Shown in pieces: positions 1 to 38,652 of a DNA stretch of 38,652 nt. Position numbers and translations under genes: made by a program. Every line of letters starts with the position of its first letter. Position 1 is the stretch's first letter. The notes beneath the pieces were generated by a model that ran no database searches, was not told the origin of the DNA, and saw only the letters and a program-made list of their open reading frames with translations. Source of the DNA: Acidipila sp. (GTDB taxonomy: Bacteria; Acidobacteriota; Terriglobia; Acidiferrales; UBA7541); contig JAAFGT010000035.1 in the NCBI GenBank assembly GCA_010365215.1, positions 1 through 38,652 on the forward strand, written 5' to 3'.

Positions 1-555
1 CCGCCACACCGAATAAATCCTGAGCGCTCCGGGTTGCGCGCGATAATTCGCCAACGAGACGAATGCTCGGTAAAAATTTCCTTGCGGCTCCGCGCCCCCG
101 AAATACGCGTGGTTTTGGTCGGGAGCTGGAAACGGGTCGGTGGAATCGTTTTGATCCCAAATGTCCGCGAGATACTGATCGAGCGCGTACATCTTTCCGT
201 TCTGGGCAGTCACGTCAAAGGGGCGGAGATAGCTCAAAACAATGTAAAGAATCTGGTCCGGACCCACGGCAGTAAGGCACTTCTGAATCGGATTTTTCGT
301 CGTGGTTAAAAAGACCGACCAGGAAAGTAGAGTGGCCTTCTGCGGAGGGCTAATCGAGCACAGGTTGCTGCGGGGAATTCCGCGACTGGCCAGGTAGTGA
401 TTGGCCACATCCAGCGAGTCCGGACTGGTGGGGTCGTAAACCACCAGGACGCGCGAGGCCAGCGGGCTCTGCGCCGAGGCCTGCAGCGAGTAGCAAAAAC
501 ATAGGGATAGTAGGAAGAGCCAAATCAGTTTCTGGCGCTTGTCGAATGAATTCAT
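1..555 (-). CDS. TIGR03790 family secreted protein (3' end beyond window)
   Basis: Translating the minus strand from ATG 555-553 gives 185 codons that stay open to the window edge, so the C-terminus is missing. Residues 1-29 look like a signal peptide: a basic start, a hydrophobic core LIWLFLLSLCFCYSL, then an AxA site near QASAQS. The mature part begins with RVLVVYDPTSPDSLDVANHY and continues with an ASRGIP segment followed by a Cys. This is the typical opening of the TIGR03790 family, found mostly in Acidobacteria and related phyla and of unknown function. The protein is therefore probably exported. An extended -10 promoter lies just upstream and the gene diverges from nothing; rlmN lies behind it on the same strand. 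Family call is from remembered sequence style; function is unknown. Confidence 0.75.
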   Translation of the reverse strand, partial: MNSFDKRQKLIWLFLLSLCFCYSLQASAQSPLASRVLVVYDPTSPDSLDVANHYLASRGIPRSNLCSISPPQKATLLSWSVFLTTTKNPIQKCLTAVGPDQILYIVLSYLRPFDVTAQNGKMYALDQYLADIWDQNDSTDPFPAPDQNHAYFGGAEPQGNFYRAFVSLANYRAQPGALRIYSVWR

Positions 556-584
556 ACGCTGAAGGGCACCCCATTGCCGGGAAA

Positions 585-593
585 ATTATAGCA
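585..593 (-). promoter_or_regulatory. Extended -10 promoter for the TIGR03790 gene
   Basis: The minus strand reads TGCTATAAT, a perfect TATAAT with the TGn extension, 30 bases before the ATG at 555. No good -35 is visible at the usual distance, as expected for an extended -10 promoter. The same core recurs before gatB (36166) and, with one change, before the methionine gene (24480). Confidence 0.55.
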
Positions 594-623
594 TCGCACT
601 TTAAACTACCGCATTGGCCCGAG

Positions 624-1709
624 CTAGACAGAAATTTGTTGCCATGTTCCGGGCGAGGAAATGGATTCGACCAGGGCCAGTTGTCCGCAGGCGGCAAAAA
701 CGTCTTGCCCGCGGGAATAGCGCACAAAAACGGGAAGACCTTTTTCCGCCATTATGCGGCGAAAACCCTCGATCCGCTCCGCGGTGGGTTGCGCATACGG
801 CAGGGCGCCCGGATTCCACGGAATCAAGTTCACTTTCGCACGCAGCGGCGCGAGCAGACGCACCACGCGCCGGGCATCCTCGGTGGTGTCATTGAAACCG
901 CCGAGCAGGACGTACTCGAATGTGAGCTGCTCCCAGGGTCGCAGCGGATATCGGCGGCAAGCGTCGAGAAGTTTCTCCAGCGGATATTTTTTGTTGATGG
1001 GCATGATTTCGTCGCGCTGCGGATCGCTCGACGCATTCAGAGAGATCGCCAGCTTAGGCCGCCTCTTGGGAGGCTCGCCGGCGAGCCGGTCGATTCCTGG
1101 AACGATGCCGCTGGTGGAAAGCGTGACATGCTTGGGCGAAAGCCCCATGCCCTGAGGATCGAGCAGGATGCCCAGTGCAGCCATCACCCGTTCATAATTG
1201 AGCAGCGGCTCGCCCTGACCCATGAGCACTACGTTCGTCTGCGGTGTCAACCGTTGGTGATTTTCGACGAGTGCCAGCAGGATCTGGCCAACGATTTCGC
1301 CGGCGGTCAGATTCCGGATCAAGCCGAGTGTAGCGGTCAAACAGAAATGGCAATCCACCGCGCAGCCCGCCTGCGTGGAGATGCAGATGGTCTGGCGCTT
1401 TTCTGACGGCATGAAGACGGTCTCGATCGTCGCAGCGCGCTCGCCTTCCCGTTCTTCCAGCGGAACCAGGTAACGAATCGAGCCGTCGGCGGAAGCATAG
1501 CTCCGTGCGATTTTTGGCAGGGCCAGGGATGCTTGCTCTTTTAGACGCTCGCGCACAGCCTGCGGCAGGCTGGTCATAGCCGCGGGATCGAAAAGCCTCT
1601 GCGCATATAGGGCTTGATACAGCTGCCCGCCACGATAGGCCGGCTCGCCGCACGAGACCATCCATTCGCGCAGTTCATCGAGCGATTTTCCAAGAAGTTC
1701 GACGCGCAC
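624..1709 (-). CDS. rlmN: 23S rRNA (adenine2503-C2)/tRNA (adenine37-C2) methyltransferase RlmN
   Basis: Radical SAM methyltransferase that makes 2-methyladenosine in 23S rRNA and some tRNAs. The 361-residue protein carries the CX3CX2C cluster motif as C116, C120, C123 inside TICISTQAGCAVDCHFC. A GQGEPLLNY segment follows, and the C-terminal conserved cysteine (C341, in GQDVFAACGQL) is present; in the family this Cys forms the covalent RNA adduct. The open frame extends to an ATG at 1847, but the conserved N-terminus (ELLGKSLDELREWM) begins right after GTG 1709. That GTG has an AAAGGA element five bases upstream, so I prefer it over the ATG. With that start there is room for the divergent promoter of the dioxygenase gene. 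Length is slightly shorter than the E. coli protein (about 384). Confidence 0.93.
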   Translation of the reverse strand: MRVELLGKSLDELREWMVSCGEPAYRGGQLYQALYAQRLFDPAAMTSLPQAVRERLKEQASLALPKIARSYASADGSIRYLVPLEEREGERAATIETVFMPSEKRQTICISTQAGCAVDCHFCLTATLGLIRNLTAGEIVGQILLALVENHQRLTPQTNVVLMGQGEPLLNYERVMAALGILLDPQGMGLSPKHVTLSTSGIVPGIDRLAGEPPKRRPKLAISLNASSDPQRDEIMPINKKYPLEKLLDACRRYPLRPWEQLTFEYVLLGGFNDTTEDARRVVRLLAPLRAKVNLIPWNPGALPYAQPTAERIEGFRRIMAEKGLPVFVRYSRGQDVFAACGQLALVESISSPGTWQQISV

Positions 1710-1783
1710 TCGCTTCCTTTGGTGTGGCGGTAGCTCCAGTTTAGCACGCGGCTTCCCCACTCCCCGCTCTGACCAGATTGCGG

Positions 1784-1812
1784 TTGCGCCACTCGCGCGG
1801 CAGCGATATTCT
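1784..1812 (+). promoter_or_regulatory. Likely sigma70-type promoter for the cysteine dioxygenase gene
   Basis: TTGCGC (1784-1789) and TATTCT (1807-1812) are separated by exactly 17 bases. The predicted start of transcription lies about 20 bases before the ATG at 1842, and GGAG at 1831-1834 supplies the ribosome binding site. Confidence 0.45.
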
Positions 1813-1841
1813 CGAAGCACATTATCGGGTGGAGAAAAACC

Positions 1842-2420
1842 ATGCATGAGCTGGTTATTAAAGACTGGGTGAAGAAATTATCCATGGTGGAAAAGCCGCA
1901 GTTCACGCTGGCCAACGTGCTTGCTTTTACGCAGACGTGGAGCGTGAATGCGGAGTCACTGGCGCCCTACCTGAACTGGTCGATGGGCGGCTACACGCGC
2001 AACCTAATTTTTAAGTCTGACCTGTTCGAGGTGCTGGCGATCTGCTGGGAGACCGGCCAGTTCAGCCAGGTGCATAATCACCGCGACCAGTATTGCTGGA
2101 TGGCCGTGCCGGTCGGAAAGCTGCGCGTGCAGAATTTCCGCGTTTCCGAGCGCAACGCGCTGCAAGGCAAGTGCAACATTGTTGCCGCCGACCACTACGA
2201 CATGGACGCCGAACATCCCGCCGCGGTTGCTCCCGATGCGCCGGTGCACCAGGTGCTGAATCTGCCGGTCTTCGGCCAGCGGGCGGTGAGCTTGCACATC
2301 TATTCGCGCCCTTACGATAGTTGCGAAGTCTATATCCCCGAGAAAGGCACCTACCGCGACGTCCCGCTGCACTACACCAGCGAGTACGGCAAGCTGTCCA
2401 CGGAAGAAAAACTGGTCTAA
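1842..2420 (+). CDS. cdo: Cysteine dioxygenase (type I), mammalian-type active site
   Basis: Cupin-fold non-haem iron enzyme that oxidises L-cysteine to cysteine sulfinate. In the 192-residue protein the three iron-ligand histidines are H78 and H80 (in QVHNHRDQYC) and H136 (in PVHQVLN). The substrate-carboxylate arginine matches R53 in GYTRN. The Ser-His-Tyr triad is S150-H152-Y154 in VSLHIYSRP. C85 sits five residues after H80, where mammalian enzymes have the Cys that crosslinks to the active-site Tyr; most bacterial homologues have Gly there. The R53 and Cys features favour cysteine rather than 3-mercaptopropionate as substrate. The gene is divergent from rlmN, with GGAG seven bases before the ATG. 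Cystathionine beta-synthase is encoded 10 kb away, so cysteine formation and removal are both present. Confidence 0.92.
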   Translation: MHELVIKDWVKKLSMVEKPQFTLANVLAFTQTWSVNAESLAPYLNWSMGGYTRNLIFKSDLFEVLAICWETGQFSQVHNHRDQYCWMAVPVGKLRVQNFRVSERNALQGKCNIVAADHYDMDAEHPAAVAPDAPVHQVLNLPVFGQRAVSLHIYSRPYDSCEVYIPEKGTYRDVPLHYTSEYGKLSTEEKLV

Positions 2421-2431
2421 CTTCCGAACGG

Positions 2432-3367
2432 CTATCGATCCGGAACGAATTCGCGCACGAAGCGGCGCATGTGCAGGAATACGACCAGCGTTTCCAGCGC
2501 GAACATGGCCAGCAAGAATCCCGCCACAGCCATCGCGTCACCGGCAGTGGTTCGGTTGGGCCCAATCGGGGGTGGAATTATTCCTAACGCAATACACACC
2601 CACGATCCAATCTCGAAAATAAGAACCAGCTCCACCAGCCCAAAGAGAATCGCAAACCCTTTCCATCCCACGTAATAATATCCGCCACCCGGAATCAAGA
2701 TGCTCCGCCACAACAACGCTTTCTCTGTTTTGAAATCCTGCTGGCATTGCGGGCAGCGGTAGACACGCGGGGCCAGGGGGGTTACGCATTCCGGACAATG
2801 AGAGATCATTTGCTGCGCCGCGCTGGCTTCGGTTGCCGCCACCGGCAAGAGAGCCGCGACCAGCGACCGAATCTTCTTGGCGTCGGTTCCATTGATTCTC
2901 ATATACGTTTCTTTGCGCCCGTTGCGATACTTCGAGCGCAGGGTCCGTGACAAGAAGCCTTTGCATTTGGCTTCGGCGATATCGCCCCAGAGAACAGAAT
3001 GGAGGGTTCCCCTCCACACCCACCCGCGCATGCCTTTACCCTTAACGCCAAACCGGATGATCCGGCGATTGGTGAAAACGAGCACCGTGCCATACATGTG
3101 GTAAGCCTGCCAACCGAGGGTGAACTGCTCGAAAAAGCTAAGCGGCGCCACGGCGCGGGCGATGTAGAGGACGGCTTCCTGAGGCTCCAGTAACTTGCCA
3201 AGAATATCCTGAAGGTTGTCGAGGGCCTGCTCGGCGCGGTTTCGCGCGGCGCTTTTGTCTTCTCCTTTGGGGCCGGTGAAGAGGACATCTTCGCGCACTC
3301 GCACGGGGCCGCGAATAGCTGTACGCGGAAATTGATCTGGATAAACCGCGAGATCGGCGGAGGGCAT
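2432..3367 (-). CDS. PH-like/zinc-ribbon membrane protein, function unknown
   Basis: A 311-residue protein of mixed architecture. Residues about 65-170 contain an LYIARAVAP stretch, then GTVLVFTNRRIIRFGV, which resembles bacterial PH-like (YvbH/bPH) domains that start with a strand-rich VLTNRRI segment. Residues 191-208 form a zinc ribbon with two CPxC knuckles (C191/C194 and C205/C208). Two or three transmembrane segments follow, about 222-265 and 278-300, and the tail is basic. It starts at ATG 3367 and runs convergently into the dioxygenase gene, with an 11-base gap. I do not recognise a named family. A cytoplasmic PH/ribbon head on a membrane anchor is the most that can be said. Confidence 0.7.
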   Translation of the reverse strand: MPSADLAVYPDQFPRTAIRGPVRVREDVLFTGPKGEDKSAARNRAEQALDNLQDILGKLLEPQEAVLYIARAVAPLSFFEQFTLGWQAYHMYGTVLVFTNRRIIRFGVKGKGMRGWVWRGTLHSVLWGDIAEAKCKGFLSRTLRSKYRNGRKETYMRINGTDAKKIRSLVAALLPVAATEASAAQQMISHCPECVTPLAPRVYRCPQCQQDFKTEKALLWRSILIPGGGYYYVGWKGFAILFGLVELVLIFEIGSWVCIALGIIPPPIGPNRTTAGDAMAVAGFLLAMFALETLVVFLHMRRFVREFVPDR

Positions 3368-3544
3368 GCAGAGTCTCCTGGACGGAACGCGCTGCTGGGC
3401 GCGCGAATTGCCGGTAATCTATTGGATAACACTCGATATGTCAATCGAAGGCGTGTGAAGAAACCGGGCGAACCTTCCAGCACGAAAGAAACTACATCCT
3501 CGCGGAGGGTTGCAGGTTTGCCGCCAGCGGCGTTTAATAGAACT

Positions 3545-4822
3545 ATGGCCAGCGAGATTCGCAATATTCGCCGCGAAGTACTGCCCAACGGCATGGTGGT
3601 GATCACCGAAAGGATGGAGCACGTGCGCTCGGTTTCCGTGGGCGTGTGGATCGGCACAGGCTCGCGGCAGGAATCGCCGGAGCTCAACGGCGTTTCGCAT
3701 TTCATCGAACACATGGTTTTCAAGGGTACGGAGCGGCGCTCCGCCGAGGAGATTGCCAGGTCGGTGGACCGCGTGGGCGGCATGCTCGACGCCTTCACCA
3801 CCAAGGAGATGATCTCCTTCAACGCCAAGGTGCTGGACGAGCACGTACCCGTGGCTTTGGATGTGATTTCCGACCTGGTGCTGCGTCCGCGATTCGACAG
3901 CGAAGACATTGAGAAAGAGAAATCCGTGGTACTCGAAGAGATCAAGATGGAGCAGGACAACCCCGAGTATCTGGTCTTTGAGATCTTCACTCAGAATTTC
4001 TGGCGGGAGCATCCGCTAGGCAAGCCCATTCTGGGCACGCCCGAGACGGTGGCGAGCTTCGCGCGCGCCACGCTGCTGGACTGCTTTCATTCCTGGTACG
4101 CACCGCACAATATGCTGATCACCGCGGCGGGACACCTGGAGCATGAAAAAATGGTGGAGCTGGTGGCGGCGCATTTTTCGGCGCTGCGGCCGGCGGGACA
4201 TTTGCCCCAGCTCACGCCGCCGCACCCCTCCGCGCAACTGACCACGCGATCGAAAAGCGAACTCGAGCAGGTGCATATCTGCGTGGGAGTTCCCGGGTAC
4301 CCGGCCACCGATGAGCGGCGCTATGCTCTGGCCGTGCTGAACAACATCCTGGGCGGCGGAATGTCTTCCAGGCTGTTCCAGAACATCCGCGAGAAGCAGG
4401 GCCTGGCTTATTCCGTTTACAGCGACCTCAGCCTCTACCGCGATGCCGGCCTGATGAACGTGTATGCGGGGACGTCCCTGGAAAATTCGGGGAAAGTGCT
4501 GCGCGTGATCACCAGCGAGTTCCGCAACATGAAGGAAAAACTGGTCACCGAGGAAGAGCTGCGCAGGGCCAAAGACCACCTGAAAGGCTCGATGATGCTG
4601 GCGCTCGAATCCACCAGCGCGCGCATGTCCAACCTGGCCCGGCAGGAGATGTATTTCCAGCGTTTCTTCACGCTCGACGAGCTGATCGAATCGGTGGAAC
4701 AGGTCACCCGCGAACAGCTGCAGGAGATCGCGCGCGACTTCTTTCGCCCGGAACAGATTGCCGTGACCGTGCTGGGCAACCTCAACGGCTTCAAAATTAC
4801 CCGCGAACAGCTGGCCTGCTAG
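3545..4822 (+). CDS. M16 family zinc metallopeptidase (PqqL/mitochondrial processing peptidase-like)
   Basis: A 425-residue zinc protease of the pitrilysin/MPP type. The inverted zinc motif HFIEH is at residues 52-56. The third ligand is expected 76 residues later, and E132 is there (in VVLEEIKMEQD). The C-terminal half holds the usual R/Y region GGGMSSRLFQNIREKQGLAYSV. No signal peptide is seen after the chosen start, ATG 3545. The frame is open upstream to 3332, but that extension is basic and unlike the family, whereas the family begins close to the LPNGMVVITE strand found here. M16 single-domain proteins of this size usually act as dimers on peptides in the cytoplasm or periplasm. A terminator hairpin overlaps its stop codon. 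Confidence 0.93.
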   Translation: MASEIRNIRREVLPNGMVVITERMEHVRSVSVGVWIGTGSRQESPELNGVSHFIEHMVFKGTERRSAEEIARSVDRVGGMLDAFTTKEMISFNAKVLDEHVPVALDVISDLVLRPRFDSEDIEKEKSVVLEEIKMEQDNPEYLVFEIFTQNFWREHPLGKPILGTPETVASFARATLLDCFHSWYAPHNMLITAAGHLEHEKMVELVAAHFSALRPAGHLPQLTPPHPSAQLTTRSKSELEQVHICVGVPGYPATDERRYALAVLNNILGGGMSSRLFQNIREKQGLAYSVYSDLSLYRDAGLMNVYAGTSLENSGKVLRVITSEFRNMKEKLVTEEELRRAKDHLKGSMMLALESTSARMSNLARQEMYFQRFFTLDELIESVEQVTREQLQEIARDFFRPEQIAVTVLGNLNGFKITREQLAC

Positions 4823-4841
4823 GGCGCGGCAGGTTTTTTTT
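4815..4841 (+). terminator. Rho-independent terminator after the M16 protease gene
   Basis: CCTGC (4815-4819) can pair with GCAGG (4829-4833) around a nine-base loop and is followed directly by eight T (4834-4841). The hairpin overlaps the TAG stop at 4820. The stem is short, so strength is uncertain. Confidence 0.5.
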
Positions 4842-4942
4842 GCAAACGATTGCGTTTCAGCGGTTGACGCGGCCTCCGCGCTTTGCCATCATTTGTACAT
4901 TCCGCGTGAGGGGTCCGCTTACGGCGGACGGGGGAGACAGCT

Positions 4943-5752
4943 ATTTCGCTTCGGGTTCTGGTTCTCGGCTCGGGCAGCTCGGGAAATTCGACGCTGGTCG
5001 AATCCTCTACGACGCGCGTGCTGGTGGATGCCGGGCTGAACCGCAAAGAAACGCTGCGCCGGCTGGCCGCTCTGGGAGCGTCCGTCGATCGCGTGGACGC
5101 CATCCTTATCTCCCACGAGCATAGCGACCATATCACCGGCCTGCCCGGTCTCAGCCGCCAGTGGCGTGCGCCGGTATTTTTAACGCCGCAAACCCGCGCC
5201 GGCCTGGTGGCCGGACTTGCCGAAGGCGTTGCGGAAAAACTGGGCCGGGTGGAAACCATTCACGCCGGGCAGCGCTTCATGATTGGCGATATCGAGATCT
5301 GCGCCTTCTCCATCCCCCACGATGCCGCCGACCCGGTGGGCTATAGCCTGCGCGTAAACGGCAGCAAAGTGGCCATCGTCACCGACCTGGGCTTTCTGCC
5401 CGCGCACGTCCAACAGCATTTGCGCGAAGCCGATTGCCTGATCCTGGAATCGAATCACGACGTGGAAATGCTGAAAGTGGGTCCTTACCCCTGGCACATC
5501 AAGCAGCGCGTGATGAGCCGCACCGGGCATCTATCGAATCACACGGTGGGAGAGTTTCTATCGGATGGCGAAGCGTTCGACGCGCGGGCGCGATGGCTGG
5601 TGCTGGCGCATCTTTCGGAGAATAACAACAACCCTCACGTCGCGCGGCTGTGCGCGGAACAGGCGCTGTGCCGGCGGCCGGTAGAGTGCGCGTTCCGCGG
5701 CGAAGTGCAAATCGCTACGCAGCTCACGCCGCTCGGCCCCTTCGATCTGTAG
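4943..5752 (+). CDS. MBL-fold metallohydrolase (WalJ/YycJ, PhnP-like), probable ATT start
   Basis: Metallo-beta-lactamase-fold hydrolase, 269 residues. The metal motif HxHxDH is SHEHSDH (H58, H60, D62, H63), with further His ligands in SIPHDA and SNHDVEM contexts. The family N-terminus is a strand followed by GSGSSGNS, and here SLRVLVLGSGSSGNSTLVE is encoded from 4946. No ATG, GTG or TTG exists between the in-frame TGA at 4907 and that strand. The only suitably placed codon is ATT at 4943, six bases after a strong GGGGGAG (4930-4936). The first usual start codon, GTG 5018, would remove the conserved strand and glycine loop. I therefore choose ATT. The family acts on cyclic nucleotide or nucleic acid phosphodiesters; the substrate here is unknown. 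A possible promoter (TTGACG at 4864) lies upstream. Confidence 0.85.
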   Translation: MSLRVLVLGSGSSGNSTLVESSTTRVLVDAGLNRKETLRRLAALGASVDRVDAILISHEHSDHITGLPGLSRQWRAPVFLTPQTRAGLVAGLAEGVAEKLGRVETIHAGQRFMIGDIEICAFSIPHDAADPVGYSLRVNGSKVAIVTDLGFLPAHVQQHLREADCLILESNHDVEMLKVGPYPWHIKQRVMSRTGHLSNHTVGEFLSDGEAFDARARWLVLAHLSENNNNPHVARLCAEQALCRRPVECAFRGEVQIATQLTPLGPFDL

Positions 5753-5821
5753 CGGCATGCGCTGTCGAAATTCGAGTACGGATACCAGTCCTACAAGCTC
5801 CAAATCCGTAAGGAGTAGAAC

Positions 5822-7120
5822 TTGATTCCACGCTATACGCGGCCGGAGATGGCCCGCCTGTGGAGCGACGAAAACCGCTTCGCCAAGTGGCTGGAGGTGG
5901 AGGTGGCCGCGAGCGAGACGCTCGCCGATGCGGGCATCGTACCTCGCGAGGCAGCCGCGGCGATCAAAGAAAAATCGCGCATCCACGTGGCGCGCATCCA
6001 GGAGATTGAAGCCAAAGTACGCCACGACGTGATCGCCTTTACCGTGGCGGTGGGGGAATCTATTGGCGCTCCGGAGCAGGCACGCTGGCTGCACTACGGT
6101 CTGACCTCGAACGACGTGGTGGATACGGCGCAAGCTCTGGTGCTGCGCGAAGCTTCCCGACAGATCGAGCAGGGCCTGGTTGCGTTTGGGGAGGCGCTGC
6201 GGCGGCGCGCATTCGAATTCAAAGACACGCCGCAGATCGGCCGCACGCACGGCATACATGCCGAGCCCATCACGTTTGGCTTGAAAGTGGCCATATGGTT
6301 TGCGGAAAATCGCCGGCATCTCGAGCGGTTCCAGGCAGCGGCGGCGCAAATGGCGGTAGGAAAGATTTCCGGAGCAGTGGGCACCTGCGCGCATCTGGGC
6401 CCGGAAATTGAAGAGAAAATCTGCGCGCGCCTGGGACTCGCGGTGGCTCCGGTATCTTCCCAGGTATTGCAGCGCGACCGTCACGCGCACTACGTGGCTA
6501 CGCTTGCGGGTATTGCCGCCTCGCTCGAAAAAGTCGCGCTGGAGATTCGCCATCTGCAGCGGACGGAAGTGCGCGAAGCCGAAGAGCCATTTGCAAAAGG
6601 GCAGCGCGGCAGCTCGGCCATGCCGCACAAGCGCAACCCGGTAAGCTGCGAACAGGTATGCGGACTAGCGCGGCTGGTGCGCGCCAACGCGCACGCGGCA
6701 TTTGAAAACGTGGCGCTGTGGCACGAGCGCGACATTTCCCACAGCTCCGTGGAGCGCGTCATCCTGCCGGATTCGACCATCCTGGTGGATTATCTGTTGG
6801 CGCGCATGACCGACATCGTCACCCACTTGCGGGTTTTCCCCGAGCGCATGCAGCGCAATCTCGACGCCACGCAAGGACTAATATTCTCCGGGCAACTCCT
6901 GCAAGACCTGGTGGAGCATGGCGCGCCGCGCGAGGAGGCCTACGCGTGGGTGCAGGAAAACGCCATGGCCGCATGGGAGTCGGGAGGAAGTTTTCGCGAG
7001 CGCATCGCCACCGATTCCCGCATCGGTAAATTTCTTGACGCCACCGCGCTCGCCCATACCTTCGACGTTCGCCGCCAGCTCCGCTACGTCGATACGCTAT
7101 TCGCCCGAGTGTTCAGATAA
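5822..7120 (+). CDS. purB: Adenylosuccinate lyase PurB
   Basis: Fumarase/aspartase-superfamily lyase that removes fumarate from SAICAR and from adenylosuccinate in purine synthesis. The 432-residue protein has the TSND segment (residues 95-98), the RTHG catalytic-His region (141-144) and the superfamily signature GSSAMPHKRNP (263-273). Length and order match bacterial PurB. The start is TTG 5822, supported by AAGGAG (5810-5815) six bases upstream and by the family-like opening IPRYTRPEM. The gene lies 69 bases after the MBL-fold gene on the same strand and may be co-transcribed. Confidence 0.96.
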   Translation: MIPRYTRPEMARLWSDENRFAKWLEVEVAASETLADAGIVPREAAAAIKEKSRIHVARIQEIEAKVRHDVIAFTVAVGESIGAPEQARWLHYGLTSNDVVDTAQALVLREASRQIEQGLVAFGEALRRRAFEFKDTPQIGRTHGIHAEPITFGLKVAIWFAENRRHLERFQAAAAQMAVGKISGAVGTCAHLGPEIEEKICARLGLAVAPVSSQVLQRDRHAHYVATLAGIAASLEKVALEIRHLQRTEVREAEEPFAKGQRGSSAMPHKRNPVSCEQVCGLARLVRANAHAAFENVALWHERDISHSSVERVILPDSTILVDYLLARMTDIVTHLRVFPERMQRNLDATQGLIFSGQLLQDLVEHGAPREEAYAWVQENAMAAWESGGSFRERIATDSRIGKFLDATALAHTFDVRRQLRYVDTLFARVFR

Positions 7121-7170
7121 ACACCGCGCCACTCATCCTCGCAGGCGATTCCGCCGATGAGTCTAGTACC

Positions 7171-7944
7171 ATGGCAGAAGAGGCGATTCGTGTGCGGCTG
7201 CGAGTTCTGATTGTTGACGATGAGCCCGCGGTGTGTGAAGTGATCCAGGCGGTGCTGGTTTCGGCGGGGCTTGATGCCGTGAGCGAAACGGTGAGTTCGC
7301 GCGCCGCGGACACGCTCAAAAAAAGCAAGTTTGACGCTATTTTTCTGGATGTGCGCATGCCCCCGCCCGATGGCGTAGAGCTGGCGCGGCAGATTCGCAC
7401 CGAAGGCCTGAACCGGCGGACGCCCATCATCATGGTGACCGGCGACGAGCAAAGAGAGACACTGGCGCGCGGATTCGAAGCCGGCGCGAATTTCTTCCTC
7501 TTTAAACCAATCGACAAGACCCGGCTGCTGCGCGTAGTGCGCGCGGCGCGCGGACCGATCCAGCACGAGCGGCGTCGATTCCAGCGCGTGCCGGTGGTCT
7601 GCCCTGTCAAGCTGGAATCGGATGGCCGTACCATCAGCGGAACCACGGTGGACGTCAGCCTCAACGGCATCCTGGTGGAGGCGGGGAGCGTGTTCGCTCA
7701 GGGATCGCGCGTGGAAATCAAACTCGACCTGCAGCCAGCGCCCACTCCGGGATCCACGCCAAAGCCGGGAACGCCAGGCTGGAAGCCTCCGAAACCTACC
7801 AAGCCCATCGAAGCGCTGGGCCGGGTGATGCGCGCCGGCCCGGAAAGCCGCATGGGAATTCAGATTGAGACCATCAGCGCGGTGGAAAGCCAGCGCCTGC
7901 AGGATTTTCTGCTGCCGCTGATTCTGAAAGCATCCCCGGAGTAA
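7171..7944 (+). CDS. Response regulator with REC receiver and C-terminal PilZ domain
   Basis: A 257-residue two-domain signalling protein. The receiver domain (about 8-125) has the acidic pocket D16/D17, the phospho-acceptor D60 (IFLDVRMP), T90 (VTGD) and K112 (FKPI). The PilZ domain (about 133-255) has the c-di-GMP motif pair RxxxR (R135-R139) and DxSxxG (D161-G166), so it should bind c-di-GMP. A proline-rich stretch of about 24 residues (189-212) interrupts the PilZ strands. No DNA-binding domain is present, so output is probably through protein contact, for example with the exopolysaccharide synthase encoded at 14 kb, which also has a PilZ domain. That link is inference. It follows purB by 50 bases. 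Confidence 0.9.
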   Translation: MAEEAIRVRLRVLIVDDEPAVCEVIQAVLVSAGLDAVSETVSSRAADTLKKSKFDAIFLDVRMPPPDGVELARQIRTEGLNRRTPIIMVTGDEQRETLARGFEAGANFFLFKPIDKTRLLRVVRAARGPIQHERRRFQRVPVVCPVKLESDGRTISGTTVDVSLNGILVEAGSVFAQGSRVEIKLDLQPAPTPGSTPKPGTPGWKPPKPTKPIEALGRVMRAGPESRMGIQIETISAVESQRLQDFLLPLILKASPE

Positions 7945-7955
7945 ACGCGTAGAAT

Positions 7956-8516
7956 TTACTGGGCGCGTTGGATGTAGCGGCCTTCCGAAGTATCCACACG
8001 GATCTTGTCGCCCGAACCGATGAATGGCGGCACGTTGATGATCAGTCCGGTTTCCATTTTGGCAGGCTTGGTCACCGCGCTGGCCGTAGCTTTTTGAATG
8101 CTCGGCTCGGTATCCACGACGAGCATATCCACGGTGTCGGGCAGAATAACTCCGGTGGCTTTACCTTCGTAAAACTCCAGCTTGACGTGCAGGCCGGGCA
8201 GCAGGTAGTCCGTGGCCTCGCCGAGAATTTCCCGCGTGAGCTCCATCTGCTCGCAGGTCTCTACGTGCATAAAATGGTAGCTCTCGCCGTCGCCATAAAG
8301 AAATTCGTATTCGATCTCGTCCAGCACGGCGCGTTCTAGGAACTCTTCCGCGCGGAAGCGATGGTCGGCGATTGCGCCAGTGCGGAGATTGCGCAGGCGG
8401 CACTGCATCGAGCCGCGTTTATTGCCCGGCGTGCGATGTTCGACCGCAAAGATGGAGTGCAGCTCTCCGTTGTGCTGAATAATCATTCCCGGACGTAGTT
8501 GGGTGGCCTTGACCAT
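7956..8516 (-). CDS. efp: Translation elongation factor P, loop tip PGN instead of PGK/PGR
   Basis: EF-P relieves ribosome stalling at polyproline. The 186-residue protein has the KOW-like domain I, then the two OB-type domains and the C-terminal signature GDKIRVDTSEGRYIQR. The modified residue of EF-P sits after PG at the tip of the domain I loop: Lys34 in E. coli, Arg32 in Pseudomonas. Aligning on the following LRNL, this protein has N32 there, with K33 next (TPGNKRGSM). It therefore cannot use EpmA or EarP chemistry at the usual position. A good AGGAG lies six bases before ATG 8516. The coding region ends 12 bases from the stop of the receiver-PilZ gene, so the two are convergent. Confidence 0.95.
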   Translation of the reverse strand: MVKATQLRPGMIIQHNGELHSIFAVEHRTPGNKRGSMQCRLRNLRTGAIADHRFRAEEFLERAVLDEIEYEFLYGDGESYHFMHVETCEQMELTREILGEATDYLLPGLHVKLEFYEGKATGVILPDTVDMLVVDTEPSIQKATASAVTKPAKMETGLIINVPPFIGSGDKIRVDTSEGRYIQRAQ

Positions 8517-8627
8517 GGCTTGCTCCTCAAAATCTGGTGGTGACGCACGCCGGGGGTGCGCACCGGCGGCACTCGCTCTCTTGGAAAGCCCTTCAGGAAG
8601 GACTGAAGCTCCCAGCGAAACCCTGCG

Positions 8628-8655
8628 ATTATACCGCGTGAATTATACCGCGTGA
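8628..8655 (-). promoter_or_regulatory. Tandem 14-bp repeat carrying two TATAAT boxes before efp
   Basis: ATTATACCGCGTGA occurs twice without a gap (8628-8641 and 8642-8655). On the minus strand each copy gives CGCGGTATAAT, so two perfect -10 boxes stand 14 bases apart, 112-140 bases upstream of the efp ATG. No clear -35 is seen at 16-18 bases from either one. A CTTCAG/CTGAAG hairpin (8591-8608) lies in the predicted leader. Confidence 0.5.
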
Positions 8656-8707
8656 TGACGCAATTTGTGTAGGCTCGTGTCGCCAGCCGTTTGGCCGGCG
8701 GACAGGC

Positions 8708-10108
8708 TCAGTTCCCTTTTGCAGGCGTGCCCGGGACGGACGGGCTTTCGCGTTCGGCGCGTCCCTGGGCCATCAACGCTTCAATCTCCGCCACGGTGCG
8801 TGGCAGGCGCGCGGTCAGCAATTTTGCGCCGGTTTCGGTGATCAGCACATCGTCCTCGATGCGCACGCCGAGATTTTCTTCCGGTATATAAATTCCCGGC
8901 TCGAGAGTAATGACCATGCCCGGCTCCAGCGGGCGGGTGCGTTCGCCCACGTCGTGAACATTCAGGCCGAGGTGATGGCCCAAACCGTGAATAAAATAAC
9001 GTCCCAGCGAGCGCCCCTCGCGGTCTTTTCCGTGAGAGTCGATGTAGTCGTAGGCGATATTGTGCAGGCTATTCGCGGCGCTGCGCCCCAGGATCATTCC
9101 CGGCTTGGCGGCGGCCAGCGCGGCATTCTGCGCGGCCAGCACGATCTCGTAAATCTCCTTTTGCCGGGCGGTGAAATGACCGTTCGCTGGAAGCGTGCGG
9201 GTGACGTCGGCGGTGTAACCGTCCTGCGCGCAGGCCACGTCGAGCACCACGATGTCGCCATCTTTGATTTTCTGGTCCAGCGCGTCGTAGTGCAACACCG
9301 TGGAATAAAACGCCGCGCCGACAATCGGGGCATAGGCTTCGTCGAGACAGCCTTCGCTGCGGTGCACGAATTGCATCCTGGCCGCCACCTGATACTCGAA
9401 AAGGCCTGGCCGCATGATCTTCATGGCTTCCAGGTGAGAATCCACCGACGCTTCCATGGCGCGTGTGAGGAAAGCAATCTCCCCGGGCGATTTGACCTGC
9501 CGCTGAACGGCAATCCACGCGGCCAGGCTGGCGAAGCGCGCCTGCGGCACAGCCTGGCGCACCCAATCGTTCCACACGCTGGCGTGGGGATAGCCGATCT
9601 CATTAGCCACAGGCACCAGCGTGTAAAAAACCGGAGACGCGGCGGCGAATTTCACCAGATGGCCGCGAAGGTTTTCAAACGACTCGACCACGGCGAAGCC
9701 GGTGCGCTCGTGGACATCGGGGTCGGCGGGACCTATACGCGGCCCGTTCCAGCGCTCCTTGACGGGATCGCGCGGCGGGAGGTAAAGAATCTCGCGCTGG
9801 CCGGAGACGGCGTCTTTCGACGCTTCCGGAAGAATGACCAGTGCCGCGCCTTCTTCATTGTGGCCGGTAAGGTAATAGAAATTCTCTTCCTGCTCGAAGC
9901 GCGCCACTTCGGAGTTGGTTTCTTTTCCGGTATAGCCAAACAGCAAGGCGGGTCCGTCCAGTTGTTTGGCCAGACGCGCGCGGCGCACGGCATAGACCGC
10001 GTTCGATTCGCGCTGGCGGGCGGAGGCGCAGACCGGTTTCAGGAACAGGATGCCTGCCAAGGTCAGCACGCAAGCCATTGCTACGCGCCATGACTGAAAA
10101 ACGAACAT
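8708..10108 (-). CDS. pepP: Secreted Xaa-Pro aminopeptidase (M24B, PepP-like)
   Basis: Removes an N-terminal residue preceding proline. From ATG 10108 the protein has 466 residues and a signal peptide (FVFQSWRVAMACVLTLAG core, ending near VCASA), so it is probably periplasmic. The aminopeptidase P N-terminal domain (FEQEENFYYLTGHNE) is followed by the creatinase/pita-bread domain. Its five metal ligands are visible: two Asp in LDVACAQDGYTADVTRT, His in HGLGHHLGLNVHD, Glu in TLEPGIYIP and Glu in RIEDDVLIT. The open frame starts 17 codons earlier at 10159, but the AGGAGAG element about ten bases before ATG 10108 and the signal peptide favour the shorter form. It lies upstream of efp, with a 191-base gap; both genes deal with proline-rich peptides, which may be chance. 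Confidence 0.92.
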   Translation of the reverse strand: MFVFQSWRVAMACVLTLAGILFLKPVCASARQRESNAVYAVRRARLAKQLDGPALLFGYTGKETNSEVARFEQEENFYYLTGHNEEGAALVILPEASKDAVSGQREILYLPPRDPVKERWNGPRIGPADPDVHERTGFAVVESFENLRGHLVKFAAASPVFYTLVPVANEIGYPHASVWNDWVRQAVPQARFASLAAWIAVQRQVKSPGEIAFLTRAMEASVDSHLEAMKIMRPGLFEYQVAARMQFVHRSEGCLDEAYAPIVGAAFYSTVLHYDALDQKIKDGDIVVLDVACAQDGYTADVTRTLPANGHFTARQKEIYEIVLAAQNAALAAAKPGMILGRSAANSLHNIAYDYIDSHGKDREGRSLGRYFIHGLGHHLGLNVHDVGERTRPLEPGMVITLEPGIYIPEENLGVRIEDDVLITETGAKLLTARLPRTVAEIEALMAQGRAERESPSVPGTPAKGN

Positions 10109-10197
10109 GAGTGCACTCTCCTGAATTTTCCGGTTACCGGCGGCGATTTCCCCAGGCACCGGCGCAAAGGCAAACCGCGGCGCCCGCCACCGGGAAG

Positions 10198-10995
10198 TCA
10201 GGCCGGTTTCTCGGCAACAAAAATCATTTCCGGCGAATCAGCCGCGAGCGGCGAGCAATCGAAATTGCCATAGACCGCGGTAAGCCGCAGACCGGCGCGC
10301 GCCAGCAGATGCTCGACCTCATAGCGAAAGAAATATCGCAGCGGCACACGCCACACCAGGCGCTCCTTAACACCATCGGCATGGGTGACGTACCAGACCA
10401 TCTCGATATCATTCACCTGGCGCTCGCGGTGAAATGCGGCGATGCGTGACGTGCGGCGCAGCGCGCGGCCGTCGGGAAGCAATGTTTCCGGGCTGTCCTC
10501 TTTTTCATCCTGCCAGGCCGGGTGGTGCATGGCCTCCGGTTTTACCTGAAAACAGTCCAGAATCAGGCGCCCTCCGGGCGAGAGGTGGCGCGCCACCGCG
10601 TCGAGACATTCCAGCTGGTCGGAGGTTTCCACGAGATGCTGAAAGCCGCGAAACGGTATGGTAATCAATGAAAACTTCCGGCCGAGAGAGAAATTCACCA
10701 TGCTGCTGGGCACCAAACCGACGCGTCCAATGACGCTGACGTTTTCCGATGCCAGCTTCACCCGGCAGCGCTCCAGCATGTTTTCGGAGAGATCGAGCCC
10801 GACGACTTCCGCTCCCGCGCGCGCTGCAGGAATTAATATGCGTCCTGTGCCGCAACCCAACTCGAGCACCAGTCCCGCGCTGGCGCGCGCTTCCGCGACA
10901 TAAAATTCAATATCGCCGCGTTCCGCATACAGAGCCACGCAATCATAGAATTCGGCGACGGCGCTTGAGGAATCGTAAGTGGAAGCTGAAGTCAT
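10198..10995 (-). CDS. Class I SAM-dependent methyltransferase, substrate unknown
   Basis: A 265-residue protein with the Rossmann methyltransferase fold. Motif I is VLELGCGTGR (residues 43-52), followed by the acidic end of strand 2 (VVGLDLSENML). After motif IV comes the usual LSPGGRLILD loop and strand, then a C-terminal region with a seven-stranded-sheet ending (LRLTAVYGNFD). The frame can start at 11037 or at ATG 10995; I chose the second because the first 14 residues are basic and unlike the family. Neither has a strong ribosome binding site. It lies 89 bases upstream of pepP on the same strand. Small-molecule methylation is likely but the substrate cannot be read. Confidence 0.78.
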   Translation of the reverse strand: MTSASTYDSSSAVAEFYDCVALYAERGDIEFYVAEARASAGLVLELGCGTGRILIPAARAGAEVVGLDLSENMLERCRVKLASENVSVIGRVGLVPSSMVNFSLGRKFSLITIPFRGFQHLVETSDQLECLDAVARHLSPGGRLILDCFQVKPEAMHHPAWQDEKEDSPETLLPDGRALRRTSRIAAFHRERQVNDIEMVWYVTHADGVKERLVWRVPLRYFFRYEVEHLLARAGLRLTAVYGNFDCSPLAADSPEMIFVAEKPA

Positions 10996-11141
10996 TGACC
11001 GCGAACGGCACGGAGCCGGCACACTGGATTCTCGCATGACACGCCCGGCGACTCCAGTATGCCGCAGCGCTGAACATCCCTTGTCCCAACCAACCTGCTG
11101 CGAAGGGTAACTGTTGGACCGTCTGGGCGGCCGCCGGGTTT

Positions 11142-11612
11142 CTACTTCCTTTTCCTGGCTTTCTTTTTCGTGGCTTTCTTTTTCGCGCCTTTCTTACTCG
11201 AGCTGGCGGGCCTGCTGGGCTGCCGCGTATGCACGATTGCGTCCGCCTCGATCTCCACAAGCATAGCCGGGTCGATCAGCCGGCTTATCTGAATCATGGA
11301 ACAGACCGGGCGAATTTTGCTGAAGACCTCGCCATGCGCGCGGCCGGCGTGCTCCCACCCGGTGATGTCGGTGAGAAAAATTCGCGTGCGCACGACGTTT
11401 TCCAGCCTGGCGCCGGCCTGTTCCAGCGCCCACTTGATGTTGCGCAGCGTTTGCGAGGTCTGAGCGTAGAGGTCGCCTTCCCCGACGATTTTTCCCGTGG
11501 CGTCAGTGGATGTGGTGCCCGAAACGCTCACAAAGTCGCCAACACGCACGGCCCGCGAATAGCCGACAATCGGCTCCCAGGGCCGCCCGCTGGAAATATT
11601 CCGCCTCTTCAT
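11142..11612 (-). CDS. RidA/YjgF superfamily protein with lysine-rich C-terminal tail
   Basis: A 156-residue protein. Residues 1-130 form the RidA-type trimer fold ([41 protein letters not shown]). In true RidA an Arg (R105 in E. coli, in the PxRSxVxV segment) binds the imine carboxylate. Here the aligned residue is C104 (in RPVCSMIQI), so imine deaminase activity is doubtful and a Rid4-7-like role is more likely. The last 18 residues (139-156) hold 10 Lys and 2 Arg, like histone-H1-type tails, suggesting nucleic acid or membrane contact. ATG 11612 has GGAGG four bases upstream; the open frame continues to 11729 but that part is not conserved in style. The stop of the membrane-protein gene (11672) is 60 bases upstream. 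Confidence 0.85.
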
Positions 11613-11671
11613 GAAACCTCCAGAGTTACTGGCAAACGAAGCTAACACAATTTTGACGAGAGTCGCGGCCG

Positions 11672-12145
11672 TCAGGCACGCAGGGAGTCTTGGATGGCGG
11701 CACCGGGATCCGGACCGCCTTGCGGCCACGCGGAGCCAGCCGCGGCCCGCAAATCCTCGGCCAGAGCCGGGCTGACATAGAAAGGAATTGAAGGCGCACG
11801 CCGAAATCTAAATTCCGCTCTCTCGGAAATGAAAAAATAGCGCATTGGCCTGACGGATATCTCGCTCCACGGGATGGATAGAGGAGGATGGCCGAAGCGA
11901 AAAGGGAAAACCACGGAGACGAAAAGTCCTGTCTGGTCGGCGCCGAACGTCAGGCAGTTGCCGTAGCGTGTGCCCCAACGCATGTTGGCACTGCGGAAAC
12001 GCCAGCGCTGGCCATGGAATGTGCCGGACAGGGGATATTCGCCCGCCAGTTCGTGCCAACCAGATAGAAAGGAAATCAGAAAAGAGATCACCGAAAAAAC
12101 CACGGCGAGTAAGATTAAGTCGAGAATCGGACTGGTATTTTGCAT
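11672..12145 (-). CDS. Single-pass membrane protein, unknown function
   Basis: From ATG 12145 the frame encodes 157 residues. A hydrophobic segment at residues 7-28 ([20 protein letters not shown]) is followed by a soluble, strand-rich part with several aromatic residues ([19 protein letters not shown]). [18 protein letters not shown] segment is typical of small acidobacterial membrane proteins whose soluble part resembles a PH-like fold. The frame is open to 12262, giving 39 more residues without clear meaning. I see no strong ribosome binding site for either start. It is divergent from the cystathionine beta-synthase gene. I do not recognise a family. Confidence 0.6.
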
Positions 12146-12323
12146 TTCAGCGGTTTCTGGAAGCCAGTATCGCACGGCCGCCAGCCGGGAAGCGAAATTG
12201 GCGGCGTGGTACTCGCCCCGGGACGTTCCCACATCACTGCGGCAAGAACACAACAACGCCACTCGTCTAGACAGCCGCGTTGGAACAGCCTAAGCTGATC
12301 TGGCCACGCGGAGAGGACTACTG

Positions 12324-13715
12324 ATGAGGTGCAATCACATTCTGGAAGCGGTGGGAAAAACGCCGCTGATTCGTTTGAACCGAATCGCCAAAGAAATACC
12401 CTGCCCGATCTGGGTCAAGGCGGATTACCTGAATCCGGGCGGCTCGGTGAAGGACCGCATCGGCATCACCATGATTGACGAAGCCGAGCGCAAAGGACTG
12501 CTGAAGCCCGGCGGCACGATCATCGAAGGCACTTCCGGCAATACCGGGATGGGGCTGGCGCTGGTGGCGGCGGTTCGCGGCTACAAAGTGGTCTTCACCA
12601 TCACCGACAAACAGTCCAAAGAAAAGGTCGACCTAGTCAAGGCTCTGGGCGCGGAAGTCATTGTCTGCCCTACGGCGGTGGAGCCGGACGACCCGCGCAG
12701 CTATTACTCGGTGGCCAAGAAACTCGCGCGGGAAATCCCCAATTCGTATTATCCCAACCAGTATGAGAACGCGCAAAATCCTCAGGCGCACTATGAGACC
12801 ACCGGGCCGGAAATCTGGGAAGACAGCGAAGGAAAAATCACCCACTTTATCTGCGGCATGGGCACCGGCGGCACCATCAGCGGCGTGGGTAAATTCCTGA
12901 AGGAAAAGAACCCCGCCATCAAAGTGATCGGCGTAGATCCGGTGGGATCGCTTTACTACGAATATTTCAAGACCGGCAAAATGACCAAGGCCTTCACCTA
13001 CGTGGTGCAAGGCATCGGCGAAGATATTCTGCCCGGCACCATGGATTTTTCCGTAGTCGACGATGTGCTTCGCGTGGGCGACGAGGAGTGTTTCGTGGTA
13101 GCGCGGCGCATGGCCCGGCTGGAGGGCATTTTTTCCGGAGGCTCCTGTGGCGGCTGCGTCGCCGGCGCGTTGCGCTACGCCAAAGACCTCAAGGCCAGCG
13201 ATTTCGTGGTGGCCTTCCTCCCCGACACCGGCATGCGCTACTTGAGCAACGTCTACAACGATTCCTGGATGCGCGATCATGGATACACCGAGCAGGAAGT
13301 GCCACTCAACGCCGCGGACATACTCACCGCCAAACGCAAGGCCGGCAAAGAGCGCGAATTGCTGATTGCCCGCCCCTATCAAACCGTTTTCCACGCCATG
13401 AAGACCATGCAGGCGGAAGACATCTCGCAGCTGCCCATCTGCGAAGATGCCGGGCCGATCGGCACCATCTCGGAAGACCAGATCCTCAGCATTGCTCTGC
13501 AAGGGAAAGACCTGCGCAAACTTGTGCTGCGCGAAGTGATGGGCCCGCCGCTACCGCGCGTGCGGCATGACGCCCCGGTAGAGCGGTTGACGCACATCCT
13601 CAGCCACGAAAGCTCGGCTGTTCTGGTGGAAGGCGAGGGCGGACGCCTCGACATCCTTACCAAGTACGACCTGATGAGTACCATCGCGCGCCTGGTGGAA
13701 CAGGTCGGCAGATAA
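12324..13715 (+). CDS. cbs: Cystathionine beta-synthase with C-terminal CBS-domain pair
   Basis: PLP enzyme of fold type II that joins serine and homocysteine to cystathionine. K43 in NPGGSVKDR is the PLP lysine. EGTSGNTG is the substrate/cofactor loop and GTGGTISG is the phosphate-binding glycine loop. Residues about 340-463 form a Bateman (CBS) pair, with LPICEDAGPIGTISEDQIL and ESSAVLVEGE as the paired beta-alpha units. The haem-binding N-terminus of animal CBS is absent. O-acetylserine sulfhydrylases share the core but lack this C-terminal extension, so CBS is the better call. AGAGGA lies about seven bases before ATG 12324. The enzyme links homocysteine (see the fused methionine enzyme at 24.6 kb) to cysteine (see the dioxygenase at 1.8 kb). 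Confidence 0.9.
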   Translation: MRCNHILEAVGKTPLIRLNRIAKEIPCPIWVKADYLNPGGSVKDRIGITMIDEAERKGLLKPGGTIIEGTSGNTGMGLALVAAVRGYKVVFTITDKQSKEKVDLVKALGAEVIVCPTAVEPDDPRSYYSVAKKLAREIPNSYYPNQYENAQNPQAHYETTGPEIWEDSEGKITHFICGMGTGGTISGVGKFLKEKNPAIKVIGVDPVGSLYYEYFKTGKMTKAFTYVVQGIGEDILPGTMDFSVVDDVLRVGDEECFVVARRMARLEGIFSGGSCGGCVAGALRYAKDLKASDFVVAFLPDTGMRYLSNVYNDSWMRDHGYTEQEVPLNAADILTAKRKAGKERELLIARPYQTVFHAMKTMQAEDISQLPICEDAGPIGTISEDQILSIALQGKDLRKLVLREVMGPPLPRVRHDAPVERLTHILSHESSAVLVEGEGGRLDILTKYDLMSTIARLVEQVGR

Positions 13716-14017
13716 TTACTTCTAGATCGTTACGCAGTTCGTATCCCCCCGCCGCATAGAAGCCAGGGCTGCAAGCAGCCCCGACTCGTGATACAACTAT
13801 AAGAGCGGCCCATAAGGGTTCCATTTCCTCTTTCCCATTTGCGGGGCCAGCCGAATTTTGAAACCTGCATAATTTCCGGCCCGCCGCGAAGATTGAGGTA
13901 TTGCTCCACAGATAACTCAGCCACGGACCAAAAGAGAAACCTAGTCAAAGCCAGCAAACTGGTATCCATCGTGCAGGGCTATTTGGGGGCGATTTTGGAA
14001 CTAGCGCATAGAAGACG
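13716..14017 (+). other. 302-base intergenic region with one hairpin
   Basis: Between cbs and the polysaccharide synthase gene I see no convincing gene. A perfect inverted repeat GGGCTGC-AA-GCAGCCC lies at 13766-13781. It lacks a T-run, so it is not a standard terminator. A 79-codon minus-strand frame (13730-13969) has no family-like features. No clear promoter or riboswitch was found, although the region should contain the start of the exopolysaccharide transcript. Confidence 0.6.
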
Positions 14018-15946
14018 ATGAAGCAAAACGCCACAACGGAAGAAAGTCTCGCCGCGTACAGGGCCAAGATCAGGCGACGGCGCGAGCAACTGATTTTTAC
14101 GCGAATCGTCATTTTTGCTTCCATCGCGGTCTCACTGCCGTACTTCTACTGGCGCGCCACACAAACACAAAATCATGCGGCCATGTGGTTTTTCTATATT
14201 TTCCTGGCTGCGGAGATGCTGAATTTCTTGGAGTCGCTGCTGCTCTACGTGACCACGTGGAAGCCCACCTGGCACGAGTCTCCACCGCCCCCGCCGGCAG
14301 GCCGCACCGTGGACGTGCTGATTCCCACGCTCGACGAGCCCCTGCAGCTTTTGCGCGAGACGCTGATTTGCGCGCTGGGCATTCTTTATCCGCATAAGAC
14401 CTGGCTGCTGGACGACGGAAACAGGCCGGGAGCGCGCGAGCTGGCCGAAGAGCTGGGCTGCGAATACCTCGGCCGCCCCGAGCACGTCAACGCCAAGGCC
14501 GGCAACCTGAACTACGCGCTGGCAAAAAGCAGCGCCGAATTCGTGGTCGTTCTCGACGCCGACCATGTGCCTTCGCCTGAGCTCATCGACGAATTGCTGG
14601 GCTTTTTCAACGACCCGCAAGTAGGCATCGTCCAGGCCACTCAGGATTTCTATAACCTCGATTCCTTCCAGCACCAGACCAACTGGCGGGCAAAATACGC
14701 CTGGCAGCAGCAGGAACTGTTCTTCAGCATCATTCAGCCGGGGAAGGATGGCTACAATGCCGCGTTCTATTGCGGCAGTCCGGCTATCCTGCGCCGCAAG
14801 GCGCTCGACGATATAGGCGGCTTCGCCGTTGAATCCATCACTGAGGACATGCACACCAGCCTGCGCATGCAGAAAAAAGGCTGGCGAGTGCTCTATCAAA
14901 ACCGCACCGTCGCGCGCGGACTCGCCCCGCAGACTTTTCCCGGCTTCGCCACGCAGTGGAAGCGCTGGGGTCATGGCGCCATGCAGGTGCTGCGCCTGGA
15001 GAATCCGCTTTTCGGCAGTGGCCTGAAACTGGGGCAGCGGTTGTGCTATTTCGCGTCATTTTACTTTTACTGGATGAGCTATCAGAAGCTCATCTACGTG
15101 GTGACTCCGATTTTCTGCCTGCTGACCGGAATTTTCCCGCTGGTGGCCGATCCCGCGAGATACTTGCTCTTCTTCACGCCCTACCTGGTTCTGAATATCG
15201 CTGCATCGGCCATGCTGACCGGGGGCCTGCGGGGCTTCCTGATGAGCGAAGAGTTCAACATGATGAAGATGCCCGTGCTGATGACCACCTTGCGGGGACT
15301 GTCGCGCAGAGAGCGGGAATTCACGGTCACACAAAAATCTCAGGCGGAAGCGGCACATTTTGCGCAGCTATGGCCCCTGGTGGCCATCGAGATAGGTCTG
15401 GCCATCGGAATCACCGCCGGCTGCGTCCGGCTGGCCAGACCCACCACGACTTTTGAGTTCTGGGCGCTGGTGGTGAATCTGTCGTGGGCAAGCTTTTATC
15501 TGCTGTTGCTGGGGCCGCTGGTGGCTAAGGCGCTCAAGCGGCATGAACAACGATGCAGCTATCGTTTTCCGGGGAATCTCGAAGTGCCCATGCGTTTCGA
15601 ATATCAGACTGCAAAGGGCATACCGGTGCGCGACCGAGCCTACGTGCGCAATTTGAACCGCACCGGCCTCTCCGTCACGCTGGCGAGCCCGTTGCCCATG
15701 GGCACGCGGCTGGAGATGGAGCTCTCGCTGGCCAGCCAGCCGATCCGCGCCACCGGATACGTGATGCGCCACCAGGAAATTCCCGTCAATGGCCACTTGC
15801 GCTACTCCAACGGTGTGCGTTTCGACCAGATTTCCAGCGCGGATGCCGATACCATCTCAAAATATCTGTTCTGGTATGTGGCTCCACGACACGGCGACCT
15901 GCTGCGTCTGACTACCAGCAGCCAGCTTGAGGAGCGCGCGCGATGA
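14018..15946 (+). CDS. BcsA-like processive glycosyltransferase with PilZ domain
   Basis: Inner-membrane GT2 synthase that polymerises a beta-linked polysaccharide from a UDP-sugar; 642 residues. Two N-terminal membrane segments (about 28-45 and 55-80) precede the catalytic domain. Its motifs are all present: DDG (132-134), DAD (180-182), FYCGS (250-254), TED (275-277) and QWKRW (313-317). Four or more transmembrane helices follow, with the gating-loop motif FTVTQK at 435-440 as in BcsA. The C-terminal PilZ domain has RxxxR (R512-R516), and the second motif reads NLNRTG, with Asn in place of Ser, so c-di-GMP control is likely but not certain. The stop overlaps the next start by four bases (ATGA). 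Cellulose is the default guess; no BcsB, BcsZ or BcsD gene is adjacent. Confidence 0.9.
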   Translation: MKQNATTEESLAAYRAKIRRRREQLIFTRIVIFASIAVSLPYFYWRATQTQNHAAMWFFYIFLAAEMLNFLESLLLYVTTWKPTWHESPPPPPAGRTVDVLIPTLDEPLQLLRETLICALGILYPHKTWLLDDGNRPGARELAEELGCEYLGRPEHVNAKAGNLNYALAKSSAEFVVVLDADHVPSPELIDELLGFFNDPQVGIVQATQDFYNLDSFQHQTNWRAKYAWQQQELFFSIIQPGKDGYNAAFYCGSPAILRRKALDDIGGFAVESITEDMHTSLRMQKKGWRVLYQNRTVARGLAPQTFPGFATQWKRWGHGAMQVLRLENPLFGSGLKLGQRLCYFASFYFYWMSYQKLIYVVTPIFCLLTGIFPLVADPARYLLFFTPYLVLNIAASAMLTGGLRGFLMSEEFNMMKMPVLMTTLRGLSRREREFTVTQKSQAEAAHFAQLWPLVAIEIGLAIGITAGCVRLARPTTTFEFWALVVNLSWASFYLLLLGPLVAKALKRHEQRCSYRFPGNLEVPMRFEYQTAKGIPVRDRAYVRNLNRTGLSVTLASPLPMGTRLEMELSLASQPIRATGYVMRHQEIPVNGHLRYSNGVRFDQISSADADTISKYLFWYVAPRHGDLLRLTTSSQLEERAR

Positions 15947-17904
15947 AGCTGCCGGCAAATATTTTCGCCACGCTTCGTCGCATGCCGGCGTGTAGTTGGC
16001 AGCTTGCGCTGGTATTGCCGGCGCTGTTTTTGCTTGCTCCGAGCGCCCTAGCCGGGCAGCAAGCACCGAGCCCCGATGAAGTTTCTACCCAACTGGTGCA
16101 GGCTCGCGCCCAAGCTTCCACGCACCACTACGACCGCGCGATCGAGCTTTACCGCAGCGTTCTTGCAGGCGATCCGGATAATCGCCAGGCCCTGAGTGAA
16201 CTCGCCGATACGCTCGAGACCGCCGGTCGCTGGCATGAGGCGCTCCCATTGCTACAGCATCTGCTCGCGCTGCAACCCGAGAGTGCGCGAACGGTATTTC
16301 AACTCGGGCGGATGGAAAGTTGGAGCGGCGATACGCGTGCTGACGGCCTGGCCCTGCTGCGGCGCGCTACCGAGCTCGAAGCACAGCGCGCGGAATATCT
16401 TGCGGGTTATGCGGAAGTGCTGAGCTGGGAAGGCTCCAAGCGCAGCGAAGCCGCCGCGCTATTTGAGCGCGCGCTGGCGCTCGATGCGCGCAATGAAGCG
16501 GTGCTGGTCCCCTATGCCGAGATGCTTTCGTGGTCGGGGGTCACGCGCCCGCGCGCGCGAACGCTCTTTGATCAGGCGCTGGCACAGAATCCGCGCAATG
16601 CGCGCGCTCTAGCCGGGCGCGGGCTGCTGAATTCCTGGACGGGGCGAACCCGCGAAGCGCTGGCCGATTACGACGCCGCGCTGGCGCTCGATCCTTCCAA
16701 CGCCGTAGCGCTGCGAGGCAAAGCGGAAATTCTCAACTGGCGGGGACAGCATCTGGAGGCGCGCGACCTGCTTGATCGCAGCCGCGATCCCGCTGCGCGC
16801 ACTGCCGGCGAAGATCCTCGAACGCTCCTGGAGCTGGCACGCGCCAACGCCGGGCTCGGCCGCTATCGCGATGCGCTGGCTTTGCTCGATCAGGTTCCCT
16901 CCACCGGTTTCCCGGAAGCAGCGGAGATTCGCAGCAACATATCGCGCGGGCAAGCCACCTTCATTGAACTTGGATTCGGCGTGCGCCACAGCTCTGGCGG
17001 AGTGAATCCGTTTCGCCTGGAAGCAGCCGTCTCCACTCCGGTGGGCGCCGCGAACCGCATCACGCTGCTCTACCGGCCCACATTTTTTCAGGCTGGCCGG
17101 CAGCCGCCGCAGCAGCGCGATTTCAATTCCAATTATTTTGGCGCCATTTTCGATTCTCAACCTTCTGACCGCCTCACCCTCTCGGCTGAGTTGGGTGGTG
17201 AGACCTATCCTGGCGCGCCATCCTCCATCGACGGCGCCTTCGAGGCGAGCTACAACCTCCAGCCGTCGCTGCGGCTCGCGGCGGGATTTCGCCGGCAATC
17301 GGTAGACGACACTCTAGTGGCTGCTCGCGGCGACAACTTCGGCGGTGTTTTCATCGGTCAGGTGCGCTCGAATCTGGCCAGCGCGGGATTTCAATACGGC
17401 AATTTTGATCATGGCTACGACGTTGCCCTCACCTACACCGATGGCATTTACACGGGGCACAACCTCGACAGCAACCGCCGCTGGGGGGTGAACGGAAGCG
17501 TAGGCAAGACGCTGCATGGTGATCACCCCTATTTCCGCGTGGCCTACAATTTTATCTATCTCAGTTTCGCGCACGACGCCAACTTCCAGCCGGGAGTTGT
17601 TCCCAACCGTCTGGCCGGCGGCTACTTCAGTCCCTCGTCATTTCTCGCCAATTCCGGCAGCGCGCGCGTGGCCTACCACTGGCATCAGGTCTTCGAATGG
17701 TACGCAGAGGGTAGCCTGGGAGCGCAAAACGTAGAGACCACCTTCTCCCGGTTTGGTAATGCTCAGTTTGCCTCCACCTTTGGAACCGGATTTTTGTGGC
17801 GCCCGGACCAGCGTGACGAAATTCGCGGCGCCTATGAGTACCTGGATATCTTCAACGCCTTTCGCCGCCACATTTTCCGCATTGGCTGGCGCCACTATTT
17901 CTAA
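15943..17904 (+). CDS. TPR plus outer-membrane beta-barrel exporter (BcsC/PgaA-like)
   Basis: A 653-residue protein starting with a signal peptide (LALVLPALFLLAPSALA). Residues about 45-330 are tetratricopeptide repeats. Five of them carry a Trp-Gly motif of the form SWSG or NWRG, with the Trp at 127, 162, 197, 232 and 266, a 34-35 residue period. Residues about 338-653 are strand-rich with alternating hydrophobic and aromatic residues and end in Phe (WRHYF), as outer-membrane barrels do. This is the layout of BcsC, PgaA and AlgK/AlgE functions: periplasmic scaffold plus export pore. It is translationally coupled to the synthase gene (four-base overlap), so it very probably exports that polymer. 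Confidence 0.85.
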   Translation: MKLPANIFATLRRMPACSWQLALVLPALFLLAPSALAGQQAPSPDEVSTQLVQARAQASTHHYDRAIELYRSVLAGDPDNRQALSELADTLETAGRWHEALPLLQHLLALQPESARTVFQLGRMESWSGDTRADGLALLRRATELEAQRAEYLAGYAEVLSWEGSKRSEAAALFERALALDARNEAVLVPYAEMLSWSGVTRPRARTLFDQALAQNPRNARALAGRGLLNSWTGRTREALADYDAALALDPSNAVALRGKAEILNWRGQHLEARDLLDRSRDPAARTAGEDPRTLLELARANAGLGRYRDALALLDQVPSTGFPEAAEIRSNISRGQATFIELGFGVRHSSGGVNPFRLEAAVSTPVGAANRITLLYRPTFFQAGRQPPQQRDFNSNYFGAIFDSQPSDRLTLSAELGGETYPGAPSSIDGAFEASYNLQPSLRLAAGFRRQSVDDTLVAARGDNFGGVFIGQVRSNLASAGFQYGNFDHGYDVALTYTDGIYTGHNLDSNRRWGVNGSVGKTLHGDHPYFRVAYNFIYLSFAHDANFQPGVVPNRLAGGYFSPSSFLANSGSARVAYHWHQVFEWYAEGSLGAQNVETTFSRFGNAQFASTFGTGFLWRPDQRDEIRGAYEYLDIFNAFRRHIFRIGWRHYF

Positions 17905-17935
17905 GTTGACCGACCCCGCACCGATTTCCGAGCGC

Positions 17936-19765
17936 ATGCGATTTCTCCGCTGGGCTGTGCTGCTGATGATTTTGGCTGGAGCCTTCTGGCTGCGCGGCCA
18001 CGATCCGCTCTACAACACCGCGTTCATGGATGAAACATTCCACGTGCGCTACGGGCGCATGTTTCTGGCCAACCATTTCGAATATCCCTTCGACATGCCG
18101 CTGCACTGGGTCTTCTCCTGGTACTTGTGGGGAATTTTTGCGGTGATCGCCGAGCGCATCGCCGGAATCGCCGGAGTTCGCGAGATGTCCGCGTTTGCCG
18201 GCACGGTGGCCGTGCTGGCCGTCTACGGCATCAGCCGCAGACTCTACTCGGCGGAAACCGGGCTGGCCGCGGCGGCCATTTTTGCGCTGCTTAGCCCGGC
18301 AGTTTTTTCCTCCCGCATCGCCACCTATGACAGCGGTGCCGTGGTGTTTCTCGCCCTGGGTCTTTGGGTCTACGTGCGCGCGTGGCAAGAGATGAAAAAT
18401 CATCTCTGGCTATGGGCGGCGGTCTTATTCTTCGCGGCGTTTCTTTGCAAATACATCATGGCGCTTTATTTTCCATTTCTGGTTCTCGCGGCGCTGCGTA
18501 AGGGACGGCGTCCCCTGCTGGCTTTTTCGCTTCCGCTGGCCATCTTTTGCGCGGGCTATGCGTGGTATTACCGCGGCGACCTGATCTTCCTGGCCAGCTT
18601 CTATTCTCAATTCAATAAACGAAATGTGATGTCGGGAAGCCAACTCTGGGATATTTATGTGATCCAGCGGCTGGATCTGTGGGTTTTGGGCCTGCTCTCC
18701 CTGGCGGCGTGGCCGTGGACCGTTCCGCCCGGGCGCGAAGCCGAAATCAGACGAGAGCGATGGATATTCATTCTGATGTGGACGGGCGCCGCGGCAATGC
18801 TGGTGTTCCAGGGAATGTCGCGGCTGGCGGACATGCGTTTCTTTAAGCACGCCACTTACTCGTTGCTGTTTCTTACGCCCGTGGCCGCCCAGGGGATCTT
18901 GCGACTCGCTCGGCTTGCCGGGAAAACTCTTTATCCGTTCGCTGGCGCCGTGGCCGTGGTGCTGGTGGCCGTCTCGCTGGGCTGGGCGGGCAATTCCTGG
19001 AATACCGGCGCGCATATTTTCTGGCCCAATGTGGAGCCCATACGCGCCTACTTCGAAGGCCGCCTGACGCAGCAGGACCGTCTGCTCCTCGACGACCAAG
19101 GCGTCCGCTACTACCTCGAGCCCGTGCTACCCGCTGAAAATATTATCGAAGCTTATTATTTCCGTTATCACGAGATGGAGGGGCCGCCAGCCTATGCCGC
19201 GGCAGTTGCCGACGGCTACTTCGATTATGTGGCACTGGACGGCAGCGGGAATGAGGAGGAAGTCCTGAAGATGCGCGAGGCCATTCGTCCGGTGCTGCCT
19301 GGGCGTTACGCTCTGCGCATGACCATGCCCGAGCCGGCGCTACAGAGGCGCATTGAAATTTACGAACGCGTGAATCCACCCGCCATAACGGCGGCGTCGA
19401 ATGTCGCCGCAGGCGCGCCCGGCCTGTCGCCGCGCGTGGAGATTCTTTTCCCGGCGACGGGCGCCGCGGTGCGCACTTCCGGAATCGAAACGAAGTTGCA
19501 AGGCCGCGTCGAGGGTGCGCCGGCAGGCGCGTATCTGCTGGCTGAACTGTTTACCAACCGGTGGTATTCGCAGGGTGGCAGAATTATTCCCGGCGCCGCG
19601 GGAGCATTCACGCAACCTCTCTACCTGGGAGGGCAGGGAGCGCAGCAATGCAACCACGTGGTGCGCGTTCGCATGTACGATCCCGGCGGCAAATGGCTCG
19701 CTACGGCCACGCAGTTCGGAATCATTCGCGCCAACGCCGACGGCAGTAGTCCTTCCTGCCCATGA
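17936..19765 (+). CDS. GT39/ArnT-like polytopic glycosyltransferase
   Basis: A 609-residue membrane protein with about ten hydrophobic segments in residues 1-370. The first periplasmic loop has the acidic pair D32-E33 in FMDETFHVRYGRM, the hallmark of the GT-C family that uses polyprenyl-phosphate sugars (PMT, ArnT, PglB relatives). After residue 400 comes a soluble part, with a strand-rich region from about 490 to 600 (RVEILFPATGAAVRTSG) that resembles an Ig-like domain. It starts 31 bases after the barrel gene; ATG 17936 is chosen, but TTG 17906, one base after that stop, is possible. It could decorate the exported polymer or attach it to a carrier. The substrate is unknown. Confidence 0.75.
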   Translation: MRFLRWAVLLMILAGAFWLRGHDPLYNTAFMDETFHVRYGRMFLANHFEYPFDMPLHWVFSWYLWGIFAVIAERIAGIAGVREMSAFAGTVAVLAVYGISRRLYSAETGLAAAAIFALLSPAVFSSRIATYDSGAVVFLALGLWVYVRAWQEMKNHLWLWAAVLFFAAFLCKYIMALYFPFLVLAALRKGRRPLLAFSLPLAIFCAGYAWYYRGDLIFLASFYSQFNKRNVMSGSQLWDIYVIQRLDLWVLGLLSLAAWPWTVPPGREAEIRRERWIFILMWTGAAAMLVFQGMSRLADMRFFKHATYSLLFLTPVAAQGILRLARLAGKTLYPFAGAVAVVLVAVSLGWAGNSWNTGAHIFWPNVEPIRAYFEGRLTQQDRLLLDDQGVRYYLEPVLPAENIIEAYYFRYHEMEGPPAYAAAVADGYFDYVALDGSGNEEEVLKMREAIRPVLPGRYALRMTMPEPALQRRIEIYERVNPPAITAASNVAAGAPGLSPRVEILFPATGAAVRTSGIETKLQGRVEGAPAGAYLLAELFTNRWYSQGGRIIPGAAGAFTQPLYLGGQGAQQCNHVVRVRMYDPGGKWLATATQFGIIRANADGSSPSCP

Positions 19766-19826
19766 CTTTCGAATTCCGGGGCTGGAATTCGGAAGCGCGC
19801 TCTCGAGAGCGATTAGGGGCCATCCG

Positions 19827-21935
19827 CTAATTGGCGGGCTTGACGCCCAGCGACTCATACATGGCTGCGGGATCGTAGGTTACGCCGTCTTTGATTACGG
19901 TGACCACGCGGCGGATGTCGCTGATTTTTGTGGACGGGTCGCCATCGACCAGAATCAGGTCGGCCAGTTTTCCCGGCGTCACCGAGCCTCGTTCCTGATC
20001 GTGTTTCATCACCCGCGCCGCGCCGAGGGTGGCGATCTGCAGCACTTTTGGCGCAGGGATGCCGGCCTCGACGTAATATTCCAACTCACGATGAAGCGTG
20101 AATCCCGCCAAATCGTCGGTCCCGGCCACCAGCGTCACGCCCGAATCGTAAAGCAGCTTCACCATTTTCAAAAGCGCCGCAGCGGAGTCTTTGTAGCGCT
20201 GATCCATTCCTTCCGGCACCGGCAGCCCGCCGGCAAGAAATCCGCGGCGAATCTGCGCCGGCATTCGGTTCGCCGCGGGCGCATAGAGCGGAGAAACCAC
20301 GCCGGGCCGCGCCAGGAATTGACCTTCGAAGATGGCCACGGTGGGATCGATAACCGTGTGATGCTCCTTCAGTAGCGCAATGAAGTTCTTCACCGGCGCG
20401 GAACCCAGGTCGAGCTCGGCGGCGTGCTGGGCCACCGCCGTAAAGCGCGCCGGCGTGCGCGTGTCCTGCACCTGCTCGAAAAAGAAATTGAGAAAGACAA
20501 AATTGATGTGCTGGATCTCGTCGGCGCCCGCACGGACAAATTGTTCAGCGGTCATGAACGCGGGGACATGGCCGGAGAGACGCATCCCGCGCTGGTGCGT
20601 TTCTTCGGCAATGCCTGCCACTAGCGCCGGCTTGAGCGAGCTATACACTTTGATCTGCTCGTATCCCAGGGATTTATATTTTTCGATGGCCGCGCGCGCT
20701 TCCTCGGGGGTATCGGCAAATACTTTGGTGGGCCCCTGGTAAGGACCGCGGCCGTCGATAAAGCCTGCGTTGATCACCCGCGGCCCCACCAGCGTTCCCG
20801 CGTCATAGTGTTTCTTCAAGTCGCCCACTTGATCGATGTCATTGGCCATGTCTCGCACGGAGGTAACCCCCGCGGCCATGTGCAGCACTCCGTCGTTGCC
20901 CGAGAGATGTACGTGCATGTCCCACAGCCCAGGTAGAAGCGCTTTGCCTTTCGCGTCGACTATTTTTGCGCCTGCGGGAATTTTCACGCTGCCGTCGGGT
21001 CCCACTACATCGATGCGGTTGCCGGAGATCACCACGGTGGAGTTGGGGCGTGACACCACTGCTTCGCTGTCGAAGAGGTTGGCGTGTTCGAAGACCAGCG
21101 CGCCGGCAGGTCTGCCTTCCACGCGTTTCGCCAGTTCAGCGCCGCGCTTGGCGGATTGCGCTTCCTGCGCGTCGTTTAGAGCGGACCATGCCGATTCCTG
21201 CCCTTCGCGAATTACCGTGAACCAGCCGGAGCCCAGCGCAAAGAGTTTGCCATCCTTGCTAAGCCACACCGGCGTGGGAGAAAAATCCAGGCCGATAATT
21301 TCATATTCCACAACTTCCAGCTTCTGCCCGCCCGCTTCCGCCACGCGCTCTCCCGCGCGCTCGATTCGCACCTCGCCCTCGGGTAGCAGGCTGACGGCCT
21401 TCGTAGGTGACCTGAGCAGCGCCCGGACCAGCGGCTCGACTTCTCCGGGGTCCCCGGCAAAGCTCGCGTAATAGGCCGAATGCTCCAGCTCGCGCTCGCC
21501 CTGCTCGGCCGTGTTTTTCCAACTCGCTTTATGACCATCGAAAGAAAAGTGTTCCGCTACCGGTCCTTTCAGATAGTCGTGACCGGTGATTTCGAGAGAG
21601 GTCACAAAACCGTTGCTGTCGAAGGTCTCGCGCGTCAGCGAGCGCGGCCCGCGGCCGCGATCGTTAAATTCATAAAAGGAATGCCGCGCGCCGTCCGCTG
21701 CCGTCCACACCGCCAGCACGCCGGCCTTATTCCCGGCGAGGATCACGGTGAACCGCGCCGCATCTTTTGGCACTTCGTCGGGAATCTTCACCAGCGATGC
21801 CTGGGCGTTGGCTTGGTCGGCATTTTTTGCCGGCGGGACAGCGCCCTCTTGCGATTGCCCGCGCAGCAGGCCGGGCGACAAAAGCCCAGCGACCAGCAAC
21901 ACCAGCGCATACTTATAAAAACTTTTCTGCGTCAC
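19827..21935 (-). CDS. Secreted amidohydrolase-family protein with long N-terminal domain
   Basis: A 702-residue protein. GTG 21935 is chosen because GGAGG lies five bases upstream, and it gives a clean signal peptide (KYALVLLVAGLLSPGLLRGQ). The open frame begins nine codons earlier. Residues about 45-270 form a domain I do not recognise, with a beta-rich pattern. The rest is an amidohydrolase TIM barrel: DMHVH (H341, H343), the lysine-containing IKVYSS strand, H in LSGHVP, H in IQHINF, and the Asp in AGTDD. The end has the classic LGAARVMKHD...GSVTPGKLADLILVDGDP segment. This resembles imidazolonepropionase-like or prolidase-like exported hydrolases common in Acidobacteria. The substrate cannot be told. 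Confidence 0.85.
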   Translation of the reverse strand: MTQKSFYKYALVLLVAGLLSPGLLRGQSQEGAVPPAKNADQANAQASLVKIPDEVPKDAARFTVILAGNKAGVLAVWTAADGARHSFYEFNDRGRGPRSLTRETFDSNGFVTSLEITGHDYLKGPVAEHFSFDGHKASWKNTAEQGERELEHSAYYASFAGDPGEVEPLVRALLRSPTKAVSLLPEGEVRIERAGERVAEAGGQKLEVVEYEIIGLDFSPTPVWLSKDGKLFALGSGWFTVIREGQESAWSALNDAQEAQSAKRGAELAKRVEGRPAGALVFEHANLFDSEAVVSRPNSTVVISGNRIDVVGPDGSVKIPAGAKIVDAKGKALLPGLWDMHVHLSGNDGVLHMAAGVTSVRDMANDIDQVGDLKKHYDAGTLVGPRVINAGFIDGRGPYQGPTKVFADTPEEARAAIEKYKSLGYEQIKVYSSLKPALVAGIAEETHQRGMRLSGHVPAFMTAEQFVRAGADEIQHINFVFLNFFFEQVQDTRTPARFTAVAQHAAELDLGSAPVKNFIALLKEHHTVIDPTVAIFEGQFLARPGVVSPLYAPAANRMPAQIRRGFLAGGLPVPEGMDQRYKDSAAALLKMVKLLYDSGVTLVAGTDDLAGFTLHRELEYYVEAGIPAPKVLQIATLGAARVMKHDQERGSVTPGKLADLILVDGDPSTKISDIRRVVTVIKDGVTYDPAAMYESLGVKPAN

Positions 21936-21995
21936 AGCATCCTCCAGACAACCGGAATGCAAACAAGACGTTGTTTCCTTAAAAGCGGTTTCAAC

Positions 21996-24395
21996 TCACT
22001 GCGGAAAATTGATTCGTCGAATCAGCGCTTGAAATCTAGAGTCGGAACGCATTGGATCGTAGAAAGGATCTACTCTGAGGTAGGTCATAGCCGAGGCCCG
22101 CACTTCGAAGCCTTTTTCCAGCCACTCCATTACCCGATCTTTATCTCCCAGGCGGAGATACTCGTCGGAAAAGGCGGTTGGCGTAACGTACTCCTGCTTC
22201 GCCTGTTCTTTAAGAAGTTCCACCATCCGCCGAGCCGCGGCGGGGCAACCTCCTTCCGCAAACCCGGCGCGCAGCGCGGCCGCCCGTTCGGGCCTGCCTT
22301 GCAACTCCAGAGCTTTGCTCCGCTCGTCGATGCTTTCCTTGCACGCGCCTTTCAACTCGAATATTACGCTAAGGATCGAATGTCCATAGGGATGTCCAGA
22401 ATCGAGTTCGATGATTCTGCGGCCTATTTCCAGCGCGGCGTCGTCGTGATGAGCCCAGAATTTGAACTGGGCCGCGTTATTCATGATCAGCAGGGAGAGA
22501 GGATCGAGTTTCTGAGCCTGTTCGATCCGCGCGGTAGCCTCGTCAAAGCGCCCCATTCTGCCCAGAAATAACGCGTACCACTGCTGCGCGGTGGTGTAGT
22601 TGGGGCTGAGCTCAAGCGCGCGCTTGTATTCCAGTTCAGCGCTGGGCCAGTCCCACTCGAAGCTGTCTTTCAGGGAGGCCATGCCCAGATGCGCTTCGCC
22701 CAGCGTGTCGTCGAGCGCCAGTGCGCGATCTACGAACGGCCGCGCCTTCTCCAGCGCATCTTTGGTCGCGAGAAGGTCCTGGTCCTGCATGACGATGTAG
22801 GAATCGGCCAGACCGACATAGCCCAAAGCGAATTGCGGGTCCTTTGCAACAGCCTGCTCAAAAAGTTTAACGCTTCGAGCAAGACCCTGCTCCGTTCTTT
22901 TATTCCACTGAAAGCGCGCCTCAAGGTAGAGCCGGTAGGCTTCCCCATCCGGAGTATGGCGCTTCGCAATACGTTGTTGGTCTTCGGGTTTCAGCTTCAC
23001 GCGCAGATTTTCCGAGATTTCCCGCGCGATGTCCTGTTGCAGCAGGAACAGGTCGCTCACCTTGCGGTTGTACTGCCCGCCCCAAAGGTGACTGCTGTCT
23101 CGGCCATCCACCAGCTCCGCGGTGATGTCGAGCGCGTCGCCGCGTTGCACGACCCGGCCTATCAGAACGGCGCGCACATTCAGAGCTTTGGCTGCGGCCT
23201 GCGGGTCGTTTTCTTTTCCCTTGAATCGGAAAACCGACGTGCGCGACATCACCTTGAGGCTCGGTAAGAGCGACAGGCTGTTGATTAGGCTGTCGGTAAG
23301 GCCGTCAGTCAGGTACTCAGCATTGGGCTCGGCATTCGCATTCACGAAGGGAAGCACGGCGATCGAATCCACCGCACTCTCCGCCGTGGTACGCCCGCGC
23401 CACAGATAAACGCCGGTTAGCGCCAAGGCGAGCACAGCAACACCCGCGATCGCAGCAATCGTGGGGAAGACTCTGCGTCTGGCGAAAGTTCCCGGCGTCA
23501 CCCCAGTTCTTGAAATTATCTGGGCGGAATCGGTGTCGCGGCGCAGACGCTTCAGATCGCTACGCAACTCGCCCGCGGTCTGGTAGCGCATCTCGCGGTC
23601 TTTCTCGAGCGCCTTGGCGAGAATGCGTTCGAGTTCCGCGGGCGCATCTGGATTGATGCGTCCGGCTGCAGGAGGCGCGCGATTTAGTATTGCCTCGTGA
23701 ATTACCGCCGTGGTGTTTCCCGAAAACGCCTGGCGCCCTGTGGTCATTTCGTAGAGAACGACCCCAAAAGAAAACAGGTCGCTGCGGGCATCGAGTTCTT
23801 CTCCGCGCGCCTGTTCCGGCGACATGTAGGAAACCGTGCCGAGCGCCACGCCGGGACTCGTCAGGTTTTCCGAGGTGGGGTCTGCGACGCTCAGAGTGGC
23901 GTCGCCAGTACTTTGCTTTCCCGCGGGCGCGACCTTGGCCAGGCCGAAGTCCAGAATCTTTGCCTGCCCGCGAACGGTGACGAAGATATTCGCCGGCTTG
24001 ATGTCGCGGTGAACGATGCCCTTGGCGTGCGCCGCGTCGAGCGCATCGGCAATCTCGATGGAGAGTTCCAGCAGCGGTTCAGTCTCAATGGGCTTCGCGG
24101 CAATGCGGTACTTCAGGGTCTGCCCTTCCAGAAATTCCATGGCGATGAAGGGTGCGCCGTCCTGCTCGTCAATTTCATAGATGGTGCAGATGCCCGGATG
24201 GTTCAGCGCGGAGGCGGCGCGAGCTTCGCGCTGGAAGCGCTCCAGCGCCTGCGCGTCTTGCAACATTTCTGGCGGAAGGAATTTGAGCGCCACAGGCCGC
24301 CCGAGCTTCGTATCCTCTGCGCGGTAGACCACTCCCATGCCGCCACCACCCAGTTTCTCGACAATCCGATAGTGGCCGACGATCTTGCCGATCAA
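21996..24395 (-). CDS. Transmembrane Ser/Thr protein kinase with TolB-like and TPR regions
   Basis: A 799-residue Hanks-type kinase. The kinase domain (8-285) has LGGGGMG (glycine loop), K38 (VALK), HRDIKPAN (129-136), DFG (149-151) and SPEQARG. One transmembrane helix follows (311-331). After it comes a segment (about 345-470) with SIAVLPFVN and [15 protein letters not shown], which is the TolB-N/FlgO-like module often joined to CadC-type regulators and acidobacterial kinases. Residues 480-790 are TPR-like repeats. The start is TTG 24395 with GGAGGT six bases upstream. It lies divergently to the methionine gene. The target proteins are unknown; the outside part may sense envelope signals by peptide or protein binding. 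Confidence 0.93.
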
Positions 24396-24479
24396 CTGAA
24401 TACCTCCACCGCACTATAGCTCCCCTTGGCAATATCGACGACACGCCGGGAGTCCGTAAACTCGTCGCGGAGACCGCAA

Positions 24480-24488
24480 TGCTATACT
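24480..24488 (+). promoter_or_regulatory. Extended -10 promoter for the methionine-cycle gene
   Basis: TGCTATACT is a TGn extension plus TATACT, about 71 bases before the ATG at 24559. No good -35 is visible. The leader of about 65 bases shows no riboswitch I recognise. Confidence 0.45.
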
Positions 24489-24558
24489 GAGAAGTTCGCG
24501 GCGGTCAAAGATTCGAGAGCCAGGATTCACCGCGCAGGCCTGAGGGTTTGAAATACAG

Positions 24559-26394
24559 ATGAAAATTGAAGATTTCAATGCGCGGTTGCGCGCAGGCGTG
24601 CTTGTCGCCGACGGGGCGATGGGCTCCATGCTCTACGAAGAGATGGGCCCGCAGCGCTGCTTCGACGAAGTGAACGTCACTCAGCCGGAAGCGGTTTTTC
24701 GCGTGCATCAGGCCTACATCGAGGCTGGCGCGCAGATCATCGAAACCAACACCTTCGGCGCCAACCGCCACAAGCTGGCCGCCATGGGCCTGTCCGAAAA
24801 CGTCACGCGCTTCAATCATCGCGGCGTCAAAATTGCCCGGGAAGCGCGCGAGGCCGCCGCTCGCGAAGTGCTCATTGCCGGGTCCATCGGCCCGCTGGGC
24901 GTTCGCCAGATGCGTCCGCTAGCCAGCGAAGAGATCGTGCATATTTTTCACGAGCAGGCGCTCGCGCTGGAAGAGCGCGGCGTGGACCTCTTCATTCTGG
25001 AAACATTCAGCGACCTGGACGAACTGCTGCTGGCCATCGACGCCATCCGCGCGTTCTCGATCCTGCCCATCGTCGCGCAAATGGCGTATTCGGAAGAAGT
25101 CACCACGGTGGGTGGGATTCATCCCCGCGAGGCTTGGAGCAGGCTCAGCGAAAAAAATATCCAGGCCATCGGCGCCAACTGCGCGGTGGGTCCTCAACTG
25201 CTTCTGCCCGTGCTCGAGGAACTGGCCACCATGGGCGACGGCATCAGTCTCTCCGCCATGCCCAACGTCGGCTTCCCCAAGCGGGTGGGAGATAGAATTA
25301 CCTATCCCAAGTCTTCGCCGGAATATTTCTCGTTGTTCGCGCGGGAGGCTGCCGCGCTGGGTGTGCGCATTCTGGGAGGCTGCTGCGGCACCACGCCGGA
25401 GCATATCCGCGCGATCGCACAGGCCGTGAAGTTGCTGGCGCCGAGAAAAGAATCCGCGGCGCGCACTGTCTCCGTGGAGCCGCGCGTCGAACCACGGCCA
25501 GCGGTCTCGCGCGAGCCGCAGAGCGGCCTGTGGCGCAGGATTCAACAAGGGGAGTTTGCCGTCAGCGTCGAGATCGACCCGCCCAAGGGCATCTCGCTCG
25601 AACGAATATTCGAGCAGGTGGATCGCGTGATGGCCTCCGGCAACGTCCACGCCATCGACATCAACAGCGGCACGCTGGCGCGCGTGGGCATGGATGCACT
25701 GATGCTGGCCAGCGCCCTGGAAGCCCGCGGCGTCGAGACCATTCCGCATCTCACCACGCGCGACCTCAACACCATCGGACTGCAAGCCATGCTGCTGGGC
25801 TCCTGGTCGGTGGGCGGCGTGCGCAATATTCTGGCGATCACCGGAGATCCTCCGTCGCTCGGCGATCACCCGGAGACCAGTGGCGTCTACGAAGTCGATT
25901 CTATCGGCCTGGTAAAAATTCTTACGCGGCTCAATCAGGGCATGGACTGGGCCGGCAAGACCCTCGGTGGCGCCACCAACTTCACCATCGCCGTCGCGCT
26001 CGACCCGCTGGCAGATCCCATCGACCGCGAGATCGAACGCTTCCATCAAAAGGTTGAGGCCGGCGCCCACCTGGCCATGACCCAGCCTCTGTTCGACCCG
26101 GAGCAGTGGCACAGCTTCCTCAAAAAAATTGGGGGCAAATCGCCCATACCGGTGATCGCTGGTGTGTGGCCACTCACCAGCCACAAGCAGGCCGTGCGTC
26201 TCAATAACGAAGTCCCTGGAATCGTCATCCCCGAGGCGGTCTTGAAAGAACTGGATGCCGCAGGCACCGCGGCGCGCGAGCGCGGCTTTGCCATTGCGCG
26301 GCGCGTTCTCGATTGGGCTCGCACCGAGCTGGCCGGCGCGTACCTGATTCCGCCTTTCAAACGATACGAAGAAATCCTCGAAATCTTCGTGTAA
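24559..26394 (+). CDS. Bifunctional homocysteine S-methyltransferase / 5,10-methylenetetrahydrofolate reductase (YitJ-like)
   Basis: A 611-residue fusion. Residues 1-300 are a homocysteine methyltransferase barrel with the zinc cysteines C208 (GANC) and C275/C276 (GGCCGTTPEH). A linker rich in Arg, Glu and Pro (about 295-322) leads to a MetF-type barrel (325-611) with SVEIDPPKG, ITGDPP and TQPLFD motifs. The MetF half reduces methylene-THF to methyl-THF. The other half uses a methyl donor to make methionine from homocysteine. There is no cobalamin-binding domain, so it either works without B12 or uses a separate corrinoid protein. Its partner gene for B12 uptake lies 5 kb downstream. Upstream is an extended -10 promoter; the ribosome binding site is weak. 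Confidence 0.93.
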   Translation: MKIEDFNARLRAGVLVADGAMGSMLYEEMGPQRCFDEVNVTQPEAVFRVHQAYIEAGAQIIETNTFGANRHKLAAMGLSENVTRFNHRGVKIAREAREAAAREVLIAGSIGPLGVRQMRPLASEEIVHIFHEQALALEERGVDLFILETFSDLDELLLAIDAIRAFSILPIVAQMAYSEEVTTVGGIHPREAWSRLSEKNIQAIGANCAVGPQLLLPVLEELATMGDGISLSAMPNVGFPKRVGDRITYPKSSPEYFSLFAREAAALGVRILGGCCGTTPEHIRAIAQAVKLLAPRKESAARTVSVEPRVEPRPAVSREPQSGLWRRIQQGEFAVSVEIDPPKGISLERIFEQVDRVMASGNVHAIDINSGTLARVGMDALMLASALEARGVETIPHLTTRDLNTIGLQAMLLGSWSVGGVRNILAITGDPPSLGDHPETSGVYEVDSIGLVKILTRLNQGMDWAGKTLGGATNFTIAVALDPLADPIDREIERFHQKVEAGAHLAMTQPLFDPEQWHSFLKKIGGKSPIPVIAGVWPLTSHKQAVRLNNEVPGIVIPEAVLKELDAAGTAARERGFAIARRVLDWARTELAGAYLIPPFKRYEEILEIFV

Positions 26395-26537
26395 CCATTC
26401 CGGTTGCCCATGGACTCACCAGCTCATGCGTCGATTCTGGAGGGCGGGCTGGGGGTGTGTTAGCATTTGAGTTTGCCTGACGACGCCCTGTTGCGAGTGT
26501 CCAGTTGAGCGCCAGTCGCGGCCGGGCCTGACCCACA

Positions 26538-27812
26538 ATGAGCAGCACAACCTATATCGTCAGCGCAGTGCGCACTCCCATCGGGAAATTTGGCGGCGCG
26601 CTGGCTGATCTCACCGCCGCCGATCTCGGCGTCATCGCCGTAAGAGCCGCCGTCGAGCGGGCGTTCGGAGAAGTGCCGGGGGGAAAAAAACCCGGCGAAA
26701 GATCGCCGCAGCCTATCGACATTGTCAGCGGTACCGAAACGAGCAAGTCCGCGCACCACGTCGACGAAGTGATCTTTGGCAACGCGCGCCCTGCCGGCGT
26801 GGGCCCAAACGTTGCGCGGCAGATTGCCTGGCGTTCGGGTCTGGGCGATGATGTACCGGCATTCACGGTGAATCTGGCGTGCGCGTCGGGTTTGCGCGCG
26901 ATCCTGCTGGGCTGGCAACAGATCATGACCGGCATGGCGGAGATTGTGGTGGTGGGCGGCGCTGAATCCATGAGCCGGGTGCCCTACCTGATCGAAGGAC
27001 GCTGGGGATTCAAGATGGGCCACCAGCCGCTGATCGACTCCATGTATCGCGACGGCTTTCTCTGCCCCATGTCGGAAATGCTGATGGGGGAGACGGCCGA
27101 TCTGCTGGCGGCAGAGTTCAATATTCCGCGCGAGGAGCAGGACGCCTTCGCTCTGGAAAGCCAGCACCGCGCGGCGCGCGCCTCGGCGGGGTGCCGGTTC
27201 AAAGCAGAAATCGTGGCCGTGGAAAAGACTGACCGCAAGGGCAACGTGATCCGCATCGATAAGGATGAGCATATCCGGCCCGACGTGACGGCGGGCGACC
27301 TGGCCAAGCTGGCTCCGGTATTTTCAAAGACTGGAACGGTGACCGCGGGAAATTCGAGCGGCATCACGGATGGCGCGGCCGCGCTGGTGCTGGTGAGCGA
27401 GGCCAAGCTTCGCGAGCTGAAAATTGCCCCGCTGGCACGCATTGTCGACGCGGCGGTGGCTGCAGTCGAGCCGCATCGCATGGGCGTGGGTCCTGTGCCG
27501 GCAATTCGCCGGCTGGTGAAGCGCACCGGCACGTGCCTGGCGGAGTACGATGCCGTGGAGTTGAATGAAGCGTTTGCCGCGCAAGTGCTGGCCTGCGATC
27601 GCGTGCTCGGGTTTAACCGCGAGCGGCTGAATCCAAATGGCGGCGCGATTGCCCTGGGGCATCCCATTGGTGCAAGCGGTGCGCGCATCACAACCACGCT
27701 GCTGCACGAACTGCGGCGCCGCGCAGCCGATGCAAAGTCGGGACGCCGAGGCCTCGCCACGCTGTGCGTTTCCGGCGGATTGGGCGTAGCTCTGGAAATC
27801 GAAGCTTTGTAG
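26538..27812 (+). CDS. Thiolase (acetyl-CoA acetyltransferase type)
   Basis: Condenses or cleaves acyl-CoA units; 424 residues. The catalytic triad positions are C115 (VNLACASGL), H375 ([10 protein letters not shown]) and C410 (TLCVSGG). The N-terminal strand [12 protein letters not shown] is typical. Between residues 45 and 72 there is an extra, poorly conserved loop of about 26 residues (rich in Gly, Pro, Lys and Ser) compared with usual thiolases, where the ERA helix joins the DEVI strand directly. The enoyl-CoA hydratase-like gene follows after 64 bases on the same strand, so a beta-oxidation or short-chain acyl-CoA role is likely. Confidence 0.93.
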
Positions 27813-27876
27813 GGTGAAGCAGGGCGCGGACCGCCGTGCTACTGGTATTCGCGCCTGAGCGCGAGGAGTTGGAGAT

Positions 27877-28719
27877 ATGGACGCACGCGGAAAAGTAGCG
27901 CGGGATACCAGAATTGAAGTTTCCATCGCCCAGGTCCGCCGGGGCAAGCCCGAAGAGTTTCAATTCATTCACTATCGAGCTTTCGAAAGCGTTTCCCGGC
28001 TGACGCTGAACCGCCCCGATCACAATCTGCTCAACGAAGCCATGCTGCGCGAGCTGGCCGCGGGCATTGAGATTGCCGGCGAAGACGACGATACGAAATT
28101 AATCATGATTGATTCCGCCCTCAAGGTTTTTTCCGGCGGCGTCGATATCGGCGAATATACCGGCCCGCGTGTCTTTCAGATGCTGGATGCTTTCCAGCGC
28201 GTATTTACCGCCATGATGGATGCGGGAAAACCGGTGATGGTAGTGGTCAACGGCCCAGCCATCGGCGGCGGCTCCGAACTGGCGGCGTTCGGGGACCTGG
28301 TGATCGCTACTCCCAGGGCGCGTTTTGCGCAGCCGGAAATCCGCATCGGCGTTTTCCCTCCGCTGGCCGCGTCGATTTTTCCGCATATTATGGGCACGCG
28401 ACAGGCCATGGAATTGCTCCTGACCGGCGAGGCCATCACCGCCGAACGCGCGCGTGAACTCGGTTTGATCAGCCGTCTGGTGCCCGAAGACGACCTGGAA
28501 AAAACGGTGCAAGGCCTGATCGGCGTGATCACTTCGCAGTCGGGCGCGGTGTTGCGCATGGCCAAGAAAGCGATTATCACCAGCATGGGCATGAGCATGC
28601 GTGACGGGTTGAAGGCCTCCATGGATGTCTTCCTCAATGAACTTTACAAGCTGGAAGATTCGCAGGAAGGCCTGCGCGCGCTGGTGGAAAAGCGCAAGCC
28701 GAAATGGAAGAACCGCTGA
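27877..28719 (+). CDS. Enoyl-CoA hydratase/isomerase (crotonase) family protein
   Basis: A 280-residue crotonase-fold protein. The oxyanion-hole segments are FSGGVDIGEY and PAIGGGSELAAFGD, followed by the RFAQPEIRIGVFPP strand and loop. The usual catalytic Glu pair of true hydratases is only partly recognisable: one Glu is in GGGSELA, and the second position has ...QPEIRIG. The N-terminus has about 35 residues before the fold starts. Dienoyl-CoA hydratases of aromatic degradation (Dch/BamR) look similar, so that activity is a possible alternative. ATG 27877 has a GGAG element just upstream. It probably forms a unit with the thiolase gene before it. Confidence 0.85.
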   Translation: MDARGKVARDTRIEVSIAQVRRGKPEEFQFIHYRAFESVSRLTLNRPDHNLLNEAMLRELAAGIEIAGEDDDTKLIMIDSALKVFSGGVDIGEYTGPRVFQMLDAFQRVFTAMMDAGKPVMVVVNGPAIGGGSELAAFGDLVIATPRARFAQPEIRIGVFPPLAASIFPHIMGTRQAMELLLTGEAITAERARELGLISRLVPEDDLEKTVQGLIGVITSQSGAVLRMAKKAIITSMGMSMRDGLKASMDVFLNELYKLEDSQEGLRALVEKRKPKWKNR

Positions 28720-28765
28720 GCGCCGGCGGAGTGTCCTAAAAGTCAGTAAACTGCATCGAAATTGT

Positions 28766-29410
28766 ATGGACGATCGTTTCCACAACGAAAATAGAACCCC
28801 AATCGGCGGAGAGGAGTTTTCTCGGCGAGCGCTAGACCCCTCCGCGCTGGCAGCACAATTTGACCCGCACCGCGCCGTAGCCGGATGGCGGCAAGCCATG
28901 CTGCGGCGGCTCGCGGCCTTGCTCTGCACCGGCGCGGCGGCATTTACGCTGACCACTTGGGCGCTGGTGCAGCGCGAGCGGCACAGAGCCTCCGCATTTA
29001 CAGGACTATCTGAATCGCGCACCGAGGGCGGCGCGACGGCAGAGGGCAAGCCGCCCGATCAGACCGGAAACGCGGCGGCAACGGCACGCGCGCAACTCGA
29101 TTCGTTGAGCCGCGGCGAAGTTCGCTCCGCCTACGAAATGTTTTCTCCCGCGTATCGCGCCAAGGTGCCGCTCGAAGCTTTCAAGGCGCTGGTGGCCTCG
29201 CACCGTACTCTTTTCCACACGGAAGAAGAAGAGGTGGAGAGCACCGCGATCACTCCCGACCGCACGCGCATCGACGTTCATCTGCAGTCGGAAGACCAGG
29301 AGCGCTACATCGCCCACTTCATTCTGGCGCGCATCGACGGCCAGTGGTTCGTGGACGATCTTCGCTGGGTCAATGCCGACGATGAGGAAGAAGATCTCAC
29401 TTCCGCTTAG
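28766..29410 (+). CDS. Membrane-anchored DUF4864-like protein
   Basis: A 214-residue protein from ATG 28766, 46 bases after the enoyl-CoA hydratase gene. Residues 1-48 are soluble, 49-68 form one transmembrane helix (LAALLCTGAAAFTLTTWALV), and about 69-95 are a flexible linker. Residues 95-205 resemble DUF4864/NTF2-like domains: AQLDSLSRGEVRSAYEMFSP, then VPLEAFKALVASHRTLF and a final strand pair with DGQWFVDDLRWV. The tail is acidic (DDEEEDL). Function is unknown. The frame is open upstream to 28625, but that part overlaps the hydratase gene in another phase. Confidence 0.72.
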   Translation: MDDRFHNENRTPIGGEEFSRRALDPSALAAQFDPHRAVAGWRQAMLRRLAALLCTGAAAFTLTTWALVQRERHRASAFTGLSESRTEGGATAEGKPPDQTGNAAATARAQLDSLSRGEVRSAYEMFSPAYRAKVPLEAFKALVASHRTLFHTEEEEVESTAITPDRTRIDVHLQSEDQERYIAHFILARIDGQWFVDDLRWVNADDEEEDLTSA

Positions 29411-29475
29411 CACCAAACCCGCACGCCGGCCGGGAAGGTAATGTTTCCACGCAATTTCCAGCCGCAGTGAATTCA

Positions 29476-29505
29476 TTGACTCCCTCCCGCGCGGCGGACT
29501 ACACT
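29476..29505 (+). promoter_or_regulatory. Promoter of the btuFCD transcript
   Basis: TTGACT (29476-29481) and TACACT (29500-29505) are 18 bases apart. The predicted start of transcription lies near 29512, directly before the cobalamin riboswitch. Confidence 0.5.
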
Positions 29506-29519
29506 CATCCCGTACAATT

Positions 29520-29815
29520 CAACGGCTGAGGTGGCCTTCGCGAGCAGCGACCGTGGTGTTGCCGCGAGGGTAAGGGAAGGCCGTGAAATTCGGCCACGGT
29601 CCCGCCACTGTGAACGGCCGGTTCTCGCCGCTCCACCGAGCGACCACTGGCTTGCCTCGATAAAGAGGCCGGCCGGGAAGGATCTGATTTGCCGGGCGCA
29701 AGCCGGGCAACACGGAGCGAGAGCCCACGATTTTGAAATCTCTTTTTCCTTTGGGGAATGAGATTTCGGAAGGCCGTAAGTCAGGAAACCTGCCTGAGCC
29801 GCTGTCGCCAGCACT
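29520..29815 (+). ncRNA. Cobalamin riboswitch before btuFCD
   Basis: The conserved cobalamin elements appear in order. First comes TAAGGGAAGGCCGTGAAATT (from 29571), then GTCCCGCCACTGTGAA (about 29599-29614), a long variable arm, and the B12 box AAGTCAGGAAACCTGCC at 29778-29794. The core is followed 48 bases later by an intrinsic terminator and then btuF, so binding of a cobalamin should stop transcription. The exact 5' edge is uncertain by some tens of bases. Confidence 0.93.
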
Positions 29816-29841
29816 CTTCGCGCGAGAGGGTGTGGCTCGAT

Positions 29842-29871
29842 GCCCCATTCTTGCGTGGGGCTTTTTTATTT
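29842..29871 (+). terminator. Riboswitch-controlled intrinsic terminator
   Basis: GCCCCA (29842-29847) pairs perfectly with TGGGGC (29856-29861), followed by TTTTTTATTTT. It lies between the B12 box and btuF, only 10 bases before ATG 29881, so it is the expression platform of the riboswitch. Confidence 0.88.
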
Positions 29872-29880
29872 TGCGGCGGT

Positions 29881-30954
29881 ATGGCCATCAAGAACATAGT
29901 CCGAGCGGTTCGCATATTCGAGGCGCTGGTGATAGCGGCAATACTGCCTATCATCCTGGGCGCGCGGGGTGTGCGGCAGTCACCCTCGACGGTTATCTCC
30001 TCTTCTGGCGCTCCGGCCTTAGTGGCGCAATCCTCTGAGGTGATCGATGAATTCGGCCGCCGCGTTACCATTCCCGCGAACGTTCGCCGCATCGTGTCTC
30101 TCGCGCCGAGCTTGACGGAAACCGTTTACGCGTTGGATGCGCAGGATCGCCTGGTGGGGGTCACCGATTATTGTGACTATCCACCGCAGGCGCAGTCCAA
30201 AACACATATTGGCGGCACCATTAATCCAAACCTGGAGCAGGTCGTATCGCTGCATCCCGATCTGGTGCTGGCCACCCGTCAGGCCAATCGGCTGGAAACC
30301 GTGGAAGCGTTAACCCGGCTGGGCATTCCGGTCTACGCCACAGATCCAAAATCGGTGGATGATGTGATCGAATCGACGCGCCGATTGGGAAGTGTGCTCG
30401 GGACGCGCGAGCGAGGCGAGGCGCTGGCGCTCGAGTTGCGTGCCAGGCTCGACGACATCAAGCATCGTGTGGGCGCGCAACCCCCGCGGCGCGTATTTTT
30501 TGTGGTTTGGCCACAGCCGCTGATCTCCATCGGCCGCAATACTTTTCTCGCCGATGCGCTGCGGCGCGCCGGCGCCCAATCGGTGGTCGAGACGGCGCAA
30601 GACTGGCCGCGGCTGAGCATCGAGGAAGTCATCCGGCAGCAACCCGAGTTTCTGGTCTTTTCGAGCACGCATTTTGAAGAAGCCGCACACACCGTGGAGG
30701 AATTGAGTGGACGTGCGGGATGGCGCTCGCTCGACGCCATCCGCAATCAGCGCATCGCCATCGTCTCGGATGCCATCAATCGGCCGTCCCCGCGCCTGGT
30801 CGACGCTATTCAGGAACTCGCGCGGCAGTTCCATCCCGACGCATTTGCAGAAACACCGCAGACAGAAAAAATGAAATCGAAATTTAACCTGGCACAACAA
30901 TATTCTAGTTCGTCTCCTGTGGCCCAGGCGGAGGCGTCTGCATGCGCCCGCTGA
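29881..30954 (+). CDS. btuF: Cobalamin ABC transporter, substrate-binding protein BtuF-like
   Basis: A 357-residue periplasmic binding protein of the helical-backbone class. Residues 1-30 form a signal or anchor (ALVIAAILPIILGARG). The mature part begins with IDEFGRRVTIPANVRRIVSLAPSLTE, typical of BtuF and iron-siderophore binders, and continues with DLVLATRQ and a long central helix. ATG 29881 is the first start after the terminator hairpin; the open frame upstream to 29758 lies inside the riboswitch and is not coding. The last 13 bases overlap btuC. The riboswitch upstream makes cobalamin or a precursor the likely ligand. Confidence 0.9.
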   Translation: MAIKNIVRAVRIFEALVIAAILPIILGARGVRQSPSTVISSSGAPALVAQSSEVIDEFGRRVTIPANVRRIVSLAPSLTETVYALDAQDRLVGVTDYCDYPPQAQSKTHIGGTINPNLEQVVSLHPDLVLATRQANRLETVEALTRLGIPVYATDPKSVDDVIESTRRLGSVLGTRERGEALALELRARLDDIKHRVGAQPPRRVFFVVWPQPLISIGRNTFLADALRRAGAQSVVETAQDWPRLSIEEVIRQQPEFLVFSSTHFEEAAHTVEELSGRAGWRSLDAIRNQRIAIVSDAINRPSPRLVDAIQELARQFHPDAFAETPQTEKMKSKFNLAQQYSSSSPVAQAEASACAR

Positions 30955-31958
30955 CGCCCATCCGGCTGCTTCTGATCTGCACCATTCTGGCCGGGGTGCT
31001 ACTGGTGGTGGCTCTGGTGTCGATGAAATTCGGCACACGCTCTATCCCGCTGGCGGACCTGACTTCCGTGCTGTACCACACTGCCACCGGTCAGAACGAT
31101 CAGATTTCCAGTGACTATCGTGTGATCCTTTTTGAGATTCGCTGGCCGCGTATTCTGCTGGCCATGATCGTCGGCGCGGCGCTATCCGTGGCCGGTGCGA
31201 GCTTTCAGGCGCTGCTGCGCAATCCGCTGGCCGATCCTTATGTGCTCGGCGTCTCGAGCGGAGCCGCACTGGGCGCCATTCTTGCGCTCATCTGGGCACC
31301 CCACACTCCTGGCGTCACGCCGTTAGCAGCGTTCGCCGGCGCGGCAGTCGCCAGCGCGGCGGTATATTTTCTCGGGCGGCGCGGCGGTTATCTGGACAGC
31401 TTCGCGCTGCTGCTGGGCGGAATCATCACCGCGTCGTTTCTTTCCGCGGTGATCATGTTCCTGATGACGGTGATCCCCGGAAGCGATTTGCGGGGCATGG
31501 CCTTCTGGTTGATGGGTGACCTGCAAACGGCCTCCCCGGTTTCACCGCGTTGGCTGCTGCTTGTGGTGTTGGCGACCATTGGCGCCATCTATACCACGGC
31601 GGCTGACTTGAATCTGCTGATGGCCGGCGAGCAAGAGGCGCTGCATCTGGGTGTGGACGTTACGCGCGTAAAAATTGTGGTGTATCTGGGCGCCTCGATA
31701 CTCACCGGCGTCGCCGTCGCGGTGAGCGGCGCCATCGGATACGTAGGTCTTCTGGTGCCGCATCTCATTCGCATCATTTTCGGATCGGATTATCGGGTGC
31801 TGATTCCCGCCACCGCGCTGGGCGGCGCTATCGCCGTCGTGCTCGCCGATACTCTGGCGCGAACTCTGGTGTCGCCGATCGAGCTTCCCGTCGGCGCCAT
31901 GACGGCGATGGTGGGCGCACCGATGTTCATCTACCTGCTGCGGCGAAGGGTGGAATGA
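30942..31958 (+). CDS. btuC: Cobalamin ABC transporter permease BtuC-like
   Basis: A 338-residue inner-membrane permease of the FecCD/BtuC family, with about ten transmembrane segments. The family motifs are RWPRILLAMIVGAALSVAGA, LADPYVLGVSSGAALGA and the cytoplasmic coupling segment GEQEALHLGV. The end has GFxGL-like AIGYVGLLVPHLIRIIFGSD and the ELPVGAMTAMVGAPMFIYLL tail. The start overlaps btuF by 13 bases, with GGAGG about 10 bases before the ATG, and the end overlaps btuD by four bases, showing tight coupling. Confidence 0.93.
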   Translation: MRPLTPIRLLLICTILAGVLLVVALVSMKFGTRSIPLADLTSVLYHTATGQNDQISSDYRVILFEIRWPRILLAMIVGAALSVAGASFQALLRNPLADPYVLGVSSGAALGAILALIWAPHTPGVTPLAAFAGAAVASAAVYFLGRRGGYLDSFALLLGGIITASFLSAVIMFLMTVIPGSDLRGMAFWLMGDLQTASPVSPRWLLLVVLATIGAIYTTAADLNLLMAGEQEALHLGVDVTRVKIVVYLGASILTGVAVAVSGAIGYVGLLVPHLIRIIFGSDYRVLIPATALGGAIAVVLADTLARTLVSPIELPVGAMTAMVGAPMFIYLLRRRVE

Positions 31959-32824
31959 ATCCCAGCACAGATTCACGGGCCGGGGACGCGCGCTCCGAAG
32001 TTCACGCGCAGCGGTCTCCTGCGCCGGTGCGGCTGAGCGTGGACTTAGCCAGTTATTCGTACCAGCCGGGCGGCGGCGCGGCGCCGCTGTTTACACTCGA
32101 AGCCACCAGCTTCGAAGTGCGCCAGCGCGAGCTCGTGGCCATCCTGGGTCCCAACGGCAGCGGAAAATCCACGCTGCTGAAACTGCTCTCGGGAATGCTG
32201 CAGCCTCTTTCCGGCCGCGTGCAGTTGGAAGGCTTCGAGGTGGCGCGCCTCGACCCGCGCACGCGCGCCCAGCGCATCGCCGTGGTGCAGCAGGAGACGC
32301 CGCTGCTCTTTCCAATTCGCGTTTGGGAATACGTGCAGCAGGGCCGGCATCCCTACACCCGAGGAATGCGCTTTGAATCCGACGAAGACCGGCGCATTGC
32401 CGATCGCGCGCTGGCCGAAGCGGGCGCCGATCATTTGAAAGACCGCTGGATGCACCGCATTTCCGGCGGAGAAAAACAGCGCGCCATCCTGGCACGCGCG
32501 TTGACCCAGCAGCCCATGCTGCTGCTGCTCGACGAGCCCACGCTGCATCTCGACATCGCCGCGCAGGTGGACCTGCTGCGGCGTCTGCGGCGCCTGGCCG
32601 CGCGGAATTCCTATTCCGTGGTGGTGGTAACCCACGAAGTGAATCTGGCCGCGGAATTTGCCGATCGTGTGGTCCTGCTCGATCGCGGCAAGATGCTGCG
32701 CGTGGGCACGCCCGCGGAGGTTTACCAGCAGGATCTGCTGCAGCAGGTTTTCGGCACGCTGCTGCGTGTGGATCACAACGCCGAGGGAACGCCGAAGGTG
32801 GCCTTCTCCGGAAAGGAGGCGTAA
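31955..32824 (+). CDS. btuD: Cobalamin ABC transporter ATPase BtuD-like
   Basis: A 289-residue ATPase. After about 45 less conserved residues come Walker A GPNGSGKST, the Q-loop VVQQET, the signature ISGGEKQRAI, Walker B LLLLDEPTLHLD and the switch histidine VVVTHEVN. These match BtuD/FecE-type importers. The start overlaps btuC by four bases. The second cobalamin riboswitch begins about 80 bases after its stop. Confidence 0.93.
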   Translation: MNPSTDSRAGDARSEVHAQRSPAPVRLSVDLASYSYQPGGGAAPLFTLEATSFEVRQRELVAILGPNGSGKSTLLKLLSGMLQPLSGRVQLEGFEVARLDPRTRAQRIAVVQQETPLLFPIRVWEYVQQGRHPYTRGMRFESDEDRRIADRALAEAGADHLKDRWMHRISGGEKQRAILARALTQQPMLLLLDEPTLHLDIAAQVDLLRRLRRLAARNSYSVVVVTHEVNLAAEFADRVVLLDRGKMLRVGTPAEVYQQDLLQQVFGTLLRVDHNAEGTPKVAFSGKEA

Positions 32825-32904
32825 AGCCCGCGTCGCGCGCAGCAATTCCGCGTCGCAGGGAGTGCGTCTATTCTGCGGTGCTCTGAGCGGGGATTTTTTT
32901 ACTC

Positions 32905-33110
32905 GCCGGGTGCGCTGCGTTCATCAACCCGCAGGCTTCACGAACGGGAAGACGGTGTGAATCCGTCGCCGCCGCGCGACTGTGAAGCGGTGCAACTGCC
33001 CGGTGCGAGCCACTGTCCTGCTGCCTCTTTTTAAGGCAGCGAGATGGGAAGGCCGCGCCAGCCAGGCAACCGCCAAGCCAGGAGACCTGTGAAGCTAGCC
33101 GCCAAATCCC
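32905..33110 (+). ncRNA. Second cobalamin riboswitch, before btuB
   Basis: Conserved elements: AACGGGAAGACGGTGTGAATCC (from 32943, shown in two parts as AACGGGAAGACGGTG and TGAATCC), then GCCGCGCGACTGTGAA (32970-32985), a GCTGCCT/AGGCAGC arm (33020-33040) and the B12 box AAGCCAGGAGACCTG (33075-33089). No T-rich terminator follows. Instead CTCCC (about 33138) can pair with GGGAG (about 33151), next to the AGGAGG ribosome binding site, so control is probably at translation. A weak -10 (TATTCT, 32869) may start its own transcript. Confidence 0.92.
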
Positions 33111-33165
33111 CAGCCGTGGGATCGGGCGAGCCTTTATCTCCCGCGCGAGAGGGAGAGGAGGAACT

Positions 33166-35433
33166 ATGAACCGCTTGCTTCGCTCTGCTGTTGTTTTGAT
33201 TTTCCTGGCCGGCTTCGCTACACGCGATATTCGAGCTCAATCTTCCGCTACTCTGTCCGGTACTCTACTCGATCCTTCCGGTGCAGCCGTTCCTGGTGCG
33301 AAGGTTTCTGTTGCTGCGCTGGGAGCCCCGAATGCCGCCGTGCCGCTTTTACGCACCTCCAGCGATGACCACGGACATTTTTCTTTCACTCTGCCCCCAG
33401 GGCATTATCGTTTGAGCGTTGCTCATGCTTCGTTCATGCGGCGCGAACTGGAAATGACGCTGGCAGAAGGAGAGTCTCGCGAGACCGAGCTGCGACTGCA
33501 ACTGGAGCGCCTCTCCGAAACGGTGGTGGTCACCGCCGAGGCGCAGCCGCTCAACGCGGAATTCTCTCCCGCTCCCGTGGTCATGATCAGCGAAGCGGAA
33601 ATTGTTGAGCGGCAAAGCACCTCGCTCGCCACGCTGCTCTCCAACGTAAACGGGATAAGCATTGCGCGGTCGGGGAGAAACGGCGGGATTACTTCCCTGT
33701 TCGTTGACGGGGGCAATTCGGGTTTTGCCAAAGTGCTCATCGACGGCACGCCGGTGAATGAACCCGGCGGTGCGATTGATCTCTCCAACTTTTCACTTGA
33801 CAATATCGCCAAGATTGAGCTGGTGCGCGGCGCGGAGAGCGCGCTCTACGGATCGGACGCCATGGCCGGCGTGATTCAGCTGTTCACGGCTCGCGGTACG
33901 TCGCGCCAGCCTCGTCTCGACCTGCTTGCCGAAGGCGGCGGCTTTTCCAGCGCGCGCGGCCAGGCAACGCTCAGCGGCGTCGTTCGCCGCTTCGATTACT
34001 CCGCGTCCGCGGGCCGCTTCGATACCGAAGGCCAGGGAGCCAACAACGATTTCCGCAACCTTACCCTGAGCGGGAATTTTGGATGGCATTTCTCGGATAC
34101 CAGCACCGCGCGACTCACCCTCCGCGACAATACCAGCGACGCTGGCGTAGCCGGTCAGACCCTGCTCACTCCTCCCAATCTCGACCAGCATAACGCGCTG
34201 CATAATTTTTCTACCCATGCCAATTGGGAATATCAGGCCGGCCAGCATTGGCGGAATCATCTCTCCGCCAGTGAATCGTACATTGGCCAGAGTTTCTCCA
34301 ACGCCCTGACCGATTTTTTCCCTTCCCCCGACCCGTTCGGCATCTGTGCCGGGCAGCCCCTCTCACCGCGTGCCGTACCGTCACAGTTTTGCGATTTTAC
34401 TTTCGGCGCGCGGAATCAGTACAACCGCGCGGGAATCGAGGAACAGGCCAGCTATCTGTTTCGCGGCGGCGCGCTGACCGCCGGCTACGAATACGAAGTG
34501 GAAAATGGCGCGCTGGGTTTTCAGAACGGCTTGCATCTTCGCCGCAACAACCAGGCGGGCTATCTCGACGCACGCTATCAATTCGGCCGCCGACTGCTGG
34601 TCCATGCCGGAGCGCGCGCGGAAGCCAACGCCAACTTTGGTACGCGCGTCGTGCCGCAGGCCGGATTTTCCTACGCGGCTCGCCTGGGAGGCGATTTTTG
34701 GGGCCCCACGCGGCTGCGATTCTCCTATGGGCAAGGAATTAAGGAGCCGCGGTTCGATCAGAACTTCAGCGCCGATCCCTGCGATCCTGGGAATCCCCGC
34801 CTGCGGCCCGAGCGCAGCCGCACTTTCCACGCGGGGATCGATCAAACGCTGGCCGCGGAACGCCTGCGCGTTTCCGTGGACCTTTTCTTCAACCGCTATT
34901 ACGACATGATCAGCTTCGGACAAGCCGCCGGCCCTTCGCCCGCATGCGCGTTTGGGACTTTCACATTTTTCAACACCGACTTAGCGCGCGCGCGCGGCAT
35001 TAACACGAATATTGAATTCAAACCGGTGCGCTGGCTGCGCATTGCCGCTGGTTATGCGGTGGACGACAGCCGCGTCTTGCTGGCCCTGGGAGCTTTTAAG
35101 GATTCCACTCAGTTCGCGGGGAATCGGCTCATTCGCCGGCCGGTACACTCCGGCAATCTCCTGGTCCATGCCCTTTATCGCAGTTGGAGCGGCACTTTTG
35201 CCGGCTACTTTTCCGGCCAGCGCACGGACAGCGACTTTCTGGGGTTGGGCCTGACGCGCAATCCTGGTTACGCGCGGTTCGACGTAACCACCCGTTATGA
35301 GTTGACCCCGCGCTTAGCTGCGTTTGGCCGCGTGGAAAATCTCTTCAACCGACGCTACCAGGAAATTATCGGCTTCCCAGCTTTGGGCCGTGATTTCCGC
35401 TTGGGGCTGAAGTTCACACTGGGAGGAGAGTAG
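33166..35433 (+). CDS. btuB: TonB-dependent outer-membrane receptor, BtuB-like
   Basis: A 755-residue outer-membrane transporter. A signal peptide (SAVVLIFLAGFATRDIRA) is followed by a carboxypeptidase-regulatory-like/Ig domain (about 28-112, TLSGTLLDPSGAAVPGAKVSV). Next are a TonB-box-like segment ETVVVTAEAQ and the plug (about 130-250) with VLIDGTPVNEPGG and IELVRGAESALYGSDAMAGV. The remaining part is the barrel, ending with DFRLGLKFTLGGE. The N-terminal extra domain is frequent in Acidobacteria and Bacteroidetes. Cobalamin as cargo is inferred from the riboswitch. A strong AGGAGG lies six bases before ATG. The MerB-like gene starts only six bases after its stop. Confidence 0.92.
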   Translation: MNRLLRSAVVLIFLAGFATRDIRAQSSATLSGTLLDPSGAAVPGAKVSVAALGAPNAAVPLLRTSSDDHGHFSFTLPPGHYRLSVAHASFMRRELEMTLAEGESRETELRLQLERLSETVVVTAEAQPLNAEFSPAPVVMISEAEIVERQSTSLATLLSNVNGISIARSGRNGGITSLFVDGGNSGFAKVLIDGTPVNEPGGAIDLSNFSLDNIAKIELVRGAESALYGSDAMAGVIQLFTARGTSRQPRLDLLAEGGGFSSARGQATLSGVVRRFDYSASAGRFDTEGQGANNDFRNLTLSGNFGWHFSDTSTARLTLRDNTSDAGVAGQTLLTPPNLDQHNALHNFSTHANWEYQAGQHWRNHLSASESYIGQSFSNALTDFFPSPDPFGICAGQPLSPRAVPSQFCDFTFGARNQYNRAGIEEQASYLFRGGALTAGYEYEVENGALGFQNGLHLRRNNQAGYLDARYQFGRRLLVHAGARAEANANFGTRVVPQAGFSYAARLGGDFWGPTRLRFSYGQGIKEPRFDQNFSADPCDPGNPRLRPERSRTFHAGIDQTLAAERLRVSVDLFFNRYYDMISFGQAAGPSPACAFGTFTFFNTDLARARGINTNIEFKPVRWLRIAAGYAVDDSRVLLALGAFKDSTQFAGNRLIRRPVHSGNLLVHALYRSWSGTFAGYFSGQRTDSDFLGLGLTRNPGYARFDVTTRYELTPRLAAFGRVENLFNRRYQEIIGFPALGRDFRLGLKFTLGGE

Positions 35434-35439
35434 GCGAGA

Positions 35440-36126
35440 ATGGCGGGTATGCACAAAGCTGATCTTTTCGACCGCAAGGTCCGGTTGCACATCTACCGCC
35501 ACTTCATCCGCACGGGCCGTGCTCCCTCACATGCGGAGACGGCCCGCGCGGTATCCCGGCCGACGCGCGAAGTCCGCGCTGCGTACCGGCGCCTGGCGCG
35601 GCGGCACACCATTGTGCTGCAGGAGGGAACCGATGAAATCCTCCGCGCTGCGCCGTTTTGGGCTTTGCCCACGCGGTTTCATGTGGAAGTCGGGCGCCGG
35701 TTCTATTGGGGGAGTTGCATCTGGGACGCCCTGGGAATCCCCATACTCCTGGGAAAGAACGCACGCATCGTGACGGGATGCGGGTGTTGCGATCGCGCGA
35801 TGGTCTTGGAGGTTCACAACGGCGCAATCAAGAATCCCCATGGCGTGGTGCATATTGCCGTCGCCGCCCGCCACTGGTATGACAACGTTGTTTTCACTTG
35901 AAAAACGATGCTGCTCTTCCGGTCGGAGGAGCACGTCATGCGCTGGTGCCGCCTTTGGCGGCGCAAGCCGGGCGCGGTGATTTCGCTCGAGCAAACGATG
36001 GGATTAGCGCAAGCCTGGTATGCGGATCGGCTTGATGCTGACTGGCGTTCGAAGACCCCAGCCGAAGCTCAGACCGCTTTCGCGTCGCTCGGCCTCCGCT
36101 CCGGCTTCTGGCGCATGCCGTGCTAA
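35440..36126 (+). CDS. MerB-like organomercurial lyase, candidate selenoprotein (in-frame TGA 35899)
   Basis: Read through the TGA, the frame gives 228 residues. Family MerB proteins have an N-terminal helical HTH-like part (here about 10-75) and a catalytic part with C96, D99, C159 in E. coli numbering. Here C93-I-W-D96 matches the CALD motif. A Cys cluster C114, C116, C117 matches the region of C117. The second catalytic Cys is replaced by the TGA at codon 154, in VVFT-TGA-KTMLLFRSEEHV. The codon phase is unbroken and the downstream 74 residues are MerB-like. A SECIS-like hairpin follows. MerB breaks C-Hg bonds using these two Cys and the Asp. Start ATG 35440 lies six bases after btuB, so it probably shares the B12-regulated transcript. 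If the TGA is a stop, the gene is a nonsense pseudogene. Confidence 0.78.
35907..35937 (+). promoter_or_regulatory. Candidate bacterial SECIS hairpin in the merB-like mRNA
   Basis: GCTCTTCC (35913-35920) pairs with GGAGGAGC (35925-35932), with one U-G pair in the middle, around the loop GGTC (35921-35924). Below a CU/A internal bulge, GATG pairs with CGTC. The loop GGU starts 20 bases after the TGA. In E. coli fdhF the GGU loop starts 19 bases after the UGA. The loop identity and distance fit bacterial SECIS rules; no folding energy was computed. Confidence 0.65.
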
Positions 36127-36165
36127 GCCGCCATTCGCGCCCGCTCTAAAACCTTGTAGGGCTGA

Positions 36166-36174
36166 TGCTATAAT
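36166..36174 (+). promoter_or_regulatory. Extended -10 promoter for gatB
   Basis: TGCTATAAT, a TGn extension plus a perfect TATAAT, lies 58 bases before ATG 36232. No good -35 is needed or seen. It matches the promoter element before the TIGR03790 gene. Confidence 0.6.
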
Positions 36175-36231
36175 TTGTTCTTCACGCTATGCGGAAAGGT
36201 GTGCAGATAGTTGTGCGGACAGATCAGTAGC

Positions 36232-37785
36232 ATGACGAGCGGGACAATTAGCAGAAGAATGAGCAGAACAATGAGCAGAACAGCGAGCAGAACCACCCAG
36301 CCCGCGGAAGCGGTTGCGCCGGAAGTCCTGGCGCGCTACGAACCGGTGATCGGCCTTGAGATGCATGTGCAGCTCAAGACCGCGTCGAAGATTTTTTGCG
36401 CCTGTTCCACCCGGTTTGGCAACGCGCCGAACTCCAATACCTGCCCGGTATGTCTCGGATTGCCCGGAGCGCTCCCGGTATTCAATAAGCGCGCGCTGGA
36501 GCTGGCCATTCGCGCGGCGCTGGCGCTGCACTGCACCGTGCACCAGCGCTCGCGCTTCGCGCGCAAGAATTATTTCTACCCCGACCTACCCAAGGGCTAC
36601 CAGATTTCGATGTATGAGATGCCGCTGGCCACAGGCGGATGGCTGGAGGTGGAGAGCGGCGCCGGGCGCAAACGCATCGGCATCACCCGCCTGCACCTGG
36701 AAGATGACGCCGCGAAAAATATGCATGAAGGTTTTCCGGATTCCGCGGAGAAAACTTACATCGACTACAACCGCGGCGGCGTGCCGCTGATTGAAATCGT
36801 CTCCGAGCCCGACCTGCGCTCGCCCGAGGATGCGCATGCCTACCTGACCGCCTTGCGGCAGGTGCTGCTGTACACCGGCGTCAGCGATTGCAACATGGAA
36901 GAAGGCTCGCTGCGCTGCGATGCCAATGTCAGCGTGCGTCCGCGCGGCGCGCAGAAATTCGGAACCAAAGCCGAGGTGAAGAACCTGAATTCGTTTCGCT
37001 ACCTCCAGCGCGCGCTGGAATACGAAATCGAAAGGCAGGTGAAGCATATCGAGAGTGGCGGCCAGGTGACGCAGGAAACGCGACTGTACAACGTCGCCGC
37101 GGGCCGCACCGAGCCGATGCGCTCCAAGGAATTTGCTCACGATTACCGGTATTTCCCTGAGCCGGACCTGCTGCCCGTGCACGCCGGCGCCGCGCTATGC
37201 GCGGAAATTGCCGCGGCGTTGCCGGAGCTCCCGGACGCGCGCCGGCAGCGCTATGTTGCAAACTTTGGCATCACCCCGTATGCCGCTGCCGTGCTCACCG
37301 ACTCGCGCGAACTCGGAGATTACTTCGAAGCTGTGATGGCGGCTGCCGCGGTGGGCAGCTTTCCGGCCAAAACTGCGGCCAACTGGATTCAGACCGAGCT
37401 GCTGCGCTGGCTGAAAGACGCGGGCCAGGAGATCACCGAGAGCCCGGTGGCTCCCGCAGCGCTGGCCGAACTGTTGGCCATGGTGGAACGGGGCGAAGTG
37501 ACTGCCGCGAGCGGTAAAGCCATCTTCGAGCGTATGTTTGCGACCGGCAAGCCCGCGAAACAGATCGCCGGGGACGAAAACAGGACGCAGATCAGCGACT
37601 CTGCAGCGGTGGAGACTGCGTGCCGCGAAGTGATTGAGAAGAATCCCGGCCAGGCGGCGAAATTTCGCGCGGGCAATGAGGGTGTTTTCAAGTTTTTTGT
37701 CGGCCAGGTGATGCGCGCCACGCGCGGCCAGGCCAACCCGCAGGCGGTCAACGATATTTTGCGGCGCATGCTTTCGGCTGCTTAA
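36232..37785 (+). CDS. gatB: Aspartyl/glutamyl-tRNA amidotransferase subunit B
   Basis: GatB phosphorylates and amidates misacylated Glu-tRNA(Gln) or Asp-tRNA(Asn) with GatA and GatC. From ATG 36232 it has 517 residues. The catalytic cradle starts with YEPVIGLEMHVQL and contains the zinc Cys pairs FCACST and CPVCLG. Next are RKNYFYPDLPKGYQIS, HLEDDAAK, DYNRGGVPLIEIV and SLRCDANVSVRP. The C-terminal YqeY-like tail ends with QVMRATRGQANPQAVNDIL. The start is uncertain: TTG 36211 and ATGs at 36232, 36259 and 36271 are all in frame. The extra N-terminus is encoded by a 12-bp tandem repeat. GatA and GatC genes are not adjacent. Transcription should begin near 36181. Confidence 0.93.
   Translation: MTSGTISRRMSRTMSRTASRTTQPAEAVAPEVLARYEPVIGLEMHVQLKTASKIFCACSTRFGNAPNSNTCPVCLGLPGALPVFNKRALELAIRAALALHCTVHQRSRFARKNYFYPDLPKGYQISMYEMPLATGGWLEVESGAGRKRIGITRLHLEDDAAKNMHEGFPDSAEKTYIDYNRGGVPLIEIVSEPDLRSPEDAHAYLTALRQVLLYTGVSDCNMEEGSLRCDANVSVRPRGAQKFGTKAEVKNLNSFRYLQRALEYEIERQVKHIESGGQVTQETRLYNVAAGRTEPMRSKEFAHDYRYFPEPDLLPVHAGAALCAEIAAALPELPDARRQRYVANFGITPYAAAVLTDSRELGDYFEAVMAAAAVGSFPAKTAANWIQTELLRWLKDAGQEITESPVAPAALAELLAMVERGEVTAASGKAIFERMFATGKPAKQIAGDENRTQISDSAAVETACREVIEKNPGQAAKFRAGNEGVFKFFVGQVMRATRGQANPQAVNDILRRMLSAA
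36246..36293 (+). repeat. Four tandem 12-bp units at the gatB start
   Basis: Units of the pattern AATGAGCAGAAC: two identical copies (36258-36269, 36270-36281) flanked by a three-mismatch copy on each side or fewer (36246-36257 and 36282-36293). Being 12 bases long they keep the reading frame and encode repeated MSRT-like residues, placing ATG codons at 36259 and 36271. Confidence 0.8.
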
Positions 37786-37913
37786 GTTGTGGAGTCAGGC
37801 GCAGCCAGGCAAGCCAGAGCATCACGTTTCAGTAGACTTTCACGAATGCGCCGCGTAATCTCGCTTACTTCACATCGAAACGCGAGAAAACCGCGCAGGA
37901 GAAAACGGCCATC

Positions 37914-38384
37914 GTGCTGCAACCCGGTGATATCGCTCCACCCTTTCATTTGACCACGGACGAGGGTCAACCCGTTTCTCTGGAAGATTTTCGCGGGAAA
38001 AACGCGCTGATGTATTTCTTCGTCAAAGCGCTGACGCCGGGTTGAACGACGGAAGCGTCCGAGTTTCGTGACGCCAAGCAGAAATTCGACCAACGAGACA
38101 CGGTGATTCTAGGCTGCAGCGCCGACAAGCCCGAGATGCTGGCAAAATTCCGCGCCAAGCACAAAATCAATTTCCCTTTGCTTAGCGATCCGGACTTCCT
38201 GGCCATCGAGGCCTATGGCGCACGCCGGCTGAAAACCTTTCTGGGCAAATCTTTCCTGGGAATTGTGCGCAGCAGCGTGCTGATCGACCGCGAAGGAAAA
38301 GTCATCCGCGTATGGGAGAAGGTAACCGCAAAGGGCCACGCGGATGAGGTGCTGGCCGCGCTTGCGGGGCTAAAGCAAAAATGA
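37914..38384 (+). CDS. BCP-type peroxiredoxin with TGA at the peroxidatic Cys; candidate selenoprotein
   Basis: Read through the TGA at 38043, the frame gives 156 residues. The protein begins LQPGDIAPPFHLTTDEGQ and continues to FRGKNALMYFFVKALTPG, the standard lead-in to the peroxidatic Cys of the BCP/PrxQ family (TPGCTTEACxFRD). Here codon 44 is TGA, followed by TTEASEFRD in phase. The usual resolving Cys five residues on is Ser, so the enzyme would be a 1-Sec type. Another Cys occurs in VILGCSADKPE. The frame continues to a normal C-terminus with VLIDREGKVIRVW. A start at GTG 37914 fits the family start; the AGGAG at 37897-37901 is a bit far (12 bases). A SECIS-like hairpin follows. Sec-containing peroxiredoxins (PrxU) are known. 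Confidence 0.82.
38055..38074 (+). promoter_or_regulatory. Candidate bacterial SECIS hairpin in the peroxiredoxin mRNA
   Basis: GCGTC (38055-38059) pairs with GACGC (38070-38074). Above it a single T (38069) bulges out, and CGA (38060-38062) pairs with TCG (38066-38068) around the loop GTT (38063-38065). The loop G lies 18 bases after the TGA. A bulged U and a G-U in the apical loop are the known bacterial SECIS hallmarks, although the bulge is here on the 3' side. Confidence 0.65.
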
Positions 38385-38423
38385 CCGCGCGGCGATAAGG
38401 TCCCCGGAAGAAATTCGAGGCAA

Positions 38424-38455
38424 CAAAAAAAGGGTGCCGCTTGGCACCCTTTGCT
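38424..38455. terminator. Bidirectional terminator between the peroxiredoxin and the last gene
   Basis: AGGGTGCC (38431-38438) pairs perfectly with GGCACCCT (38443-38450) around GCTT. A run of A precedes it (38424-38430) and TTTGCTC follows. On the minus strand the hairpin is followed by seven T, so it is a strong terminator for the minus-strand gene ending at 38521 and a weaker one for the plus strand. Confidence 0.8.
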
Positions 38456-38520
38456 CTATCGCCAGACCCCACGGCAAACTTCTGAAAAAAGATGCCACCC
38501 TTTCCGACGGCGCTTCGCCG

Positions 38521-38652
38521 CTAATTGATCGCTACGGCATTCCTCAACGTGAATCGCAGCCGCGACTCCGCCGGGATGCTGATGTCTTTCTTCCCGGTTA
38601 AGGCCGCTCCGGCAGTTCCTGCTCCCGCACCCGCCGCCGCGCCGATCGCAGC
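38521..38652 (-). CDS. C-terminal end of a Gly/Ala-rich protein (5' end beyond window)
   Basis: The last 43 codons of a minus-strand gene, ending at TAG 38523-38521. The visible part starts with a Gly/Ala-rich stretch (IGAAAGAGAGTAGAALTG), resembling a glycine-zipper segment, followed by KKDISIPAESRLRFTLRNAV. Acidobacterial envelope proteins often end with such a segment, in which PAESRLRF-like words precede the stop. The function cannot be inferred from this fragment. A strong terminator follows downstream at 38424-38455. Confidence 0.6.
   Translation of the reverse strand, partial: AAIGAAAGAGAGTAGAALTGKKDISIPAESRLRFTLRNAVAIN

Follow-up and report, generated by a model that had tools for sequence, protein, structure and literature searches.

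MerB organomercurial lyases hold the metal of their substrate with two cysteines, and an aspartate gives the proton that releases R-H. Their usual partner is MerA, which reduces Hg(II). We take the catalytic residues of MerB to be numbered Cys96, Asp99, and Cys159. Relatives of MerB that contain selenocysteine (Sec) have been catalogued. SaoL, of the Sec-assisted organometallic (SAO) system, is a MerB relative predicted to hold Sec; it has its own NCBIfam model (NF040728), named organometallic lyase, and is tabulated as a selenoprotein with the motif CU in the review PMC13188914. An alkylmercury lyase MerB-like selenoprotein is also tabulated in the review PMC9312934. For UAG-encoded Sec, section 17 of PMC5330540 describes three genomes of Geodermatophilaceae that have a CUA tRNA-Sec and selenoproteins of the FDH, UGSC, and AhpC families; no MerB-like protein is named in that section. 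A term search did not find MerB in the main text of PMC2398784, PMC12013277, or PMC5029168, and our literature search, which did not cover supplements or the primary SAO paper, returned no description of the single-Sec clade, the UAG form, or the double-Sec form reported below. The first-pass annotation of the locus knew of no described Sec-containing MerB. This is corrected for the principle of a Sec-containing MerB-like protein, which is already known because SaoL is catalogued. The protein at this locus is not SaoL by the curated cut-off (35.7 bits against 140). The UAG and double-Sec forms are the least covered by the literature found.

We analyzed a stretch of 38,652 nucleotides from Acidipila sp. 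(hereafter, the window), in which the following features were assigned.

29758-32824, plus strand: overlapping genes for a binding protein (Peripla_BP_2), a FecCD/BtuC-like permease, and an ABC ATPase, from model matches
33166-35433, plus strand: TonB-dependent receptor gene; best NCBIfam model is the vitamin B12 receptor, at 195.6 bits, below the cut-off of 599.7
35440-36126, plus strand: MerB-like selenoprotein gene, 228 residues, predicted Sec at residue 154, TAA stop, from translation, Pfam, and fold
35716-35718, plus strand: Cys93 codon, MerB Cys96 column; Cys in 95/95 Sec forms
35725-35727, plus strand: Asp96 codon, MerB Asp99 column; Asp in 95/95 Sec forms
35899-35901, plus strand: UGA predicted to be read as Sec, MerB Cys159 column, from homologue codons, profile alignment, and a tRNA-Sec with anticodon tca
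35907-35937, plus strand: bacterial SECIS-like hairpin with loop GGUC at 35921-35924, from folding and conservation across Sec forms

The MerB-like gene has only one in-frame TGA, at codon 154, in the context VVFT-TGA-KTMLLF. The frame had been read as continuing in phase on both sides of this codon to give a 228-residue MerB-like protein with C93-x-x-D96 intact. Translation confirmed this reading: the Cys and Asp are present (SCIWD), and the Pfam MerB model (PF03243) matched the protein at 87.2 bits (cut-off 27, E 1.1e-24) over residues 76-194, spanning position 154. In the family profile, Cys93, Asp96, and residue 154 fell on the catalytic Cys, Asp, and second-Cys columns of MerB (3f2g), as had been proposed for the TGA from the sequence, and both Cys93 and residue 154 aligned with Cys in MerB2 (5c17). 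The predicted structure of the protein (mean pLDDT 97.3) had MerB2 and MerB as its best solved matches in Foldseek. Structure comparison gave a Z of 19.1 with MerB2 5c17 (rmsd 3.1, 188 residues) and of 15.8 with MerB 3f2f (rmsd 4.0, 179 residues). The protein resembles MerB and MerB2 (PF03243; PDB 1s6l, 3f0o, 3f2f, 5c17) in the catalytic columns C93, D96, and 154 and in a shared fold that extends from residue 7 to residue 199 and takes in the winged-helix part. It differs from MerB in the predicted Sec at 154 and in having only about 20% identity, and it scored below both NCBIfam MerB models (NF009710, 35.6 against 193 bits; NF033555, 27.6 against 200 bits). The match to the SaoL model covers residues 11-133 of the protein and positions 11-137 of the 159 in the model, and whether the two share the same Sec column is not settled. 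With the same model, one UAG form scored 50.1 bits and three double-Sec forms scored 23.1-36 bits. No SAO model was among the matches listed for the neighboring binding protein and permease, among the best 25 of 192 matches for the ATPase, or, for the TonB gene, among the best 25 of 27.

The source genome (4.12 Mb in 91 contigs, 97.79% complete) was searched for the Sec machinery, whose absence would have refuted the prediction. selA (545 bits), selB (366.5 bits), and selD (365.6 bits) were all found over their cut-offs, as was a tRNA-Sec of 58.8 bits with a UCA anticodon (tca by ARAGORN). A further match to the tRNA-Sec model over the cut-off (L002) was dropped; ARAGORN classified it as tRNA-Ser. 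The selD gene itself (L155) has one in-frame TGA near its start, in the context AKAAGUAAKL, and a second selenoprotein gene is therefore predicted in this genome.

To analyze the codon used at column 154, we searched 151 genomes of relatives, 399 of the class, and 396 of the phylum, and added the best 80 of 201 relatives from one genome-contig scan. That scan found relatives when based on an alignment and none when run with a single protein. Among 123 distinct hits, the codon was TGA in 96, TAG in 3, TGC in 15, TGT in 1, and TGG in 1, and 7 hits did not reach the column. Cys codons do therefore occur at this position (16 hits, against 99 with TGA or TAG), although 6 of the 16 are weak, under 100 bits. 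The share of Sec among the 123 hits is biased upward, because only the best 80 of 201 relatives were taken and the scan patterns were drawn from Sec forms, one of them from beside the Sec site. Among matches above 100 bits, the class scan gave 9 Sec and 9 Cys forms and the phylum scan gave 15 Sec forms, 2 Cys forms, and 1 TGG form, the genomes of the two scans being partly in common. For further analysis we used a single-Sec set of 95 rows, including the window gene (96 TGA plus 3 TAG minus 4 double-TGA rows), and a Cys/Trp set of 11 rows (9 TGC, 1 TGT, and 1 TGG, without the 6 weak TGC rows); a structure alignment took 56 of 101 usable rows. Cys93 and Asp96 were kept in every row of the single-Sec set. 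By record titles and NCBI names, carriers of the Sec form include Acidobacteriota, Chloroflexota, Thermomicrobiota, Actinomycetota, and Gemmatimonadota, and also Planctomycetota, Verrucomicrobiota, Calditrichota, KSB1, and one record titled Deltaproteobacteria. Nocardioides sp. zg-1230 is a cultured carrier of the TGA form.

In a quick tree, which had no bootstrap and had long branches among distant rows, 10 Cys rows formed one clade (SH-aLRT 99) nested in a 19-row group with 9 Sec rows (SH-aLRT 92), and 3 changes of Sec/Cys state were required over all rows. In these 10 rows, the Asp96 column is also Cys, giving C-x-x-C plus C, whereas classical MerB (3f2g) combines Cys with Asp. The expected pairing of Sec with Cys homologues was thus met insofar as Cys occurs at the column, but the nearest Cys clade does not represent a simple swap. 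The Cys-form clade loci are L034-L041, L047, L061, L196, and L197. Two plasmid relatives, judged by eye, also have Cys at the Asp96 column. The single TGG row, L059 (G549), has Ser at the Cys93 column and is for this reason probably a dead paralogue, as judged from sequence; its genome has selA and tRNA-Sec.

Of the 45 Sec-form genomes tested for selA, 43 had a match at E 1e-60, including one that fell below the curated cut-off, and the other two (those of L104 and L130) had no match. By comparison, 12 of 20 genomes without a hit had selA (p 0.0007), a difference confounded by taxonomy; among 12 genomes carrying a TGC, TGT, or TGG form, 10 also had selA. Relatives were found in 12 plasmid records. 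Among the five inspected, the two best were Cys forms and one was a broken Rubrobacter copy. No relative of the single-Sec or double-Sec family was found in viral contigs, and none was found in phage records.

The three TAG rows belong to Geodermatophilus saharensis (cultured as DSM 45423), Blastococcus capsensis, and Blastococcus saxobsidens (cultured as DSM 44509). In these three genomes, the best match to the tRNA-Sec model (65.3-65.8 bits) has the anticodon cta, which ARAGORN labels tRNA-Pyl, and it adjoins selA by coordinates in all three; in five other genomes in the same search, the best match has the anticodon tca. These MerB-like genes share with the UAG-Sec selenoproteins of PMC5330540 the bacterial family, the CUA tRNA-Sec, and TAG at the Sec site. 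Of the evidence gathered, the joint switching of the stop codon and the tRNA-Sec anticodon speaks most strongly for the predicted Sec; genetic evidence of Sec decoding is seldom as clean as a UGA-to-UAG switch of this kind. Because the three genes are closely related on the tree, the switch may represent one event.

A hairpin with loop GGUC had been noticed 3' of the TGA, and both folding and conservation confirmed it. The hairpin at 35907-35937 begins after 5 spacer bases 3' of UGA35899 and has 13 pairs at -19.4 kcal/mol; relative to shuffled sequences its z is -2.96, and 3 of 200 shuffles folded as well. Among the 95 Sec forms, 84 have GGTC as the loop tetramer and 6 have AGTC. Of the 570 cells that these forms contribute for the six inner pairs, 560 hold a standard pair (shuffle mean 537.6, maximum 546 in 2000), compared with 37 of 66 cells for the 11 Cys/Trp forms. 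At pair 15-28, 82 Sec forms have C-G and 8 have G-C, with 2 changes on the tree. The outer hairpin is poorly kept (28/95 at pair 12-31 and 47/95 at pair 6-36). Synonymous codon use followed the hairpin: Arg161 is encoded by CGG in 86 of 88 Sec forms and Ser162 by TCG in 90 of 91, whereas the top codon has a share of only 0.37-0.44 at other conserved Arg columns and 0.39 at the other conserved Ser column (columns with 60 or more such residues). At the Arg161 column, the Cys forms use CGC for 6 of 7 Arg codons. Because synonymous codons are frozen at the hairpin and varied elsewhere in the gene, the pattern points to a constraint acting on RNA rather than on protein. A scan of the whole source genome with Rfam SECIS_1 gave no match; this is uninformative, since 14 controls gave none either. 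cmscan of the gene loci against Rfam also returned no SECIS hit.

Weak hits led to a second MerB-like family in Acidobacteriota, for which eight genes were aligned (L071, L048, L177, L178, L179, L181, L195, and L065, the last without a start). All eight have exactly two in-frame TGA codons within the aligned stretch, at both catalytic Cys columns. The context of the first is U-A-E-D in seven genes and U-G-A-D in L195. In two partial copies, only the second TGA is present. One of them, L183, is located at the end of a contig; in the other, L182, the DNA 5' of the match is unrelated, which indicates either truncation of the copy or a break in the assembly. All ten genes have TTCTTCTGGTCAGAAGAA or a closely similar sequence following the second TGA, with a GGTC loop as in the single-Sec hairpin. 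For the first TGA, the best fold 3' of the codon is not the same in every gene, which makes a SECIS there less certain. The Pfam MerB model was met in all three double-Sec proteins scanned (L071, L177, and L195; 31.2-41.4 bits against 27), and a structural model (pLDDT 88.3) had MerB as its best structural match. In G580 (L201:243-6745), the double-Sec gene stands beside selA, a selD-CMD fusion, and selB; this genome has a second selA elsewhere. selA was found in two of three genomes tested as double-Sec only, and none was found in the third, the fragmented draft G493. G689 has two double-Sec copies besides a single-Sec form (L062). The seven double-Sec flanks examined had no neighbor family in common.

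At the source locus, the TonB receptor gene, itself preceded by transporter genes of the BtuFCD type, ends 6 bases before the start of the MerB-like gene. Unlike MerB, the latter has no mer gene among the neighboring proteins scanned, and no MerA in the source genome was over the cut-off (best 385.2 against 454.45 bits). Of the 45 Sec-form genomes tested, 6 had a MerA over the cut-off, compared with 0 of 35 others (one-sided p 0.027); this enrichment is not used as evidence, because the comparison was chosen after the fact and is confounded by taxonomy. With MerA in 6 of 45 only, the Hg(II) reduction step is not shown for most Sec-form carriers tested. When the ORFs of 80 loci were clustered, no neighbor recurred across the whole MerB-like family. 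The largest cluster comprised ABC-ATPase-like ORFs from 8 loci at mixed distances and strands, and a single Chloroflexota clade had one ORF that recurred, with its strand unchanged, at 7 loci, which we take as synteny of close relatives.

It remains possible in principle that the TGA is a plain stop, leaving a pseudogene or a truncated protein of 153 residues. The ORF mechanically ends there, and decayed copies exist: the gene on Rubrobacter radiotolerans plasmid 1 (L199:2932-3398) has the TGA and then loses its frame, and looks decayed by its sequence, the single-Sec copy of G109 (L023) breaks off, and the C-terminal part of L021 diverges. Stops at random positions in relatives, which would have refuted Sec, were not seen, however; TGA stands at the same column, the exceptions being the broken copies L023 and L199. 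Moreover, the frame and residues 3' of the codon are kept in 95 forms from many phyla, TAG replaces TGA where tRNA-Sec reads UAG, and the codons at the hairpin are frozen, all of which make a plain stop very improbable. Reassignment of TGA in the source genome, for example to Trp, without any Sec, has the TGG of L059 in its favor, but that relative also lacks Cys93 and looks dead. TGA is still an ordinary stop in this genome, where the permease gene ends with ATGA at 31955-31958, and 53 of the 95 Sec-form genes terminate with TGA; with the Sec machinery also present, we regard reassignment as hardly tenable. None of the refuters tested held, and the inference of Sec insertion, which rests on the machinery, the TGA or TAG at one column, and the hairpin, is supported, by sequence alone. 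We are nearly certain of the predicted insertion of Sec at codon 154.

The substrate is unproven; organomercurials are most likely and corrinoids are the best rival. A Sec organometal lyase could act on a substrate other than mercury, such as the upper ligand of cobalamins or organometals imported by the adjoining B12-type uptake system. The binding protein, BtuC/FecCD-like permease, ABC ATPase, and B12-receptor-like TonB genes directly upstream fit this possibility, as do the scarcity of MerA in the Sec-form genomes tested and the name organometallic lyase that NCBIfam gives to SaoL. The order of the ABC genes, TonB gene, merB, and gatB is also kept in G011/L075, which is of another genus in the same family. 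The linkage to transporters is nevertheless limited to these 2 genomes, and since the B12-type order is kept there alone, corrinoids find support in one family of Acidobacteriota only; tblastn of the TonB gene against the loci collected to that point gave no match beyond the source and G011/L075. In addition, none of the B12 models listed for the upstream transporter genes reaches its cut-off, the protein has the fold and catalytic columns of MerB, and MerB is not known to us to act on Co-C bonds. A non-mercury substrate is thus unlikely on present evidence. Cleavage of the Hg-C bond as the natural reaction is inferred and, with activity unproven, we consider it probable.

In the absence of any experiment, we judge it likely that the window gene encodes a MerB-type organometal lyase with Sec as the second metal-binding Cys, cleaving R-Hg+. 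In this enzyme, SelA and SelD would make Sec on the UCA tRNA-Sec, and SelB would bring it to UGA35899, guided by the hairpin. By analogy with MerB, the Sec154 selenolate and the Cys93 thiolate would hold the metal of an R-Hg+ compound, and Asp96 would donate a proton, so that R-H is released and Hg(II) is left on Cys/Sec. Sec is inferred to bind Hg more tightly than Cys.

Taken together, these genes very likely constitute an undescribed selenium-using branch of the MerB superfamily, comprising a Cys-Asp-Sec form over about ten phyla, with UGA or, in Geodermatophilaceae, UAG, and a double-Sec form in Acidobacteriota (Sec-x-x-Asp plus Sec). Discussion of the affinity of selenium for mercury usually concerns toxicity or protection; in the present case, a widespread enzyme family seems to place selenium in the metal-binding position itself. 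The Rubrobacter radiotolerans plasmid copy is annotated as a short merB ending at the recoded TGA site. Because gene prediction can terminate a gene at the recoded codon, as in this copy, itself broken further on, we infer that the family and the potential for organomercurial breakdown may be undercounted. With the double-Sec form, the roles of the individual MerB active-site residues would become directly testable.
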